This document shows, piece after piece, positions 1 to 64,000 of a stretch of DNA of 64,000 bases. How positions within the stretch are numbered: position 1 is the first letter of the stretch; every line of letters begins with the position of its first letter. A model generated the notes under the pieces. It was not told the DNA's origin and searched no databases. It was given only the letters and a program-made list of their open reading frames with translations. Source of the stretch: a virus; the IMG/VR virus record IMGVR_UViG_3300048672_001051, positions 62,001-126,000 of that record, one strand, 5' to 3'. A program made the translations under genes and the position numbers.

Positions 1-1
1 A

Positions 2-787
2 TGGTTTTTTGATGCAGGCGTTAACTACGTAAAAATAGATAATATTTATTACGTAAAAGGATTTGAAGACAGTGTTTATAGTAAAACCCTAAAATCACAA
101 ATTGATCAGAAAAGAGTTATCAGTAGTTGCCAACCTAAAAGAGTAACATCTAAAGTAGTTGATGTTGACACTATAGACATAACTACCGCAGATTTATATG
201 GATTCTCTATAGTATCAGTCGAAGAGACACCTATACAGCAAAATTCAAATATAGTTATACCTCTAAAGGAAGAAATTCCTAAAGGTAAGTATTACATAGT
301 TCAGGGTACTACTAAAATAGAGTGTGACCTGAGACTCGGATATATAACTAGTGCTATAGCCGTACTATTTAAAGTATCTGATAATAAAAAAGTTTGGCTA
401 GAAGACAGCTTAAGTAATGTAGTAAAAGTTTTGACACCAGATGAATTCGGTTTTGTTAGCCTTTTAACTGAAGATATGTTTGTATTAAGTTACGATGTAG
501 ATAAGTACTGGCCAGCGCTAGAGCAAACTAAACCTTACACCCTGTTAGATAGTAATTTAAAAACTAACTCACAAAATAAAGTTTTGCAATATAAAGTAAT
601 TAAAACTTCCATATACAATGAAAAACATATTAGCAACTTAAATAAAAATTATTTAAGTATTAAATATTTAAAAAATTGGAAAGAAACTTTTAAAGTTGTT
701 GATGAAACCCTACCTGTAGGTATTAAACAATTTAAATTAAAAGATTGTGGAGTAATAAAAGGAAGTTTGGAGATAATAAATGATTGA
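2..787 (+). CDS. Hypothetical protein, 5' end outside window
   Basis: The + frame is open from base 2 to the TGA at 785-787 with no stop, so the gene begins upstream of the window and 261 residues are visible. A TTG at 431 lies inside the same open frame and is not the real start. I do not recognise the product. It is rich in Asn, Lys, Val and Asp with predicted beta character and no membrane segment. It overlaps the next gene by 8 bases, and all four + strand genes here are tightly coupled, suggesting one operon, perhaps of virion components, because they lie on the opposite strand from the replication genes. The functional guess is inference only. Confidence 0.75.
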   Translation, partial: WFFDAGVNYVKIDNIYYVKGFEDSVYSKTLKSQIDQKRVISSCQPKRVTSKVVDVDTIDITTADLYGFSIVSVEETPIQQNSNIVIPLKEEIPKGKYYIVQGTTKIECDLRLGYITSAIAVLFKVSDNKKVWLEDSLSNVVKVLTPDEFGFVSLLTEDMFVLSYDVDKYWPALEQTKPYTLLDSNLKTNSQNKVLQYKVIKTSIYNEKHISNLNKNYLSIKYLKNWKETFKVVDETLPVGIKQFKLKDCGVIKGSLEIIND

Positions 788-1358
788 AGTTCAATTTGTA
801 GATGGATTAACAGAGTTTTATAATTACGAAACTAAAACAATTCAAATAGAAATACCAGACACCTCTGAGGTTTATTTATTTGAAGTTAATTTAGATGAAT
901 CAGAAATTGATCCAACAACATTAACATTTATAAACAACACAAACATAGATTTGAGCGAATTGACATTAAGTTTAAATAATAAAAAGTTAGTGTTACAGTC
1001 TTCGACAAGTATAGCTGGTGTTAAGTTATTGATAAGTTATACTTATCTTAATCGAACACCAGATTTTCTATACAGTGTAGACTACATAGAGGGTATTTTA
1101 TATTTTTCAAAAGAACAGACAAAAAGTATAGATATAAAATACACAACTGACCAATTATTACTTGAAGGCAAGTCTGCAGAGCAATTGAAAGAAGGTTCTG
1201 ATTACAACTTTGTTAATAACATAGTAGATATAAAAAACTATGATAATTCAAATATTAGTTTTGTATATGATAACAAACTAAATATATCTAAAAAAATTAG
1301 TCCAATTCTTTCAGATGTAAAATTAAATATAATACTAAAGGATGACTTAAGCCTATGA
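780..1358 (+). CDS. Hypothetical protein (192 aa)
   Basis: The ATG at 780 lies inside the end of the preceding gene and the stop overlaps the next start (ATGA at 1355). The product is acidic and beta-rich, with no recognisable motif, signal peptide or membrane helix. Repeated short patterns such as VDGLTEFYNYETK, VDYIEGILYFSKEQ and NLDESEIDP are of the kind seen in phage tail or fibre-associated beta proteins, but no family can be named. Its place in a four-gene + strand operon is the only functional hint. Confidence 0.8.
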   Translation: MIEVQFVDGLTEFYNYETKTIQIEIPDTSEVYLFEVNLDESEIDPTTLTFINNTNIDLSELTLSLNNKKLVLQSSTSIAGVKLLISYTYLNRTPDFLYSVDYIEGILYFSKEQTKSIDIKYTTDQLLLEGKSAEQLKEGSDYNFVNNIVDIKNYDNSNISFVYDNKLNISKKISPILSDVKLNIILKDDLSL

Positions 1359-2890
1359 GTAATTTACATGCCGAAACACTTTTTAAAAAAATAGTGTTAG
1401 ATGAAGATTTAAGTAGCACTGAATCGCTTTACATCAAAGCGATTCAGGCTTCACAAAATCACACAACAAGCATAACTGAACTTAAAAAATTTCTTTCACA
1501 AAAGCAGACAGATTTAAAAAATAAGATTAACAAACTTGACATAAATTTAAGAGCTAGTTTGTTAAGTAGTAAAAAATTCATTAATGAAGCATACGCATTA
1601 AATTTGCCATTAACTTCAAATTTATTTATAAATGAAGTTGTGGTTTTAAATGGAGTTCTAACTCCAAGCTTAGAGTTAAGCACTACAGAAAAAATTGATA
1701 TGGATTTTAAAAACTTCAATAGTGAATATGGTACTAAGTTTAAAATATCAAACAATAATATAGTTATTTCTAAGAATCAATCTGAACAATTTCAACAACT
1801 AAGTATTAATATCCCAAAAGATATTTATAGTGGATTTTTTTGTATCAAGTTTGAAACAGATCAATTACTAAGTATTCTTGATAAAAATAATGCTGAAATA
1901 GTTTCTAAAACATTTACGAATATTCTTAAAATACCGTTTGATAAAGATACTATTAAACTAAAATTAAGATTTTTTGATAACAATCAAAGAGTAATTAAAA
2001 TTGTTGACAAGTTTTTTACGAAGTTAGTTTATACACAAAAGCAAGTTTATGAGACAAAGACTTTAGTCGTTAATAAAATTTTAACACAACTTGCACTAAA
2101 CACTTGTGATAATTATTCAAATAATCTTGTCAACATTAAGTACTATTTAAAAATAAACAACGAAGATTATAAAGAAATAAAACCTTTAAATAAAGATAAA
2201 ATTTCTAATGTTCCAAATATTTTGAAAAGTAGTTCACAAACATATACAGAAAAATTAACTAATTACATTGTGACGAATGGCGCTTATTATTATCCAGTAA
2301 GCTCTATTAATAACTTAACAAATATTATATGCTTAGAGCGAGAAATACGTGAGATATCTCAATTCTCAAATAAAAATGATTTAGTAACATGCTATACATA
2401 TAATAGTAATCCTGTGCAATTAATACTTAGTGAGAATGATGAAGTAGTATTAAATGATGTTAGTATTATTGCAAATGTGGATAACTATGTATGTAACATA
2501 CCAGTAGGTATAAATAAATTGGCATTGGATAAATATGTATTTAATCAACCAACAAGTTTTTTAAATGCAGAAATAGTTAATGTTAAAGAAGGAGTTTTGT
2601 TAACATACACTGAAAACTCAATAACAAAATCTATAAATTTATATGATGAAAAATCAATTTGTCTGCAATTGTTAAAAGCAGGCTGTGAGCTATATGAGAG
2701 TAGACCAGTTTTTGAATTAATTTATATTGATGATATAAAATATATTGTAAAAGACAATAGAAACAATCCAAAAATATTTGGAACATCTTTAAATAACAAT
2801 GTACAGAGTGTACAATTAAAGATTGAATTAGAATCACTTGATAGTAAAACAATACCTTACGTCTCAAGTATAACAGTAAAAGGTGCTTAA
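1355..2890 (+). CDS. Hypothetical protein (511 aa), possible virion component
   Basis: The start ATG overlaps the previous stop and the final TAA overlaps the next ATG (TAATG at 2888-2892), so translation is probably coupled. Residues about 25-70 look helical (QASQNHTTSITELKKF onward); the remainder is a mixed or beta-rich sequence without a recognised domain. The C-terminal stretch (residues about 440-511, ending VSSITVKGA) resembles the beta modules of phage baseplate or fibre proteins. That comparison is impressionistic. No catalytic motif was seen. Confidence 0.8.
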   Translation: MSNLHAETLFKKIVLDEDLSSTESLYIKAIQASQNHTTSITELKKFLSQKQTDLKNKINKLDINLRASLLSSKKFINEAYALNLPLTSNLFINEVVVLNGVLTPSLELSTTEKIDMDFKNFNSEYGTKFKISNNNIVISKNQSEQFQQLSINIPKDIYSGFFCIKFETDQLLSILDKNNAEIVSKTFTNILKIPFDKDTIKLKLRFFDNNQRVIKIVDKFFTKLVYTQKQVYETKTLVVNKILTQLALNTCDNYSNNLVNIKYYLKINNEDYKEIKPLNKDKISNVPNILKSSSQTYTEKLTNYIVTNGAYYYPVSSINNLTNIICLEREIREISQFSNKNDLVTCYTYNSNPVQLILSENDEVVLNDVSIIANVDNYVCNIPVGINKLALDKYVFNQPTSFLNAEIVNVKEGVLLTYTENSITKSINLYDEKSICLQLLKAGCELYESRPVFELIYIDDIKYIVKDNRNNPKIFGTSLNNNVQSVQLKIELESLDSKTIPYVSSITVKGA

Positions 2891-3327
2891 TGAGTTTATT
2901 TAAAACAGAGGATTTAGATTTTACAGATGGTGTGACAACTATTTATGAGTTAAGTCTAAATTATAAGGCAGGATCTGTTAGTGTAAAAGAGCTAACAGGT
3001 AGTGGGGATATTCCGCTATTATTTAACGAAATAGGTGAGAACTATATTGAACTAGTCGACTTACCGACAACTGGCAACACAATCAGAGTAACTTACACAA
3101 TAGATGAACCTAACAAGAGTGCAAGCAGCCTAGTAGAGCGGCTTGTAGCTCTTGAGGGTATAATAGAAGCACAAAATAAAAAAATAACTACACTAGAAAA
3201 AGCTGTTAGAAATAGAGTTAATGTAGAAACTTTTAATGTGTGGATAAAACTTGTGGAGAAAAAACTTGGAATTTCGGTAGCTGACAGGAATCTGTTTTCT
3301 GCAAGTAATGTGTATACAGGTCCGTAG
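2890..3327 (+). CDS. Small protein with C-terminal coiled coil, possible virion component
   Basis: The 145-residue product has an N-terminal beta-rich part (residues 1-75: DFTDGVTTIYELSLNYKAG and similar) followed by a heptad-like helix at about 78-108 (ASSLVERLVALEGIIEAQN, then KKITTLEKAVRN). A beta head followed by a trimerising coiled coil is common in small tail or fibre accessory proteins, but this is inference. It is the last gene of the + strand operon. Its 3' end overlaps the convergent - strand gene by 95 bases, so two genes share this DNA tail to tail. Confidence 0.8.
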   Translation: MSLFKTEDLDFTDGVTTIYELSLNYKAGSVSVKELTGSGDIPLLFNEIGENYIELVDLPTTGNTIRVTYTIDEPNKSASSLVERLVALEGIIEAQNKKITTLEKAVRNRVNVETFNVWIKLVEKKLGISVADRNLFSASNVYTGP

Positions 3328-3919
3328 TTAGATCTAATTGTAAAACATCTTCTTCATTTAACCAACTAAATCTATGGCTGTGTACGCCTTTATAGCGATA
3401 GCCTTGGTAGTAACTCCTTACGGCGTTAAAGCGCTGGTCTGTAAATCCAACTGCATAGTATAGATAATTACTAAAAGTTAAATCGTAGTGTGCAATATAT
3501 GACACGTTGTACAACGTGTCATCATACTCCTGGTGCTTAGTCCTATAGTACCGAGACATCGCCGTAGAAAACCCCTCATCCCAGCAATTAATTGCTACCT
3601 CATAATGTTCTTCATTTTTAAAAATACCAAACATAGCTGCAAATCTCAAAAACATTTGGTTGTTAGCACCATCTAAAACATTACCAACATTTACATCAAA
3701 ATCTTGATAAAGCCTGCACAACTTAGTGAATAAAATATCATTATTATACAGCTTATCAGGTATGTGTTTAATTATATAAGGCTTTCTTTCTTTCGAGGTA
3801 GCTAAATGTTTACCAAGATGTTTAACACGCGACCATGGATACTTGCCGTACTTTGTGCCGTAATAATTATCTGAATAATTATTACGTTTATCATAACAAT
3901 CTAAATTAATATGATGCAT
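3233..3919 (-). CDS. Hypothetical protein (228 aa)
   Basis: First gene of the long - strand block, ATG at 3919. The sequence is unusually rich in Tyr, His and Asn, especially residues 1-40 (NNYSDNYYGTKYGKYPWSR) and 120-190. I recognise no family and see no membrane segment or metal-binding pattern. Its last 31 codons overlap the end of the convergent + strand gene. It sits downstream of the 58-aa gene and the gp46/gp47 recombination pair, so it may belong to the same transcript. Confidence 0.7.
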   Translation of the reverse strand: MHHINLDCYDKRNNYSDNYYGTKYGKYPWSRVKHLGKHLATSKERKPYIIKHIPDKLYNNDILFTKLCRLYQDFDVNVGNVLDGANNQMFLRFAAMFGIFKNEEHYEVAINCWDEGFSTAMSRYYRTKHQEYDDTLYNVSYIAHYDLTFSNYLYYAVGFTDQRFNAVRSYYQGYRYKGVHSHRFSWLNEEDVLQLDLTTDLYTHYLQKTDSCQLPKFQVFSPQVLSTH

Positions 3920-3928
3920 AAATATACC

Positions 3929-4105
3929 CTAAATTACATGATTATCAATAGTTTCAATAGTTGGATTAAAAACTACTAGCTTAGAGTCAATAGCAAATAT
4001 GTAGTATGCGCCAGTAGTTTCTTCAAATTGATAAGTTATTTCAACTTCTTCTTTATCAAAAAATTCATTAGGGTCAATTTTATATTTAATCGTTTTTAAA
4101 ATCAT
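3929..4105 (-). CDS. Small hypothetical protein (58 aa)
   Basis: An intact frame from ATG (4103-4105) to TAG (3929-3931) fills the gap between the gp46-like gene and the 228-aa gene. The product is acidic; it starts MILKTIKYKIDPNEFFDKEE and continues with an aromatic beta-like segment (TTGAYYIFAIDSKLVVFN). Its first 20 bases overlap the end of the gp46-like gene, the usual spacing here. Function unknown. It may be an accessory of the recombination nuclease, by position only. Confidence 0.7.
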   Translation of the reverse strand: MILKTIKYKIDPNEFFDKEEVEITYQFEETTGAYYIFAIDSKLVVFNPTIETIDNHVI

Positions 4106-5924
4106 GGCATAAATTCAAGTCTATTATATTAGCATCATCATAGGTTTTGTGGCTTATGATAATAATTTGATATCCAGTGTTTGCAAGAGTATTGAAACAA
4201 GTGTTGAGCATATTAAAACGATCTTCATGTAAAGACTCGTCTAATTCGTCACCGATAAAAACACAAAAATTATCTTTATAATACATTTTTAAGATGGCTA
4301 ATCTTAAAGCAATATTAGAAAGAACTTGAGCGCTACCTTCAACTAAATCGAGTGATATGTTGTCTACTAATAATTTAAAATCATTTGTTATTTCAACAGT
4401 AGTTCTTTCGCCGCCAGTCATCAAATTTAAATAATTTGAAGCAGCATAATTTAAAGTGGGTATAGCAACAAGTTGAACATCTTTTTTAGTCTGTTCTGCG
4501 TACTGTAAACAATTATTTATAAACCTAAGTTTTGAATTATGAGTATTAATGTCAACTAATAATTTATTTTTTAGTTCCATACTATAATCATACATAGTCT
4601 TTGAACGTAAGTAATTTAAAGCATCATCATAAAAACTAACTAACACACTATACTGGGACTCTGCGGCAATAATAGATTCTTCTAACGTATCTAAAGGATA
4701 TCCTAAGATTGCTTCAAGCTTCGCAATCTCATTTAAAATATCAGAGTTACTTAAAAGTATCTCATTATATTTTAAATGTTGGTCTAATTTAAGTTTAGAT
4801 GCCTTATAATCTACATTAGAAATTGTAGCTAACAGTTCTAATTTTTCAGACATTAAAGATTCATAAATATTTTTATCTATAGTAAGCCAATTAATATACT
4901 CTTCAATTTTATTTAAAGAGTACTTAGGCGCTGACTTATAAATACCTTGTGCCAGAAGACTATCAATACTTTCTTGATTCACATTTACAATTGAAGAGCA
5001 TGTCGGACATGTTAAATTGTGCTCTTGGTATTTTAATAAAGTTAGATAATTTTTATATTGAGGATGTTGTTCTTTAATTTCTAAAAGATTATCCAGAGTA
5101 TCATCAATATTATAGGTTTGTATACGACTCAACTTTAAATCTATAGTTTTTAAACTATCGTTAGCCGTATTAAAATCATTACAGATTTTTAAAAGTTCAT
5201 CATAACTTTCAGCTGGAAGGCTCGGGAACTCTTGAACTTTATTTTTATAAAAATTATACTTAAATAAATATTCTTTTTGAGTTGCAATAGCATTAAAATG
5301 TTCTGCAACTAAAAGTTTAATATCAGCTAACTGGTCTTCAGTAAACTCTTCAAATTCTGAATTAATTTCAAAATCAGGAATATTATTATCTGCTAGTAAA
5401 GTTTCATAAGTTTTCTTTTCAGCAGTTAAAATAGATTTTTGTTTTTTAAAGTAATCTATTAATAAATAAGAATCTTTTAAACCAGTCACAGTCTCAATTA
5501 AATTTAATAAAGGTTTTTCTTTCAACGCCGAAAAAGATAACAAGTCATGTTGCTTACAAAAATTAGTTAAATAAAATACATCCTTACCATAAGTTAATAA
5601 TTCTTCTATGTGTTTGTTTGCCGCTGTAACACCACTACAAATTTTTATATATTTAGTATCTAGATAGTATAAAGCTACTGTTGAGCTTCTTACAATTTTA
5701 TAAACTTTATCAACTACTTTAAAGATTAAAGTTACAGACAAGTCTTTATAATTACTTGCAGAATCTCTTAAAGCTCTAGCTCCAAAAAAAGCATAATTAA
5801 TCATCTCTACAAGTTCAGTCTTCCCAGTACCATTCTTACCTGTAATAACATTTAAGCCGTTTGTAAAAGTGATAAAAGAATCTTGATGTGCAAAAGAATT
5901 TTGTATATGTATACTAATCAACAT
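4086..5924 (-). CDS. SbcC/Rad50-like recombination ATPase (T4 gp46-like)
   Basis: ATPase subunit of the SbcCD/Mre11-Rad50 nuclease, which processes DNA ends for recombination-dependent replication. Visible features in order: Walker A GKNGTGKT (residues 29-36); long helical arms; a zinc-hook CPTC near the middle; the ABC signature LMTGGERTT near residue 495; and a Walker B-like segment CVFIGDELDESL with an Asp-Glu pair. The length of 612 aa fits phage gp46 proteins, which are shorter than cellular Rad50. The gene starts inside the end of its nuclease partner (11-base overlap), as expected for an obligate complex. Confidence 0.95.
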   Translation of the reverse strand: MLISIHIQNSFAHQDSFITFTNGLNVITGKNGTGKTELVEMINYAFFGARALRDSASNYKDLSVTLIFKVVDKVYKIVRSSTVALYYLDTKYIKICSGVTAANKHIEELLTYGKDVFYLTNFCKQHDLLSFSALKEKPLLNLIETVTGLKDSYLLIDYFKKQKSILTAEKKTYETLLADNNIPDFEINSEFEEFTEDQLADIKLLVAEHFNAIATQKEYLFKYNFYKNKVQEFPSLPAESYDELLKICNDFNTANDSLKTIDLKLSRIQTYNIDDTLDNLLEIKEQHPQYKNYLTLLKYQEHNLTCPTCSSIVNVNQESIDSLLAQGIYKSAPKYSLNKIEEYINWLTIDKNIYESLMSEKLELLATISNVDYKASKLKLDQHLKYNEILLSNSDILNEIAKLEAILGYPLDTLEESIIAAESQYSVLVSFYDDALNYLRSKTMYDYSMELKNKLLVDINTHNSKLRFINNCLQYAEQTKKDVQLVAIPTLNYAASNYLNLMTGGERTTVEITNDFKLLVDNISLDLVEGSAQVLSNIALRLAILKMYYKDNFCVFIGDELDESLHEDRFNMLNTCFNTLANTGYQIIIISHKTYDDANIIDLNLCHDFKND

Positions 5925-6978
5925 TTAAATAAACCTTGTCTGTTATGATAGTTTTTAAGCAGTTCAACTCAGCCTCATTTAAAACTTTCGCTTCTAAAAT
6001 ATTTTTATAGAAACAACTATTAAAATCAACAACATTTGAAACAACTGTAGTTTGTGATGGAGTAGTACTTGACGGTTCAAGTTCTTTTAACTTAAATGTT
6101 AAAGCTAAACACTGTATAGGTTCTGCTAACACATAATTCTTATCAACAAGAAGCCTAACATTTTTATTTTTTAAAGTACTAACATCTATTTCAGAAAGTT
6201 TATCAATATCTATTGTAATATAAAATTCTGAAGTACTATCTTCCGCGTGAGTATAAGGTTGCATCGAACCTGTACATATATAGTCTGTATTGTAAACTTC
6301 ATTTTGAAAAGGTGTATGCTCGTGCCCCGAAACAAAAAGACTGGTACAGCTTATAAGTTCTGAAGAAGGCGCCCAAGTTTTTTCACTGCTTACAACATCC
6401 CAATGTCCAAATGAAACCATTTCAGCAGTAGGTAAAACAGCACTTTGTCTAAATTTAGAATCACCAAAAGGATTATAGCAATCAAAATAAAAATAAAAAG
6501 GTATCTTAATGGTGTCATCAATTAACTCATAAATAGGATTATTCGTTGTAGTCTTTAAATTTGATAAATTTAAAGTATCTAACATAAGTGTTAAAAGTTC
6601 GTAAGAACTTTTTTTAGATATATCCTTAGATAAATCGTGGTTGCCAGAAATTAAGTAGTAGTTAATATTGGTATTTAGTTCAGCGGAATTTTTTAATATA
6701 TTAAAAACTTCTAATTTAACTGTAGGCGTAACTACTGATTTATCAAATAAATCTCCTACTATAACAATATGAGTTATATTCAAATTACAATCAGGATTTA
6801 AAAGAGTTTTAAAAGTTTGTAAAACACTTTTCTCACGAATGCCTAGATTTGAGCTTAAAACACCGGTCTTAAATACTCTACCACAGTGAGGATCACCAAT
6901 TGTTTGCACTTTAATTTTGTAGTCGGGAAATTCAATTATAGGATTTCGTTCACCTGTTACAGTGTACCTAATAGCCAT
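5914..6978 (-). CDS. SbcD/Mre11-like nuclease subunit (T4 gp47-like)
   Basis: Metallophosphoesterase subunit of the SbcCD-type nuclease. The five family motifs are present in order: IGDPHCGR (D-x-H), VGDLFDKS (GD), SGNHDLS (GNHD), FGHWD and SGHEHTP (GH-x-H). These bind the two catalytic metals. At 354 aa it carries the catalytic core plus a capping domain. It lies directly upstream of the gp46-like ATPase with overlapping ends. A rho-independent terminator separates it from the SSB gene, so the pair may have its own promoter; none was clear to me. Confidence 0.95.
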   Translation of the reverse strand: MAIRYTVTGERNPIIEFPDYKIKVQTIGDPHCGRVFKTGVLSSNLGIREKSVLQTFKTLLNPDCNLNITHIVIVGDLFDKSVVTPTVKLEVFNILKNSAELNTNINYYLISGNHDLSKDISKKSSYELLTLMLDTLNLSNLKTTTNNPIYELIDDTIKIPFYFYFDCYNPFGDSKFRQSAVLPTAEMVSFGHWDVVSSEKTWAPSSELISCTSLFVSGHEHTPFQNEVYNTDYICTGSMQPYTHAEDSTSEFYITIDIDKLSEIDVSTLKNKNVRLLVDKNYVLAEPIQCLALTFKLKELEPSSTTPSQTTVVSNVVDFNSCFYKNILEAKVLNEAELNCLKTIITDKVYLNVD

Positions 6979-7005
6979 AGTTAATTTTTTTATTTAATTA
7001 TAAAT

Positions 7006-7035
7006 AAAACAGCCCGGTATTTCACAGGCTGTTTT
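7006..7035 (-). terminator. Rho-independent terminator after SSB gene
   Basis: On the - strand a 9-bp stem (AAAACAGCC with GGCTGTTTT) encloses a 12-nt loop and is followed by a T-rich run. It begins about 12 bases past the SSB stop codon and precedes the gp47-like gene. The structure was seen directly by reading the inverted repeat. Confidence 0.8.
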
Positions 7036-7047
7036 TGTTAAAGCATA

Positions 7048-7662
7048 TTAGAACGGGCAGTCATCGTCATCATCAGAGCCTTGAGGTGCTGGTGTTGCCG
7101 CAAAAGAAGCTTCGACAGCTTTTGTAACGGCAGCAGCACCTGAAGCTTTTGCAGCTTCAGCCCACTCGTCACCGTTGTCTTTAGCTTCATACTCGATTAA
7201 GTCAGTTACTAGGATATGTTTTAATTTTGCAAAATCACCATAAGTATTAGAAATAATACTATAACGAGCTTTACCTCGAGAACCATTACCAACTAAAGTA
7301 GTTTCAGTAATATCCCGAATAGTACCAGAAGCATCTTGATGGAAAACGTGAGGGCGTAGTCCTTCAGGCATCGGAGTACCATCAGCCTTATTAACACTTT
7401 GTTTAAGTGTAATCAGGTACTGCAAAGGTTGAGACTCAAAAGGAACGTCAGTTTTGTATTTAGTCATGAACTCTTCGTTATCAATAACTTTCGCTTTTTG
7501 ACGAGGGTGCATCTTACTAAAAGCAGCTGCGTCTTCTTTAGTTAACGCAAGTGTTACTGAGTATTCTTTTTCAGTACTTTCAAACTTATTTTTTGGCTCT
7601 TTAATTGATGTGTAATAGAACACAGCATTGTCTAGTGGAATTGCTTGTTTTTTGTCAGTCAT
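7048..7662 (-). CDS. Single-stranded DNA-binding protein with acidic tail
   Basis: A 204-aa protein starting at the ATG of MTDKKQAIPL; a TTG seven codons upstream is less likely. The body has the beta-strand pattern of an OB-fold (residues about 10-160: SVTLALTKEDAAAF, LQYLITLKQSV, ARYSIISNTYGDF). A low-complexity Ala-rich linker follows, then an acidic tail ending DDDDDCPF. An acidic tail ending in Pro-Phe is the protein-interaction tip of bacterial and phage SSBs. The gene is next to the DNA polymerase, is preceded by a 25-bp palindrome that may regulate it, and is followed by a strong terminator, consistent with high expression. Confidence 0.85.
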   Translation of the reverse strand: MTDKKQAIPLDNAVFYYTSIKEPKNKFESTEKEYSVTLALTKEDAAAFSKMHPRQKAKVIDNEEFMTKYKTDVPFESQPLQYLITLKQSVNKADGTPMPEGLRPHVFHQDASGTIRDITETTLVGNGSRGKARYSIISNTYGDFAKLKHILVTDLIEYEAKDNGDEWAEAAKASGAAAVTKAVEASFAATPAPQGSDDDDDCPF

Positions 7663-7694
7663 TGTTAAAAATCTATATAACAATTATTAATAGC

Positions 7695-7719
7695 ATATGG
7701 TATATATTATATACCATAT
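7695..7719. promoter_or_regulatory. 25-bp near-perfect palindrome upstream of SSB gene
   Basis: Twelve-base inverted arms (atatggtatata and its complement) flank a single central base, 33 bases upstream of the SSB start codon. It could be an operator for a dimeric regulator, or an RNA hairpin in the SSB leader used for autogenous control as known for some phage SSBs. Seen directly; role inferred. Confidence 0.5.
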
Positions 7720-7760
7720 AAGTTGTTATGTACCCACGGTAGGAGTACACGATGAATGTC

Positions 7761-7779
7761 GTGCAGGTTAAACCTGCAC
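7761..7779 (-). terminator. Hairpin downstream of DNA polymerase gene
   Basis: A perfect 8-bp stem (gtgcaggt with acctgcac) with a 3-nt loop lies 8 bases past the DNA polymerase stop codon. It lacks a clear U-run on the - strand, so it may be a 3'-end-stabilising hairpin rather than a classical terminator. Confidence 0.5.
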
Positions 7780-7786
7780 CTCTCAA

Positions 7787-10700
7787 TTAGTGGCATTGAC
7801 CCCAATTAGAACCTACGTTCCATGCCATACCAAGCTCTAAAGAGAACTCGTTATATTTAACTGCACGGTCAATACCTTTTCTAATAATGTCAGGTAAAAT
7901 ATTGTTGAGTCCAACATAATACCTACCATCTTCAAGATGTCCAATTTCACTTGTAAGCGCGTTAGCTTTTACAAATTCTTTAGCATCTTCTTCTTTATCA
8001 AATAATTTAACTGTACACATGTTCCGAGGTACTGCGTACTGGTTTTCATCCAATTACATTACGAGTGTCGCAACACACTCTCCGCCTTTTCAGGTAACTT
8101 TTATAAGTTATTTTACGGGGTTAGACCATATCACGATGTTATATAGTAACATCCCTTCCGTTTCGAATCTACATTAGCTTTAGATTCTACTCTACTCCAT
8201 TCATTTTACAATGTGTTTCGATGGCCGTTGAACTTTTTTAAAAATTATAATTACAAGATATGTGTTTCCAAGTGCTTTTTTGCTTGAGTGCTCTAACTAA
8301 AGCATAGTTGTAGCCTAAGTCTCTTATATTAGCAGATGTATGGCCCGACTCGAGTAATTTGCAAATAGCGTGAACAGTATTTTCAGTTGTAATGCAATTA
8401 GCATTATTTGAACCAACTGCTGACCTATTATTCAGATCAAAAGAGTATTTAATATTATAACCATGAGTACACCATTCAAGATTACTTAACGCATTATTTC
8501 TACGATTAGCATCTTTGTGGTTAACTTCTGGTAAATTTTCAGGGTTTGGTATAAAAGCTTCTGCTAAAAGTCTGTGAATACTCTTGCATAATCTTTTACC
8601 GCCAACTCTTAAATTAAGTATTAAATAGCCTTTGCCATTATCTTGGGGTGTCAAAAGTTTTTTATGTTTATTAAAAACTTCACCATTTACAGTTATAAAA
8701 TAACTGTCATATATTTTTTTCATTTTTAAACTTAGCTGCTGATTGCCATATTATATTTATTGTAAATCTAATTACATATTAATTAGAAATTCAATTTTAC
8801 TATAACTTAGGTTTCCAGTCAATTAAAAAGGTTATTCGATATATATCACTATATAAAGCCACAATGAATTATGGTAAGCGATCATTTGATAAATTTTATA
8901 ATCTGATTTATTGTGAACTAAAGGGTTACCCAATAAATCTAACTCTTCTAATTCTTGACAAATCAGAACAGTTGATAATTTTGCCATAGCAGCGCCAGTG
9001 CCTTGAAATAAAAGATTCAATAAACTGTGCTTACTACGCGACATTAGTTTACGGCCATCTATACCAACAATATATTGTTGACCAGAGTCCATCCACTCTT
9101 GTTCTACTTTATCTTTAAGTTCTTTTAAAGCTGGAACAGATTCCCAAAAAAGATCGTATAGACGTTGAGCTTCTTCCGCCGAAATGCTTAGCATCTTCAT
9201 CAGTTTAGTTGCCTGAGCGCCATAAAGAACAGCGTAAGTAAAACTTTTAGCTGCATCTCTAGTAATGCCAAGTTTTCTGGCATTAATGCAATTACCAGAA
9301 ACAAATATCTTATCAGAACGTTTCACTACAACAAAACTTGAAGGTACTGTAACACAACCTACAAAACCATCATAGTCAACTTCTGAATAATAATTTTTGT
9401 TAACTGTAAGGTTAGACTTATTATTTGAAATATAGCACCGATAAATAGTGCAAATGCCTTTAACAGTAGACTTAACAAATTTATTAAAGTGACCTGCACG
9501 ATTTGTTAAATGGCATAAAGTTTGAATAGTTTTAGCTGTTTTAATTGATGTTGTATCTAACACAACATCACTATTTCTAGTAACAGTACCATCCCAAAAC
9601 TGAATCTCATCTAAAACTAAATTCATTTGGCGTGAACTTAATGTTAATAAATTATCTGTAAGCGATTTATCTAAACTTAAAAAATTACGAATTTTAACTG
9701 TGTCTTCTGAAGAATTTAAATAAAAATGATAACTAGTTTCTCTATCTTTTGGGTAAGTTGTAGTATGTGTATAAGTTATCCCAAGATTATCTAAAATATC
9801 TTTAAGCCTTTGAACTTTGCGTTCTTTACTAAAAGAGAACTTTATTCCAGAACAATCTTTAAGTAAATAAGCATCTGCTTGAACAGCTACAGCTAATTTT
9901 AAAAAGTTATCAGAATACTCTGAATTATCTTCTTGCGTGAGAATACCAGTGTTAGGTATGACTCTTGCAGAAGATCTTTTAGTAAAATTATTTGCAGTAG
10001 TTACAGACCAATTCGTGCTATTAGGTAATCTTGAAACTACACGATGTTCTGGAGTGACTAACTGATCTGTTCTAGCTGATTTTATATTTATCATCTTACC
10101 TGTATGTCGCCTCCAAATAACATTAGAAGGTTTCACAAAGGAGATTACACCATCTAGCCACTGTGCAACAAGACAATCTGTAGTGACTTGGTCGAAAGTT
10201 TTCCAACCAGTACTAGTTAATATTTGAGTATCTTCTGAAAAACAATGAATTGAATTAGGTTTTTCAGCCAATAAGTCACGAGCTAAATTTACACCATCTG
10301 TATAATTTAAGCAAAAGTTAGCTTGCACTCGAGCTTCAAGAGAAGCAAAGTCAAAAGCCATTTGCATAAAGCCGTCACCAGCTTTAAACTGACTTCTAAT
10401 AGCGTAGCCTTCAATAGAGGTTACGCGAGGGACATTACAACATAAGTGTTCCCTTGTCATCGCTAGTGACAAGGCGTTTAAAAAAAACTGCTTCATATTT
10501 CTATGAAGATCGGACTATATCTTTGGCATATTTTGGTATACCATAATCTGTTTCGGGTGTCAAAAGCTTACACCCTACGTTATAAAAACTAGTCTCTGAG
10601 CATTCTTCCTATCTTGTTTCTCAACAATATTTAGAAGCTTCGTGGCTGATTGTCCATTGTAATATCTTCTTTATTTTAAAACATTCACGCTTATCTTTTA

Positions 10701-12357
10701 AGATTACGTTGTAGTTAAAGAAGTTTTAGGAGTTTCCAGCAATTAAGATTATTTTAAGTGGGCTTGTAAAGTCAACACCACTGTGCTTATACCTACCGGT
10801 AGAAGCCCCGATAGTGTCAGCTGGAGTAGGCACACGGCCATCCTCCCGAACCATAGACAAATATCCAGTTAGCGGCTCGCCAGATTCATCTTCACTGCCA
10901 CCTGCAATGCTTGCACGTCTATGTTTATAAGTAAGATACTTATTAACAGCACCGACAAACTCTGCATCAGCTCCAATCTTTTCTAAGTTTGGACATATAA
11001 CCTTTTCAGTACCAACACGTAAGCATGGGCCTGTAGGCACTCGTAGAGGCTTGTTAGGGCTTTGACGGTACTTAGCCATCAAGTCATACTTTAAAGACTG
11101 TGGCTTCGATTTGAGCAGCGCTAGACGAGCCTCTCGGAAAGGACCATTAAGAGTACTCTCAACATACCTATCAATTACTTCTACAACTTTATTAGGATGT
11201 AATTTTTGTTTCTTAGCGTCTTTAGTAACATCACGCTCTTTCCACTCAAATGGATCCCAGCCTAAAGTAATTAGATAAGCTTTTAAATGGTCTAAATCTT
11301 TGATAGTTGCAGTTGTTGTTTCTTTAACACAACCTTCATAAGGAAGTTGATATTCTTTATCTTCGAAAATGTAAACATTTTCATCAGTAATAGTACCACC
11401 ATGCTTTTCTGCAAATTTTAACATTATTGCAGACACTGAACCATCAGCTTTAAATTGACGTTTAGGTAAAGTATAAACTTTCTGTTCACCTTTATTTAAA
11501 CGCTTGTCTGGAAGTATAGGATTTACAAATTCTTCAATATCATGAAGAACTTTATCAAACTTTACTAAACAATCTTTAGCCTTTTCAGTATCATATTCAA
11601 AACCAAATAACTCTTGTTTTAAAGTAATATCTGCAAGTTTAATTTCCATCGCGTAAGCTTTACCCCAAGCCCAGCCATCTTTTTCAGATTCAAGTATATT
11701 ATAAATATCTATGTTTACAAGCGTATCTTGTAAACAATACGTAACCATCTTATAAGAATAATTTTCAAATTCGTGGAAATCGCCTTTATAATTACCAATC
11801 TGTTTACCCCAAGCGCCTAAGCCATGCCCGAATATACGGTCAGGATTTAGTAGCTTAGACCAAAGTAAAGTATCAGTAAATACTATAGGAGTACCGAAAA
11901 CTTTAGAGACAGTTTTATATTTAGAACCACCAGTATCTGGATACCCAACTTCATATTCAATCATGTCAAATAATTGAAGAGTTGGCATGTCAAATTTAAT
12001 ACCATTATGAAAAATTAATTCTTCTGGTTCAAATTTTTTAAAAAACTTTTCAAGGTTTTGTTTAGTTAACACTACTTTTTTAATTGAATTATAAAGTATA
12101 CCATCTTGATCTGGAACTATACGTTCAGCTAGACAACTTTTAATCTCATCGAAATAAGATTCAATTTTTGTAATAGGTGCTTTATAACTCATAAATTCTT
12201 TTGGAATAAAAGCAAAAGAATTTCTAGTGTCAACACAAGTAACCATAACGACATGTAGCTTAGCAGTCGGTTTTAAAGTGTACGGCATTGTAGCATATGA
12301 TAACATATTAGCTAGTAAATTGTTAGACTCTATGTCTAAAACAACTTTTTTGAACAT
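7787..12357 (-). CDS. Family A DNA polymerase, three exons plus an intein
   Basis: Replicative polymerase of the T7 gp5 / Pol I family, join(12357-10775, 10440-8871, 8050-7787), 1138 codons, about 820 aa after removal of a 318-aa intein. Exon 1 carries the 3'-5' exonuclease (VLDIESNNLL, FHNGIKFDMPTLQ, YCLQDTLVNIDIY) and ends in the TGRYKHSGV motif. Exon 2 has motif A (FDFASLEARV), the intein, and the O-helix (RDAAKSFTYAVLYGA). The second intron splits motif C: exon 2 ends MIAYH and exon 3 begins DENQY, restoring HDE. The C-terminus GSNWGQCH matches the T7-type end. The ATG at 12357 has an AGGAAAG site upstream. Splicing is inferred from intron pairings and motif restoration. Confidence 0.92.
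8051..8870 (-). mobile_element. Group I intron in DNA polymerase motif C (with HNH ORF)
   Basis: An 820-nt intron between the His and Asp codons of the polymerase HDE motif. P1 pairs the exon end CCAT with GTGG in the intron; P10 pairs the next six bases of the guide (TTCATT) with exon start GATGAA, fixing both splice sites. Core elements are visible on the - strand: AATTGACTGGAAACC (8810-8824), a Q-like AATCAGCAGCTAAG, the P7 strands GGCCAT (in 8220-8233) and ATGGTC (8124-8132), and a P9 hairpin before the terminal G at 8051. The endonuclease gene sits in a core loop. Confidence 0.88.
8238..8723 (-). CDS. HNH homing endonuclease (intron-encoded)
   Basis: A 161-aa protein inside the second polymerase intron. 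An N-terminal NUMOD4-like stretch (YFITVNGEVFNKHKK) leads to an HNH core (HRLLAEAFIPNPENLPEVNH, then KDANRRNNALSNLEWCTHGYN) with the characteristic His, Asn and His residues. A small C-terminal helical, DNA-binding-like segment (TENTVHAICKLLESGHTSAN) follows. Such enzymes cut intronless alleles to spread their intron. The gene lies entirely in intron sequence and would be translated from unspliced transcript. Confidence 0.92.
   Translation of the reverse strand: MKKIYDSYFITVNGEVFNKHKKLLTPQDNGKGYLILNLRVGGKRLCKSIHRLLAEAFIPNPENLPEVNHKDANRRNNALSNLEWCTHGYNIKYSFDLNNRSAVGSNNANCITTENTVHAICKLLESGHTSANIRDLGYNYALVRALKQKSTWKHISCNYNF
9291..10244 (-). mobile_element. Intein in DNA polymerase (318 aa)
   Basis: The insertion lies between motif A and the O-helix. 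The N-terminal junction is NSIH|CFSEDTQILTSTGW and the C-terminal junction is KIFVSGN|CINARKLG, giving Cys1, a terminal Asn and Cys+1. Block B-like TPEHRV and block F-like YDGFVGCVTVPSSF are present; the penultimate residue is Gly, not His, as in some phage inteins. The centre holds weak LAGLIDADG-type segments (LAVAVQADAYLL and EIQFWDGTVT), suggesting a decaying homing domain. Removal restores the polymerase sequence SIHCINARKLG. Confidence 0.93.
10441..10774 (-). mobile_element. ORF-less group I intron in DNA polymerase
   Basis: A 334-nt intron splitting the TGRYKHSGV/NVPRV region. P1 joins exon AGTGG(T)GT to the guide GCCCACT with one bulged U; P10 pairs exon 2 TTGTAA with TTACAA just before the guide, fixing the 3' site after the G at 10441. 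Core: AATTGCTGGAAACTCC (10729-10744), P7 strands GACTA (within 10589-10601) and TAGTC (within 10512-10523), P9 hairpin at 10452-10474. No endonuclease gene. Part of it is nearly identical to the second intron of the JAMM gene. Confidence 0.88.
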
Positions 12358-12411
12358 CAATCTTTCCTCATAGTTGTTAATTTTTCCAGAAACAACTTAG
12401 ATAATTTATTT

Positions 12412-13644
12412 TTAATAACGCATAATTGTAGGCCTGCATATATCACAGTTGCCACAATTATTTGACTCTAGCTTTTGACCAAAATAGGCTAGAATTTGTT
12501 GTCGTCTGCAAACATTAGACGACGCAAAAGAATACATCTTAGATAACTTTTGTAATTTTCGATTATAACTTTCTGGATTTTTGGAATTTTGTTTAGCTAT
12601 AAATTTATGTTTATTATAATCCGCGGCAGAGTAAAACAAATAACTAGTGGCTGGTTGGCCATCTCTTGCGGCTCGCCCAACTTCTTGGGCCCAACCTTCT
12701 AGTGAGGTTGGTAAATCTGCGTGTATGACATACCGTACAGAACTTTTATCTATGCCCATACCAAAAGCAATTGTGGCGCAAATAACTTTAGTTTCGTCAT
12801 TTAGCCAACGTTGTAGTATGTCATTTTTGTCTGATGTTTTTAAAGAAGCATTATAAGGCTCTGCAGTTATCCCCATACTTTGTAAGTATTTTGCAAGCTC
12901 TAGTGTGCTATCTTTTGTATAACAATAGACAATACCTGTAGTTTCAGGCGGATAAGTTTTAATTATTCTATATATTTTATAATTTATATCGCTAGTTTTT
13001 AAATAGCAGCCATAATAAATACTTGGCCTGTCAAAAGAATGCTCATAATACTTACAATTGTAAAGCTGTAAAACATTATGAATGTCCATTTTAGTATTTG
13101 GATCCGCAGTAGCAGTTAATGCAATAACATTTACAGGTAAAACTTGACGAATATCTTTTACCGCTTTATATGCTTTTCTGAAATCATGACCATAACTTGA
13201 AATACAATGAGCTTCATCGAAAGCTATAAAGCTAACTTTAATAGTTTGTAATAATTCTAACATATCGGTTGTCATTAGAGTTTCAGGTGCAACATAAAGT
13301 ATTTTTATAGTGCCGTCTCTAATTTTTTGCAAGGCTTCTCGACGAGCTTTAACGCCGAGAGTGCTATTAACCGTTATTGATTGTATGCCTTTTAATTCTA
13401 AAGAATTTATTTGATCTGTCATAAGAGCAATTAACGGTGATACGACTATAGCCATACCTTCTGTCATTAAAGCTGAAACTTGAAAAACAACCGATTTGCC
13501 GAGAGAAGTTGGTGCCAGAAATAAGACATCATTTCCATTAACAACATCGTATATTGCTTGTAATTGTTGACCTCTAAACTCTTTGTGACCCCAATATTGG
13601 AGTAACAAAGCTTTAGCTTCTTGTTCAAACAATTGAAAATTCAA
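12412..13644 (-). CDS. RecQ-like superfamily 2 DNA helicase
   Basis: ATP-dependent 3'-5' DNA helicase. Motifs in order: GHKEFRGQQLQAI (motif 0), Walker A PTSLGKS, SPLIALMTDQ (Ia), FDEAHCISSYGHDFR (DEAH, with the RecQ aromatic loop), ALTATA (III), ATIAFGMGIDKS (V) and QEVGRAARDGQ (VI). A Cys cluster (VCRRQQILAYFG followed by NCGNCDIC) is the RecQ zinc-binding region. The HRDC domain is missing, and at 410 aa it is a compact form. The likely start is TTG at 13644, with no strong ribosome-binding site. It lies between the polymerase and primase genes and probably works at stalled forks or in recombination. Confidence 0.93.
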   Translation of the reverse strand: MNFQLFEQEAKALLLQYWGHKEFRGQQLQAIYDVVNGNDVLFLAPTSLGKSVVFQVSALMTEGMAIVVSPLIALMTDQINSLELKGIQSITVNSTLGVKARREALQKIRDGTIKILYVAPETLMTTDMLELLQTIKVSFIAFDEAHCISSYGHDFRKAYKAVKDIRQVLPVNVIALTATADPNTKMDIHNVLQLYNCKYYEHSFDRPSIYYGCYLKTSDINYKIYRIIKTYPPETTGIVYCYTKDSTLELAKYLQSMGITAEPYNASLKTSDKNDILQRWLNDETKVICATIAFGMGIDKSSVRYVIHADLPTSLEGWAQEVGRAARDGQPATSYLFYSAADYNKHKFIAKQNSKNPESYNRKLQKLSKMYSFASSNVCRRQQILAYFGQKLESNNCGNCDICRPTIMRY

Positions 13645-13683
13645 TTTATATATTTAATTAAAAATTATATATCTGTAGGTGTA

Positions 13684-13851
13684 TTAACAATATAAGCTAC
13701 ACTGCGAGCAAGGGCAACTTAAAGCATGAACACATACACTGTTATTTAATTTGTTTACACCAGATCCTTGACACAAAGAACATTGTCTGTGTAAACATTT
13801 ATTGTTTAATTTATTAGGCGTTAAATTTAATTTCAGTAAGTCCGGAATCAT
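13684..13851 (-). CDS. Small Cys-rich zinc-finger protein
   Basis: About 55 aa if it starts at the ATG at 13851; two ATGs further upstream (13872, 13887) are possible. The C-terminal half is dense in cysteine: CLHRQCSLCQGSG, then CVHALSCPCSQC. The CSLCQGSG segment fits the C-x-x-C-x-G-x-G pattern of DnaJ-type zinc fingers. The start overlaps the end of the endonuclease gene by about 38 bases. A role in protein or nucleic acid binding is likely but unproven. Confidence 0.55.
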   Translation of the reverse strand: MIPDLLKLNLTPNKLNNKCLHRQCSLCQGSGVNKLNNSVCVHALSCPCSQCSLYC

Positions 13852-15508
13852 AGACTTTAAGATATCCTGCATTTTCCATATTCTCATTTTCTGTTAAACT
13901 TGAATTAAATGTATCAAGCAACTTAGGTAGTAAATTTTTTTGAGTTTGATTTCTAGATAAGTATGTTAAATTTTTTAAATTAACCCAATAATATCTTAGA
14001 CTTACAAATTCACCGTCTACAATAGATCCAGTATCATTTGTAGTTTGATATACAAAATCACCGCGAGACTTGTAAATATTTTTAGATATTTTACTCAAAC
14101 CTCCGACTACACAATAATCTTTTAAAGTACTAATACGTTGAAGCTTTAACTTAAAAAGTTTAGAGGCTTGGTCGTAATATTCTCCAAAAGTAGCTACCAA
14201 GTATAGAATATTATTTTTATCATAAAGGCCGTAAGAAAAAGGATTTTTATAAAAAACATTAAAGCCTTCAAAATGATTTTCTATATGAAAATCTTTAGCT
14301 AGGTCATTAGTTATTAACCTAAGTTCTAACTTTCGGGCAAATACTCTAGTAGATAATTGTAAACAATGTTTAATTAAAGAAAAATACTTATCTTTATTAT
14401 GTAAGTATTTGAAATCATAGATACTTATTAAACGTATGCCTTGCGATTTACAAGCTAACCATTTTGAATAATGGTACTTAAAATCTTTAGAAGTTTTTAA
14501 AGCAAAAGAATTACAGTATAAGCTCCTAGAGCTGTGATGATATAAAGTACCATTATACTCAATTGCTAAATTATACTCTGGAATAAAAATATCTAACTCT
14601 TTACCTGCAAGCCATTCAGGTCTATAACTAGTTAAAATTTCAGTATTAACTAAACTTTTAATGTAATCAACTATTTCAGTTTCAGATTTAGATACGCCAA
14701 CATGTTGACATTTTAAACATCCTAAATGACCTGCTAAATGAGTTTTAGGAGTTTGCTCAAAAAAAGCACCATGTTGATTACAATACAAGGTTACTTTTAA
14801 GTTATTGTAATTACCATAATTAACTAAAGAGTAATTGTATTTATTATCGTACACAGTTTTACTTTTTAATATAAAATCTGCTGTTGTTAAATACTTAGAC
14901 TTATATAAGCAAAATCTACAGCCTGAATGTTCTATAAAATGAGTTCTAAAGTTTACAAACAAATCCCCGTGTACAGGGCAAGTAATAGTTACATCACTAG
15001 CTGTTGATTTATAAGTCTGTAAAACTTTAGAATAATCATACTTATTATTAAAAAATTCTGAAGCGGTTTTGATATGTTGGTTAATAGCAGATTCTGGTAG
15101 CTGTCTGCGCTTATTAAAACAATGCTTACAACCTACACCTTTTAAATGATCTTGTATTTTTAATTTAAAAACACCGTGAGTTTTACAAGTAACATCCACA
15201 GAAGATCTTACTTTAAGATCTTCTGTAAAAGTATAACTAAAAACATCGCCATGAAGCTCTCTAAAGCGCTGTACTAGCTCTTCAGCTGTTGTAGTGCTAG
15301 GTCTGCCTGTGCGCCTTGTCAGAGCGCACTGAGGGCATCCTGAGAGCTTAGAAAGATGATCATTAGGTGTGACATAAAAATATTCATGCAATGGGCATAA
15401 AATTTTTACTTTAGTTTTTGAATTTAAATAGACAACAGCGTCATAATTATAAAAATTATTATGTAATAAATTAGCTTTTTCAATAAAAGCAAAAGTCTTA
15501 TCAGTCAT
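13814..15508 (-). CDS. Free-standing Vsr-like (EDxHD) homing endonuclease with zinc repeats
   Basis: A 564-aa protein. Residues about 10-270 hold four copies of a module with a Tyr-rich N-part followed by V-x-I-x-C-x-x-H-G-x-F and H-L-x-G-x-x-C-x-x-C (for example ITCPVHGDLFV then HSGCRFC; LYCNQHGAFFE then GHLGCLKC), as in DUF723-type DNA-recognition repeats. A Vsr-like nuclease core follows (GKELDIFIPEYNLAIEYNG, then WLACKSQGIRLISIYD). The architecture matches phage endonucleases related to I-Bth0305I and F-TflIV. It is free-standing between primase and RecQ and overlaps both neighbours' ends, so insertion did not break them. Confidence 0.85.
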   Translation of the reverse strand: MTDKTFAFIEKANLLHNNFYNYDAVVYLNSKTKVKILCPLHEYFYVTPNDHLSKLSGCPQCALTRRTGRPSTTTAEELVQRFRELHGDVFSYTFTEDLKVRSSVDVTCKTHGVFKLKIQDHLKGVGCKHCFNKRRQLPESAINQHIKTASEFFNNKYDYSKVLQTYKSTASDVTITCPVHGDLFVNFRTHFIEHSGCRFCLYKSKYLTTADFILKSKTVYDNKYNYSLVNYGNYNNLKVTLYCNQHGAFFEQTPKTHLAGHLGCLKCQHVGVSKSETEIVDYIKSLVNTEILTSYRPEWLAGKELDIFIPEYNLAIEYNGTLYHHSSRSLYCNSFALKTSKDFKYHYSKWLACKSQGIRLISIYDFKYLHNKDKYFSLIKHCLQLSTRVFARKLELRLITNDLAKDFHIENHFEGFNVFYKNPFSYGLYDKNNILYLVATFGEYYDQASKLFKLKLQRISTLKDYCVVGGLSKISKNIYKSRGDFVYQTTNDTGSIVDGEFVSLRYYWVNLKNLTYLSRNQTQKNLLPKLLDTFNSSLTENENMENAGYLKVYDSGLTEIKFNA

Positions 15509-17255
15509 AGTCTGAAGTTACAAATAACTCTGGGTGTTCTGTCATGTAGACTTCAAAATCGTGTAACGTGTGCGTAGAATTTTCATAAAAGAAACATCCT
15601 GCATCACCAGTGATACCTGTCTGACGATTTTTAGATGCATACATGCAAGTCTTATTTTTCTCAATAGGGTCGTCTGAATACTTATTACGCGTAAATAATA
15701 GGTTGAAAGAAGCTGATTTAAAAATAGTACTACTGCCAGCGAAGTCTTCTTCCGTAATAAATGCCCCAGCACTGTTAGACTCTTTACCAGTAGGAGATTT
15801 TCTAACATGATTAATATTAATAAAAATAATACCAAAAGATTTAATCATCTCTTTCATCCATTTTAAAAATACCTCTTGAGCATCGTTCGACATACCAGCC
15901 ATCAAATCTTGTAACGGATCAATAATAATAACCTTACAGTCACATTGTATAATAAGTTGTTGGATCAACTCTTTCATACGTTCTACGTCACCATCGCGCT
16001 CTTCAATTAAGTGAAAGCGATCTTGCCCATCAGGTGTGGTGTGAAGCGTCTGTATGGCTGCTACAACATCAGGCTGCTGTAAGTAAGCTACAGCGTCATC
16101 TGGATTAACAAATAAGTTTAATTTTTTACTCAAATGTCGTGAAACAAGTGCACCACCGTACTGGCCACTATCCAATTCCATTGAGATGATACCAACTTTA
16201 TAAGGACTATTAAAAATCCAATAATAAATCATCTCATTTACAAAAGTTGTTTTACCACAGCCCGAAGCTGCACCTAAGTTCATTATACTGCCAACTTTTA
16301 AACCACCACAAAGCATCTCTTGTATCTTATGCATGAAGGGTGGAAATGGCAATTTAGGTGTTTGTATATCTTTTATAATTTCGTCATAAAGACCAGAAGA
16401 ACCTCTAATACCATTAGGATTATAAGGCTTAGCTTTAAAAAAAGCATTTATAAACTCTTTTTCTAAATTTTCTGTTAACATTTTGTTAGCGTCTTTTTTA
16501 GAAAACTCCATAACTAATACTTTACCCTTAGGTAAAACAGAAATTATATTTGGAATAGAAGCTTGGCCAGCTTTATCTTGATCAACACACAGAATGATCC
16601 GATCAAATCTATTTAGGTATTCATACTGGTGTTTAAATTGTTTATAACCACCAGAACCGACTGTAGAAGAAACACAAGGTGTTGGTGGATAATCTTTAGC
16701 TAATGGTAGCAACATCTGGTAAGCTGACAAAGCATCAAGTTCACCTTCAGTTATTAAAATAGATTTAGCTAAAGATTTTTTAAACACAGACTGCCCAAAT
16801 AGTTCAGTTGTGTCAATTTTATTACTACCTTCAGCATAAAAGTTTTTAGGCTCTGCAACTTTAACTTTCATGCCGCAAAAATCTGTTGCGCTGGATAGTG
16901 GATAAAATTGTTTTACAACTTGGCCAGTCTCTTCATTAAACTGATGATAAACGTGATACACATCGCAAGTATTTTGTGTCAAGCCTCTATAACCACGAGG
17001 GTTTGTGCTTGTTTGTTTTTTTAAATCATTCCAGTTGTCTTTCGTAAAAGAACTCAAATTATCACTCTCATATATAGGAAGTTCAATAATTTCATCTTTT
17101 AAATAGTCTGCAGAAATAACTCTATAATCACAATCTGCGGACCAACAATATTGCCCACCATTAGAATATATAGCTAAATTATTTTTAGAGGTGTCTCGGC
17201 CTTTTTCAGTACAACGAGGACAAGCCTCTTTTCTTACAACATAAGATTCAGTCAT
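15501..17255 (-). CDS. Primase-helicase (T7 gp4-like)
   Basis: Bifunctional replication protein. An N-terminal zinc ribbon (CPRC at about 13-16, then CWSADCDYR) recognises template sites. The TOPRIM primase core has the catalytic Glu in ILITEGELDALSAYQ and the Asp pair in RIILCVDQDKAG. The C-terminal RecA-like helicase has Walker A GAASGCGKTTF, VGIISMELDSG, Walker B KVIIIDPLQDL and the H4-like IFININHVRK. Its 584 aa match the T7 gp4 length. It starts at ATG 17255 and its end overlaps the endonuclease start by 8 bases. It should partner with the family A polymerase, as in T7. Confidence 0.95.
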   Translation of the reverse strand: MTESYVVRKEACPRCTEKGRDTSKNNLAIYSNGGQYCWSADCDYRVISADYLKDEIIELPIYESDNLSSFTKDNWNDLKKQTSTNPRGYRGLTQNTCDVYHVYHQFNEETGQVVKQFYPLSSATDFCGMKVKVAEPKNFYAEGSNKIDTTELFGQSVFKKSLAKSILITEGELDALSAYQMLLPLAKDYPPTPCVSSTVGSGGYKQFKHQYEYLNRFDRIILCVDQDKAGQASIPNIISVLPKGKVLVMEFSKKDANKMLTENLEKEFINAFFKAKPYNPNGIRGSSGLYDEIIKDIQTPKLPFPPFMHKIQEMLCGGLKVGSIMNLGAASGCGKTTFVNEMIYYWIFNSPYKVGIISMELDSGQYGGALVSRHLSKKLNLFVNPDDAVAYLQQPDVVAAIQTLHTTPDGQDRFHLIEERDGDVERMKELIQQLIIQCDCKVIIIDPLQDLMAGMSNDAQEVFLKWMKEMIKSFGIIFININHVRKSPTGKESNSAGAFITEEDFAGSSTIFKSASFNLLFTRNKYSDDPIEKNKTCMYASKNRQTGITGDAGCFFYENSTHTLHDFEVYMTEHPELFVTSDYD

Positions 17256-17362
17256 TTAAACTTTAATATCTTTACAAATTATTTATTAGAGTTAAATTAT
17301 TTATACACTTTCTTTGTTAGTCCTCGATCGACAGTATTCCAAAGTAAATAAATAAATAACTC

Positions 17363-17406
17363 AATGTCCTCTAATAATATTTATAAAAGTATTATCGGAG
17401 GACATT
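17363..17406 (-). terminator. Terminator after nrdB
   Basis: A 9-bp outer stem (AATGTCCTC with GAGGACATT) continues into an AT-rich inner stem. On the - strand it is followed by a T-rich run (GAGTTATTTATTTATTTA). It lies just past the NrdB stop codon at 17423, separating the nrd genes from the primase operon. Confidence 0.8.
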
Positions 17407-17422
17407 TGTTTTCCAGTTTTAA

Positions 17423-18517
17423 TTAAAACGAGAAGTCTTCGTCATCATCTAAATCGTTAATTAAAGTTAAATTAACATAGTTAGTGATGTCTTGCTCTTG
17501 AGGGGAGCTTTGTGTTTTATTTATATCTAGCCAATTTTTAATAAAATTAAATGGCAACTTAGGTTCAGGAATACCTTGAACCAATCCAAAAGTCTTTTTA
17601 ACTTTATGTGAACAATAGACCACCCAAGCATTATTTAGTTCTTCGTTTACACCAACAAGTTGGCGACCTTCTGAAAATAGATAAGCGTTAAAGTCTAGCT
17701 CTGTTTGTTCACAGGCCGCTATAAGACTTTGGACTGTAGCTTTATGTTCTAGTAAAAATTGCTTTCCACGAGGAGTCTGCAATTCAATTCTAAAAAACTC
17801 TGCAAATAGTGTTGCATGGAATTGAGATTCGTCAAAAGCAATTTTTTGAACTAGTTGAGCTACAGGTATAAACCAATCGTTTTCTGCTAACGCAAATGTT
17901 GCAGAGAATGAAGCCATAAACTGGACTTGCTCTAGCAAATAAAAAGCAGTGCAAGCTAACATAATACGATTATAAAGAACTTGATCATTTTGAATAATGT
18001 CAAGCCCGTATTGATGTCCAGCTATTCTCAAATCTTCAAGATGTTCTAAAACAACATCAAGACGTTTTGTAATATGCTTATTCTGTTGAATCATTTCAAA
18101 GATTTCATTAGCGTTAGGCAAGCAAAGCCTTACAATTTCAGAATAAGTGGCAGCGTGTGTATTTTCCATTTCACCATTTCTATACAAAGCTCGCCAAAGT
18201 TCTGTATTAGTAATAAATGGGGCTAGCAAAGGTACGATGGTGCGAGAAGCTACAGTGTCACCAGACCATTGATAGGTTAAGTTAATCCAAAGTAGTTCTT
18301 TAATTGCAGTAGGAGCTATTGATAGCTGTTGAGGCACACTTGCTAAATCAACCTCATTCTCAGACCAATCTGCTGCTTTTTGTCCTTTAAAAATTTTAAA
18401 AAGTGAATCGTGTTTTTTATTAACAGTATCGAATAGCCCAGGGTATTGCCCTAATATTAAACTATTTTCACCAGTCTTCCACTCGGTGTTTTCGATGTTA
18501 AATATTTTTACACTCAT
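17423..18517 (-). CDS. nrdB: Ribonucleotide reductase beta subunit, class I
   Basis: Radical-generating subunit of aerobic ribonucleotide reductase, which makes dNDPs. Di-iron ligands can be placed: Asp87 (WSGDTVAS), Glu118 and His121 (MENTHAATYSE), a Glu in LLEQVQFMASF, and Glu and His in FDESQFHATL. Tyr125 stands where the class Ia tyrosyl radical sits (E-x2-H-x3-Y). The C-terminal tail DDDEDFSF resembles the R2 peptide that docks on R1. The gene follows nrdA in the same direction with a hairpin between them, and ends at a terminator. Confidence 0.95.
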   Translation of the reverse strand: MSVKIFNIENTEWKTGENSLILGQYPGLFDTVNKKHDSLFKIFKGQKAADWSENEVDLASVPQQLSIAPTAIKELLWINLTYQWSGDTVASRTIVPLLAPFITNTELWRALYRNGEMENTHAATYSEIVRLCLPNANEIFEMIQQNKHITKRLDVVLEHLEDLRIAGHQYGLDIIQNDQVLYNRIMLACTAFYLLEQVQFMASFSATFALAENDWFIPVAQLVQKIAFDESQFHATLFAEFFRIELQTPRGKQFLLEHKATVQSLIAACEQTELDFNAYLFSEGRQLVGVNEELNNAWVVYCSHKVKKTFGLVQGIPEPKLPFNFIKNWLDINKTQSSPQEQDITNYVNLTLINDLDDDEDFSF

Positions 18518-18533
18518 ATTTATACCAAAAGAT

Positions 18534-18554
18534 GTGAGCTTTTAAAAAGCTCAC
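18534..18554 (-). terminator. Hairpin between nrdA 3' part and nrdB
   Basis: The inverted repeat GTGAGCTTTT/AAAAGCTCAC spans the 48-bp gap between the nrdA 3' gene and nrdB and is followed by ATCTTTTGG on the - strand. It could be a partial terminator setting the NrdA:NrdB ratio, or an RNA-processing hairpin. Confidence 0.6.
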
Positions 18555-18566
18555 AGATCATTTATT

Positions 18567-19517
18567 TTAGAGTGCGCAAGCGCCGCTCTCACAGCCTGAA
18601 GCTGTTTTGTCAGAATCTTCTGCGGAGTCAGTATCTTCTTCAGCATCAGTATCCATTACTGTATAGTAACTAGTTTTCAAACCCATCTTAAAAAAATAAG
18701 CAAGTTCTGCTATAGACTCTCTTAAAGATCTAGTTTTTTTATCACCACGCATATCATAATAAGTATCTGCACTGATAGCTTGACCACAAAATTTTTGAAC
18801 GATTGCATAACAATCAATCATATCATAATAAGGAATATCATATCCAAATTCATAATAACTTTGTAAACGTTCGTACTCAGGTGCAATAAAAATATTCGTA
18901 TAACTGTTATCTGTTTTTACTAAAGTTGGTCTACGTATTGGGTAAAGACCGTTTGTACTATTAGTAGCCTTACTAGAAGCTTCACATGGCATGAAAGCCT
19001 CAAGAACACTAAAAGCAATACCACCTTGTGCAATTATGCCGGCACGTAAAGTTTCCCAATCATATCGTAATTCAAAATTAGCAATTCCATCAACATTTTT
19101 ATTATAAGTGTCAATAGGTAGCCAACCCTGAGGATACTTAGTCTTATGAATCCAGGGAGCATTGCCGTATTTTATTGCAATATCTAAAGCAGCTTTATGT
19201 AGAAAGTAACTATGTCTTTCAGCAATAAAGTGTAAAAATACTTTACCTTCTTTAGAAGTATAATATTTTTTATTACGAGCCATGCAATAAGCAAGATTAG
19301 TAACACCAATCCCTACAGACATTCTATTTTTAGTAGTATAACCTACACGCGGTAAAGTATATTCTGTACCTAAGATGACTGCTCGAGCAGTCATCAACAT
19401 TGTATAACATTTTTTGTAATACTCTTCGTCTGTATAATCTTTGTGTAGATTAATAGCGCCAATATTACAAATAGCAATTTCATTTTTAAATGATTTTGAA
19501 ATAATTTTCTTAGACAA
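18567..19517 (-). CDS. nrdA: Ribonucleotide reductase alpha subunit, C-terminal piece
   Basis: The second half of a split class I R1. It carries the active-site Cys of IAICNIGAINL (C462 in E. coli numbering), the radical-transfer Tyr pair in LKTSYYTVM and the C-terminal redox pair in GCESGACAL. It starts at a TTG that overlaps the end of the N-terminal piece by 8 bases in the +1 frame, so coupled reinitiation is likely; a +1 frameshift making one chain is possible. Residues 1-10 (SKKIISKSF) have no counterpart in intact NrdA. The two pieces must assemble to give activity. Confidence 0.93.
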   Translation of the reverse strand: MSKKIISKSFKNEIAICNIGAINLHKDYTDEEYYKKCYTMLMTARAVILGTEYTLPRVGYTTKNRMSVGIGVTNLAYCMARNKKYYTSKEGKVFLHFIAERHSYFLHKAALDIAIKYGNAPWIHKTKYPQGWLPIDTYNKNVDGIANFELRYDWETLRAGIIAQGGIAFSVLEAFMPCEASSKATNSTNGLYPIRRPTLVKTDNSYTNIFIAPEYERLQSYYEFGYDIPYYDMIDCYAIVQKFCGQAISADTYYDMRGDKKTRSLRESIAELAYFFKMGLKTSYYTVMDTDAEEDTDSAEDSDKTASGCESGACAL

Positions 19518-20997
19518 TTATGTCACCAACTTTAACATTTTCTACATTAATTTGTTCACCATTAACTTTTAAAATCTCTGAAGCATGTAATAGTTCTGAA
19601 CTACCATCATCATAAATAATTTCATAGTAATCAGCTTCATGAGTTTTAAATAAATCTTTGACGTGAAGCAAAGCTCCAGTAACTAGTGTTATCTCAACAC
19701 AAAGATTAGACATTTTAATAGGCTCAAGAAATGGAGTATGATGATTAACTTCATAACTATTAAACTTATACAGACGACCACTTTCAAAAGGTTCTTTAGC
19801 AATCAAAGCTGCAAGATTAACTGCTTTAATTAAAGTTTTAGGTACATCTGGATTATTTAAATATTTAAAATAAAGTTCTTTAAAACCTTCATAATCATCA
19901 GAATCAAATTTAGCATAAAGATCTGGTGCATGATAAAGACTAATAAGCATCCAAGGAGTTTTTGTATTTATAGCTTCAATTAAAAAAGGATGTAATTTAA
20001 TATTATAATCAATACCAGGAACTCTTCGAGATTCAATTGATTTTGGATTTCGAAGTTTGATAATAATTTCAATTTCAGGATCTAAACTAGATACATAAGT
20101 TGTTGCAGCACCACCCCGGCTATTTTGTTTATTAGCACCAACTAAAGATTGAAGAACTCTGAAATAAGGTAATTTGCCTTGATGTTCAATTGTACCTTTT
20201 TTAATTGGATCCATTAAGCTACGAACACCATAAAGTGAGCCTATTCCAGCGCCTGCAACAGTCATTGTAGAGACTGCATAAGACTTAGCATCAATAGAGT
20301 CAATAGCATCTTCACATTCAATTAAACAGCAACTAGCTCCAGTTTTATTTACAGTTCCAAGATAGACCATATTAGGTGAAGGTAAGTTAACATCATGACT
20401 AGAATAGTCTTCATAGTAAGAAATAATATCATTTAAAAAAGACTGATGATCATACGCCGACAATGTTGTTGAATTAGTGTAAGCTACATAAATTGCAACA
20501 CGCATGTAAGTAAATTGAGGAGTTTCGTATAACTTACTAGTAGCTACATCTTTAATAATATATTTATCTACAAGTTGTTTTAATACTGTATAAGTATAAG
20601 TATAATCTAACTGATGATTGATTTTAGATTCAATAAAGTCTAGATCACTATCAGACAAATTAAAATCTCGGTAAAACCCAAGATCAATCATTCTGTAATA
20701 CTGATCTTTAAAAGTAGCTACAATGTTATCTGGAAAAACATTCTTAATAATTATTGGAAGATATAACCTACCTGCTGCTTTAAGTGATTTATCAGTTTCG
20801 TATTCTAAGCAAGTTTTAATTAAAGCTTCTTGTAGTTGTACAGTAGTACATTTATCATATATTTTTTTAACAGCACGGAGTGATATATCACTCCAAATTG
20901 TATCGTTCTGATACGCGAATTCCATCCACTTATTTAATTTTAATGGATCAAACTCTTGCAGCGAGCCATCTCGCTTTACAATATGGTTTATTGTCAA
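19510..20997 (-). CDS. nrdA: Ribonucleotide reductase alpha subunit, N-terminal piece
   Basis: The first 495 residues of R1: ATP-cone (IVKRDGSLQEFDPLKLN), the redox Cys in GASCCLIECEDAIDS (C225), the allosteric and barrel region, and the catalytic triad N-x-C-x-E in MSNLCVEITLVT (N437, C439, E441). Homology stops there. A tail of about 57 residues (GALLHVKDLFKTH to KVGDIIV) replaces the expected continuation. It contains DYYEIIYDDGSSELL and VKVGDIIV, vaguely like the N-terminal half of a Hint/intein fold. The start is TTG 20997 with no strong ribosome-binding site. Split but functional NrdA is known from Aeromonas phage Aeh1. Confidence 0.92.
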   Translation of the reverse strand: MTINHIVKRDGSLQEFDPLKLNKWMEFAYQNDTIWSDISLRAVKKIYDKCTTVQLQEALIKTCLEYETDKSLKAAGRLYLPIIIKNVFPDNIVATFKDQYYRMIDLGFYRDFNLSDSDLDFIESKINHQLDYTYTYTVLKQLVDKYIIKDVATSKLYETPQFTYMRVAIYVAYTNSTTLSAYDHQSFLNDIISYYEDYSSHDVNLPSPNMVYLGTVNKTGASCCLIECEDAIDSIDAKSYAVSTMTVAGAGIGSLYGVRSLMDPIKKGTIEHQGKLPYFRVLQSLVGANKQNSRGGAATTYVSSLDPEIEIIIKLRNPKSIESRRVPGIDYNIKLHPFLIEAINTKTPWMLISLYHAPDLYAKFDSDDYEGFKELYFKYLNNPDVPKTLIKAVNLAALIAKEPFESGRLYKFNSYEVNHHTPFLEPIKMSNLCVEITLVTGALLHVKDLFKTHEADYYEIIYDDGSSELLHASEILKVNGEQINVENVKVGDIIV

Positions 20998-21040
20998 TTT
21001 TACACTATTGAATAATAGTTATATATTTATTTTGTTTGTA

Positions 21041-22234
21041 CTAAACAGTTGGTACGAAAATATTATTAACGACTTCACCTTCGCGAAGTGCTATACCAAC
21101 AGGGAATAGTGGTACAGAGTATAACGATAAAGCCTGGTAATCAACTGTTAAGTATGCTACACCTTCTAATGCTTCTTTATTATTAAAATAAGTTTCTACA
21201 TTATACTCTTTAGTTCCTTTAACACTACCAACATCAAAATATCTGTGAGGACTTTCTGGATCAACATTATGATTAACACAAATAATTTGAACTTTAGTTG
21301 GATCATTGGCTGCCAAATAAATTTTATGTATTAAAAATTCATCCGAAAGCATAATTTTGTATTTAAGTAGCCCGTTACTTCGTTGGCCTTGCATGTACGG
21401 TACAGTGTCATCTCTTAACATTACACCTTCATAACCAGCAGTCACATATGCTTCAAATTTTGAACGTACTTCAGTCATATTTAAAACTTTAGTTGTTTCA
21501 ACTAATTTAACTGATAAGCAATTCATCGCAGAAGCTATAGCTGAGTATCTTGTTATAAAAGCATCACTTGAAAACTTATCATATAGATGGTATTGAAGTT
21601 GAGTTATATCGTAGTTTCCGACTACAACATCTTCATCGTCTGAGTTAACTAAACTTGCAATTATTTCAAAAGGAACTGTTTGAGTGAATAACTCACCGTC
21701 AACTATATCCCCAATTGTAAGCATACTTAGTAAGTCTTTTGTAATATGTTTAAAGTTTTTAAACAATTTACCACTTCTACTTAAGTATTTAATAGTGGTC
21801 TCATCAACTTTAAAAGCTAAACATCTTATACCATTTAACTTTGGTTGCAGATAAACATTTTTTATAAATATCTCATCAGGTCCATGCAGTAAATGTTTTT
21901 TCTTACTATATTGATGTGCGAGTTGTGGCAAAATTGAATTGTTAGCGTTCAATTCTGTTTCACTTTTAAAATAGCCAGATTTTAATTGAGCATCATAGAG
22001 TTGCTCTAATTTAAGTTTAGCTTGTTCGGTAATAGTTGTTTCGTTTGCCTTACCTATATTTTTACCCACAGTAACGTATATATCTTTTACTTGCTGCTTT
22101 CCATCAGCATAGCCCCACTCTTTAGTAATTTTTATACCTAGAGCGGGCACTACTGCGTAATCTGTGTACGCTTTCCACACCTTAAGTTTGCCAGAAGAGG
22201 CGGACCCATAAAGTAGTGTATTATTTAAATTCAT
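21041..22234 (-). CDS. ATP-dependent DNA ligase
   Basis: Seals nicks during replication and repair. The nucleotidyltransferase motifs are visible: motif I around Lys132 in LQPKLNGIRCLAF (K-x-N-G rather than the usual K-x-D-G), motif III GDIVDGELF, motif IV YEGVMLRDD and motif V GLLKYKIM. The N-terminal 60 residues (KVWKAYTDYAVV, KEWGYADGKQQV) resemble a WGR-like DNA-binding module. At 397 aa it fits small viral ligases. It lies upstream of nrdA in the same orientation. An RNA ligase is an alternative, but the context favours DNA. Confidence 0.85.
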   Translation of the reverse strand: MNLNNTLLYGSASSGKLKVWKAYTDYAVVPALGIKITKEWGYADGKQQVKDIYVTVGKNIGKANETTITEQAKLKLEQLYDAQLKSGYFKSETELNANNSILPQLAHQYSKKKHLLHGPDEIFIKNVYLQPKLNGIRCLAFKVDETTIKYLSRSGKLFKNFKHITKDLLSMLTIGDIVDGELFTQTVPFEIIASLVNSDDEDVVVGNYDITQLQYHLYDKFSSDAFITRYSAIASAMNCLSVKLVETTKVLNMTEVRSKFEAYVTAGYEGVMLRDDTVPYMQGQRSNGLLKYKIMLSDEFLIHKIYLAANDPTKVQIICVNHNVDPESPHRYFDVGSVKGTKEYNVETYFNNKEALEGVAYLTVDYQALSLYSVPLFPVGIALREGEVVNNIFVPTV

Positions 22235-22316
22235 TTTAAAGCCAATTTGTAATTTAGTTTAGGTGTAACAATTTAAAATCTTTTTAAAGTTAACTTGTAG
22301 TAAAAAATTAGACAGA

Positions 22317-22781
22317 CTAGTTGTTATCAGCAGCTAATCTTCTATTTTTATGCCATAATTTTTGAGCTTTATTATAAGCTTTTTTTGCTGGGTTAATGTA
22401 ATCCAATCCCGTATACTCGGTAGGTGGATAATTGACAGACTCAACATAATTTTTAAAAATATCGGCATTTTTAAAAGATTTATTATAAGGCACTTCAACT
22501 ACTTTAACTCCTTTGCTATGGAGATACTGTAATTTTTTCAAGTCCAAATCAACAGCTTTATACCACTGGTCTGCATTTTTATAAAAATACCCAATAGGTT
22601 TATAATGCTGTTCGCCGTGAACTTCAATACATATTGCAAGCATTGGTATGAAAATATCCATACGTTGATTTATCTCGTGAATAGGATATTCATGTACAAC
22701 TTCATATTCTGGATATGCCTCACAGCATAAATTATATATTAACCTTTGTTGTGCCGACGCACGATCATCTAATTTAGCCAT
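22317..22781 (-). CDS. Vsr-like / PD-(D/E)XK endonuclease
   Basis: A 154-aa single-domain nuclease-like protein. The core reads HEINQRMDIFIPMLAICIEV followed by HGEQHY, then LDLKKLQYLHSKGVKVVEVPY, the Asp...Glu-x-His-Gly order of Vsr-type and related phage endonucleases. Residues 110-154 are basic and helical (KKAYNKAQKLWHKNRR), suited to DNA contact. It may be a free-standing homing endonuclease or a repair or junction nuclease; the sequence does not decide. It starts at ATG 22781 and overlaps the upstream gene end by 8 bases. Confidence 0.7.
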   Translation of the reverse strand: MAKLDDRASAQQRLIYNLCCEAYPEYEVVHEYPIHEINQRMDIFIPMLAICIEVHGEQHYKPIGYFYKNADQWYKAVDLDLKKLQYLHSKGVKVVEVPYNKSFKNADIFKNYVESVNYPPTEYTGLDYINPAKKAYNKAQKLWHKNRRLAADNN

Positions 22782-23067
22782 CTACTGGAGAGTCTAAATG
22801 TAATCCTTGATAATTGAATAGGTTATGAATAATTTTTTCATAACGATCAAATTGAGCATCATCTTCAATTCTATCAAAGTTAGATAGGGCGTATAGGTTA
22901 ATAGCTTTGGTGTTATTAATCTTGTTTATATAACAACGGTATGTATAATCGTTTGCATAATAAACAAACTCTTCACCATTATCAGCGAAATGAACTAACA
23001 CTTTTTGGTCAGGAGTGTCTATATATTTAGGTTGTTGGCCAGTTACATAGGCATAGATAATTTTCAT
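22774..23067 (-). CDS. Hypothetical protein (97 aa)
   Basis: ATG at 23067 overlaps the preceding stop, and its end overlaps the nuclease gene, so it is translated within the same run. The sequence is acidic and aromatic (EEFVYYANDYTYRCYINK) with no motif I can name and no membrane helix. Confidence 0.7.
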   Translation of the reverse strand: MKIIYAYVTGQQPKYIDTPDQKVLVHFADNGEEFVYYANDYTYRCYINKINNTKAINLYALSNFDRIEDDAQFDRYEKIIHNLFNYQGLHLDSPVDG

Positions 23068-23870
23068 TTAGGTGTTTTAAAATTGAGTTTTTGAAATCTA
23101 TTTTGGCTACAATTTTCAGTATATGGGCATTGTAAACAATTGTTTAGGCGAGGTAAGTTTTGAATGTCACTACGAGTGTAATTAGAAGTATCGTGAAGTA
23201 TATTAGCATACTCAAAATAGCTATCAAGTATTTTATAATTTTTATTAGTAAATTTAGTTAATATGTTGGAAGTATCTATCCAAGTAATATGTAAGTAGGA
23301 AGGTATTAAATTAATTGTTTTTAAATAAGCTATAGTTCTAGCAATAGTTAAATAATTATAATATGACGGTATTTCTGAAGTATAAGGAAGTATTAAATAT
23401 AAAGTATAAATATTATTTTTAATTAAGATAGAAGGTAGTTGGTAAGTATAATTATAAATAGCGTCTGTAAAAGGAATTTGAATTGGCTGTGACATACTAT
23501 CAAAAGTTTTAAAATACTCTGTAATATAATCAATTTGATTTTCAATATTTAACCAAGACTTAGCTAAGTTGGCTAATTTAAAATCTACAAATTTATTCTC
23601 TTTTTGTAAATATCCTGTCATATTTGACATATAATATTTTTCAAGTTCTAGCTTTACAGCAGTTTTTACATTTAAAAAATTAATTAAAATACAATAAGTT
23701 AAATAGCTATGAAATATATCTGGAGTATTTTTGTATAAAGCTGATTTATTATAATCAAATAAAGTATTAAAATTATTATAACGATCAGAGTAAGCTAATA
23801 TGTTAGGACAAATCTGCTTCAGCTCGTAGTCAGAAGCAGACTTGAAGAGTCTAGGTGTTGTTTCTAGCAT
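23064..23870 (-). CDS. Possible Cas4/RecB-like Fe-S protein, catalytic residues unclear
   Basis: A 268-aa Tyr- and Asn-rich protein. A C-terminal cluster C-x2-C-x5-C (NNCLQCPYTENCSQNR) plus an early Cys (LKQICPNIL) follows the four-Cys layout of the Fe-S clasp in Cas4/AddB-type nucleases. The central region (FTDAIYNYTYQLPSILI) might be a worn PD-(D/E)XK core, but I cannot point to a convincing Asp...Glu-x-Lys set. A second, clearer Cas4-like gene lies at 27.7-28.6 kb. Function here is tentative. Confidence 0.55.
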   Translation of the reverse strand: MLETTPRLFKSASDYELKQICPNILAYSDRYNNFNTLFDYNKSALYKNTPDIFHSYLTYCILINFLNVKTAVKLELEKYYMSNMTGYLQKENKFVDFKLANLAKSWLNIENQIDYITEYFKTFDSMSQPIQIPFTDAIYNYTYQLPSILIKNNIYTLYLILPYTSEIPSYYNYLTIARTIAYLKTINLIPSYLHITWIDTSNILTKFTNKNYKILDSYFEYANILHDTSNYTRSDIQNLPRLNNCLQCPYTENCSQNRFQKLNFKTPK

Positions 23871-24070
23871 GAACCTATGCTGTCAGTGTAGTTGTGACTG
23901 TGAGCATAGAATAACTCAATAAACTCTCTGAGTTGATTAGTGTCTTCAGCTTTAATTTCATCACCTACGGAAATGCGACGAGTATTGTACGCACTAAAGG
24001 AAGATCCATTACTCCACTGAGGTCTTTCGACCCCACCTTCAACATATAAAGGGGCTGTTGTTTCAGGCAT
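23864..24070 (-). CDS. Hypothetical small protein (68 aa)
   Basis: It overlaps the Cas4-like gene by 7 bases and follows the intein-like gene by one base. It contains ISVGDEIKAEDTNQLREF and ends YAHSHNYTDSIGSC. The His-x-His-x-Tyr-x-Asp pattern occurs in some small phage structural proteins, but I cannot assign it. Confidence 0.65.
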   Translation of the reverse strand: MPETTAPLYVEGGVERPQWSNGSSFSAYNTRRISVGDEIKAEDTNQLREFIELFYAHSHNYTDSIGSC

Positions 24071-24071
24071 T

Positions 24072-25283
24072 TTAAAGTACCATTAAATAGTTATTACTTA
24101 TATCGTAAACGATATTTGACTCAGTATCTTCAACTGCCAAAATTCTAGTGTAATACCCAAGTTCATCTGTAATTATATTCGGAGTTATAACATCCGCTGA
24201 CGAATCTGTAAGAACAGCTATATTATATTGGGAATTATTTTCTAAAATTTGAGTAGGTATTTTCAACAAATAACCAAAAGATTTAATATTAAATACTATA
24301 TCAATGGTATGCGAAGCTTCTCTTTCATTTTCAAAAGCTATGAAAGATTTGAAAAATAATTCAAGTACCTCTTTACTGACGTTGTAAAAGTCTTTAAAGG
24401 CTGTAGCTTGAATCTGCAGTGCAAGGTCTATCATTGGAATACAATTTATAGATAACACTGAACTATTTTCAACTACTTTTTCAATAAAGTCAATTTTTAA
24501 TTTGTTAAAAAATGTTACTAATTTAGATTTAACATTAGTTTCAAAATTATTAGATAAATCAAAAGTAAAAGTCAAACACTTTGTAGTATAACCATCATAC
24601 TTTGTATGTTTTAAATTACTTGTATTTTCGCCGTAATATATAGCGGCTAGAATATAATTTATAAAATTAGCGTCTATTACTACATAATTTGAAATAGAAT
24701 TACTACTACCTTCAACTAGCATATCAATAAATTTTGGAATTGTTAAGTCATAAGTATTTTTAATATATTTCTCAATGTCTTTTACATACGGATCTGCATC
24801 TGCTGATTCATACATAAAATAATCAGCTAATAATTTATAGCTAATTTTTAAATCTCTTGATATTTGATACAAATGTTGATTTGGATAATAAGCTTTATTA
24901 TTGACTAGTGTAATATAAGAAAATCTTTTAGAAAGATTAATTACTTCTTTCGGGCTAGTATTAACATAATCAATCCAAGGCACAAAAAAGTAATCATCAA
25001 CATCGTAGGTAGCAGCAGGCTGAGATTCAACTTCATCTGTAACACATACGGTGTTGAAGCCTTTAAGTCTAAAATCTGGAGACACAGTTAATGTCAATCC
25101 AGTACTTAATTCAAAAGTTGTAAAAACTACAGGTTCATCAAGAGTTAATGAAAAAGGTTTTAATATATTTTTAGTGGCGCCAGTATCAAGATATATATTA
25201 GACCTGTCTACTGAGCTGATTGGAAGAAAACCATTAACACTATAAGTTAAAAAGTTTTCTGGGATAAGTGTTTGTAAATTCAT
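24072..25283 (-). CDS. Intein-like (Hint plus degenerate LAGLIDADG) free-standing protein
   Basis: A 403-aa protein laid out like a large intein without exteins. Residues about 10-110 read like a Hint N-half (FLTYSVNGFLPISSV, FTTFELSTGLTLTVSPDFRL, then VDDYFFVPWID). About 205-290 and 315-370 resemble two worn LAGLIDADG repeats (NFINYILAAIYYGEN; VLELFFKSFIAFENE). The C-terminus NIVYDISNNYLMVL looks like block F but stops before the usual His-Asn. No Cys1 and no terminal Asn are present, so it should not splice. It may be a decayed or domesticated intein. A structural protein is the alternative. Confidence 0.45.
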   Translation of the reverse strand: MNLQTLIPENFLTYSVNGFLPISSVDRSNIYLDTGATKNILKPFSLTLDEPVVFTTFELSTGLTLTVSPDFRLKGFNTVCVTDEVESQPAATYDVDDYFFVPWIDYVNTSPKEVINLSKRFSYITLVNNKAYYPNQHLYQISRDLKISYKLLADYFMYESADADPYVKDIEKYIKNTYDLTIPKFIDMLVEGSSNSISNYVVIDANFINYILAAIYYGENTSNLKHTKYDGYTTKCLTFTFDLSNNFETNVKSKLVTFFNKLKIDFIEKVVENSSVLSINCIPMIDLALQIQATAFKDFYNVSKEVLELFFKSFIAFENEREASHTIDIVFNIKSFGYLLKIPTQILENNSQYNIAVLTDSSADVITPNIITDELGYYTRILAVEDTESNIVYDISNNYLMVL

Positions 25284-25960
25284 ACTTTAAAAAATGGCAA
25301 CTTAAATTTTTTCTTATAAATAAGATCCATTAAAAAATGAAGCTTATCTTTGTAAAGTAACGCTAAATTTTCATCAAGTATGTTCAAACTATTTTTATAA
25401 AAATAATCGAAAACTTCTGATACATTAACGTAAGACTCTTCAGCAATTGTAACTCTGCGACATCTAATCGTAGATGGACTCATGTTATATATGATATAAA
25501 TATTATTAGCTTTTATAGGCTCAAAAAATGAACAAAAATCTTTATATAAACTAAAATCGCTTTGCAATAAATTCGAATCGCCTGGTAAATAATTTGGAGT
25601 ACATGTTAGCAGATAAATTAATTCAATATCACGTTCATTTAAATATGTACATGAAAAATTTTTAACAATTATATTTAAAAAAGTTACTTGTGCTTCGCAA
25701 TTAAAAAAAGTATTTGTAAAATAACCATTTAATAATAAGCTTGTTAAAAAAGATTTTTTAACACTAGGACTTATCTTATGATGATATACAAAAAATAAAC
25801 TTAAAACACTATCTAAATATTCTGCATCTATCAAACTTTGAGTGCTTATAAAAAAATTTGTATGTACAAAAGACATAACACTTTTAAAGTGTTCAAATTC
25901 AGTGTTGCTGCATTGTAAAATATCTTGGATATTTTTAGAATATTGTTCAAGTATTTTCAT
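25280..25960 (-). CDS. Hypothetical protein (226 aa)
   Basis: ATG at 25960; the end overlaps the intein-like gene start by 4 bases. The product is rich in Phe, Leu, Asn and Ser, probably all-helical (SFVHTNFFISTQSLIDAEYL, SLFFVYHHKISPSVKKSFL). No family, signal or membrane pattern is convincing. It may work with the protein encoded immediately downstream. Confidence 0.7.
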   Translation of the reverse strand: MKILEQYSKNIQDILQCSNTEFEHFKSVMSFVHTNFFISTQSLIDAEYLDSVLSLFFVYHHKISPSVKKSFLTSLLLNGYFTNTFFNCEAQVTFLNIIVKNFSCTYLNERDIELIYLLTCTPNYLPGDSNLLQSDFSLYKDFCSFFEPIKANNIYIIYNMSPSTIRCRRVTIAEESYVNVSEVFDYFYKNSLNILDENLALLYKDKLHFLMDLIYKKKFKLPFFKV

Positions 25961-25971
25961 AAAATTATATT

Positions 25972-26676
25972 TTAAATTTCGATAGTTCTAACTACAAAGC
26001 CAGTTTGATCATGTTTACCACGACCTTTAGCTTTTAAAGCAATATAATGGTTTTCAGGATCATGCCATCTAAGGTCATTTAGATCACCATCTGAGACAGG
26101 TCTGCCTTTCCACACAGCAGGGACTTCTTCAAATACAACAGAAACATTTTTATACCTGTCAAATGCACTTTCAATATCAGACTCAGTCGATACTTCTGAA
26201 CGACTATAAATTAATTTATAATTTGGAATATTGCTAACATCTCTGTCAGTGTGCTTAGTATAATCATAAAATTTTAATTCTGGGTACTCTGTAAAATCTA
26301 GTATAGTTTCCCAGTATAAATCAGAAGTTCCATTAAGCCTTACGTAACCTTGAAAATTATTTTCTAAACAGTAAGCCTTAAAAAGGTTCAAGTCGTTACG
26401 TAAAATCCTAATAAATTCTGAATTATTTTCAAAATACAATTTAGTTTTATTTATTCTAGCTTGCATTACGCTGTTCATAGCACCACGACCCGCTGTGAAT
26501 AAGCAAGCAGTTTCACAGCCAGGAGATCTACTAGTACAAGTATCATAACCACTCATAAGGGCTGGTGCGAGATACATAATAGCAGTTAACTTTGTATCAT
26601 CATCACCTTTAGAAGTTTTGGCATTAGAGCCAACTGCTAAAAGTTTTAATTTTGAATTTAAAGTTGAAATTTTCAA
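25972..26676 (-). CDS. GP88/DUF7227-like phage protein
   Basis: A 234-aa protein. The Cys-containing segment GYDTCTSRSPGCETACLFTA followed by GRGAMNSVMQARINKT is the hallmark of phage proteins annotated as GP88 or DUF7227-like. Further conserved-looking blocks are VRLNGTSDLYWETI, KFYDYTKH and VVFEEVPAVWKGRPV. The biochemical role of the family is not known to me; the conserved Cys residues suggest a metal centre. The start is TTG at 26676, overlapping the previous stop as TTGA. The family name is from memory and should be treated as probable. Confidence 0.65.
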   Translation of the reverse strand: MKISTLNSKLKLLAVGSNAKTSKGDDDTKLTAIMYLAPALMSGYDTCTSRSPGCETACLFTAGRGAMNSVMQARINKTKLYFENNSEFIRILRNDLNLFKAYCLENNFQGYVRLNGTSDLYWETILDFTEYPELKFYDYTKHTDRDVSNIPNYKLIYSRSEVSTESDIESAFDRYKNVSVVFEEVPAVWKGRPVSDGDLNDLRWHDPENHYIALKAKGRGKHDQTGFVVRTIEI

Positions 26677-26867
26677 GAATGATTTACACCAAAATAAAAT
26701 TGAGTGTAAGATAAATCTAGAAAGTTTAAACAGCTAACTTTATAAGGTGTTGCAGGTAAAGTGTTAACAAGTGCAACGAGCTCATTAAATTTATTTTTAA
26801 TTAAAGAAGCTCGTTGTTTTTGTTGTTCAGATAATAAATTAAAATTATCAGTTGTTATGGTGTACAT
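26673..26867 (-). CDS. Small helical protein, possible Acb2-like cyclic-nucleotide sponge
   Basis: A 64-aa predicted all-helical protein. The centre LIKNKFNELVALVNTLPATP followed by YKVSCLNFLDLSYTQFYFGV has the length and helix-Pro/Ser-turn-helix layout of Acb2 proteins, the phage sponges that bind cyclic nucleotides of CBASS and Thoeris. Typical Acb2 residues (Ser-Arg-Glu turn, Ala-rich last helix) are not conserved, so this is a weak structural suggestion. The gene is tightly packed between two overlapping neighbours. Confidence 0.6.
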   Translation of the reverse strand: MYTITTDNFNLLSEQQKQRASLIKNKFNELVALVNTLPATPYKVSCLNFLDLSYTQFYFGVNHS

Positions 26868-27273
26868 AAGTTAGTAAATTACTTTGTGTAATTTTTAAAC
26901 CATTCGCCGCTAATTTATTTTGTAAAAAATTAAATTGATATGTGATCCGCATTAACTCTATGACAACTCTAGTTTGCGAATCACCACAATATCTAAAAAA
27001 GTTTTGAAATTCATTAGCACTACGTAGGCAATCATTTCTGAATTGTTGCGTATTTAAATTAGCTACGGATGTTTTGAAGTGACGTACATATAGCCGCTCT
27101 TCAGACATTGACCAAAAAATACTATAAAGAGTTTTCTTGTAGTCAAGAGACAACTCACGGAGTGCAGGCACAGAGCCTAGCAAATCCTTAACAGAAGTTA
27201 CAATATGCTGGATACTAGAGTATAGTAAATTTAGTTCTACAAGAGTTAAATCATTATTGACGATGGTTTTCAT
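26848..27273 (-). CDS. Hypothetical helical protein (141 aa)
   Basis: ATG at 27273. The product appears almost wholly alpha-helical (LTLVELNLLYSSIQHIVTSV, TRVVIELMRITYQFNFLQNK) with no motif or membrane segment. It overlaps the next gene's start by 20 bases. It follows a 60-bp gap after the polyamine block and seems to begin a separate transcription unit or to continue one past the hairpin there. Confidence 0.7.
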   Translation of the reverse strand: MKTIVNNDLTLVELNLLYSSIQHIVTSVKDLLGSVPALRELSLDYKKTLYSIFWSMSEERLYVRHFKTSVANLNTQQFRNDCLRSANEFQNFFRYCGDSQTRVVIELMRITYQFNFLQNKLAANGLKITQSNLLTYVHHNN

Positions 27274-27325
27274 AAATCACTGTTTAAGTTAAAATAATAC
27301 AGATAAACTGTAAATGTTGACGGAA

Positions 27326-27351
27326 GGTTATTTACTTATCTGTAAATAACC
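27326..27351 (-). terminator. Hairpin at the end of the speD gene
   Basis: A perfect 10-bp stem (GGTTATTTAC with GTAAATAACC) has the SpeD stop codon in its 6-nt loop. There is no U-run on the - strand, so it could be a 3'-end-protecting hairpin or a weak terminator closing the polyamine block. Confidence 0.5.
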
Positions 27352-27737
27352 AATATGTGATTATATTTTGGTAAAAATAATCCTTCTACAAATTTAATGA
27401 AGTTTAAAATTTTAACTTCATTTGCAGCTGTAGGTGTACAAGAGTACACATCTAAAGACATCGCAGCCTTCTCAGGCCAGGTGTGCCAACAAATGTGAGA
27501 CTCACCTAGCACAAGGGCACCAGAAACCCCCTGAGGCTGAAATTGGTGCCCTGCTGTGGCAAGTACATCAAAGCCTGCAGCTAAAGCTGCGTTAGTCAAC
27601 AGTCTTTCAATATAAACAGAAGACTTGTCAAAATAGTTATTAGGAGCACAAGCAGTGAAATCACAAGTAAAGTGACACCCCAAAGATTCTTCGCATTTTG
27701 GATTAATATTCTTCACATGTCGATGTGTATGAGTCAT
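27336..27737 (-). CDS. speD: S-adenosylmethionine decarboxylase proenzyme
   Basis: Makes decarboxylated AdoMet, the aminopropyl donor for spermidine. The signature GVSGALVLGESHICWHTWPE contains the Glu-Ser-His self-cleavage site, where Ser becomes the pyruvoyl group. The downstream AAMSLDVYSCTP is also typical of the small bacterial/archaeal form (about 120-135 aa). ATG at 27737 gives 133 aa; an in-frame start at 27779 is less likely because it lies deeper in the upstream gene. The partner enzyme, a spermidine synthase, is encoded two genes upstream. Confidence 0.93.
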   Translation of the reverse strand: MTHTHRHVKNINPKCEESLGCHFTCDFTACAPNNYFDKSSVYIERLLTNAALAAGFDVLATAGHQFQPQGVSGALVLGESHICWHTWPEKAAMSLDVYSCTPTAANEVKILNFIKFVEGLFLPKYNHILVIYR

Positions 27738-28614
27738 TATCAGGTCTACCGTAAGGACAATACCTACACAACCAATCACCTATCTTAGTAGAAGGATCTG
27801 CCAAGAATTCATTATAAGCTTTTTTAGTTAAAGCACCTTCTGAATATTTTTTAGTAATTTCTTCTGGTGTATATTGAATTTGGTAATCTGGTGGTGGCGG
27901 AACGCCTTGTTTTAAAAATTCAAATAAAAGTTTTTCTTTATCGAGAATATCTTTAGTGCTAAATTTAGTCTCGACATATGTGTACAAAGAGCCATTCCAA
28001 TAAGTTTCAATCACTGGATTTCCCGCTGCATTTATGCTTATTCTAAATTGCTTATTATTATAAAAACTAGTACAGCTTCTGTCGATATAGACTAAATTAA
28101 CATAGTTAACTTCTGAAACAATCATTAAATAACGAATACATTGCAATAAATTTTGATCTTTAGGTTTAGGCGGTTTGTCTACACTTCCAAGAAGTTCTTT
28201 TGCTGCATACCAATTTGCACCACTATATTGCTTTATCTCACTAATTTCATATTCACCACTGAGTGGATTTATATGCAAGATATCTATCTCGCCAGTTACA
28301 AGTTCATCTGGCTTAGATATACGTACAGAGTGATCTACATAAACTTTAATATTTTTGTATTGTTCAATAATCCAAGATTCCCAAAGTTTACCAGCCTCCA
28401 TAACAAAAATATTATAAATTTTTAAAGGGTTACTTCTAGCTGCGCTAGTTTTATTAAACCAAGCCTGTCGTAAACAAGTCCCTAGTGGTACGCCAGAAGT
28501 AGTATACACCATAGCTTCAGAAGGATTCACTGTAGGTATAATACCTCTAGGGTATTTCAATACTGAAGGCTTTAATAAAGATTTTTCGATAGCTTCTAAT
28601 ATATTAAACATCAT
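27703..28614 (-). CDS. Cas4/RecB-family PD-(D/E)XK exonuclease
   Basis: A 303-aa nuclease with the Cas4-like Fe-S layout: an N-terminal Cys in LGTCLRQAWFN, a PD-(D/E)XK core (TGEIDILHINPL and YEISEIKQYSG give the Asp and the Glu-x-Lys), then C-terminal cysteines in WLCRYCPYG and STCEEY. Q-rich motif DQNLLQCIRYLMI follows the core as in RecB-like nucleases. It probably processes DNA ends in phage recombination. It sits between speE and speD, overlapping both, although its function is unrelated to polyamines. Confidence 0.85.
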   Translation of the reverse strand: MMFNILEAIEKSLLKPSVLKYPRGIIPTVNPSEAMVYTTSGVPLGTCLRQAWFNKTSAARSNPLKIYNIFVMEAGKLWESWIIEQYKNIKVYVDHSVRISKPDELVTGEIDILHINPLSGEYEISEIKQYSGANWYAAKELLGSVDKPPKPKDQNLLQCIRYLMIVSEVNYVNLVYIDRSCTSFYNNKQFRISINAAGNPVIETYWNGSLYTYVETKFSTKDILDKEKLLFEFLKQGVPPPPDYQIQYTPEEITKKYSEGALTKKAYNEFLADPSTKIGDWLCRYCPYGRPDNDSYTSTCEEY

Positions 28615-29350
28615 CTTCTTCTTGATAAAAAGATCTTACAATTGGAGCTTTGTCGACATCGTTAATAAAGATTTTGCTAAAAACTTTAATAACAGTATCT
28701 TTTTCATAGCTTGCAATATATTTACTGTAAGTATCTATATGGGCTAGCTTAGCAGCTAAGTAACTATAAAACGGAGTGTAGTCGGCGTTAGAGTGATCGT
28801 AACCCATGTACATAAGTAAAGAACCAGATGTTTTTAAATTATCATAAATTTGTCTAACAAAATCTTTATTATAAATACCTATATCTATATCTTCAAAGTC
28901 GTCGGAACAATCTACAAGAATTAAATCAAATTTAGATTTAAAACACTCGTCTTCCAAAGCATCTTGAAATGTCATATCAACTAGCGTAAGTTTATGAGTA
29001 TCTAAGTTTTCATCAATTTTATTGACAAAAGATGAAGTCTTTAAAAATCTTTTAAAAGGTTCTTCAGTGTATTTATAAGCTAACGGATCAACAATAGTTA
29101 CGTTTGAAGCAACATGTTGAATTGTTTTATAAACTTGTTGGTCTCCACCACCGATAATCAAAATATTTTGATTAGGTTTTAGAAACTTAGCGACAGCTAA
29201 CGACCACATTTTTTGATAGATAAAATATTCTTCCGAAGATAATTCTATAATGTCGTTAGTTGAAATTCGCCAAGGACTGTTAGAATCTTCCAGGTTAGAA
29301 GCTTCTAGTGTTAATTTAATGTTGTCAGTTATAATAGAGTAAGTTTGCAT
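28604..29350 (-). CDS. speE: Spermidine synthase-like aminopropyltransferase
   Basis: A Rossmann-fold AdoMet-dependent enzyme of 248 aa. Key blocks: NILIIGGGDQQVYKTI (glycine-rich loop), VTIVDPL (acidic residue that binds the ribose) and KFDLILVDCSDDFEDIDIG, where spermidine synthases bind the amine and decarboxylated AdoMet. The DxxD-like acidic loop is preserved in part. With SpeD nearby, the phage can make decarboxylated AdoMet and transfer aminopropyl groups, most simply to putrescine for spermidine used in DNA packaging; another acceptor cannot be excluded. Confidence 0.85.
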   Translation of the reverse strand: MQTYSIITDNIKLTLEASNLEDSNSPWRISTNDIIELSSEEYFIYQKMWSLAVAKFLKPNQNILIIGGGDQQVYKTIQHVASNVTIVDPLAYKYTEEPFKRFLKTSSFVNKIDENLDTHKLTLVDMTFQDALEDECFKSKFDLILVDCSDDFEDIDIGIYNKDFVRQIYDNLKTSGSLLMYMGYDHSNADYTPFYSYLAAKLAHIDTYSKYIASYEKDTVIKVFSKIFINDVDKAPIVRSFYQEEDDV

Positions 29351-29355
29351 GTAAT

Positions 29356-29874
29356 CTAGTGTGTTATTTTAATATTATTTATGTCAGTTATGCCATAAAG
29401 ATCTAAAGTATCTTTATTTAAGGAACTAGCTGGAGCATGGCAAATTAGCCATTCTTTCCGTATTGTGTGAATTTTTAAATTCGGTACAAGCTTTTTAACT
29501 TCATTTGCAATAAACATTGCCCACGTATCAAATTCAATATATTCATAGTTGTTATCAACAATATATTGAAGACCTCTTAATGTTGCAATTTTTAAACAAG
29601 AGACTATAGATAATGGACAACTTCTTGGATGTATAAATATAGTAGCACCAACAGCTTTTGAGTGGTGATCAATATCTTGTACAAAAAATCCTACTATTTT
29701 ATTATTTTTATTTACAATATAAACTTCAGGCTCTTGAATTAAATTCCAAAATTCTTCTAAAGTATCAATTTCAGATTTAAAATCATTTATTGCATAGCAG
29801 TGATTAAAACAGTCTATTAAAAAAGCAGAAAAACCTCTACTTGTTCCGACTGTTACAGGTGTTAATGTTATCAT
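29356..29874 (-). CDS. GNAT-family N-acetyltransferase-like protein
   Basis: A 172-aa protein starting at ATG 29874, whose ATGA overlaps the previous stop; a TTG three codons upstream is less likely. The fold can be traced: VYIVNKNNKIVGFFVQDIDH (beta strands 2-4), then IFIHPRSCPLSIVSCLKIAT, which occupies the acetyl-CoA loop and helix, and YEYIEFDTW. The Gln/Arg-x-x-Gly-x-Gly/Ala signature is poorly conserved, so this is a divergent member. The substrate is unknown; polyamines or a modified protein are possibilities by context. Confidence 0.6.
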   Translation of the reverse strand: MITLTPVTVGTSRGFSAFLIDCFNHCYAINDFKSEIDTLEEFWNLIQEPEVYIVNKNNKIVGFFVQDIDHHSKAVGATIFIHPRSCPLSIVSCLKIATLRGLQYIVDNNYEYIEFDTWAMFIANEVKKLVPNLKIHTIRKEWLICHAPASSLNKDTLDLYGITDINNIKITH

Positions 29875-30407
29875 TCTGGCCAATCACCATTATTTGTAAA
29901 GTAATTAAAAAATATTTCTGAATTTTTAGCCCAATCACTTGGTAATTCAGAATGTTGATAGTCTTCAATAAGCATTATAATATTTGCAGAACTTTTATTT
30001 ATAAATCTGTGCGGCAACGACGCATTAAAATAAAGAGACTCATTAGTAAACTCTTGGCGTATACCATCAACTTCTAAATAAATATCATTTAAGTTTAACT
30101 GATTAGCATTTAAGACAGTAAGAACTCTTGTACAAAAAGTTGCAGTAAATTCAGAGTCAGTATGAATGTTTGTTTCAAAACCAGGTTGGAAACAAACATA
30201 AGATACAGCAAATGGTAATTTATTTTCATAAAAGTCTTTAAAGACTTTTATGAGTTTAGTAGGAAACTGTTGTGCAAAACGATTGTTTAAAACAACTGGG
30301 TAATACTGCCATAGCGGACTATCTTCAATTAAAATATCATCTGAAACTAAAACAGGTTTAGACTTTAAAGAATATTTATCAAAGATAATATAATGTGGAT
30401 TAGACAT
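29871..30407 (-). CDS. 2-oxoglutarate/Fe(II) oxygenase, Asp/Asn-hydroxylase-like
   Basis: A 178-aa double-stranded beta-helix protein. The iron-binding facial triad is visible as His-x-Asp in ETNIHTDSEFTATFCTRV and the distal His in FNASLPHRFINKS, followed by ANIIMLIEDYQ. The size and motif spacing resemble phage and bacterial aspartyl/asparaginyl beta-hydroxylase-like oxygenases. It directly follows the radical SAM gene with an 8-base overlap, suggesting the two act on the same target, perhaps a peptide or protein. The substrate is not evident. Confidence 0.75.
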   Translation of the reverse strand: MSNPHYIIFDKYSLKSKPVLVSDDILIEDSPLWQYYPVVLNNRFAQQFPTKLIKVFKDFYENKLPFAVSYVCFQPGFETNIHTDSEFTATFCTRVLTVLNANQLNLNDIYLEVDGIRQEFTNESLYFNASLPHRFINKSSANIIMLIEDYQHSELPSDWAKNSEIFFNYFTNNGDWPE

Positions 30408-31608
30408 TTAAAGTGTTACTAGAAAATTGTGAATAAAGCTCAATGTACCTATTAACAAGTAAACTATAACTTGAATTTAAAATAGAGTCATCAAACACTG
30501 TATTATTAATATAATAAAATGTTAAATCCATTAATAAAAATAAAGGTGTAATTAAATCTTTAGATTTTTGTTGAAGCCACCAGACATCATCTTCAACAAT
30601 ATGCAACTGTTCAAACTGGAAAGATTTGACAGGGCAAGGTGTTATGATATCAAAACGCCTAGTAGACTCTTGATATTCATCACTATTTTTATTTAACTGA
30701 AGTTCTTGAATATTGATTAATTTTAAATCGTTATTTGTTTTATAAATAAGATTCTTATTTTTTAAATACTCTTTATTGTTGATTAAATTACTTTCTTCAT
30801 TAGCCGCTAAATCTCTACAGTAGTAGATGTTACCCCGAGGAGATATCGACCTAACACCGTCAAGACAAGACTTATTTGAAGGATTTTTAAAATACTCAGC
30901 TGAACTTAAAAATTCTCTAGGCACAGAAAAATAACAAAAATCTTCCGCGACAGTATTATTATCAATTGTTTTTAGATTATTTGGTAAAATATTATTTACA
31001 ATTAAATCTGAAACAACTTTAAAATCTGTAGGTTTAACAAATTTTTTAACATTGTCTTCCCATATAGAACCTATTTCAAAGTGAAAATAACGTACACCTA
31101 AGTTTTTAAAATAATTAAAATTATTATTTAAACTAGCAAAATTTAGCTCACTAAATAAAACTAGAGCAACGCCTACACTACAATCTAACGAAATTAACAA
31201 TTTAAGATTGTCGATAATATTTGAATAAATTTTAGGATTAGTTGTACGTTCTAAATTAGTGGTATAAGTACCATCTACGGAGAAAATTATCTCATCAAAT
31301 CTTTGCCAAGTTTGAGAATCTTCTTGGACTTTTAAATTATAATGACCGTTAGTGTAGATTCTAAAATGAACATTTTCATATTTAGAATCTACATACTCCA
31401 TAAGGTCTTTAATATTTTGCCAGTGAATAGTAGGCTCACCGCCAAAAAACTCAATTAAATTCTGCTCATCTTTATACTTAGTTAGATAATAATCTACAAA
31501 ATTTACAGAGTCTTCATAACTTAAAAAAGGTGAAGTATTTTTGTTAGTAATACAACAATAACTACAATCTAAATTGCAGTAATTACTATAAACAACTGTA
31601 AGGTCCAT
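30400..31608 (-). CDS. Radical SAM enzyme with SPASM-like C-terminus
   Basis: A 402-aa enzyme. The [4Fe-4S] motif CNLDCSYC (C-x3-C-x2-C) lies at residues 11-18, and FFGGEPTIHW is the glycine-rich AdoMet-binding GGEP motif; both match peptide-maturing radical SAM proteins. The C-terminal Cys set SCLDGVRSISPRGNIYYCRD and ITPCPVKS resembles a SPASM/twitch auxiliary cluster, which in relatives modifies ribosomal peptides or proteins. The gene is followed by a 2OG oxygenase and a GNAT. No obvious precursor peptide was seen; the 184-aa protein upstream is the nearest candidate partner. Confidence 0.88.
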   Translation of the reverse strand: MDLTVVYSNYCNLDCSYCCITNKNTSPFLSYEDSVNFVDYYLTKYKDEQNLIEFFGGEPTIHWQNIKDLMEYVDSKYENVHFRIYTNGHYNLKVQEDSQTWQRFDEIIFSVDGTYTTNLERTTNPKIYSNIIDNLKLLISLDCSVGVALVLFSELNFASLNNNFNYFKNLGVRYFHFEIGSIWEDNVKKFVKPTDFKVVSDLIVNNILPNNLKTIDNNTVAEDFCYFSVPREFLSSAEYFKNPSNKSCLDGVRSISPRGNIYYCRDLAANEESNLINNKEYLKNKNLIYKTNNDLKLINIQELQLNKNSDEYQESTRRFDIITPCPVKSFQFEQLHIVEDDVWWLQQKSKDLITPLFLLMDLTFYYINNTVFDDSILNSSYSLLVNRYIELYSQFSSNTLNV

Positions 31609-32162
31609 TAGGTACCACTATGCAAGTCTATAAGTGTTTTTTGTTTTTCAACATCATCTTTAATTGAAAATAAAGCACTAACACTATCTAAATCAGGGTA
31701 TGTGTTATTAGTGTTAAACGTATATGATTGTGCTAATGATCGCAAGTTATTTACAGCAGCTTCAAGCTGTAGAACTTCTTCAAATCCTAAATTATTTGTA
31801 GGATAGCATTGTTCTAATGCTGCATAAGCTTCATAAAAAGCATTAATAGATCTTGTGACAACTTGCAATTTGTTGCTAGTAATTGTATTAAAATTTACGG
31901 CACAAAGAGCGAGTTGTAAATTAGCTTTAGTCACAAAATAAATAACATTAGGTTCATAGTCATTTTGATCAACAATACTAATTAATTTTTGAATTAAAGG
32001 TATCATCGCTTCATCTATGTTATCACGAAGTTCGAGTGAAAGCGTAAATAAGAAATTAATATTATTTAGTTTAGAGATGAAAGTGGGATTATTTAAAATC
32101 CCACTTTCATGAGTTGAGTATAGAGTGTTAATTAAATCTAAATCTTCAAGATTGTAAATCAT
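31608..32162 (-). CDS. Hypothetical helical protein (184 aa), possible radical-SAM partner
   Basis: ATG at 32162 keeps the overlap with the rIIA-like gene to 17 bases; an ATG at 32201 would also be in frame. The product is predicted all-helical (FTLSLELRDNIDEAMIPLIQ, LEAAVNNLRSLAQSYTF), acidic, and unlike anything I recognise. The last base is shared with the radical SAM gene's start, so expression is coupled. It could be an adaptor or substrate for that enzyme; this is inference. Confidence 0.65.
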   Translation of the reverse strand: MIYNLEDLDLINTLYSTHESGILNNPTFISKLNNINFLFTLSLELRDNIDEAMIPLIQKLISIVDQNDYEPNVIYFVTKANLQLALCAVNFNTITSNKLQVVTRSINAFYEAYAALEQCYPTNNLGFEEVLQLEAAVNNLRSLAQSYTFNTNNTYPDLDSVSALFSIKDDVEKQKTLIDLHSGT

Positions 32163-34647
32163 TAATTGGTATAACTTTGTAAAGATTATAAAATTGCTCA
32201 TCAATGATGAGGCTTGTTAATAGTGTTTTATTCGCAGGTGAATTTAAATCAACACCTTCAGATAAATCTGAAGTAGTAATACTGATTGCCTCGCGATACA
32301 GATCTTTTGTAAAAGAAGTCGCAGGAAGTCTAGTGCTAAAAAATTCAAGAATATACTCTCTATTATAGACGCTATTAAGGCCTCTTTTATGAGTATATCC
32401 AAAATAAAATTTAGCTTCCGGAGTACCTAAATTGGTTAAACCAAAAGGTGGACTCTGGTCGACAGTTTTTGAATAAAACTTGAAAACTTTAAAATCAAAA
32501 TTTTCTAAATTGTCTTCAAGTAACTTTTTAATTAAAAAGTAAATATTAAAAAATAATTTAGAAGATCCATGAGGATTTAATTGTACGAGTTTATTGATAA
32601 TAGTCAATACAGCACTTGAGTTATCAACAAGTTTATTGTATAAGTTTTGTAAGTTAGCACGGTCTTGTGCATAACCAGTCCTCAGCCAAGCATGAGTTTG
32701 ATCTGAAGACTCAATTAAAATTTTAAGAGAATTTCTTAAAAATAATAAAAACTCAGGTAGCTCTGGCCTACTCGAACATATCAAATAATATGTAAAAATA
32801 ACGTTAACAAAATTAAACAATTCTTGGTTTTCTGCGACGAGGACTGAAGGTTCAACTACATTTAAAGCTGAAGCTTTTAAAATATCTATATAAGCTGAAG
32901 CTGCAGTATTAAATTTCGAAGGAGCGTAGTAGATTACTCTAGCAGTAGACTCATACATATTTTTTAAAAAATATTCATGATTTTGATAATCATATTTAGA
33001 AACAGTACCCCCCGGACTTATAAGATCTGTATTTACCAGAATATAATTTTCAAACAAAGGCACTTCTGGATTAATATTTCTAAGAACTCTGTGGTTAGAC
33101 TCTTCAAAAGTATAAATACCGGTATATATTTTATCAGGCGTATCTGAAACAGCTCTAGCACTTTTTAAAGACTCTATAAAAGAAGTATGAGCATCTGATA
33201 AAAATTCAATAGTAATATCGACAGGCTCAACACGACTAAACTGTTGAATAATTCTAGTTATATGAGCTTTGCATTCAACATAATTTTCACGTTTGCAAGA
33301 TGGCTTAGCTTTAATAAAAATTACATTACACTCTAAAGTGTTTATATAAGTATCTAAAGTCTTTAGTGGTATATTTCTATCAACTAAAATTATTTTATAA
33401 ATACCAGTACTTACAGTTCTTCGAGTGTATGACATACTAAAATTAACTGGAGAACAATATGTGTAAATAATATTAGATAAATTTCTAATAAAAATATTAT
33501 CAGCATGTTGTGGACTTATCAGCCCTAAACATTCTTCATATCTAATATTTAAATGATCTTTAATATACATTTTAAATCTAATATCACGCTGAATATAATC
33601 TTTGATAACTAATAAATTATCAATATACGTAGTAAAATATTCAGGTCTTGTAAAGTTTGGGTATTTAATTTCAACAGAGAGTTGATGCGTTAGCACATTT
33701 GAATTAAAATCTTGTTTAATTAAGTCGTATTTATTTTTAAGCTTACCTTCATTTCCAGATACAATTGTTATAAATTCACGAGATGGTGTAAAAAGCAACT
33801 CACCAATATTAAATTTTGGTATTATTCTAAAATTAAAAGCAGATGGATTTGAATTCCGGTTATAATTACTTTGATGTGTAAATAGCATATTTTCATAAGG
33901 ATTTGTAAATATATTAGAACCTTGTGTAATATATTTAAAAGAATCTTCAAAGTATGTCGGGTCAGTTATTAAATAATAATGCATGTATTCTTCTACAGAA
34001 TACCAAAAGTTATCTTCAAGTTGTACGTTATTAACATAAACATTTGGTTTAACATTTAAGCATATTAAAACTTGTTTTAATTTTTTTAGTACAATATCTT
34101 TAGTGTAATTCTTAATTGTGTAAACACAAGTTACACCTACAGGTTCATCTAAACATTCTTCTGTCACAATATTAAATATTGGTACAGCATTATCTTGACG
34201 ATAGAATAAAACAGTGTGTTTTAATCCGTCTTTAACACAAAAATATTTAAAGTTATTTGTCAATGCTAAAGGACTTTTAGCACCTAAACCTAAGCAGCCA
34301 GCAAGTGCCGGATCAGCACGCTTACTAGAACTATTCAAAGTGCAAAGATAAGTTTCAGCATCTTGTGCAGTTAAACCAACACCATAATCTTTAATAGAAA
34401 TAGTTAATTCGGCATTGTACATATCTTCTTCTATTAAAATATCGTAAGGGGCTGTTGGCTTGCCAGCGCTTATGTGTGAATCAAAAGCGTTGGAGCAAGT
34501 CTCACGTAATACTGAACCCAGCTTGTCTTGATAAATATCGTCAATAACTGTCGAGAAAGACATAAAGTCTGTTTGAATACCCATCTCTTTAGCTGTAGGT
34601 ATCTTAGCTAGAATACTTGATGTATCAGGTGCGTTAATAATTTTCAA
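32146..34647 (-). CDS. rIIA-like GHKL ATPase-domain protein
   Basis: An 833-aa protein. The N-terminal GHKL fold shows the N-box ETCSNAFDSH (residues about 49-58), the G1 box IKDYGVGL and the G2 box GCLGLGAKSPLAL. This matches phage rIIA-like proteins, which in T4 affect lysis inhibition and exclusion by host systems. The remaining 600 residues are Tyr/Asn-rich without a recognised domain. The start is TTG 34647 with an AAGGAA site about 7 bases upstream. No rIIB-like gene was seen next to it. The function in this phage is unproven. Confidence 0.85.
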   Translation of the reverse strand: MKIINAPDTSSILAKIPTAKEMGIQTDFMSFSTVIDDIYQDKLGSVLRETCSNAFDSHISAGKPTAPYDILIEEDMYNAELTISIKDYGVGLTAQDAETYLCTLNSSSKRADPALAGCLGLGAKSPLALTNNFKYFCVKDGLKHTVLFYRQDNAVPIFNIVTEECLDEPVGVTCVYTIKNYTKDIVLKKLKQVLICLNVKPNVYVNNVQLEDNFWYSVEEYMHYYLITDPTYFEDSFKYITQGSNIFTNPYENMLFTHQSNYNRNSNPSAFNFRIIPKFNIGELLFTPSREFITIVSGNEGKLKNKYDLIKQDFNSNVLTHQLSVEIKYPNFTRPEYFTTYIDNLLVIKDYIQRDIRFKMYIKDHLNIRYEECLGLISPQHADNIFIRNLSNIIYTYCSPVNFSMSYTRRTVSTGIYKIILVDRNIPLKTLDTYINTLECNVIFIKAKPSCKRENYVECKAHITRIIQQFSRVEPVDITIEFLSDAHTSFIESLKSARAVSDTPDKIYTGIYTFEESNHRVLRNINPEVPLFENYILVNTDLISPGGTVSKYDYQNHEYFLKNMYESTARVIYYAPSKFNTAASAYIDILKASALNVVEPSVLVAENQELFNFVNVIFTYYLICSSRPELPEFLLFLRNSLKILIESSDQTHAWLRTGYAQDRANLQNLYNKLVDNSSAVLTIINKLVQLNPHGSSKLFFNIYFLIKKLLEDNLENFDFKVFKFYSKTVDQSPPFGLTNLGTPEAKFYFGYTHKRGLNSVYNREYILEFFSTRLPATSFTKDLYREAISITTSDLSEGVDLNSPANKTLLTSLIIDEQFYNLYKVIPINDLQS

Positions 34648-34657
34648 AGGATTTCCT

Positions 34658-34927
34658 TCAAGTTAAATGTTGCTCAACGATAGTTTCAATATCGCTGAAA
34701 CAGTCAGAAGCTTTTAGTAAAGCTAAATAAGAAATTAAAGACTTTCTAACAGAAATGTTAGTCAAGTCGTTTAAAAGAATTGGAGTAGTAACGTAGTATA
34801 AATTAAGTGTGGACTCTTCTGAAGAGTCCAAGTCAACTACGCTATAAAAAGTAGACATTTTTTTATAATTAACTAAAAAAGTTCTATTATTAAAATGGAG
34901 GATATCACCAGGTTGGTAATCTTTCAT
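34658..34927 (-). CDS. Hypothetical protein (89 aa)
   Basis: The ATG at 34927 (MKDYQPGDILHFNNR) is preferred over an upstream start that would sit deeper in the DHFR gene; 23 bases overlap remain. PGDILHFNNRTFLVNYKKM looks like a small SH3-like beta barrel, followed by a helical tail. Function unknown. Confidence 0.65.
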   Translation of the reverse strand: MKDYQPGDILHFNNRTFLVNYKKMSTFYSVVDLDSSEESTLNLYYVTTPILLNDLTNISVRKSLISYLALLKASDCFSDIETIVEQHLT

Positions 34928-35420
34928 AAATATGCGCCGTAACTGAAGGAGATAGCACATCAGAAGCCATTAAAGTAAGGCCTGCGAGGTCTGGAGTGTA
35001 GGAAATATAACTAGAGTTAGGATCTAGTTCTAATGTAGTACTAAATCTGTTTAAATATAATTTATCAACTATGTGGCCCGTGGCTTCAAATAAGCCAGCT
35101 CCACCTATAATAAACATTTTATCTAAACCTATCTCGTTAGTTATACAAGTCCCTACATGCAGCATCTCCGCGACAGAAGAGCAAGTAATTATGTCTGGAT
35201 TATCTATAACTTGAGAAGTTAACACAATATTAACTCTGTTAGGTAGTGGACGACCAATAGACTCGTAAGTTAAACGCCCCATGCAAACTACAGCATTACG
35301 AGTTAAATTTTTAAAATACTGCAAGTCTTCAGGTAATTTTAAAACAAGATCATTGTTAACACCTAAAATATCATTTTGAGTGAGCGCCATGATCTGCGCA
35401 ATTCTCACATTATTAATCAT
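34905..35420 (-). CDS. Dihydrofolate reductase
   Basis: Regenerates tetrahydrofolate for thymidylate synthesis using NADPH. Recognisable blocks: IAQIMALTQNDILGVNNDL (substrate loop with the G-x-N-x-D-L pattern), CMGRLTYESIGRPLPNRVNI (NADPH-binding and active-site signature) and MFIIGGAGLFEAT (G-G-x dinucleotide motif). The length of 171 aa is normal. It directly follows the thymidylate synthase gene, with which it forms the dTMP cycle. Confidence 0.95.
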   Translation of the reverse strand: MINNVRIAQIMALTQNDILGVNNDLVLKLPEDLQYFKNLTRNAVVCMGRLTYESIGRPLPNRVNIVLTSQVIDNPDIITCSSVAEMLHVGTCITNEIGLDKMFIIGGAGLFEATGHIVDKLYLNRFSTTLELDPNSSYISYTPDLAGLTLMASDVLSPSVTAHIYERLPTW

Positions 35421-35421
35421 A

Positions 35422-36303
35422 TTAAATTGCTACCGGAGCTTTTATTGCGGGATGATAATTATAATCAACAAGTTCAAAATCTTCAAATGTAAACTCATTA
35501 ATATCTGTCACTTTACGATTAATAAGCAATCTAGGTGAAGCATACTCTTGCCTTGGCAGCTGGAGTCTAATACTGTCCTGATGATTATTATAAATGTGTG
35601 CGTCAACTGCGTTGTAAACAAGCATGCCAGGCTCTAAATCACAGACATGTGCAATCATGTGTACAAGAAAACCAGCAGCTGCTAAATTAAAAGGTGCGCC
35701 AAGTAACCAATCATTCGATCTTGTTAGAAAGTAGGCATTAAGTTTACCATCACCGGTAACTTTAAATTGAATAAAGTTACTGTGGCAGGGATTTAATACA
35801 CCATTACCTGCAGCTACATTCTCTTCGAATGTAAGATTTTCTTTAGCAGCAAATCTAGGATCAAAAGCTGTCATAACAATTCGCCGAGAGTTAGGCGTAT
35901 TTTTTATCATATCTATACAGTTTTGAAGTTGGTCAATTACTTGAGTAGGATCATTTTTATCAACACGGTATGACCTTAATATAGGACCGTATAAATTGCC
36001 AATCGTACCGTTAGAGTTAGTATCATTATTAACAACAGCCCACTCATTCCAAATCGTAACATTATTATTTTTTAAATAAGTGCAATCTGAAGACCCTTGG
36101 ATAAACATCCAAAGAGTTTCATGCAATGCAGATTTAAATGACACAAATTTAGTTGTTAATAATGGAAAACCGGTAGATAAATCATGTCGAATTGTTACTC
36201 CAAATAATGATTTAGTACCAACACCTGTACGATCGGCGTGGTCTTCGCCGTAATTTAAAATTTCCTCAGCTATTGCTAAGTACTGTGAGTCGATTGTTTT
36301 CAA
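35422..36303 (-). CDS. thyA: Thymidylate synthase
   Basis: Methylates dUMP to dTMP with methylene-tetrahydrofolate. Signatures: HADRTGVGTKSLFG (folate loop), GFPLLTTKFVSFKS, the catalytic Cys in NPCHSNFIQF, and RSNDWLLGAPFNLAAAG. The Asn in GAPFNLA is the residue that selects dUMP; dCMP-hydroxymethylases have Asp there, so the enzyme should make dTMP. At 293 aa it is of family length. The start is TTG 36303. It stands with DHFR, dCMP deaminase, dNMP kinase and NrdAB as a full dNTP supply route. Confidence 0.95.
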   Translation of the reverse strand: MKTIDSQYLAIAEEILNYGEDHADRTGVGTKSLFGVTIRHDLSTGFPLLTTKFVSFKSALHETLWMFIQGSSDCTYLKNNNVTIWNEWAVVNNDTNSNGTIGNLYGPILRSYRVDKNDPTQVIDQLQNCIDMIKNTPNSRRIVMTAFDPRFAAKENLTFEENVAAGNGVLNPCHSNFIQFKVTGDGKLNAYFLTRSNDWLLGAPFNLAAAGFLVHMIAHVCDLEPGMLVYNAVDAHIYNNHQDSIRLQLPRQEYASPRLLINRKVTDINEFTFEDFELVDYNYHPAIKAPVAI

Positions 36304-36305
36304 AG

Positions 36306-37358
36306 TTAGATATCCAACAAGTTATATTTTTTTAAAAGTGTAATTACATCAAGACGATCATTATCCCATCGACGCATAAAAGCTACATCAACATACATTT
36401 GCAGTAAGTCGACCCAAGTGCCTTCTACGCGCTGGTCCCGCCAATCTAGCCACCATTGAAGATCACCATACCACAACTTATAAAGTGTGACTATAACAGA
36501 CCAACACTCTTTATCGGTGGCGCAGTCTTTAAAAAGGTTAAAAAACCTTAACGGTGAAATGCTTGGGCTACCACTAAGATTAGATCTACCTGCACATTTT
36601 TTTAACAAGTCTAGTGGGTTATAATCATCAACAGGGTCACCCATGACAATTTGATAATAAAGCCATTTTCGGCCTTCACCGTATACAGAGTAAGTTTTCT
36701 TATTAGCTGCACTAATCTTAACATCTAGCCTTAAAAACCCTAATCCAGAAATGTCTAAGATAGTTTCTGTTAGTGGATGATAAACTTTTCCAGCAGTTCC
36801 GCGAGAATCTTTATCAACTGTTGACGCTAGGTACTGGCTGCCATCAGGATGTTTTAAAGACCCTAGATATTGGTATTTTGAAACAATATCATCAGCTTCT
36901 TCATTATCTGAAACGACACAATTTTTAGTAGCTAATAACCACTCACGAAGAGCAGACAACAGCAAAGGTCTTTGTACGTCATCTCGAGACGCCTTATATT
37001 TTACAGGTAGCGATATTTCAGTTCTGAAATTTGTAGGTCCACCTAAAGCTATTACATAATCCGTAGAGGAGGTAAGCTTAAGTATTTTTTTCAATCGAGC
37101 ATTAACAGAAAATTGGCACTTAGTTAAAGACTCGCAAAAATCCTCTTTAAGTCTTTTGCAGTCTTTAATTTCATAAAATTGGCGGACTGTTTTAAAGTCC
37201 GCTCCAATTTCATTTTTTAGCTGAGTAATTCCAGAATATTCTATAATATTTGTAGGGTCTGTTTTTAAAGCTGCCTCTATATACAACTCTTCAGCTGTAC
37301 AAGCTATACTGTAAATTAGCCAGTCACCATCAATACAAATAGTTTTTTTTAATTTCAA
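36306..37358 (-). CDS. 5'-3' exonuclease / flap endonuclease
   Basis: A 350-aa FEN/RNase H-family nuclease. The N-terminal metal site CIDGDWLIYSIAC, the helical-arch residues YKASRDDVQRP, the central acidic site VSDNEEADDIVSKYQ and STVDKDSRG give the clustered Asp/Glu ligands. A helix-hairpin-helix-like region follows (MGDPVDDYNPLDLLKKC). It resembles T7 gp6 and T5 D15-type exonucleases that remove RNA primers. The start is TTG 37358, overlapping the RecA stop as TTGA. Confidence 0.88.
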   Translation of the reverse strand: MKLKKTICIDGDWLIYSIACTAEELYIEAALKTDPTNIIEYSGITQLKNEIGADFKTVRQFYEIKDCKRLKEDFCESLTKCQFSVNARLKKILKLTSSTDYVIALGGPTNFRTEISLPVKYKASRDDVQRPLLLSALREWLLATKNCVVSDNEEADDIVSKYQYLGSLKHPDGSQYLASTVDKDSRGTAGKVYHPLTETILDISGLGFLRLDVKISAANKKTYSVYGEGRKWLYYQIVMGDPVDDYNPLDLLKKCAGRSNLSGSPSISPLRFFNLFKDCATDKECWSVIVTLYKLWYGDLQWWLDWRDQRVEGTWVDLLQMYVDVAFMRRWDNDRLDVITLLKKYNLLDI

Positions 37359-38398
37359 GAATACCCATCCTCGTCGATAGGTGCTACAGCTTCCACTTCA
37401 ACTGCACCTAAAATTTTCGATTTAATTTGAAGTGCCGATGCGTCTTTAAATTTATTAAAAATTTCTGGATCATTATTAAATAAGTTAACTACAGCTTGTT
37501 TACCTTGAAGTTTAAAAGAGTCAAAAGAATACCAAGCGCCGCCTTTATTTATTAAGCCTTGTTGAACACAAATATCTACAAGCTCACTAACAAAATCAAA
37601 ACCTTGACCAAATATTAATTTAGTAGTTACAGTTTGATAAGGAGTGCCTACTTTATTTTTAATAAATTTCAGTTCAATATCTTGACCAATAATTTCTTTA
37701 CTAATAGGATCTGCAATAAGTTCACGTTTTGCAACACGAATGCGTATAGACGCTACAAAAGGTAATGAATTACCACCTTTAGTTTTTTCACCACCACCAT
37801 AAGAACCAATATTGGAATAAATTTGGTTTAGAAAAACACAAACTGTTTGTGTTTGAGCGGCAGCATTTTTTATTTTATTCATGCCTAGAGACATGATCTT
37901 TGCAAGAGATCCCATGGTATTTTCATCCATGCCTTTCTCAATTTGAGCTTGAGTTAAAGAAGCTCCGACTGAGTCGTAGATTATTAAAGAACAACCACCA
38001 CTCAAAGCTAGCATTTCAACAATTTCTAAGCCCTCTTCAGCTGATTGAGGTTGAGCAAATATAAACTTATCTTCGCTCAAATCTAAACCAAAAAGTTTAG
38101 CATACGCTGGAGAAAATGCTTGTTCAATATCTACAAAAGCCACAGCTTTATTAGGATACTTCTTTTGTGCCTGTACGGCGAGCGCTGTAGACATAGAAGT
38201 CTTACCGCTACTAGGAGGGCCATAAATCTCTACGATGCGTCCTAGCGGTATACCGCCAATGCCTGTAGCATTATCTACGATCATAGACCCAAAAGGGATA
38301 ACTTCATAATCGCGCGGTACTGCAGAAACAAAAGCTTCTGCACCCCACTTTTTCTTAATCATATTTTTTGCATTTTCTAAAGCTTTATTACTAGCCAT
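37355..38398 (-). CDS. recA: RecA-like recombinase
   Basis: Strand-exchange ATPase, 347 aa. Walker A GPPSSGKTS at residues 60-68, VAFVDIEQAF (catalytic Glu), Walker B SLIIYDSVGAS, the L1/L2 DNA-binding loop region (LNQIYSNIGSYGGGEKTKGG) and IRIRVAKREL are all typical of bacterial-type RecA rather than T4 UvsX. The LexA-like C-terminal domain is short. It acts with the gp46/47 nuclease, RecQ and the RuvC-like resolvase in recombination-dependent replication. The ATG at 38398 is the only good start. Confidence 0.95.
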   Translation of the reverse strand: MASNKALENAKNMIKKKWGAEAFVSAVPRDYEVIPFGSMIVDNATGIGGIPLGRIVEIYGPPSSGKTSMSTALAVQAQKKYPNKAVAFVDIEQAFSPAYAKLFGLDLSEDKFIFAQPQSAEEGLEIVEMLALSGGCSLIIYDSVGASLTQAQIEKGMDENTMGSLAKIMSLGMNKIKNAAAQTQTVCVFLNQIYSNIGSYGGGEKTKGGNSLPFVASIRIRVAKRELIADPISKEIIGQDIELKFIKNKVGTPYQTVTTKLIFGQGFDFVSELVDICVQQGLINKGGAWYSFDSFKLQGKQAVVNLFNNDPEIFNKFKDASALQIKSKILGAVEVEAVAPIDEDGYS

Positions 38399-38416
38399 AA
38401 AAATTAACTACATAAA

Positions 38417-38932
38417 TTATATTTTGCTTTCTATATTTTTTAAAATATTTAAGCTTGTTAACCGAGTATTTAAAAGTTGAATTTTACTATACTGTGCAGA
38501 CCAAAATTCGTAAAAAACTTCTGAAAGTATATACGCATTTTGAATGTCTATAGTTTTATTATACGCTAAAGTTTCTAAAATGTCTGCAGTTGGGACTCTT
38601 TTTTTAAGAGAATTATTTGTAATTGCTAAATTATCTTGCTCTATCTGAGTCAAAACAACTTGTTTTTGAATTAAAATATGTTTAGCTGAAGAACTTTTTA
38701 AACCTGTATAATTAGCTTTAGCTAAACTGTAATTATCAATAACAAGCTGTGTAAGTTTAATTAAATTTAATGTATAAATTTCAAGATCATGTAAGCTGAA
38801 GTCTTCTGTCAATTCAGAAATTGTTAAAGCTTGTTTCCATTGATCTAAGGATCTATCTTTAAATTTGATAACATGCTCAAATTTATTAAAAATATTATCA
38901 TATAGATTTTGATCTAAATTAAAATCAGTCAT
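38417..38932 (-). CDS. Hypothetical helical protein (171 aa)
   Basis: Between RecA and RuvC-like genes, ATG at 38932 overlapping the previous stop. The product is predicted helical throughout (LHDLEIYTLNLIKLTQLVID, HILIQKQVVLTQIEQDN), without a known motif. Position suggests a recombination or replication accessory such as a mediator, but sequence alone does not show it. Confidence 0.7.
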   Translation of the reverse strand: MTDFNLDQNLYDNIFNKFEHVIKFKDRSLDQWKQALTISELTEDFSLHDLEIYTLNLIKLTQLVIDNYSLAKANYTGLKSSSAKHILIQKQVVLTQIEQDNLAITNNSLKKRVPTADILETLAYNKTIDIQNAYILSEVFYEFWSAQYSKIQLLNTRLTSLNILKNIESKI

Positions 38933-39227
38933 TTATTTTTTTTAAATTCCTTATCACATTAGATTTATGAAGTAACAAATGAGCTGTATTAATAACTTGA
39001 TAGCTAACTAAATTTTCAAGTCCATCATACTTTTGAAAAAATTCATTATAATCAGATTTATCTATAATATTTATATCTACAAAATTAAAAAGTTTATCAA
39101 TACTTTGAAACTTTTCCACATTATCAAATAATAAATTTGATATAAATAAAAGTTTTGTTTCTTCGTCAAGATTTAAAGCATTAAAATTTTCTATAAAATT
39201 GTTATATTTTAAGATTGTGTCGGACAC
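38925..39227 (-). CDS. Hypothetical helical protein (100 aa)
   Basis: GTG start at 39227, inside the end of the RuvC-like gene. Acidic, Asn/Phe/Leu-rich helical protein (EETKLLFISNLLFDNVEKFQ). No family recognised. It appears coupled to the downstream 171-aa gene by an 8-base overlap. Confidence 0.65.
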   Translation of the reverse strand: MSDTILKYNNFIENFNALNLDEETKLLFISNLLFDNVEKFQSIDKLFNFVDINIIDKSDYNEFFQKYDGLENLVSYQVINTAHLLLHKSNVIRNLKKIND

Positions 39228-39775
39228 AAAGGTTTCCTAACAGGAGGTTTTTTAATCTTTTTCTGCGGCAATAGCGCAGGATTTTGTAATATTTTTATAT
39301 AAGCATAGCCTACAGCTACAGCATCTGACTCATCAAAATTGTTTAAAACTTTACCAGTTAAAAATGGTAACAGCTCAACAGCTTGACGTACAACTTCTTT
39401 TTTAGAATTACCATTACCTGCAACAACTTTTTTAACAGTCTTAGGTGCTAAAGTAACTATAGGTACATTTTTAAGCACAAAATAGTTTTTTAATAAACCA
39501 TTTAATTCTGCGAGTTGAGTAACAGCAGTTCCATTAAAAGCATAATTTTCAAAAACCACACAATCAAATTGAATATCGTTAAACTGTTCAAATTGTTCAA
39601 TAAGTTTTGAAAACATTCTAGCTGTTTTAGAAAAAACAATATCTGATTTTCTTGGACTAGATTTTACTGAAAAAACATTGTGGCAAATTACGGGGGTTTC
39701 AACTTCAGGATTATATTCAAAGTAAGCTATACCAGTACAACTAGTAGAACCATCTACACTTAAAAATTTAATCAT
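39209..39775 (-). CDS. RuvC-like Holliday junction resolvase
   Basis: An RNase H-fold nuclease, 188 aa. The acidic catalytic residues can be placed: Asp in LSVDGSTSCTGIAYF, Glu in DCVVFENYAFNG, and the C-terminal Asp pair in NNFDESDAVAVGYAY. The TLAPKTVKKVVAGNGNSKKE loop matches RuvC. It resolves branched DNA before packaging. It is encoded in the recombination block two genes upstream of recA. A basic Pro-rich tail (KKIKKPPVRKPLCPTQS) extends beyond the core. Confidence 0.93.
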   Translation of the reverse strand: MIKFLSVDGSTSCTGIAYFEYNPEVETPVICHNVFSVKSSPRKSDIVFSKTARMFSKLIEQFEQFNDIQFDCVVFENYAFNGTAVTQLAELNGLLKNYFVLKNVPIVTLAPKTVKKVVAGNGNSKKEVVRQAVELLPFLTGKVLNNFDESDAVAVGYAYIKILQNPALLPQKKIKKPPVRKPLCPTQS

Positions 39776-39999
39776 GCATTAAAACAACTAGCTAAATTAG
39801 CTCGAGTCATAACATTGTTAATATACAAATTTTTAACAATTTCTAAAGAAGCTTCTAAAGCTCCAATAAGCTCTATTTGTGTTACATTGTCATAAGTAAT
39901 TTGAGGAAGCTCCCCACCAATGTCAATGTAAATATGTTTCTTTACAGGTGTTTCAGCAACAACTGTTGTATCTATGTCTGTGTTCGTATCAGGAGTCAT
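39772..39999 (-). CDS. Hypothetical protein (75 aa)
   Basis: ATG at 39999, overlapping the zinc-ribbon gene upstream and the RuvC-like gene downstream (ATGA-type). Thr/Asp-rich N-terminus followed by HIYIDIGGELPQITYDNVTQ and a short helical tail. No family recognised. Confidence 0.65.
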   Translation of the reverse strand: MTPDTNTDIDTTVVAETPVKKHIYIDIGGELPQITYDNVTQIELIGALEASLEIVKNLYINNVMTRANLASCFNA

Positions 40000-40288
40000 T
40001 AAAGACGTAATCTTTTTCTGGTTGTATTTTATTTTGTGTAACAGTTACATTATTTTTAATATCTATAAAAAGAGTATTGTCTAGTTGTTTGAAACAAAAC
40101 GGACATCTAAAAATGTCCGTCACAACACAACTCATTACATATGTGGCCATCTGACAGTGACAACAAGTCACTGTCAGATTATCTGCATTAGCAGAGGGCT
40201 GACTTACAAAATAATCTATCTGTTTAATTGATTTTCTTATGCAATAATTTGCAGTAGTAACAACAATTAACTTAGAGAGATTTATCAA
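39989..40288 (-). CDS. Zinc-ribbon protein downstream of E1 gene
   Basis: A 99-aa protein starting at TTG 40288. It has a treble-clef or ribbon-like Cys pattern: TCCHCQMATYVMSCVV then FRCPFCFKQ, providing two C-x2-C knuckles plus extra Cys. It is the gene directly after the E1/ThiF gene (6-bp gap). A role as a substrate-binding or E3-like partner of the ubiquitin-like cassette is conceivable, but a simple zinc ribbon in a recombination protein is just as possible. Confidence 0.65.
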   Translation of the reverse strand: MINLSKLIVVTTANYCIRKSIKQIDYFVSQPSANADNLTVTCCHCQMATYVMSCVVTDIFRCPFCFKQLDNTLFIDIKNNVTVTQNKIQPEKDYVFNDS

Positions 40289-40294
40289 GCATGT

Positions 40295-42688
40295 TTAAAC
40301 ACATGAAGTATAATTAGCAACACTATTAAGAACTTGATAATGTTGCAATGCTTTTGTTGTAGTACCGGTAGAGCCGTAACGAGCAACATACGCTTGAGCT
40401 GCTGAAACATCTTCACCAGCTAAATGAGTGCGAATGATCTCTTGAACAGTCCGGTAATCATCAAGTGTACGAGAGGCTGACATATTTGAACCACTAATAA
40501 AAGTAACTTTTTTATGTGTGACAATTTCAGTCAAAACACATTGAAATAAGTTAGCTAGTAGTGACGCAGCAATATCATTGCCACTGAACATTTGCTCAGG
40601 ATTATCGTCAGTACCTCGAGCGTCTACCTCAGCACAGGATTCTATTTGAACTTCTTCAAAGTCGCTAAAAATATCTGCATGATCAATTGTATAATAATCA
40701 CGACCTAAACGGTTGTAATAAACTTGACCATTAAATAAATTAACGCCAGCAGAAAAATAGTAATTATTCCAGTTAAATGCTTCAGAATTAGCTGAGATAT
40801 ACAAATCTAATGCTTTTTTAAAACCTTCATTATCGACTAAATTCATAACATGACTTGTATTATCAATACCAATATCTTTGATATCAATAAATAAATCAAG
40901 ATCGCGATTTAGGTCAGCAGGATTTTCATAAGCAAATTCATCGTAGTCTGAATAGTAGCCAAACTTCGGCAAGTACGAAACAGTGATATTTTGATATAAA
41001 CCGTTGTAACGGTTTGACAAAACTTCAGCTTTGTTTAAGCCAATATCTGCTGAAATAAAGTTCTGCCGAAGCAAATTCTTTTGTTCCCATTTGTTACAAT
41101 TTGAAACTTAGATATTTATTATATTTTCTATCTAAAAAAATAGAAGAATCTTTGTACAATAAATCTAAGAATGTATTTACATTTTGCTTACCAGAAAGCG
41201 TTAAAGCATAACAGCAATTTTCAGTATTAAATCTTTTATATAATTTAGTATTAAATTTAATTGAACAATCAGCCTCAATTAAACTTTTAACTTCATTTAA
41301 AAAAGATTTAGTTCCAGCAATAGATGCACAGTAGCGCGTATAGCCATCCTTACATAAAGATTTAGACATACTGCCATCACCATCAAAGTAACCCCTAATA
41401 AAATGAATAAAAAATTCTTTTGGGATATTTGGAAACTTAAAATCTGTTGTTTTATTTCTGGTAAAACCAAGACTGCGTAATTTGCTAATCATGTGTAAGT
41501 TTGAAAAAGACAGCGAACAAACATTTGTTATTTTGCCAGTAAAGGTACATAACTGTGTAAATGTTTTAATTTTAACGTCACTTTTTAAACAAATTTTAAT
41601 TTTTTCTAAGATTTCAATATCTTTTGAGTTTAATGCAATTTTAAGCTCATAGTCACCGACGTAACCGTCAGCAGCAATAAATCCTAAAATGTAAGCTTTT
41701 TCCTCAGTATTTATGATATCAAAAAAATTATAATCTGCTTTAATAGTATTAAGCCAATCAACTGGCCTTTTAAAATTGTGTCTCTTAGCTAGTGCGTTTA
41801 CATTGACTAGGCTGCAGTTATATTTTATAGCTAACTCTGAAGTTGTCAGACCTTTATCATAATCTTTTAATAAATTTATTACGTCATTTTTAACATGAAA
41901 TAAACCTGCTTTGAATAAACGCCTTTCAGCAGTTTTTTCAGAACAATTTAAAATACGCATAACGTCATTTTTATCAATAAGATTTTTAAAAGAAAGACTT
42001 TTTAAAAGAGTTAACTCTTTAATAATAACATCTTGTTTAATTGGTAAGTACATTATTTTGACTCCTATAATTGTACAATGTGGCGAGACCACTATTGAGA
42101 AAAACAATCATATCAGACAAAATTTCAAACGTCAACCTCCTTTCTGTTCGGGGTTGAACTTTGGCTTGATATTATCTTTAAATAATACCTAGTGTATAAT
42201 ATGCCAAAGAGCAGACTATCGCATAAACTAATGTAATCCCTACATTAGTTTCTCTTTCGCTTAGTCGTTCACGGTGCCTTGAGTTTTAATAGATTTTTAA
42301 ATCTATCTCATGCTTCCGCCTTGTTGTCCTTATACTAGGAGTTCCAAGTCAATTAGAAAGAGTTTTATATCGTCCAACATTAAACGATATCGCCATCAAC
42401 AAGAATAATTTCAACTTTAAAGTTGTGACTACGTTTATGCAAAAGATCATTATAGATCTTTAACAGTTTTGGAAGAATCCAACTTGTAGTACCACCAGCG
42501 CCAAAAATAAATAACTTCTGATCTAAGTACTCCCGTGGAAGCTCTTTTGCATTTTTTAACAGACGAAGAAAAGCAAATTTATCTAACGCATCAATAGCTG
42601 AAATTTTTTCAGGTTGTACTGGACGATATTTAAGTGCACGAATCCACTGCGCCAGTGTGATTTGTTTTAAAATAGGTTCTACTTTCAT
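40295..42688 (-). CDS. E1/ThiF-like adenylyltransferase (PRTRC ThiF type), two exons
   Basis: Adenylates and activates the C-terminus of a ubiquitin-like protein. Spliced gene join(42688-42383, 41086-40295), 365 aa. Residues 61-67 (IFGAGGTT) form the ATP loop; VDGDIV at 97-102 binds ribose; exon 2 starts EQKNLLRQNF, restoring the E1 hallmark of Asp-x-Asp...Asn-Leu-x-Arg-Gln, then DIGLNKAEVLSNRY. ESCAEVDARGTDDN precedes SGNDIAASLLANLF, as in PRTRC ThiF proteins. The JAMM and E2-like genes lie immediately upstream. The catalytic Cys, if any, is not certain. Without splicing, exon 1 would stop one codon into the intron. Confidence 0.9.
41094..42053 (-). CDS. LAGLIDADG homing endonuclease in E1 intron
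   Basis: A 319-aa protein starting at ATG 42053, with an AGGAG site 8 bases upstream; a longer in-frame start is not needed. An N-terminal helix-turn-helix-like region (NDVMRILNCSEKTAERRLF and TSELAIKYNCSLVNVNALAK) precedes two LAGLIDADG motifs: AYILGFIAADGYVGD and FIRGYFDGDGSMSK, each with its catalytic Asp. Intact motifs suggest an active enzyme. The frame ends 7 bases before the 3' splice site. Confidence 0.93.
   Translation of the reverse strand: MYLPIKQDVIIKELTLLKSLSFKNLIDKNDVMRILNCSEKTAERRLFKAGLFHVKNDVINLLKDYDKGLTTSELAIKYNCSLVNVNALAKRHNFKRPVDWLNTIKADYNFFDIINTEEKAYILGFIAADGYVGDYELKIALNSKDIEILEKIKICLKSDVKIKTFTQLCTFTGKITNVCSLSFSNLHMISKLRSLGFTRNKTTDFKFPNIPKEFFIHFIRGYFDGDGSMSKSLCKDGYTRYCASIAGTKSFLNEVKSLIEADCSIKFNTKLYKRFNTENCCYALTLSGKQNVNTFLDLLYKDSSIFLDRKYNKYLSFKL
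42108..42136 (-). promoter_or_regulatory. Sigma70-like promoter inside E1 intron
   Basis: TTGACG (42131-42136) and TATGAT (42108-42113) are separated by exactly 17 bases, about 60 bases upstream of the endonuclease ATG. It is the best consensus-like promoter I noticed in the window and would express the homing enzyme independently of E1 transcription. Confidence 0.7.
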
Positions 42689-42731
42689 ATTAAATCTTAT
42701 TTATTTAAATTGAATAAAAGCAACACTGAAA

Positions 42732-45700
42732 TCAGTGTTGCGTGACTAAAGCGTTGTGATAGCTGTCTATCAAGAATTTCGCCTCTTCGGCAGGATCCAT
42801 ACTGTCATACGGTACGTCATCATCAACTACAATAATGCTAGAATTTTCTGCATCAGGCGCAGAAAAAATGTCTTGCTCAGAACCGACAGCCAGAAGACCT
42901 TGATTGAAAAAGTGACTTAATTCATTCAATTGATCTTCTGTAAAAGCTGTTTGATAGCCAACAATATCTAACAAAGTTGTAAACAAGTCTACAATTTCGT
43001 CCATGTTTAGTGGTACAGAAGTTTTAGCGTAATAAGGCGTAGGCAACAAACGTCCCAACAACTTCTCAAACTCTTGCAGTAACCGGTGCTGTTGAGTATC
43101 AATAGCCCAAAGAGTTAAATAGACACTTAACGGCTGATATCTTGGATAAACCGGTGGAACATATGGTTTACCTTTACCAGCAGGTGGTGTATAACCAAGA
43201 GCACCAACTGACTTATTGTACGAAGCAATTTCAACAATTTTATCTTCAGAGCCAGCAGGTACACTGTAATCAGAATCTTCTTGAAGTTTTTCAATATCGC
43301 GATCAAAAATATCGTTAACTTTCAAAACAACTTGTTGTTGATTTGAAGCAGCACGAACAACAATTTCAGGGACTTCATTACTAAGCTTACCAATAACGCC
43401 AAACAAACGAGAAGCCTTCTCGTCGTTTAAATCACCACCACTGAAGAATGCCATAATATTCAATACAGATCGTTAATCTGTACCCGCACCTATTAAAGAT
43501 GCTGCTTATACTTTCATATAAGAGTAGACTATATCTTCTTTCAGTTTAAACTGAAAGCTCTCCATTTCCACCCACTTGGGTGTACGATACTCGATTCATT
43601 CAAAAAGAATGTCTTTCTCTAGTCGTTGAACTTTTACCGTAGAATAAATTCTTTAGGTACTTAGCTGCTGATTATCCAATTCTATTAATTTTCAAACATT
43701 CACACTTATCTTTTCAGATTATGTTGTAGTTTAATAGACTCTTATGAATTAATAATACAATCTAATACATATTTTTCTGTAATTAATTTTTTATAAATAA
43801 TTCTAACTAATTTAATATTATTATCTAAACAATATTGATTTTTAATCTCATCACATTCTTTTGAATATTCTGAGTACCATATATGATTTTCATCATAATG
43901 TTGTAACCCATCCGCTTCAATCATAAGATTTTTAGAGGGGATATAAAAATCAATCCTTAAAGGGTATCCTTTAGGAGATAATAATTTTTCATTAGTATAT
44001 TCACAAATAATATTATTATAATTAGCACTTAATGCATTATAAATATTATTTTCAAAGTTAGAATTACTTTTAAAAAATCCTAGCATATTATTTAAATTAC
44101 ACATTGAAATTTTTAATTTAGTTAAAGTTTTATTAGATCTTTTAATAGTGTTAATAATTTCACTATTAGTACAATATCTATTCTTACTTAAAATAAATTC
44201 TAAAATTTCTTTTTCTACTACCTCTTTAGTTAATTCTTCAGAGGATCTTCGAGCTTTTGCTGCACAAGATTTTGAGCAAAATATGGTATTAAGTGTATAC
44301 TTAGTGCCATACTGCATATTAGTGTATAAATTTAAATATTCTTTATTACAGAATTTACATATTTTTTTATTACTTTTCATATCCTATTTCCAATTATATT
44401 TTAATTTCTGCTATTAAAAAGCATTAATATAATTATAATTGAAAGACTTATCAAAGTCGAGGAAAGGAACTTCCAGCAATTAGAAGAGTTTTACATGAGC
44501 ACATTTAAGCTTTACTCATATCTACATGCGACATTGTAGATGTGTTATGAATTGTTTTTTAATATACAATTCCTTGACAAGAATTTCTTTGTAATATAAA
44601 CTTTACGTCATTACACCATGACTATATAAGTCAAAATTTTACGACATAAAGCAGGTACATTAAAATTTGTTAAAACTAGAAAAATACAAAGACTATATTA
44701 TAACAAATATAGCGCAAAACAAACCAATTAGCATAATAGCTAAAGAGTTAAATGAATACCCTCAAGCAGTTAGAAACGTAATAAAAAAATACTTACCTGA
44801 TAAAAAATTTATACATGATCAGGGAAATATTTCTTATTTTAATAAAATAGACTGTGATGCTAAAGCATACTTTATAGGCTTCATTGCTGCAGATGGATCA
44901 CTAGTAAAACGTAAAAGTGATAATAGCATAGCATTAAGTATAACTATCAATAAAAAAGATAAATTAATACTAGATACTTTAAAAAATTGTATAGGTTGTG
45001 AAAATCCTGTAAGTTTTTTAAAATTAAATGATTTAGTAAGGTTTGTTATACAAAACAAACAAATATCAGATGATCTACAAACTTACGGAATTGAGCCTAA
45101 CAAATCTTTAACTATGCCGTCAATTATTCATAAAATACCGAAAGAATACAGAAAAGCATTCTTAAGAGGTTATTTTGATGGCGATGGTAGTGTATTCAAA
45201 AGTTCTAAAAACAAATATTATGTAACTATAAGAGGCACGTTAGAATTTTTACAAGCATACATAGAAGAGTTTAATTTAAGTTCGTATTCGTTAAAAAAAT
45301 ACGATTACGAAAAAATTGGGAAATTAACAACAGGGTCTAAAGACTCTATTAAAAAATTTATAACTATGTATGAAAATTCTGAAATACACTTACAAAGAAA
45401 ACATGAAATATTTTTAAATTTCATGGAAAAACATTGTCAAGATCAGACTATCTCATCACCCTAGTTTAACTAGGGTGTGCGGCACTCGTGTCGGTCTTAT
45501 TGGACTAGATCCTCAACCGTTAGTCGTTACACCCAACTGACTACTTTTACTCTATTCGTCAGTCTTGGCACGGTATTGTCCTTTTTCTAGGAGTTTCACC
45601 GTTAGCATTAACTATATTAGTTAACACACCCTTTTCAGGTTCACCGCATTATTCAATTAGCATTACTGCTAAAGGCCACTCGCTTTTAATGGATATCCAT

Positions 45701-46111
45701 AACGATGAAAAAGTTTGAATTGTTAAGCATCGCAGGATCATTTTGAAAATTAACTGTAGCCCCACCAACACGTTGTTCAGGCACATACAGAAAATAGTCT
45801 TGCTTTGCAATATCCCAATAAATTGAGATATACACTTCTGATCGCATCTTATTTTTAATAACGCGGAAAAATTCAACGATATTAGTAAGAAGTGCGACGG
45901 GAATTTTCGGAAGTGCAGAAACGTAGCTAACTTCACAAGTTTGATTAAGACCTAAACGCTTTAGGTCAATCTTATCAATTTGAATAGTAAAAGTGCCTAC
46001 AGGCTCTTTACGACGTTGCCAAATACCATTAGCAAAAGCAGCGTTTGAGAACTTTTTAGTTTCATCAAAACATTCTACTGTAAAGCCATTTAAATCAGGA
46101 AACATACTCAT
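42732..46111 (-). CDS. JAMM/JAB isopeptidase (PRTRC protein A type), three exons
   Basis: Zinc protease expected to remove or process a ubiquitin-like protein. Proposed join(46111-45689, 44531-44514, 43460-42732), 389 aa. Exon 1 ends YFLYVPEQRVGGATV ... FFIVMDIH, giving the catalytic Glu region and the first zinc His. The mini-exon begins TCG CAT (Ser-His), the second His. Exon 3 starts NIMAFFSGGDLNDEK, supplying Ser and Asp, then LFGVIGKLSNEVPEIVVRA, typical of PRTRC A. The pairing-based mini-exon (SHVDMS) makes the His-to-Ser spacing ten, not the usual seven, so its 3' edge is uncertain. Confidence 0.85.
43461..44513 (-). mobile_element. Second group I intron in the JAMM gene
   Basis: About 1053 nt. 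Proposed P1 pairs exon ATATGAGT with guide GCTCATGT (8 bp with two U-G pairs); the guide-to-P3 spacing matches the E1 intron. Core: AATTGCTGGAAGTTCC (44466-44481), AATCAGCAGCTAAG, P7 strands GACTA (within 43619-43631) and TAGTC (within 43527-43537). A P9 hairpin (TACAGAT/ATCTGTA) precedes the terminal G at 43461. A Vsr-like endonuclease gene sits between the P3/P4 region and the Q/P7 elements. No convincing P10 was found. Confidence 0.82.
43742..44380 (-). CDS. Vsr-like (EDxHD) homing endonuclease in JAMM intron 2
   Basis: A 212-aa protein. An N-terminal zinc finger (KICKFCNKEYL ... TIFCSKSCAAKA) is followed by a helical linker and a Vsr-like nuclease core: LRIDFYIPSKNLMIEADG, LQHYDENHIW, then CLDNNIKLVRIIY. 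The core is that of the free-standing enzyme at 13.8-15.5 kb. ATG at 44380 with AGGAT just upstream. It should cut intronless alleles of the JAMM gene. Confidence 0.85.
   Translation of the reverse strand: MKSNKKICKFCNKEYLNLYTNMQYGTKYTLNTIFCSKSCAAKARRSSEELTKEVVEKEILEFILSKNRYCTNSEIINTIKRSNKTLTKLKISMCNLNNMLGFFKSNSNFENNIYNALSANYNNIICEYTNEKLLSPKGYPLRIDFYIPSKNLMIEADGLQHYDENHIWYSEYSKECDEIKNQYCLDNNIKLVRIIYKKLITEKYVLDCIINS
44532..45688 (-). mobile_element. First group I intron in the JAMM gene, with an antisense ORF
   Basis: About 1157 nt. P1 joins exon CCAT to GTGG; P10 joins the preceding GCGA to TCGC at the start of the mini-exon, fixing both splice sites. Core on the - strand: AACGGTGAAACTCC (45590-45603), P7 strands GACTA (within 45517-45530) and TAGTC (within 45440-45453). 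An 8-bp stem, CTTGACAA (45433-45440, - strand) with TTGTCAAG (44573-44580), brackets the endonuclease gene, which runs on the + strand. A GAATTGT/ACAATTC hairpin precedes the 3' end. Confidence 0.85.
44667..45464 (+). CDS. LAGLIDADG homing endonuclease, antisense to its intron
   Basis: A 265-aa protein on the + strand, the only real + gene beyond 3.3 kb. Two LAGLIDADG motifs: AYFIGFIAADGSLVK and FLRGYFDGDGSVFK, both with the catalytic Asp, and the downstream beta-rich repeats. An N-terminal HTH-like stretch (NKPISIIAKELNEYPQAV) precedes them. The start is probably TTG 44667 with AGCAGG upstream, and TTGACA at 44574 may be a -35 element. The last codons overlap the complement of the intron's P7 strand, tying the ORF's end to the ribozyme core. 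Confidence 0.9.
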   Translation: MLKLEKYKDYIITNIAQNKPISIIAKELNEYPQAVRNVIKKYLPDKKFIHDQGNISYFNKIDCDAKAYFIGFIAADGSLVKRKSDNSIALSITINKKDKLILDTLKNCIGCENPVSFLKLNDLVRFVIQNKQISDDLQTYGIEPNKSLTMPSIIHKIPKEYRKAFLRGYFDGDGSVFKSSKNKYYVTIRGTLEFLQAYIEEFNLSSYSLKKYDYEKIGKLTTGSKDSIKKFITMYENSEIHLQRKHEIFLNFMEKHCQDQTISSP

Positions 46112-46959
46112 TGGAAAAATCTACCTACACGGGTTAGTTCATTACGAGTTATATTACGTAAAAAATTTTGGGATGGGCTTGGCAATACATTGTATTGATA
46201 ATACATGTAAATATAAGACATTTCATTTAATCGCAAATGAGCTTCATTTGTAAAAAAGTCTGGTCTGAAAACAGTTTGAAGAAAATCTTTAAATCCAGGC
46301 GTAGAATTTACTAGATCTCTACCTACAGCCACGTTAGGATCTAAATCTGTATTAAACAAACTGCTTAAGTACAAACGTACAAAACCTGCTTGGTCTGCTG
46401 GTGAAGTAGAATTCAAAACAGCTTGTGCTGTGTCTGCAATGTCATGAGGCCAACAAATTTTATCACTGTAGTGATTATTAAATACACTTTTATGATATTT
46501 TGTTTCGTCTGTAACATTTAAACTCAAGCCTGTCATTTCAGCAAAACAGACATTATAACTAATAAAATTTCGAGAAGCATTATTGTTTGAAATAATAAAA
46601 CCTAAAATATTTTTAAATTTAAATGCTGGAAAGTTTAATGCATGACGATTACCAACACTGTGCACTTTAAAGTGATCGTTTGGTATTAGATACTGACTAA
46701 TCGTATCAACTGAGTTACCAGCAAAATTCAAAGCTACAGTCAATTCTGGATAGTGAAACAAACGTTTAATTCGTGATTCTAAAATGACTTCACGAATTAA
46801 GTTTGTACCAATATATCCAGAGTCTTTACGAGAAACTTTCTGTGCACCAAAAAAGTCAACAATATCTGTATAAGGAATTTGTTTTGTAATTTGACGGCCT
46901 TGCTCTTCAGTGGTAACTGCAACATGAGTAGCTTGTGGAATATATTTAAAAGTAATCAT
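46108..46959 (-). CDS. E2-like protein (PRTRC protein B type)
   Basis: A 283-aa protein immediately upstream of the JAMM gene (ATGA overlap). The segment KYHKSVFNNHYSDKICWPHD places a Cys (Cys169) after an N-x-x-x-x-x-(hydrophobic) turn, as in the prokaryotic E2-like proteins annotated as PRTRC system protein B; HALNFPAFKFKNILGFII fits the preceding core strands. In this scheme it would accept the activated ubiquitin-like protein from E1 as a thioester. The match is by motif and gene order, so the enzymatic role is inferred. Confidence 0.7.
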   Translation of the reverse strand: MITFKYIPQATHVAVTTEEQGRQITKQIPYTDIVDFFGAQKVSRKDSGYIGTNLIREVILESRIKRLFHYPELTVALNFAGNSVDTISQYLIPNDHFKVHSVGNRHALNFPAFKFKNILGFIISNNNASRNFISYNVCFAEMTGLSLNVTDETKYHKSVFNNHYSDKICWPHDIADTAQAVLNSTSPADQAGFVRLYLSSLFNTDLDPNVAVGRDLVNSTPGFKDFLQTVFRPDFFTNEAHLRLNEMSYIYMYYQYNVLPSPSQNFLRNITRNELTRVGRFFQ

Positions 46960-47288
46960 AAGTATTGTGAACTCTGAAGTGGGGCGCTAAGCGAAGCTTT
47001 AAAAAATGTCTTAAATTCTAAAAAGTAACTTAAAGGAATAACGACACGATCAGTTTCTGCATCTAATGCCTGCAGAAACTGCGTAAGATTTTGATTACTA
47101 GGTTGAAATGCAGAAAAATGCGAATAAGCCGCAGCTTTATCTGCCCGACATCTGCGAAAAAAATCAACTAAATTTTGAAAATTAGTATCAACAACGCCAG
47201 CAGAATTTACAAAATTTTGTAAATTATCATAAAAAATATTGAGCGGTGTAGGTTCGTTATTAGATTGTAATTGGTCTTGGATATTCAT
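46956..47288 (-). CDS. Hypothetical protein in ubiquitin-like cassette (110 aa)
   Basis: ATG at 47288 (MNIQDQLQSNNEP), inside the end of the upstream gene; a start at 47318 is possible. Helical with a Cys-Arg-rich centre (LVDFFRRCRADKAAAYSHFS). It lies between the E2-like gene and the upstream unknown gene with overlaps on both sides, so it should be co-expressed with the cassette. No family recognised. Confidence 0.65.
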   Translation of the reverse strand: MNIQDQLQSNNEPTPLNIFYDNLQNFVNSAGVVDTNFQNLVDFFRRCRADKAAAYSHFSAFQPSNQNLTQFLQALDAETDRVVIPLSYFLEFKTFFKASLSAPLQSSQYL

Positions 47289-47820
47289 AGACGTAATATT
47301 TCTCAGAGTTAGGTACAACAGTCAAGGGGACTATAGTCAACCGCGGACCATCTGTAACGTTGCCAGTATTTGCTACTTTAAAATAGCTACCAGCAGAATC
47401 TTTTATGGCAATTCTTTGGCTCATAAATACAGCTAAGAAGTCTTCAGTCTTTGTATGAATAGCAAATTCAAGATAAAGGCTAGGACATAACTGATCGGGA
47501 GTTACGTTAAAAGTGCTACACAAACCATTTTCAAAAGATTTGTAACGTTCTAAAGGGTACAAAAGCAATTGATTTAATAAAGTTGCTTCTAGAGTTTCAT
47601 TTAAGCTAAATACGAAGTTTTTAAAACTAGTACCTAATTGTAAATAATACTCAGGTTTTACTAAAGGTTCTACAGTTGATTTATTATGAATTATAGATAA
47701 ATATTTTTCATAATTAATATGTTCAACTACAGTTTTAACCCACTCTACAAATTTCTGTTTTTTTATATTATCTAAATTTTGACAATATCTATAAAGAATA
47801 TAACCTTTTAATTCGTACAT
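47260..47820 (-). CDS. Unknown cassette protein, possible PRTRC protein F counterpart
   Basis: A 186-aa protein from ATG 47820; an upstream GTG lies inside the terminator hairpin and is unlikely. Helical N-half (FVEWVKTVVEHINYEKYLSI) and a C-half with NQLLLYPLERYKSFENGLCS and SLYLEFAIHTKTEDFLAVFM. In bacterial PRTRC cassettes a protein F gene occupies this slot between C and B, but sequence similarity is not evident to me. It is the first gene after the terminator that follows the ubiquitin-like gene. Confidence 0.6.
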   Translation of the reverse strand: MYELKGYILYRYCQNLDNIKKQKFVEWVKTVVEHINYEKYLSIIHNKSTVEPLVKPEYYLQLGTSFKNFVFSLNETLEATLLNQLLLYPLERYKSFENGLCSTFNVTPDQLCPSLYLEFAIHTKTEDFLAVFMSQRIAIKDSAGSYFKVANTGNVTDGPRLTIVPLTVVPNSEKYYVYEYPRPITI

Positions 47821-47840
47821 AATAATTTCTTTGGCAGTAT

Positions 47841-47872
47841 AAAAAGGTTGAGGTTGCACTCGTGCAACCTCA
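47841..47872 (-). terminator. Strong terminator after the ubiquitin-like gene
   Basis: An 11-bp stem (TGAGGTTGCAC with GTGCAACCTCA) with a 2-nt centre is followed by ACCTTTTTAT on the - strand, 24 bases past the ubiquitin-like stop codon. It would allow the small modifier to be made in excess over the conjugating enzymes encoded downstream. Confidence 0.85.
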
Positions 47873-47895
47873 CTAGCTAAGCTTTCGCCAGCTTA

Positions 47896-48108
47896 TTACG
47901 CAGCGTTTTTAGTGCCGGTAGGGATGGTAAATGTTAGAACATTTACACCGTTAACAACGTTAACAACAGGTGTAGCATTACGCAATTCTGCGTAAGTGCC
48001 CGACAATTCAGTCTTAATTTGTTCTGGGGTGTAACCAGTAACAGTAGAGTTGATGCCGCCAGCTGGGTATTGAACTTGGTAAACAGTTTGAGTGAACATA
48101 GTAGTCAT
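47896..48108 (-). CDS. Ubiquitin-like small modifier (PRTRC protein C type)
   Basis: A 70-aa protein. The order strand-strand-helix-strand is visible: VYQVQYPAGGINSTV, then GYTPEQIKTELSGTYAELRN (helix ending Tyr-x-Glu-Leu), then GVNVLTFTIPTGTKNAA. PRTRC protein C proteins share the Tyr-Pro-Glu-Leu helix end and the closing Gly-Thr-Lys. They are small beta-grasp, ubiquitin-like proteins. The tail GTKNAA lacks a terminal Gly-Gly; if conjugation occurs, trimming by the JAMM protein or another route is needed. E1, E2-like and JAMM genes follow on the same strand. Confidence 0.75.
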   Translation of the reverse strand: MTTMFTQTVYQVQYPAGGINSTVTGYTPEQIKTELSGTYAELRNATPVVNVVNGVNVLTFTIPTGTKNAA

Positions 48109-48150
48109 ATAGATAAATCCTAAATAAAATAGCCTAATTGAAAGATAAAT

Positions 48151-48179
48151 TTGAAATTATTGGCTATTTATAATTTCAA
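48151..48179 (-). terminator. Hairpin upstream of the ubiquitin-like gene
   Basis: A 10-bp stem TTGAAATTAT/ATAATTTCAA with a 9-nt loop, in the gap between the 81-aa gene and the ubiquitin-like gene, followed by T-rich sequence on the - strand. It probably isolates the two short genes transcriptionally. Confidence 0.65.
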
Positions 48180-48201
48180 AAATTTTACATTTATATGCTT
48201 A

Positions 48202-48447
48202 TTAACGAATCTGAGACGCGATAGTAAGCAGTGAGTTTACAGCAGTTTGCAAAGTTTCAGCAAGTTGAGTCAATTGAACAGCAGCTGGGTTATTAACACC
48301 AGGCGATTGCAGTTGACTTAAAATGTTAGAAGTTTGCGGGGGAGTTGGCGCTTGAACACCAGCCATGAGTTGAGGACCAAGAGCTGGGATAGGCTCTGGA
48401 ATAACTCCGGGTTGGTTGCCTTGGCGCAACTGGGTCATAATATCCAT
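48202..48447 (-). CDS. Small Pro/Gln-rich protein (81 aa)
   Basis: ATG at 48447. The first 50 residues are Pro/Gln/Gly-rich and likely disordered (QPGVIPEPIPALGPQLM), followed by an amphipathic helix (AAVQLTQLAETLQTAVNSLL). It occupies the place of protein E ahead of protein C in bacterial PRTRC cassettes, but no similarity to protein E is apparent. It could equally be a small structural protein. Confidence 0.65.
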   Translation of the reverse strand: MDIMTQLRQGNQPGVIPEPIPALGPQLMAGVQAPTPPQTSNILSQLQSPGVNNPAAVQLTQLAETLQTAVNSLLTIASQIR

Positions 48448-48452
48448 AGATT

Positions 48453-48872
48453 TTAAAGTATCAGTTGGTTACGAGCATCTGAGACTGGGCTACAAATATA
48501 CGAGTCGTTTTGGCTCATAAGTGTTGCACGGTCTTCAGGACAATTTGCATTATGGTCGTTAATAAAATCTTGAATAACAGCAGTATTCAAAGCTTTATGA
48601 CCAATAACACGAGTTACGCGTGAGATAACTTTTAAGCGACCAACTTCAGAATAAGGTATAAATCCATGAAATTTATAACTATTCTTGTTAATGCTTAAAT
48701 CATTATTTACACAGTTAAGACGTAGTAAATAAATACCATGCTTAACGTTATCTTTGGCTGCAACAACGTAGTCGTGACCACGAGGATGATGCCAAATACG
48801 TACAACTGTTCCAAGTGTCAAACGACTACTAGGAATTTCAGATTGGACGATAGTAGAAACTGCAGATGTCAA
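48453..48872 (-). CDS. Hypothetical beta-barrel-like protein (139 aa)
   Basis: TTG start at 48872 with a good GGTGGAAGAGA leader. The centre LGTVVRIWHHPRGHDYVVAA and GIYLLRLNCVNNDLSINK suggests a small SH3- or Tudor-like barrel. Two Cys near the C-terminus (NANCPEDRATLM, YICSPVSDAR). No family recognised. First gene of the cassette transcript downstream of a terminator. Confidence 0.65.
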   Translation of the reverse strand: MTSAVSTIVQSEIPSSRLTLGTVVRIWHHPRGHDYVVAAKDNVKHGIYLLRLNCVNNDLSINKNSYKFHGFIPYSEVGRLKVISRVTRVIGHKALNTAVIQDFINDHNANCPEDRATLMSQNDSYICSPVSDARNQLIL

Positions 48873-48932
48873 TCTCTTCCACCTTTTTTTTAGAATTAAA
48901 AAATAAGTATAATTTAAAAACTATACACCAAA

Positions 48933-48955
48933 GATGCTTAAAAATCTAAAGCATC
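48933..48955 (-). terminator. Terminator after isochorismatase-like gene
   Basis: GATGCTT/AAGCATC 7-bp stem with a 9-nt loop overlapping the stop codon region of the upstream gene, followed by TTTGG and AT-rich sequence on the - strand. Confidence 0.65.
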
Positions 48956-49490
48956 AAACACTTTTGAAAGAACAGTGTCTAAATTTACGGCGCTGTTTAT
49001 CCACTAAAGAGCTAATCATCTTATAATTAGTTTTAAATGGACGGCTAGCATCCGAGTACAAAGTAACGTGGTAGCCAAGATTTAAAAGTTCATTAAGCAT
49101 TGGATTAAAGATACCATTAATATCTATACCTGCTATGTGAATATCATAATCATCTGGTCTGAAAATAAAAGAGAAATCATCTCCATTAAAACGCAGCTCA
49201 TCATTATCATGCGTATTAATGGTCATTTCATTATCTTTCGATAATAAACTAAACGAATGTATTTTAGTGCTTATCAGTTTTGTAGGCTGAACATCACTAA
49301 ACACATTTGAATCTAGAAAAGTTTCATTTGGGAAATGAAAATTAACAATTGCTGATTTATTTTCATGTGAATCAATAACTGATTTAAGTTGCGTTTCAAA
49401 AGCTTTATGCTCATTGATCTTGCGAATTGATTTTGGGGATAAAAAGGCATCGCCAGCTGCAACTACTATTAGTACAGTATTTTTTTTCAC
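48954..49490 (-). CDS. Isochorismatase-like fold protein, probably inactive
   Basis: A 178-aa protein, GTG start at 49490. VLIVVAAGDAFLSP (strand 1, where active enzymes carry a catalytic Asp) and DIHIAGIDINGIFNPMLNEL followed by GYHVTLYSDASRPF match the Rossmann-like core of isochorismatase/nicotinamidase hydrolases. The catalytic Cys expected in the G-x-x-T-x-x-C-V segment is Ile here, so hydrolysis is unlikely. It might bind a nicotinamide- or isochorismate-like ligand or be a structural relic. Confidence 0.55.
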   Translation of the reverse strand: MKKNTVLIVVAAGDAFLSPKSIRKINEHKAFETQLKSVIDSHENKSAIVNFHFPNETFLDSNVFSDVQPTKLISTKIHSFSLLSKDNEMTINTHDNDELRFNGDDFSFIFRPDDYDIHIAGIDINGIFNPMLNELLNLGYHVTLYSDASRPFKTNYKMISSLVDKQRRKFRHCSFKSV

Positions 49491-49623
49491 TATTAAACAT
49501 CCAAGTAAAAGGGAATAAATTATTCCATAAATATAACAAAATAAACTGTTTTAAGACTATATCTAAATATAAGTCTTTTAAAAATAACACAATATAAAAA
49601 CAGTAAATTATTGAGTTATAAAA

Positions 49624-49639
49624 GCATACATTTGTATGC
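49624..49639 (-). terminator. Terminator after dNMP kinase gene
   Basis: A 7-bp stem GCATACA/TGTATGC with a 2-nt centre followed by TTTTATAA on the - strand, 8 bases past the kinase stop. The rest of the 49491-49646 gap is AT-rich, with a second weak AAGACT/AGTCTT repeat and no gene. Confidence 0.7.
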
Positions 49640-49646
49640 CTAAAAA

Positions 49647-50234
49647 CTAAGTTAATCTTGCATTGATTGCAGCATACAATTCATTAATATTACTCCAGTC
49701 TGGAGTGAAGCTGTGCTGTACATCAAAGTCAAAATTACTTAATTGATTTTCTAATTTTTGAGAAGCTTTATCTAAAATAGGTTGAGCTTTATCAGGTTTT
49801 TCTAAGTGTACAGTTATTATGTTTGACTTACCGTATTTACTTACAAGGTAGTCATACTCAACTTCTCGCCTCCAATCATCACATATTATTGTGGTTTCTA
49901 CAGACGAGTCTACAACTTTAGAAAATTGTCTACCCCAGACATCTATTGTAAAATTGTCTTGGATTATATTTGAGTAATCGTTAACTAATTTTCTAATTAT
50001 AAAAGTAGGGTATTCTGGCAAATTATTGCCCAATGGTATGCTTTTTAAACTGTCAGTATAGAATTCTAATAAATCTTTCTCAGTAATATCTTTAAAAATA
50101 TACTGAAGATGATTTCGAAGGTTGTCCATAAAAGCTAGTTTTTTAACATTTTTATATTTATTTACAAATAAGCTTGCTGTTGTTGTTTTACCAACTCCAA
50201 CCCCGTCAGAGGCTAGCAATATAATCTTCTTCAC
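49647..50234 (-). CDS. Deoxynucleoside monophosphate kinase
   Basis: A 195-aa P-loop kinase, GTG start at 50234. ASDGVGVGKTTTA is the ATP loop; FMDNLRNHLQYIF and TIDVWGRQF fit the NMP-binding region of T4 gp1-like dNMP kinases, and TIICDDWRREVEYDYLVSK is the Walker B/lid region characteristic of that family. It would phosphorylate dNMPs to dNDPs, complementing NrdAB. Its start overlaps the end of the dCMP deaminase gene. Confidence 0.8.
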   Translation of the reverse strand: MKKIILLASDGVGVGKTTTASLFVNKYKNVKKLAFMDNLRNHLQYIFKDITEKDLLEFYTDSLKSIPLGNNLPEYPTFIIRKLVNDYSNIIQDNFTIDVWGRQFSKVVDSSVETTIICDDWRREVEYDYLVSKYGKSNIITVHLEKPDKAQPILDKASQKLENQLSNFDFDVQHSFTPDWSNINELYAAINARLT

Positions 50235-50685
50235 TTACTAATTTTATCTCAACACCAGATGCTTCTAGCATCTGCTTAGATAATTTCCAACTCTCATCCC
50301 ATATGGGTTGCAAGCTTGGTTTGTCTACCATTACAACTTTAGAAATACCTTTAGAGATCAATTGTAATGTACAAGCTGGGCAAGGCTTTAATGGATACAC
50401 ATAAAGCGTATAACCAACCAGTGTAGCGTCATTACAGAAATTTAAACAATTAATTTCAGCATGCTGTATGTATAAATATTTTAATTCTCTGTTATTTAAA
50501 ATATCAGCGGAGTCTGGGATTCTCGAAGGAATCCCATTAAACCCTAAACTTGCTACAGTATTATTAGGCCGTACAAGTATTGATCCAACTTTTGTGCTTG
50601 GATCTTTAGACTTGCGCCTAGTAGCTGCAGCTAAACTTAAATAAAATAAATCCCAACTAAGATCACTCTGAACTAGGTTGCTCAT
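50206..50685 (-). CDS. dCMP deaminase
   Basis: Converts dCMP to dUMP, feeding thymidylate synthase. The zinc motif is clear: IQHAEINCLN (His-Ala-Glu, catalytic Glu) and PLKPCPACTLQLI (Pro-Cys-x-x-Cys). DPSTKVGSILVRPNN and ASLGFNGIP are the family's N-terminal signature. At 159 aa it matches phage dCMP deaminases. An extra N-terminal zinc site as in T4 Cd is not seen. Confidence 0.95.
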   Translation of the reverse strand: MSNLVQSDLSWDLFYLSLAAATRRKSKDPSTKVGSILVRPNNTVASLGFNGIPSRIPDSADILNNRELKYLYIQHAEINCLNFCNDATLVGYTLYVYPLKPCPACTLQLISKGISKVVMVDKPSLQPIWDESWKLSKQMLEASGVEIKLVSEEDYIASL

Positions 50686-50914
50686 TAATTTTATCCAAAT
50701 GGCTTTGAAGATAAGTGTTAAAAGTTGTTAGGGTTTCCTGAACAACTTTTTCAATGATACCGTCAAGTTCTTCAGCATTAACAACACCACGGTGTGTTAA
50801 ATAGCTAATTAGAGCCATAACTACTGCATTCAAAATAAGTAATTGCTCATTATTATATGTGCAGTGTTCTAAAATACTTTTATAATCTTCAGTTTCAACA
50901 AACGGAATCGACAT
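50663..50914 (-). CDS. Hypothetical helical protein (83 aa)
   Basis: ATG at 50914 directly overlaps the stop of the 55-aa gene (TAATG), and its end overlaps the dCMP deaminase start by 23 bases. One hydrophobic helix (LLILNAVVMALISYL) could be buried or membrane-associated; the tail is acidic and helical. No family recognised. Confidence 0.65.
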   Translation of the reverse strand: MSIPFVETEDYKSILEHCTYNNEQLLILNAVVMALISYLTHRGVVNAEELDGIIEKVVQETLTTFNTYLQSHLDKINEQPSSE

Positions 50915-51081
50915 TAGTCTACTTTATTATTTAATAATATATAACCATCTACAACAATAAATTCGTTATTTAAAATATAAGTACCATCAGGTAATAATTC
51001 TAAAACATCGTCATAGGTAGGATGATACATACAAGTTTCAATCTCCTGTATGTTTTGATGTAGTGCTATTTCACTTTGCAT
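50914..51081 (-). CDS. Small hypothetical protein (55 aa)
   Basis: An intact frame from ATG 51081 to TAA 50914-50916 fills the gap between the HAD phosphatase and 83-aa genes. The product begins MQSEIALHQNIQEIETC and ends VVDGYILLNNKVD. The stop and next start share a base, which supports translation. Function unknown. Confidence 0.7.
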   Translation of the reverse strand: MQSEIALHQNIQEIETCMYHPTYDDVLELLPDGTYILNNEFIVVDGYILLNNKVD

Positions 51082-51629
51082 AAATTTCTAAGAAACAATA
51101 TTGTATTTTCAGGCGCAAGTTTGTTGTGTAAAAATGCGACATGTTGATTTGAAAGACTTTGCCAGTTACTTATATTCTCTGGTGTATCGTCAATTAAAAC
51201 ATGTATGCCAGATTCAACACTACACATTAAATGCTTTGTTGCCCCTGTTTTACTCAAAAGAGTTTCAGAGATATTTAAAATTGGTTTAACATTATTGTCA
51301 ACCCATTTATTTTTACCAACCGAGGCATTAACTATGTTTCCAGTTGCAGACAATATATTAATTTTAAAAAAATCTAATTCTTTTATGGTTTGCAATAGCA
51401 AATCACATTCAAGAGTTTTCTCTAAATTTTCAAATATAGATATTTTATAAGAGTGTTTGTTAGTAAGTTTCCAGAAATTTAAACTTTTTTTAGAACCTGG
51501 ATTCTGTTCAAAAAATTCTCGAAGAGTTAAATCACCAAGATTTAAATTTAGGAGTTCTGCTAATTTTTTATCAAAATTTGCAAGAACTCCGTCTAAATCT
51601 AAATATAAATAAATGTTATCCAAAGACAT
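51066..51629 (-). CDS. HAD-family phosphatase (5'-nucleotidase-like)
   Basis: A 187-aa protein from ATG 51629; an earlier in-frame start would extend far into the preceding gene. HAD motifs: YLDLDGVLANFD (motif I, two catalytic Asp), NILSATGN (motif II, Ser) and VLIDDTPENI (motif IV, acidic pair). The lysine of motif III is likely in VGKNKWVD. Such proteins in phages act as deoxyribonucleotidases or polynucleotide phosphatases; the substrate is not fixed by sequence. Confidence 0.88.
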   Translation of the reverse strand: MSLDNIYLYLDLDGVLANFDKKLAELLNLNLGDLTLREFFEQNPGSKKSLNFWKLTNKHSYKISIFENLEKTLECDLLLQTIKELDFFKINILSATGNIVNASVGKNKWVDNNVKPILNISETLLSKTGATKHLMCSVESGIHVLIDDTPENISNWQSLSNQHVAFLHNKLAPENTILFLRNLCKVK

Positions 51630-52158
51630 CAGTACAAATTTCCTCGTAAGAAAAAGGTGTATAAGTTTTTGAATTACAAACACCCACATTAAATGCTTTA
51701 TTACCTAAGACTGGTTTATGAGTATGAGTATGACCATACACATGCAGTGAGCTATGGTGAGATCTATTCCAAGAGTAAATAGGATAATGCGACATAACAA
51801 TTAGTTTTTTAGCATGTTTGAATTCTAAATAATCAAAAGAAGCTAAAAAATGATCTTTGATAAAACTTGTATGCAACAAGTGTTTATCATGATTACCAAT
51901 TATTAATACCTTACGAATATGTGATATTTGATTAAAAAGTGAATTTAAATACTCTAAATCTTTTGATAGAGTAATATCCCCTAAAATAAATAACAAGTCG
52001 TCAGGCTTTACTGTACACTTAATACCGTCAATTAATGCTTGATCATGTTCTTCAATACTTGCAAAAAGTCTTGAGTCGTATTCTAAGATTTTTGCATGTT
52101 TTAAATGCAAATCACTAGTAAAGTATAGATTATTATACTTTAAGCTATGTATGTTCAT
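51616..52158 (-). CDS. Calcineurin-like metallophosphoesterase
   Basis: A 180-aa enzyme. Motifs in order: FTSDLHLKH (D-x-H), ILGDITLSKD (GD), IGNHDKHLL (GNHD), VMSHYPIYSW (H) and VYGHTHTHKP (GH-x-H). The YfcE/phage-type small phosphodiesterase layout lacks a cap domain. It is one of several phosphoesterases in 51-56 kb. Probable roles are in RNA, nucleotide or signalling nucleotide breakdown. Confidence 0.92.
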   Translation of the reverse strand: MNIHSLKYNNLYFTSDLHLKHAKILEYDSRLFASIEEHDQALIDGIKCTVKPDDLLFILGDITLSKDLEYLNSLFNQISHIRKVLIIGNHDKHLLHTSFIKDHFLASFDYLEFKHAKKLIVMSHYPIYSWNRSHHSSLHVYGHTHTHKPVLGNKAFNVGVCNSKTYTPFSYEEICTDVFG

Positions 52159-52586
52159 GGCAATATTAATCCTTTGACCATTGTATGCCTACCGATCGTA
52201 ATATGAAAATTATCAGGGTAGTTGTAGAACCCTAATTCAGATCTAATTTGTTTACAAACTGTAGGTTTAACTGGCAAGTAAACAAATTCATTAATGATTT
52301 GAAGATCATTAGTATATTCAATTTGAAAATTTTTATACTTACTCAAGACAGTATTAACTACAGGAGATGTTTTATTTAAAGGTTTGCGCCCGTCTAAAAT
52401 AGTTAAATGTAAATCATAAGCTGGTGCAAGAAGTTTAATACCAGTTTCTTTATAAAAAAGATGCCGATAATACTCTCCTAGATACCAGTGTACCCGACCA
52501 ATCAAGAAACTAGATTGATGATATCTAGTTCTCTTTAAATTTGGTCTTTGTGGATTTAAAATTAATTCAGCTCTTGTAGTAAACAC
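52155..52586 (-). CDS. 2H phosphoesterase, possible Acb1-like anti-CBASS enzyme
   Basis: A 143-aa protein, GTG start at 52586. Two H-x-T motifs, AYDLHLTILDG and NFHITIGRH, are the catalytic signature of the 2H phosphoesterase superfamily, which cleaves 2'-5', 3'-5' or cyclic phosphodiesters. Length and motif spacing (about 55-60 residues apart) fit Acb1, the phage enzyme that degrades CBASS cyclic nucleotides, and also LigT/RNA-repair phosphodiesterases. The truncated RNA ligase nearby is compatible with an RNA-repair role. The specific choice is inference. Confidence 0.75.
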   Translation of the reverse strand: MFTTRAELILNPQRPNLKRTRYHQSSFLIGRVHWYLGEYYRHLFYKETGIKLLAPAYDLHLTILDGRKPLNKTSPVVNTVLSKYKNFQIEYTNDLQIINEFVYLPVKPTVCKQIRSELGFYNYPDNFHITIGRHTMVKGLILP

Positions 52587-52598
52587 AATTTTTAAACC

Positions 52599-52784
52599 TT
52601 ACTGTAATACACCAATAATTGAATCTAAACTGCAGTAAATTTCTTCACCAGTTGTAAATTTAACAAGCACTTTCGCACGGCTACTCGAATAACCTTGAGT
52701 ATAACCTATCGAACCTTTTTTCATTTGATCTTGTTGCTTTACAAGAGCGACTTTTTGGTCTTCATGCATATCAGAAAGTTGCAT
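52599..52784 (-). CDS. Small hypothetical protein (61 aa)
   Basis: ATG at 52784. N-terminal helix (DQKVALVKQQDQMKKG) and a short beta segment (AKVLVKFTTGEEIYCS). Well separated from its neighbours by gaps of 12-22 bases. No family recognised. Confidence 0.65.
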   Translation of the reverse strand: MQLSDMHEDQKVALVKQQDQMKKGSIGYTQGYSSSRAKVLVKFTTGEEIYCSLDSIIGVLQ

Positions 52785-52806
52785 ATTAAAAATCCTTAAA
52801 TTGGTT

Positions 52807-53037
52807 TCAGTTGTTAAAAATTGCTAAAAGCATGTCTACTTGGTTTTCAAACGCATCGTACAACTCGTCTGTACTTAGAGACTCTAAAGGATACCACAGA
52901 TTGTAAGGTATGCTATCTAAATAGTTTTCAGTATTAAGAAAACTATTATGATATCTCAAAGCCTCATCTTCATCTTCAATGCCAGCAAAAAATGTCAGCA
53001 TTGCAGCTATAAAAGCCTTTTCTTCATTTGAACGCAT
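52807..53037 (-). CDS. Small acidic hypothetical protein (76 aa)
   Basis: ATG at 53037. Strongly acidic, probably all-helical (MLTFFAGIEDEDEALRYHNS, LSTDELYDAFENQVDML). Twelve bases after the VWA gene stop. No family recognised; acidic charge could indicate a DNA-mimic type inhibitor, but nothing else supports this. Confidence 0.65.
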   Translation of the reverse strand: MRSNEEKAFIAAMLTFFAGIEDEDEALRYHNSFLNTENYLDSIPYNLWYPLESLSTDELYDAFENQVDMLLAIFNN

Positions 53038-53049
53038 AATAAGACCTGA

Positions 53050-53619
53050 TTATTTAGTTATAGAGTATGTTGCTGTAAGGTTTGACGCAACATTAAACAC
53101 AGCCCCACGAGCACCAGCAACGTCTGCAAATTGCATTTTATTAGCAGCTTTAATGTTTAAGCTCTTTGTATAATCTTCAAAATTATTTAAATTAGCAGCT
53201 AAAAATATAACTTCCCAACCTAAGTTATCTTGAACATCTTTAATAAGTTCTGAGACTGCTGCTTTATTATACTCTTTACTTGCATTTTCTTGACCATCTG
53301 TAATTATGGTAACAATAGTTTTCTTACCAGAATTTTTATGAGCTGTCAGACTAGTGCCAATTGCATCGTATAATGCTGTCATACCACACGGTGAATATTT
53401 TGTTTGAAAACTATCTTCATAGTTTTCAAGTTTACTCAAAGGGTGAAGTCTATTAACAGTACTAGCAAATGTGACAATCTCTATTTTAAATTTAACATCA
53501 GACAACTTACGTTGATCTTCAACATACTTAGCAACAGCTCCTTTAGTTTCATCTGCTGTTGCAGTCATAGAGCCGCTTTCATCTACAATTAAAATTAAAT
53601 TAATTTTATCTTTAGACAT
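53050..53619 (-). CDS. Von Willebrand factor A domain protein
   Basis: A 189-aa protein starting at ATG 53619, with GGAG nine bases upstream. LILIVDESGSMTATAD is the MIDAS D-x-S-x-S metal motif; CGMTALYDAIG supplies the conserved Thr and IITDGQENAS the Asp. VWA domains mediate metal-dependent protein contacts, often with AAA+ ATPases. No partner ATPase is next to it in the window. Role in the phage unknown. Confidence 0.88.
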   Translation of the reverse strand: MSKDKINLILIVDESGSMTATADETKGAVAKYVEDQRKLSDVKFKIEIVTFASTVNRLHPLSKLENYEDSFQTKYSPCGMTALYDAIGTSLTAHKNSGKKTIVTIITDGQENASKEYNKAAVSELIKDVQDNLGWEVIFLAANLNNFEDYTKSLNIKAANKMQFADVAGARGAVFNVASNLTATYSITK

Positions 53620-53656
53620 ATTGATTACTCCAGATTTATTTTTATAAATCATTGTG

Positions 53657-53854
53657 TTATGGTTTTAATTTATTAGGTACAATTTTTTTAAAGCGCCAAT
53701 GAGCGCTACTTGTAACATGATTTGGTCGAACTAGTTTACAAATAGATTTTGAAAAATCTGCATATTTAAATGCTTCTTGTAACCTAATAACAAAACCTTC
53801 ATTTTTATTTTTATCTAAGTCTTTAATAAATTTTAAAAATCTTCGCCACAACAT
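53657..53854 (-). pseudogene. C-terminal remnant of an RNA ligase
   Basis: A 65-aa frame with the last two nucleotidyltransferase motifs of a phage RNA ligase: NEGFVIRLQEAFKYADF (motif IV, E-G-x-V-x-R) and KSICKLVRPNH (motif V), then the closing block SAHWRFKKI. The adenylation lysine motif and the rest of the domain are missing; the preceding 119-aa gene does not supply them. It is probably a decayed or deleted ligase gene, although the fragment keeps an ATG and an intact frame. It overlaps the upstream gene by 22 bases. Confidence 0.7.
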
Positions 53855-54192
53855 CCAGTAGCTAAAATAAGTTCTTGAAGTTCTTCTACTTCATCGTCTG
53901 AAAGATCATAACCACAATCGAAAGCATTTTCAAAAACAATATCATATGCTAAGTCTGTACCCCAAAATATTTTAATTTCTTTTAAAATTTCATGAGTATC
54001 TGACAACATCATGCCAGGATCATAATTATAAGGTAAAATTGCTTGACCAAAATTTACAAATAATGCCCAACGATCTTCTAAACAAATACTGGTATCTTTT
54101 AAGAATCCTTTAAAATCCGACCTAGTTTGAGTTCTTACAGATTCAAATTCCTGAAGTTTTGTTTGCATTGTAATTATTTTTGAATTTTGCAT
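53833..54192 (-). CDS. Hypothetical acidic protein (119 aa)
   Basis: ATG at 54192; a second ATG at 54168 is possible. Helical acidic protein with DRWALFVNFGQAILPYNYDP and a C-terminal Asp/Glu-rich part ending ATGCCGEDF. No family recognised. It lies just upstream of the RNA ligase remnant. Confidence 0.65.
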   Translation of the reverse strand: MQNSKIITMQTKLQEFESVRTQTRSDFKGFLKDTSICLEDRWALFVNFGQAILPYNYDPGMMLSDTHEILKEIKIFWGTDLAYDIVFENAFDCGYDLSDDEVEELQELILATGCCGEDF

Positions 54193-54206
54193 ATCAATCT
54201 CAGTTG

Positions 54207-54566
54207 TTAAATTTTATCAGCACGTTGATGTGCTTCTTTATTACTATAACTACCAGAAGAATATCTGACAGCTAATTTTGATTTATTACCTAGGAGTATC
54301 TCTTCACGAGTAAATCCTAAAATAATTCTTAATTTTGCTAAGAAAAACTCTAAATCACCCAACTCTTCTTTCAAGTTGGGTATATCTAGTTCTTTATTGT
54401 ACATTGTATGCTTTTTAATAGCATCGACAATTTCACCTATCTCGCCAGCCAAACCAGCAGATATGTGATTTAGAGATAGCTTGAAGGGTGTTACTTCTGT
54501 CATTAGGGCGTCACCGTCCTTAAACAAAGCATTAACCATCAAGTCATATTCTTGATCTAAAGTCAT
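54207..54566 (-). CDS. MazG-like nucleotide pyrophosphohydrolase
   Basis: A 119-aa all-helical enzyme. AGLAGEIGEIVDAIKKHTMY contains the E-x-x-E metal motif and LKEELGDLEFFLAKLRIIL the second E-x-x-D motif of the MazG/dUTPase-fold family. It hydrolyses NTPs or dNTPs, or (p)ppGpp in host MazG context. Phages often carry one, thought to adjust nucleotide or alarmone pools. Confidence 0.9.
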   Translation of the reverse strand: MTLDQEYDLMVNALFKDGDALMTEVTPFKLSLNHISAGLAGEIGEIVDAIKKHTMYNKELDIPNLKEELGDLEFFLAKLRIILGFTREEILLGNKSKLAVRYSSGSYSNKEAHQRADKI

Positions 54567-54568
54567 AT

Positions 54569-55774
54569 TTAAAATATTTCAAATACAGTTAAGCTTAACG
54601 CTTCAACTGTGGTATTTTCTTCCAAAGCACGAGCATCTCTCTCGTGAGTGTAGCCTATTGGCGCACACTGAAGCTTACATCCATCTACTTCGCCAGCAAA
54701 TGGAGTGTGTGTATTTCCAGTTAAGCTTACACAACCTTTTCGACGCATCAAAAAGTTTGAGTTTTTAACTGTAATGCACCAGAAATTTTCATCTAGTGTT
54801 TGTTTAACAGTTGGAGGATTCTTACAAGTAAGCATACCAAAAGCTTCGCCAGCGTGATCGGAGATTAAAAAAGAATAATCTTCAACAACATTAAATAAAT
54901 CTTTAGCAGGCATAACTGTGTAAGTCATATCTTTATCAAACACAGGCATTCTGTGCAGATCAGTTACACGTTGGTTTACATAGTTATCTGTGTAGTGATA
55001 AACATCACCACTGTATACAACGTCTGTAATATGCTCAATTGGGTTAAACTCAAATTTGCCTGTACTAGGATTATAAGTTTGAACTAAGTCACCAATTATT
55101 AAATCAGGTCTATGCTTCCACCCTGTTTGAGTTAAAATCTCTGTAACCATATCAACACAATGACCAAAAAGCCAATGCTTAAAACCAGCTAAATTTATAT
55201 TATTTGTATAATAAGGATTTAGTTTGTCATTAGCATATTGAGGCGCAATAGTTGCCGGATGAGGTGGGAAATGAGTTAAAACACAAACATCTGGATTATG
55301 TCTATACCTGTTAATCCAATCTAAATGCTTGTTATACAATTCAACATATTCATTTGGTTTTATATAAGCATTGCCATTAGAATTAAGCACATGTTTAAAA
55401 TCACTAATATTCCACTGGGCTAGCATTTTATTTTTAATAACTGTTAAAGGATCATCACCATTAAGTAAAAATCCTGTAAATAAAGTACCGCCTACAAAGA
55501 TCTTACCATTAAAGTTAAATTCTTTACCATCGCGTAGGTAATTAATGCCCAAGTCATCTAAAATATCATACGCATCTTCGATAGTTCTGAAATAAAAATC
55601 ATGGTTTCCTAAAACACACAGATGCTGCTTACCAGCAGCATCGCAGGCGTCTTTAAATTGTTTTAAAAAATTAAAGTCGCCATTTGCAAAATCTCCCGCG
55701 TGTATGACTAAGTCTACATTTGGGGCTATAAGAAAAGGTGATTTATGCGTATCGCTGAGTAGCTGAATTAACAT
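54569..55774 (-). CDS. Metallophosphoesterase interrupted by a mini-intein
   Basis: A 401-aa precursor giving a 252-aa enzyme after splicing. Motifs: LLSDTHKSP (D-x-H), IHAGDFANGD (GD), VLGNHDFYF (GNHD), VLTHFPPHP (H) and, across the intein, LFGH|THTPF, which restores the GH-x-H metal site. The intein therefore sits in an active-site motif, as inteins usually do. The resolved enzyme is a calcineurin-like phosphoesterase of unknown substrate. ATG at 55774 lies inside the end of the PPP phosphatase gene. Confidence 0.93.
   Translation of the reverse strand: MLIQLLSDTHKSPFLIAPNVDLVIHAGDFANGDFNFLKQFKDACDAAGKQHLCVLGNHDFYFRTIEDAYDILDDLGINYLRDGKEFNFNGKIFVGGTLFTGFLLNGDDPLTVIKNKMLAQWNISDFKHVLNSNGNAYIKPNEYVELYNKHLDWINRYRHNPDVCVLTHFPPHPATIAPQYANDKLNPYYTNNINLAGFKHWLFGHCVDMVTEILTQTGWKHRPDLIIGDLVQTYNPSTGKFEFNPIEHITDVVYSGDVYHYTDNYVNQRVTDLHRMPVFDKDMTYTVMPAKDLFNVVEDYSFLISDHAGEAFGMLTCKNPPTVKQTLDENFWCITVKNSNFLMRRKGCVSLTGNTHTPFAGEVDGCKLQCAPIGYTHERDARALEENTTVEALSLTVFEIF
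54713..55159 (-). mobile_element. Mini-intein (149 aa) in metallophosphoesterase
   Basis: Begins with Cys (CVDMVTEILTQTGWK), has a block B-like TDLHRMPV (T-x-x-H), a block F-like NFWCITVKNSNFLMRR and ends SLTGN before Thr+1. There is no endonuclease domain, so it is a splicing-only intein. As in the polymerase intein, the penultimate residue is Gly. Excision joins LFGH to THTPF. Confidence 0.93.
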
Positions 55775-56429
55775 CGCCAGTCTCCAAAAATTGTGTTATG
55801 TTAATTATTGTCATCCGACATTCTTTATGATTAAAAGGACTTTTACGGAAACAACTGCCAGTATCGCAATAAAAAGCGTTAGCAATTTTATGAACAGTTG
55901 GTACAACTGTATGACCATGAAAAACATAATCAATATTTAAAACAGGTGGAGATTTAACTGCACCAGTATCAAAATGATTCTTAATTTTTGTTCTACTCCA
56001 AATTGCCTCTAAGCAAATCTTTTGAGGTAATTTGGAAATTTTAAATATGTTCCAATTATTATGTGGTACATGTGCATGGACAAAACCAATAGTTTTTGTA
56101 GGCGATACTAATTCAATAGCTAAAGGTAATTTTTCAAACATCTTAATAGCTTTAGAAGAACTAAAGAATTCCTCATGAGGATCATCAATAAAAATAAGTT
56201 CGTGATTTCCAAGCGTAGATTTAAACCAGGATTGCTTTAAAAAATGTAAAGCTAGATTAGACTCAGGTCCACGATCTATCAAATCTCCTGTAGTTATTAA
56301 CAGGTCTTTTTCAAAATCAAACCCAAGATTTTTTAAGTTTCTAAGTAACTCTGTAAACACACCGTGAATATCAGGTGTATAGTAGATATTCCTATAGTCA
56401 GAAACTTTTAATTGTAATAAACTTTTCAT
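55743..56429 (-). CDS. PPP-family Ser/Thr phosphatase (lambda phosphatase-like)
   Basis: A 228-aa protein phosphatase-like enzyme. YTPDIHGVFTEL (GDxHG variant with PDIHG), TTGDLIDRGPESN (GDxxDRG) and TLGNHELIF (GNHE) form the PPP signature; FVHAHVPH and VFHGHTVVPT supply the last metal ligands. This is the bacteriophage lambda phosphatase/PrpA type. The first Gly of GDxHG is Pro, a minor change. Its substrate could be a phosphoprotein or a nucleotide second messenger. Confidence 0.92.
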   Translation of the reverse strand: MKSLLQLKVSDYRNIYYTPDIHGVFTELLRNLKNLGFDFEKDLLITTGDLIDRGPESNLALHFLKQSWFKSTLGNHELIFIDDPHEEFFSSSKAIKMFEKLPLAIELVSPTKTIGFVHAHVPHNNWNIFKISKLPQKICLEAIWSRTKIKNHFDTGAVKSPPVLNIDYVFHGHTVVPTVHKIANAFYCDTGSCFRKSPFNHKECRMTIINITQFLETGDVNSATQRYA

Positions 56430-56458
56430 AAGTTTTCACAAAAATAATATATTAAAAT

Positions 56459-56480
56459 GCTTCAACTTAAAAGTTGAAGC
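56459..56480 (-). terminator. Terminator overlapping the stop of the 55-aa gene
   Basis: A perfect 10-bp stem GCTTCAACTT/AAGTTGAAGC with a 2-nt centre, followed on the - strand by ATTTTAATATATTATTTTTG. The TGA stop of the upstream small gene lies inside the stem. Confidence 0.75.
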
Positions 56481-56629
56481 GTGTCAGCATACCTACTATC
56501 TAGTGGAACTGTCTCAAGCTTATATCTATAAACTTTAAAATTAAATTCAGATGCAATAGTTTTAATACGTTCTAGATTTTCTTCAAATAAAGGCTTAATT
56601 GTTATATGAACTTCAAGATAATGTGGCAT
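56462..56629 (-). CDS. Small hypothetical protein (55 aa)
   Basis: Frame from ATG 56629 to TGA 56462-56464. It starts MPHYLEVHITIKPLF and continues with a helix (ENLERIKTIASEFNF), then VYRYKLETVPLDSRY. The beta-alpha-beta pattern could be part of a small ferredoxin-like fold. It starts inside the end of the YqeY-like gene, supporting coupled translation. Function unknown. Confidence 0.7.
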   Translation of the reverse strand: MPHYLEVHITIKPLFEENLERIKTIASEFNFKVYRYKLETVPLDSRYADTLQLLS

Positions 56630-57047
56630 CAGGATCTTTTAAAATTCCAACTAAAATTTCACTGTCATATTGACTTGGATAATTTTTGAGAAAATATTGC
56701 ATACCAGCAGGCACAGTTTTTAAATCATTAAGTTTAATGATATCTAAAATTTGATCACAAGTTAATTGCTTTGGCAAATAACTGTCTAAAATTTCTAATT
56801 CAAATTCAAGTTCACGGATAGTGTCTTGATTTGTAGCAACTTTTAGAAAATCTTTAATATTCTTTTTAAAACTTTTAATAGTACTGAGAGTTATCTCGTC
56901 AACAGTTAAAACTTTTTTACCTGAATTTTTAGATTTTTGTTGCTCAACTGCTCCAATTAATGTTTGAATTAACTTAAGCTTTGGCGCGTTTTTATCACGT
57001 CGAGCTTGAATTAAATCTGCACCAATTGTTTCAAATAATTTAGACAT
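56613..57047 (-). CDS. YqeY/GatB-tail-like protein
   Basis: A 144-aa protein from ATG 57047, which has an 8-base overlap with the upstream gene. LFETIGADLIQARRDKNAPK, LKLIQTLIGAVEQQK and LEILDSYLPKQLTCDQILDI follow the YqeY family, which resembles the C-terminal tRNA-binding domain of the GatB amidotransferase subunit. YqeY proteins are common in bacteria and their function is unclear. A phage copy may influence tRNA or aminoacylation chemistry; this is inference. Confidence 0.85.
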   Translation of the reverse strand: MSKLFETIGADLIQARRDKNAPKLKLIQTLIGAVEQQKSKNSGKKVLTVDEITLSTIKSFKKNIKDFLKVATNQDTIRELEFELEILDSYLPKQLTCDQILDIIKLNDLKTVPAGMQYFLKNYPSQYDSEILVGILKDPDATLS

Positions 57048-57342
57048 ATGATTTACCGCGCAATAGACTAATTTTATAGACAAAAATATGATAAGGAATT
57101 AAAGTTGGCAAGCTATGCTGTGCAATCATTGCAGTATCACCTGCAACTGTAATAGCTTTAAAACGTTTATGCCACACAATTGTCATACCATTTGATAGCC
57201 GAATATGACATTCAGTTGGACTGTCTGACAAAATTTTTGCACGGCCAATAAAATTAGCTAAGTTGTTGAAAACTGCAAGATCTTCCCGTTTACCGTAAAC
57301 TAAGTAAGCAAGAATTATTGCGAGAATTATAATAGTAGTCAT
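57040..57342 (-). CDS. Small membrane-anchored protein (100 aa)
   Basis: ATG at 57342. The N-terminal 16 residues after Met (TTIIILAIILAYLVYG) form a single membrane anchor or uncleaved signal. The soluble part has CHIRLSNGMTIVWHKRFKAI, a small beta domain. Function unknown. Confidence 0.75.
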   Translation of the reverse strand: MTTIIILAIILAYLVYGKREDLAVFNNLANFIGRAKILSDSPTECHIRLSNGMTIVWHKRFKAITVAGDTAMIAQHSLPTLIPYHIFVYKISLLRGKSYV

Positions 57343-57347
57343 TATAG

Positions 57348-57722
57348 TTAGACCCCTTTATGTTTGATAATATTAAAAACAGAAGTTTGCTCTAACTCTG
57401 TTTGCGCTTGATATGCTTTTTCTACTGTATCAAAACAATACTCAACTTGAGTTTCAGTCTCAAATAAGATAGATAGCTCATAAAAATTTACAACAGAGCA
57501 GTTAGTTAAATCAATATCATATATATCTCCAAAGAATTCTTTGGTATATGTACAATAGTAATATTGTATTAACTGGTCTAACTTAAAACTGTCTTCTATA
57601 ACAGCTAAAACTGCAATTGTTAAATGTTCTTTTAAGTATAAGAAGAAATTTAACAATTTTTCACCTTCTAAACCTAGCAGATCACTAACGTAAGCGGGAA
57701 GCTCTGAGAAAGTCAGCCGCAT
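57348..57722 (-). CDS. Hypothetical protein (124 aa)
   Basis: ATG at 57722, 38-base overlap with the nucleotidyltransferase-like gene upstream. Helical N-half (LLGLEGEKLLNFFLYLKEHL) and an aromatic acidic C-half. No family recognised. Confidence 0.65.
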   Translation of the reverse strand: MRLTFSELPAYVSDLLGLEGEKLLNFFLYLKEHLTIAVLAVIEDSFKLDQLIQYYYCTYTKEFFGDIYDIDLTNCSVVNFYELSILFETETQVEYCFDTVEKAYQAQTELEQTSVFNIIKHKGV

Positions 57723-58635
57723 AAATTATTCTTCCGTTGTTGTAACTATCTAATAGTGGTTGTATATAATTTTTATTGTAAGTATTAACAATTAAAAAAT
57801 AATTATCAATAGCAAATTGTCTAAAAAATCCAGACGTTAAAGTTGTACAGACTTTATATAAAGCTGTTAAAAAACTTTTACGATAAGTAAGAGGTTCAAT
57901 TGCAACACCATCAATAATTTTTTTAATTAAAAATCTTTCTGTTGCAATAACATAACATTCTTCAAGTACGCACATAACACGATGTTCGAAAGATAACTCA
58001 GACCATTTGTAAGGATTACAATAGACAATTTGAGGGTCATCTTGTAAATAAGTATAAATAGGTTGTTCTAAATGTGCATAAATTTGATGCAACCAATCAT
58101 GCTCTACAATCTCAGTAACAGCATTGTCAAAAAACTGGTCTTTAGTTATATTCTTTAAAGGTATTTTAAAGTTTTTACCAAGAACTAAGTTAAGAGTATC
58201 TTCATGTAGAGCTGAAAACTCTTTAATACTAATATTTAAGTTTGCAAGTTCAGGTACAATTACACCATCATTAGGAAACATTTTAGACAAAAAACTATAA
58301 TCTAAAATATGTCTATCCCAATTATGACTCTGTCGGTAAATATGGGCTTTTTTAATTGCATAACATAACTGAAAACTTGCGACAGATTTTAATTCTGAAA
58401 TTTGAGCTAACAATACTTGAAAAGATGGTTGAGAATCAGCTAATAAACATTCAATCTTTTTATCGCCGAACTTAAAAACTAGTGTGCTGGTAGAGGTATG
58501 CAGTATATCTTCAGAAGATATTTGAATGTCTTCTTTAAAGCAGACAATATCTATGTCACCTGAAGGTCTTGTTTGTAAAGCAAAAGATCCAATTACTAAA
58601 AATTTATTAACTGGAATGCTATTAATATTAAACAT
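57685..58635 (-). CDS. Nucleotidyltransferase-like protein (316 aa)
   Basis: KFLVIGSFALQTRPSGDIDI is the G-S-x(n)-D-x-D signature of the polymerase-beta-type nucleotidyltransferase superfamily; FGDKKIECLLAD may give the third acidic residue. The helical C-terminal 200 residues are not recognised. A second nucleotidyltransferase-like gene lies at 59.4 kb, with two paralogous small genes between them. The substrate (tRNA, protein or antibiotic-like small molecule) is unknown. Confidence 0.75.
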   Translation of the reverse strand: MFNINSIPVNKFLVIGSFALQTRPSGDIDIVCFKEDIQISSEDILHTSTSTLVFKFGDKKIECLLADSQPSFQVLLAQISELKSVASFQLCYAIKKAHIYRQSHNWDRHILDYSFLSKMFPNDGVIVPELANLNISIKEFSALHEDTLNLVLGKNFKIPLKNITKDQFFDNAVTEIVEHDWLHQIYAHLEQPIYTYLQDDPQIVYCNPYKWSELSFEHRVMCVLEECYVIATERFLIKKIIDGVAIEPLTYRKSFLTALYKVCTTLTSGFFRQFAIDNYFLIVNTYNKNYIQPLLDSYNNGRIIYAADFLRASRLR

Positions 58636-58645
58636 TATTTAAACC

Positions 58646-59026
58646 TTACTGATAAACAGTATTTACAACTTCTCTAGGCCAAACTTCATAAAGTTTAGAA
58701 AGTTCTTGAACGCCGTCGTATGATGTATAAATACCCGTCTGTTTTAAAAAACGATTATAAGGTACAACCTTAAAAACAGTATAATATTCTTCTCCAGCGC
58801 CTTCGTATCCGCCGTAACTATCTACTATTTCAAATAGTTTTAATTCTAACTCTGTCAATGCTGTAGGCACTGCAGAATCTTGTATTAAAAAATCAGCTAG
58901 CGTGTTATGTCTGAAACAAAAGCTATGTTCATCAATTACTGAGTTAACAAATGCTAACAAGGTATCAAATTCAATATTAGCTTGTAAAACTTCATTATAA
59001 AAAATTTTTAAATCATTTGCGTTCAT
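58646..59026 (-). CDS. Hypothetical protein, paralogue of the next gene (126 aa)
   Basis: It resembles the 128-aa neighbour along its length: YYTVFKVVPYNRFL and TSYDGVQELSKLYEVWPR align with the neighbour's VTYEILPFGRYI and NSYDSVSPYNFDMYEVKP. Helical N-half, beta C-half. The pair probably arose by tandem duplication. No family recognised. Confidence 0.7.
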   Translation of the reverse strand: MNANDLKIFYNEVLQANIEFDTLLAFVNSVIDEHSFCFRHNTLADFLIQDSAVPTALTELELKLFEIVDSYGGYEGAGEEYYTVFKVVPYNRFLKQTGIYTSYDGVQELSKLYEVWPREVVNTVYQ

Positions 59027-59027
59027 A

Positions 59028-59414
59028 TTAAAATTCTGAAAGTTTTACATACTGTACAGTATGTTTAGGTTTAACTTCGTACATATCGAAATTGTAAGGC
59101 GAGACGCTGTCATAAGAGTTGTAAAAACACTCAATAGAAATGTAACGACCAAATGGTAAAATTTCGTATGTGACCACATCGGTATAATCCTCATTTTCAA
59201 CGTCACATACAAATTTAAATATCAATGATTCAATAGCATTGAGCTTTAAAATATCAGAACTTAAAACTGGAGTGTTGTCTACAAGACCAGCTGAGAGTTG
59301 CATAGAAGCGCTAATGAAACCTAAGTTCTTTTTCAAGACACTTAAAATATCATTAAAATCTAACTCATTACTCAATATTTTTTGATAGTAACTTTCTATT
59401 TCTTCAAATGTCAT
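59028..59414 (-). CDS. Hypothetical protein, tandem paralogue (128 aa)
   Basis: One base separates it from the 126-aa paralogue. Shared order: N-terminal acidic helix (FEEIESYYQKILSNELDFN), a middle with a Leu-x-Ala-Ile-Glu/Leu-Glu turn, and the closing tyrosine-rich strands. Function unknown; position between two nucleotidyltransferase-like genes may be meaningful. Confidence 0.7.
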   Translation of the reverse strand: MTFEEIESYYQKILSNELDFNDILSVLKKNLGFISASMQLSAGLVDNTPVLSSDILKLNAIESLIFKFVCDVENEDYTDVVTYEILPFGRYISIECFYNSYDSVSPYNFDMYEVKPKHTVQYVKLSEF

Positions 59415-59426
59415 TTTTAATCTCTC

Positions 59427-60392
59427 TTAAACGCAATAGTCAGCATAAACTTGTAAAATAAATTTCTCACTATTAAAACAATCTTGCTCTAAATAACTTA
59501 AAAGCATTTCACGGCTATACTGAGACTTTAAATAGTGGATAAACCTACCAAGTGCGTAAGGTTCTAAAGTTATAAGTGATAAAATTTTATCACCTCCAAA
59601 ATTTTCTTTTAATTTTTTATTTAAAGATTCTCTTAAAAAGTCTTCTTTTAAAACTAAAGTTAATTCTGGAAAATTGTATACAACAGCGGATTGTCGATCA
59701 AACTTATAAGTAAATTTTTCTTGTAAGTTTTCACAATAACTTAGAAACATATTGTAAGTTTTTCTTTTACGGTCTCTAACTTTGTTAGCGTGATTTAAAT
59801 TTTCATAGGCATAAATATTTTTATTAAAATACGGAGACTGAGAAACCCAATCAAATAATTCAATATAAGTATCAAAACCTAATTTAAACTTTTCAACGTC
59901 TAATTTTAAAATATCTAAAATTTTAAAATAATCAGTTGTTAATAATGTGGTACTTAGTATACGATCTTTTTGTTCTGATCTATGAATATAAAATAAGCCA
60001 TTATGGCCGTGCTTAAAACCTAAAGATTTACTTAGACGGCCAACAATATTTCCAGCATCATTCCAACTGTAATAGTTTTTAGAGTAAGCTAACTCTTCAG
60101 GTGTAGCTGCAAAAATAAAATCTATTTGAAAATTATTAATCAGCGCAGATAAAACAGAACCATTCTTACTAAAAGCTATACCAGCAGTTGTAAAGTAGTC
60201 TCTAAATTTAGAGACACTACCTAAAACTAAAATATCTAAATCACCAAAACTATCTTTCTCACGGACATAATCAATAGTTTCAAATAAAGCAGCTGGGTCA
60301 ATACCTTTAACAAGCTCGATAATACTCAAAACAGTATTATCATAATCTTCGCGACAAAGGCGAACAGATGACTGCCAAATATTGCCACCCAT
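59427..60392 (-). CDS. Nucleotidyltransferase-like protein (321 aa)
   Basis: DYVREKDSFGDLDILVLG carries the S-F-G-D-x-D signature of polymerase-beta-type nucleotidyltransferases, with a further Asp in NNFQIDFIFA. The central and C-terminal helical regions (HANKVRDRKRKTYNMFL) are basic, compatible with nucleic-acid binding. Large phages often carry such proteins with unknown targets. Catalytic residues are intact, so it is probably active. Confidence 0.8.
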   Translation of the reverse strand: MGGNIWQSSVRLCREDYDNTVLSIIELVKGIDPAALFETIDYVREKDSFGDLDILVLGSVSKFRDYFTTAGIAFSKNGSVLSALINNFQIDFIFAATPEELAYSKNYYSWNDAGNIVGRLSKSLGFKHGHNGLFYIHRSEQKDRILSTTLLTTDYFKILDILKLDVEKFKLGFDTYIELFDWVSQSPYFNKNIYAYENLNHANKVRDRKRKTYNMFLSYCENLQEKFTYKFDRQSAVVYNFPELTLVLKEDFLRESLNKKLKENFGGDKILSLITLEPYALGRFIHYLKSQYSREMLLSYLEQDCFNSEKFILQVYADYCV

Positions 60393-60394
60393 AC

Positions 60395-60817
60395 TTATTT
60401 ACTCACTGCAGGTACATGATTAAGCGAACTTAATAAACTAGTTTTTTGAATTTTAACTTTAGCTGCAGAAACTTCATGAATATTATTAAAATTACTGGCA
60501 GCTACAACAATATTAGGTGTGATTCCACGACGATCAAGTTCTTCTGTATATGGTCGAAGATCTTTCAAGTGTATGAAAGTGTCAGATACAACAACATTTG
60601 AATTATTATTTAAAGCATTTAAAAATTTACAGTAACAATAATTATGGGCGGCTTGTAGCCTAGTGGCATCAAACCGGTAAGTCCCATCTGGTTTATACCA
60701 GTACTGGTCTGCCTCGCAATGTACGGCATTTAAAGCAGAAGCTAAGTGTAAAGCAAGGGTGGACTTGCCAGAACCAGACCACCCGCGAATTAAATAAACA
60801 GTTGGTTTACTATTCAT
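60395..60817 (-). CDS. P-loop kinase-like protein (140 aa)
   Basis: YLIRGWSGSGKSTLALHLAS is a Walker A motif close to those of polynucleotide kinase and gluconate-kinase-like P-loop enzymes. VVVSDTFIHLKDLRPYTEEL matches the Walker B/substrate region of small phage kinases (the D-T-F/N-H pattern). The lid is short. It is likely a nucleic-acid or small-molecule kinase; the substrate is unknown. ATG at 60817 lies inside the end of the Bfd-like gene. Confidence 0.8.
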   Translation of the reverse strand: MNSKPTVYLIRGWSGSGKSTLALHLASALNAVHCEADQYWYKPDGTYRFDATRLQAAHNYCYCKFLNALNNNSNVVVSDTFIHLKDLRPYTEELDRRGITPNIVVAASNFNNIHEVSAAKVKIQKTSLLSSLNHVPAVSK

Positions 60818-60974
60818 TTTTAAGATCTCTCAATAAAGTAATAATCTCTAAGTAACAGCAGCAACAATTATTACAAACATCTAACGACTCTCGAAGATCT
60901 TCGAGAGTCGTTGAGAAGTTTGAAACTTGTTTTATAGTTGAGTCGCTAATATTAGCACAAATACAAACTATCAT
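60810..60974 (-). CDS. Bfd-like [2Fe-2S] small ferredoxin (54 aa)
   Basis: Frame from ATG 60974, whose ATGA overlaps the DUF808 stop, to TAG 60810. MIVCICANISDSTIKQV is the N-terminal signature of bacterioferritin-associated ferredoxin (C-x-C...I/V-S-D). The second Cys pair lies in a run, DVCNNCCCCYLEI, giving more cysteines than the usual C-x-x-C. A [2Fe-2S] cluster is likely. A host-type Bfd releases iron from bacterioferritin, so a phage copy might mobilise iron for NrdB, the radical SAM or the 2OG enzyme. A 30-bp palindrome lies inside the gene. Confidence 0.8.
   Translation of the reverse strand: MIVCICANISDSTIKQVSNFSTTLEDLRESLDVCNNCCCCYLEIITLLRDLKNE
60883..60912. repeat. 30-bp perfect palindrome inside the Bfd-like gene
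   Basis: The sequence from 60883 to 60912 equals its own reverse complement (centre agatct). It encodes part of TTLEDLRESL, so both strands and the protein must tolerate it. It could be an operator, a cruciform-forming site or an RNA hairpin controlling translation of the next gene. Confidence 0.7.
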
Positions 60975-61864
60975 TTTTCGTGCAAGAATTTTTCTAAGTA
61001 TTGTTCATAAAATTGTCCAATACAAGCCATAAGGGTACCGGCTAAAAATCCTATTAGAATACCAATAAGATGTTCAACATATGTATTTATAACAAGTGTA
61101 TGTAAAATTGGATAAACAGTCTCTAGACTGTGTAACAAAATCCCACCACCAACAATATACATTGCAATTGTACCTAACACAGTTAAAAGCTTTAAAAGCT
61201 TAGGCGAAGCTGTTACAGCAAAATTACCAAGCTTATTATAACCACGACGTAAAGCCCAAAGGCCAAAATCATCGAGTCTTAAAATAAGTACAACTGCACC
61301 GTATGTACCTATAAGTACAAAAATAGATACAATTGCAAGAATTAGTAATTTTGCAGAAATTGTGAAGGCTACAGGAATTAATCCTAATATAAGAATTAAA
61401 ATTTCAGCAGTTAAGATGAAATCTGTACGGATTGCATTTTTAATCTTTTTATCTTCATAGTCTTTTAAACTAAAAGATTGGTCTTTGAATTTTTCAACTA
61501 ATTGCAAACGTTCCGCTTGCGCTGTAGGGTGAAATAAAAATTCTAAAACTTTTTCACTAGCTTCATAACAAAGATACAAACCACCTAAAACTAATAGTGG
61601 CAAAATAATCCAAGGAATGAAGGTGCTTAATAACAATGCAATCGGAACTAAAAGCAACTTGTTATAAAATGAGCCTTTAGCTACAGTATAAATAACACGG
61701 AGTTCTCGTTCAGACTTAATGCCATTAAGCTGTTCAGCACTAACGACTAAGTCGTCAATTAGTAATCCAGAAGTTCGTTGTATTGCAGCTTTCGATGTTA
61801 AAGCAATATCATCAAGCAATACACTCAAATCATCTAACAAAGCCAACAATGATAAACCAGACAT
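60971..61864 (-). CDS. DUF808/YedI-like inner-membrane protein
   Basis: A 297-aa integral membrane protein. The N-terminus MSGLSLLALLDDLSVLLDDI and the segments IDDLVVSAEQLNG, RVIYTVAKGSFYNKLLLVPI and LLVLGGLYLCYEASEKVLEF are almost diagnostic of the DUF808 (YedI) family of proteobacterial inner-membrane proteins. About six or seven hydrophobic helices follow. The gene probably came from a host. Its function is unknown even in bacteria. Confidence 0.93.
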   Translation of the reverse strand: MSGLSLLALLDDLSVLLDDIALTSKAAIQRTSGLLIDDLVVSAEQLNGIKSERELRVIYTVAKGSFYNKLLLVPIALLLSTFIPWIILPLLVLGGLYLCYEASEKVLEFLFHPTAQAERLQLVEKFKDQSFSLKDYEDKKIKNAIRTDFILTAEILILILGLIPVAFTISAKLLILAIVSIFVLIGTYGAVVLILRLDDFGLWALRRGYNKLGNFAVTASPKLLKLLTVLGTIAMYIVGGGILLHSLETVYPILHTLVINTYVEHLIGILIGFLAGTLMACIGQFYEQYLEKFLHEK

Positions 61865-61949
61865 GATTTAAATAAACCTTAAAAACGTTAAAAATTAAAA
61901 TAGCATAATGGAACGTTCAACTAATATGCATTAAGAAGTTATGAACAAC

Positions 61950-62234
61950 TTAAAGTTGCTCATCTTCATCCAAATATTCTACAACAACATCGGTCGACCA
62001 AGGTTTAGCTGAAAACATATAATTAACTCTATCAATAAAGTGATAACCGTTAAGTATAATTAAAGATCCGCCAGTATCAACAAGAGTCCAAATTAAAGAA
62101 TCATGATTTTTTGAAATAAACTCAAGATCTTTGCCATATGTTTCAAAAAGACCGGCCTCATTTCCAGATTCTGTGGGGCCTAAATAGGGTGAATATTGTT
62201 CAACCCACTCATCATAAGTTAAATTTGTAGACAT
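61950..62234 (-). CDS. Hypothetical protein (94 aa)
   Basis: ATG at 62234, 16-base overlap with the sirtuin fragment frame. The C-half [20 protein letters not shown] followed by [13 protein letters not shown] resembles a short phage protein family with the pattern D-G-x-I-x-G-x-H-x-(V/I)-(N/D)-R; I cannot name it. An 85-bp gap with a probable promoter or leader separates it from the DUF808 gene. Confidence 0.7.
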
Positions 62235-62362
62235 GCCAAAGTACCTAAGTTAAAGACTGTTAACAAATAGTTGCACCAAAGACTGTCTGATGAACCGCGA
62301 AACGTTGGTATACCAGACTCGGCGCTAATTCCAGCGCCTGTTATAAAAACTAAATTTTCCAC
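62219..62362 (-). pseudogene. Sirtuin (Sir2) N-terminal fragment
   Basis: A 47-codon frame with GTG start at 62362 sharing one base with the preceding gene's stop. It reads [20 protein letters not shown] and continues [10 protein letters not shown], the NAD-binding signature of Sir2 deacylases, then runs into unrelated sequence and stops. Full sirtuins are about 230 aa or longer, so this is a truncated remnant, or less likely a functional mini-protein. The downstream 94-aa gene does not continue the sirtuin in any frame. Confidence 0.75.
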
Positions 62363-63747
62363 TAAGTTAAGTCCTCAGATAACCCTGTAGTCTTAAGTGA
62401 TAATTCCCAATGCATATCTATAAACCTAATTATAGCTTGAGCATCAACATCAGCACTAAATACAATATTTGGACCGTGATGATTTAGATGAACTACCCAA
62501 ATTAATTGGCCATTGTCAAGATAATACTCACGTAAACCTTGTATTGTGTTTTCAGCACAACTTAAACTTATTGTTTTATCAATAGCATTGTGGGAACCAC
62601 ACTCAGCTTCAAATTGAGACTTACAATTAATAAAGTCCCTACTAGCTGACTTTAAAGGGCAATGAAAATGGACAATACAATCTAATGTCGGATATGCATC
62701 AAATACAGATCTTTGAGTCTGACCGCCAACAGATGGCTTAGCACCATAAGCATAAATATGATCTGGGCCATCTGTAACAACTTTAACTAAACCTAAAGAC
62801 TCTAATTCATTAAAATTAGATTTACGCATGGATGTTAAGAAAGTATTAGAACTTATACGCTGTGCAAAATGCCCAACGGATCCGATCTTACCAGTACCAT
62901 CACCTACAGTGAAAGTTTTATAAGCGCCTTTACTTGTAACGTAGTTTACAACGTCTCTAAGAGTGCTAGCGACTTCTTCTGAGTTCCAAGGTACCAATGC
63001 ACTATCAATTACAGTAGAGCGCGTAAACGCTAAATTAGAGCGCTTAATGGCCATATCTACTAATGCTTCTAGTGCATCCTCTCTGGTATTATACCAATAA
63101 GAAGATTCTTCAGGTGTAATTAAACCATTATTTAAAATATCTGGGGAGACATCGTTTACAAAAACAATATTGGCTGAAGATTGTTTTACCAATTTCAGTC
63201 CACGTTCAAACTGAATTTCTTTAGATTTCCCACAAGTGGTTTTAAAACCAACCAATAAAATATCTTTACGAGTTTTACGAATTTTATTAATTACTTTTTC
63301 ATAAGGCTCTAGAGCTAATTCTGCTGAAGCAACATTATGAAGTCTTTCTGCATATTTGTTAAACATTGGTGCATTTAAATCACGGCAAACTCTTGTATAC
63401 CTATGGCCAACATTTAAATTATCTCTAGCGTGATACTTTAAATGTGTAGGTTTAAATTCAACCATGGCGATATTGAATACAACAATACGAACATCTGGGT
63501 CTTCAATAATTCTATCGACTTCTGAAGAAACATCTTCAGGCGTATCCATAGTACTATTAGCAGGATCTGCCATCTTAGTTAATTTTAAAATAACATCCAT
63601 TTTATTTTGTGGATGTTCTTTAAAAAGCTGCTCTAATTGCCTAGCAGTATTGCCGTAAGCAGGTGCAGACAATGCAAAATGATTGTAAACATAGGAGTTA
63701 GTGCCACCACCTAAAATTACTATTTTTTTGTTAGCTGGTAAAGCCAT
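62362..63747 (-). CDS. CoaB (DFP)-like plus class II aldolase-like fusion
   Basis: A 461-aa two-domain protein. Residues about 1-215 follow the phosphopantothenate-cysteine ligase (DFP) fold: [47 protein letters not shown] and [11 protein letters not shown]. Residues about 230-461 resemble class II aldolase/adducin: [30 protein letters not shown] and a metal-binding CIVHFHCPL. The pairing suggests a metabolic enzyme, perhaps in pyridine-nucleotide or coenzyme A chemistry. The exact reaction is unknown. Confidence 0.7.
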
Positions 63748-63754
63748 TATATTT

Positions 63755-64000
63755 TTACTCTAAGAAGAGTTTAAAAAACTCTTTTGTTGGAATTTTAACA
63801 CCGCTAGACATCTGATGCCCGCCACCACCAAGCTCTTTAGCTATTTCTGAAACATCTACACCAGTCTCAACTGATCTAAAACTAACATGTGCAACATCCC
63901 CACGTATTTCATACATAATAGAAAAAGTATATGGATTTGCTTTAGCTAAAGCATTTCCAACATGACTACTAAATTTGTAATAACAATTACAAATAGGTAC
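63755..64000 (-). CDS. DHH/DHHA1-family phosphoesterase, C-terminal part
   Basis: The start lies beyond the window's right edge; 81 C-terminal residues are visible. VSFRSVETGVDVSEIAKELG followed by GGGHQMSSG is the DHHA1 GGGH-x-x-A/S-(S)G motif that binds substrate in NrnA/RecJ-type phosphoesterases. An upstream NPYTFSIMYEIRGDVAHV forms the preceding strands. It likely degrades oligoribonucleotides or pAp/cyclic dinucleotide products; the DHH catalytic domain is outside view. Confidence 0.88.
   Translation of the reverse strand, partial: VPICNCYYKFSSHVGNALAKANPYTFSIMYEIRGDVAHVSFRSVETGVDVSEIAKELGGGGHQMSSGVKIPTKEFFKLFLE

Follow-up and report, generated by a model that had tools for sequence, protein, structure and literature searches.

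A jumbo phage carries an intron-interrupted gene cassette that most probably encodes a ubiquitin-like conjugation system of the PRTRC lineage

Overview of the locus

The window analysed here, a 64 kb stretch of a jumbo phage record which totals 229,656 bp and contains a large terminase gene, harbours what is most probably a complete phage-borne operon for ubiquitin-like conjugation belonging to the PRTRC or Iyer "row 6d" lineage. Gene content, gene order, family membership, catalytic residues, intron architecture and the recurrence of the cassette in many phages are directly established. The cassette is located on the minus strand and reads, in the direction of transcription, ubiquitin-like modifier (UBL), terminator-like hairpin, two fast-evolving genes, E2-like conjugating enzyme, JAMM isopeptidase and E1/ThiF-like activating enzyme (Table 1). 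Both the JAMM gene, spanning positions 46111 to 42732, and the E1 gene, which extends from 42688 to 40295, are interrupted by introns. All genes named in a preliminary description of this DNA were found on the minus strand where it had placed them, and the order, which had been likened to that of bacterial PRTRC cassettes, is indeed the same as in the annotated PRTRC operon of Cupriavidus. The PRTRC-type identity proposed there appears supported as well: each of the four core proteins has profile matches, which JAMM and E1 give directly and E2 and UBL by way of the broader family in phages. In line with the same description, a ParB gene is missing, as PRTRC ParB (TIGR03734) has no match anywhere in the record of the window or in 36 other records. 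Because ParB is absent, we file the locus as a relative of the PRTRC conjugation core and not as a PRTRC system. Searches for the PRTRC E and F proteins gave no match in 21 records, and control genomes likewise gave none.

Table 1. Features of the cassette in the order of transcription (positions refer to the window)
Feature	Position	Strand	Basis
UBL modifier (PRTRC C-like), 70 aa, end GTKNAA	47896..48108	-	clade-free HMM, hhalign, AF2
Intrinsic-terminator-like hairpin right after UBL gene	47849..47872	-	10-bp stem and T run
Protein 1 in place of PRTRC F, 186 aa from ATG 47820 (186-199 aa)	47260..47820	-	position only
Protein 2 (at most 120 aa), following the F position and preceding E2	46956..47318	-	position only
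E2-like conjugating enzyme (PRTRC B / Prok-E2_D lineage), 283 aa	46108..46959	-	clade-free HMM
JAMM (PRTRC A) exon 1, ends ...VMDIH	45689..46111	-	P1 CCAU:GUGG boundary
JAMM group I intron 1	44532..45688	-	Rfam RF00028 1.8e-10; P1 CCAU:GUGG; P10 UCGC:GCGA
LAGLIDADG gene antisense within JAMM intron 1	44667-45464	+	LAGLIDADG_3 3e-14
JAMM micro-exon, 18 nt, encodes SHVDMS	44514..44531	-	P1 and P10 in the introns on either side
JAMM group I intron 2	43452..44513	-	Rfam RF00028 7.9e-9; P1 AUAUGAGU:GCUCAUGU; P10 GCAUU:AAUGU
Endonuclease-like ORF in JAMM intron 2	43742-44380
JAMM exon 3, starts AFFSGGD, long C-terminal extension	42732..43451	-
E1/ThiF-like activating enzyme exon 1 (GAGGTTS ... DGDIV)	42383..42688	-	P1 AUAUCGUU:GACGAUAU
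E1 intron	41087..42382	-	P1/P10 pairing (P10 AACA:UGUU) and frame restoration
LAGLIDADG-like ORF in E1 intron	41094-42107
E1 exon 2 (EQKNLLRQNF ... Cys253 in ESCAEVD)	40295..41086	-

Splicing of the JAMM and E1 genes

Three introns, which could be placed to the base, interrupt the catalytic motifs of JAMM and E1. In each of them the 5' exon ends in U and the intron in G, P1 is formed by the exon end together with the intron and closes with a terminal U·G pair, and P10 pairs with the start of the 3' exon. Both JAMM introns are recognised by Rfam as group I, albeit with scores just below the gathering score; no Rfam match was obtained for the E1 intron, whose putative group I class is derived from the P1/P10 pairing. 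Splicing of the JAMM gene yields a protein of 386 aa in which HSHVDMSAFFSGGD (DIH/SHVDMS/AFFSGGD), a complete HxHx7SxxD motif, is restored through the micro-exon. Concomitantly, the match to PRTRC_A (TIGR03735) rises from E=0.12 for the unspliced fragments to 4.9e-13 at 49 bits, short of the 101.8 set as curated cut-off. The predicted zinc site of this enzyme comprises E92, H141, H143 and D154. The spliced E1, 365 aa in length with IVEQKNLLRQNF (DGDIV/EQKNLLRQNF) restored, improves its match to PRTRC_ThiF (TIGR03736) from 7e-4 to 1e-12 (48 bits; the curated cut-off, 144.75, is not reached) and matches Pfam ThiF at 3.3e-9, above the cut-off. Its residues Cys253, N106, R109, Q110 and K121, and with them the nucleotide-binding residues, are invariant over 68 aligned sequences, one fragment excepted. 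The two spliced products thereby bear out the JAMM isopeptidase and the E1/ThiF enzyme previously assigned to this locus. Identification from unspliced frames was abandoned, since the direct family search is too weak for JAMM, E2 and UBL; splicing resolved JAMM and E1. The two introns of the JAMM gene, the single one of the E1 gene and the 18-nt micro-exon had not been spelled out in the preliminary description.

Comparison with other phages provides a further view of these boundaries. The JAMM gene of Acinetobacter phage ME3 shares the first intron site, where P10 has undergone compensating changes (UCACA:UGUGA), and contains a 36-nt micro-exon as well as a second intron at a different site. 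In the related phage L003 the first JAMM site shows a compensating P1 (GCAU:GUGC). As the P1 and P10 pairs covary across phages, they constitute independent evidence for the splice sites. The residues encoded by the micro-exon recur in ME3 (SHVNMS...) and L003 (SHNVMS...), and in these three diverged phages splicing yields full frames with every catalytic residue. Of 64 distinct frames, 57 contain the full JAMM motif; so do all three resolved split genes (window, ME3 and L003), which do not include L074, L077 and L078, whose JAMM is also split in two frames. In L040 and L082 the motif is absent in the frame used.

The E2-like enzyme and the genes preceding it

For E2 and UBL we used clade-free profile HMMs, built from other viral and bacterial sequences with the window, ME3 and L003 excluded. 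The window E2 is the sole match of the E2 model among the 689 open frames of the window (9.6e-9). Taken alone it has no direct match to PRTRC B, and it is linked to this family through its relatives by a chain of hhalign comparisons (3e-5, then 1e-10); two of the relatives, L048 and L079, match TIGR03737 (PRTRC B) at 6e-21 and 8e-24. Prok-E2_D (PF14460) is matched by 32 of 45 phage E2 relatives, at best with 2.6e-29. Across 45 sequences N162, C169 and N203 are invariant, which upholds the candidate Cys169 noted earlier; in the window this cysteine lies within FNNHYSDKICW. The consensus PFPNxYxxGxxCxG represents the counterpart of the HPN...C motif of eukaryotic E2 enzymes, and the downstream site features the invariant Asn203 in FNxDL. 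An AF2 model (pLDDT 74.7) displays helix, strands, Cys and helices in an order compatible with UBC. A Foldseek search with this model gave no meaningful structural match and, for this reason, we do not use the structure as support for E2.

The protein encoded at the position of PRTRC F is fast-evolving and has no family match in family profile searches or PHROGs; an alternative GTG start at 47859 would fall within the terminator. Relatives usually carry a small second gene between the F position and E2. Both genes between UBL and E2 diverge too fast for cross-clade comparison.

The ubiquitin-like modifier and its terminator

Among the same 689 frames, the window UBL is the sole match of the UBL model (2e-7). 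Compared by hhalign, the UBL profile matches the PRTRC C profile at E=7e-9, while the minimum over 100 column-shuffled controls is 0.019; the window UBL alone reaches a weak E=0.054, and a UBL tblastn search in phages found none. In the AF2 model (pLDDT 77, pTM 0.55) the 70-aa protein adopts a beta-grasp-like beta-beta-alpha-beta-beta arrangement, the fold expected in the preliminary description, though without a significant Foldseek match: ubiquitin-like domains are among the best matches, yet every E-value lies above 0.001.

Within the clade of the window the UBL ends in GTKNAA (window), GNKAA (ME3) or GQKNG (L003), while the end of nearly all other relatives is GxKG, mostly GTKG or GNKG. 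GTKNAA thus lacks the conserved C-terminal glycine, one of the defining features of the published 6d type. Since C-terminal Ala as well as Gly is usable in CBASS conjugation (PMC10097602), this end does not exclude a function as UBL. We considered whether a formerly conjugating system is decaying in the phage of the window, as the missing canonical glycine, the presence of three introns in two genes and the Pro171 of the window E2, where relatives have Gly, might indicate. Such decay is, however, quite improbable given that full spliced frames with every catalytic residue are present in three diverged phages, that the P1 and P10 pairings are kept and covarying, that the UBL has an invariant G65 and K67 and that a terminal Ala can serve in CBASS conjugation (PMC10097602).

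The terminator previously noted behind the modifier gene is real in form, and its position is kept in other phages: of 44 distinct viral cassettes, 32 have a terminator behind the UBL gene, compared to 16 of 85 control positions. In view of these frequencies the excess of modifier which had been deduced from it appears reasonable. Some phages contain tandem UBL units, namely four in Bacillus phage KLEB27-3, three in Vibrio phage D69 and five or six in L057 and L086-L089. The KLEB27-3 array, whose units end in GVKG, matches Prok_Ub at 5e-27, over the Pfam cut-off, and a Paenibacillus plasmid encodes a JAMM fusion with a UBL-like stretch. Salmonella phage Arash has a UBL of 66 aa with the end GTKG, which lacks an annotation (L006:107-307). 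Tandem UBL genes adjoining a JAMM represent a phage parallel to polyubiquitin. Together with the GTKG ends they fit conjugation and argue against a sulfur carrier system, in which UBL and the ThiF-like E1 would make a thiocarboxylate for biosynthesis or tRNA thiolation in the manner of ThiS/ThiF or MoaD/MoeB. While E1 also matches the ThiF of thiazole biosynthesis (4.3e-6), its match to PRTRC_ThiF is far better (1e-12), an E2 with conserved Asn and Cys and an adjoining JAMM are foreign to ThiS or MoaD pathways, and no sulfur-metabolism genes were seen adjoining the cassette. We therefore regard a role in sulfur transfer as extremely improbable.

Recurrence in other phages

A scan of IMG/VR with a seven-row E1 alignment led to 80 viral loci. 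Scored by HMMs for the four components, 58 of them contain all four and 75 contain E1, E2 and JAMM, nearly always in the same order; single-sequence E2 scans of viral contigs returned nothing new. The 58 complete loci correspond to 30 E1 clusters at 50% identity, and that the active sites are invariant over these clusters implies that the cassette pays during infection. Terminase PF03237 was detected in 24 of 37 records tested. Annotated phages carrying the cassette are Acinetobacter phage ME3, Salmonella phage Arash, Vibrio phage D69 and Bacillus phage KLEB27-3; E1 and JAMM were also found in D148 and D181. In the E1 tree the window clusters with L003, ME3 and L017 (99/96) and the phage E1s are distributed over many deep branches, in a sampling which is not neutral because the E1 query was built mostly from phages. 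The IMG/VR loci L019, L039 and L041, like MT835919, cluster with Clostridia and possibly represent bacterial elements.

In purified particles of Arash, homologues of E1, JAMM and E2 have been detected by mass spectrometry (PMC10585845), which indicates that these proteins are expressed. The numbering in that data set seems shifted by one relative to GenBank after gp239, and E1, JAMM and E2 are covered either way. We do not read the three as virion proteins, since 116 of 252 phage proteins, many enzymes included, are listed for these particles (PMC10585845) and co-purification is possible. In 17 of 23 contigs TerL is located within 10 kb of the cassette in divergent orientation, with about 3 expected, and the cassette of Arash sits between TerL and structural genes; elsewhere the flanks contain DNA ligase and helicase. 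A role in morphogenesis was not adopted on this ground. The linkage to terminase is found mostly in one E1 clade, other flanks differ and the phage of the window does not exhibit it, so that it remains a hint.

Proposed function

The most likely function of the cassette, judged from its sequence features, is reversible UBL conjugation during infection. Once the three introns have been spliced out, E1 would adenylate the C-terminus of the 70-aa UBL and subsequently hold it as a thioester on Cys253. E2 would accept the UBL on Cys169, and Asn162, the equivalent of the HPN asparagine, may help its transfer to target amines. JAMM (E92, H141, H143, D154) would remove the UBL from targets; where UBL genes are in tandem, it would probably cut the precursor into monomers as well. 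As the UBL gene has its own terminator, we propose that more tag than enzyme is produced. Reversible tagging of phage and/or host proteins would thus take place during lytic infection. Covalent conjugation, the excess of the tag, its timing and its targets are what we infer from the locus. With respect to targets, we lean slightly and tentatively towards phage replication, packaging or virion proteins; host proteins are possible, if somewhat less so, and defence-related targets appear unlikely.

Host systems which tag phage proteins do exist, as exemplified by CBASS, in which cGAS becomes attached to two proteins of T4 (PMC10097602), and the phage JAMM is intact once spliced. It may accordingly free phage proteins of tags attached by Bil or CBASS Cap2/Cap3, with UBL, E1 and E2 of the phage acting as decoys or conjugation blockers. 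We consider counter-defence of this kind improbable: over 30 E1 clusters the catalytic residues of E1, E2 and UBL are all kept, of which a decoy or a role confined to de-conjugation needs none. Beyond partial E1-domain matches, the search for defence families beside the cassette (PADLOC) gave no match. Regarding reversible tagging, we see an even chance that it constitutes widespread, undescribed biology of lytic phages, in which large phages would attach an excess of UBL, sometimes supplied as a poly-UBL precursor, to their own proteins of packaging, replication or the virion (or to host proteins), and in which the conjugating and de-conjugating active sites of the ME3 clade would be made only after splicing. 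Since isolated phages (ME3, Arash, KLEB27-3 and D69) are among the carriers, targets and fitness effects are directly testable.

Comparison with known systems

Single genes of the cassette were already visible, as the records of ME3 and KLEB27-3 name PRTRC_A or ThiF proteins. PHROGs holds no family for the cassette proteins of the window. In the open-access papers searched, no phage is described as encoding a conjugation cassette of PRTRC type or a complete ubiquitin-like one; a 2021 jumbo-phage survey mentions ME3 and not the cassette, and a 2026 jumbo-phage review nowhere mentions ubiquitin. What is new is a PRTRC/6d conjugation core which is borne by phages, lacks ParB and is widespread. 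In the literature searched, bacterial ubiquitin-like conjugation is mainly anti-phage defence, whereas here lytic phages own tag, E1, E2 and de-conjugase.

With CBASS Cap2/Cap3 and Bil the phage cassette has the E1-E2-JAB logic of conjugation in common; it differs in its separate E1 and E2, its dedicated UBL and its phage carrier. The hallmark of type II CBASS, a fused E2-E1 together with a CD-NTase, is not seen, E1 and E2 being separate genes. Type 6d of Iyer et al. 2006 (PMC1779556) comprises a UBL, a JAB with an N-terminal domain, an E1, a separate E2 and a rapidly diverging extra protein, in operons described in bacteria only (PMC1779556). The phage cassette resembles it in the adjacency of separate JAB with an N-terminal domain, E1, E2 with conserved Cys, UBL and a diverging extra protein. 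In contrast, the UBL of the window clade has not kept the C-terminal glycine. At the downstream site, where the 6d E2 has a His, phage E2s carry FNxDL with the invariant Asn203.

Bacterial plasmid PRTRC operons (TIGR03734-03742) share gene order and direction with the phage cassette, in the sequence C, one or more additional genes (F), B, A, ThiF, as on the plasmid of Cupriavidus taiwanensis (NZ_LT984809, L012) with ParB-E-C-(hyp)-F-B-A-ThiF. Phage JAMM and E1 match the same models with scores below the curated cut-offs. The phage locus deviates from these operons in the lack of ParB, in its introns, the long C-terminal extension of JAMM, the UBL end GTKNAA and its lytic phage carrier; the E and F proteins have no match, with controls equally blank. 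A further correspondence is provided by ME3 (vB_AbaM_ME3 gp322-gp326, gp130, gp131), which possesses the same cassette in the same order with the same first JAMM intron site. In its record "PRTRC system protein A" and "ThiF" are the sole named products, the other cassette genes being hypothetical. ME3 differs from the window in an unsplit E1, in the second JAMM intron being located elsewhere and in tRNA genes inside an intron.

Intron sites in the JAMM motif

In the window as well as in Acinetobacter phage vB_AbaM_ME3 (L001) and the related viral contig L003, the 14-residue motif of the JAMM isopeptidase is interrupted by group I introns at two sites. The first of these sites is common to all three phages, and the second is found at a different position in each of them. 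The micro-exon enclosed by the two introns comprises 18 nt in the window (44514-44531) and 36 nt in ME3. We would like to note that two tRNA genes (L001 11268-11462) are present within the JAMM intron region of ME3 and that the E1 intron of L003 contains five (L003 9326-9855). Intron-borne ORFs of the window are listed below together with features lying outside the cassette.

Intron-borne ORFs and further features of the window
Feature	Position	Strand	Basis	Location
Antisense LAGLIDADG endonuclease ORF	44667-45464	+	Family match, 3e-14	Intron-borne
DUF5889-like endonuclease candidate ORF	43742-44380	-	Match 2.7e-4, under cut-off	Intron-borne
LAGLIDADG-like ORF	41094-42107	-	Inspection	Inside E1 intron
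Additional group I intron	10491-10837	-	Rfam, 1.5e-13	Between ORFs 8832-10496 and 10726-12360
RecA-like gene	37355-38398	-	Inspection	Just downstream of cassette
RuvC-like resolvase gene	39209-39775	-	PHROG 159, 1.1e-29	Just downstream of cassette

Cassette surroundings and relatives

A divergently oriented large terminase gene adjoins the cassette start in 17 viral contigs (L043, L042, L020 and 14 others) out of 23, and these terminase-adjoining cassettes mostly belong to one E1 clade. The ubiquitin-like protein (UBL) of Salmonella phage Arash (L006), which consists of 66 amino acids and ends in GTKG, is encoded at 107-307 (+) but is unannotated in the record, where gp251c is called over this gene in another frame. 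In a single protein encoded on a Paenibacillus plasmid (at L011 5545-6978), a UBL-like stretch ending in GGKKG is fused N-terminally to a JAMM domain. When the phage E1 profile is compared with solved structures, the best match is a bacterial ThiF-type protein (PDB 9egb, 9egc and 9egd; 3.9e-10).
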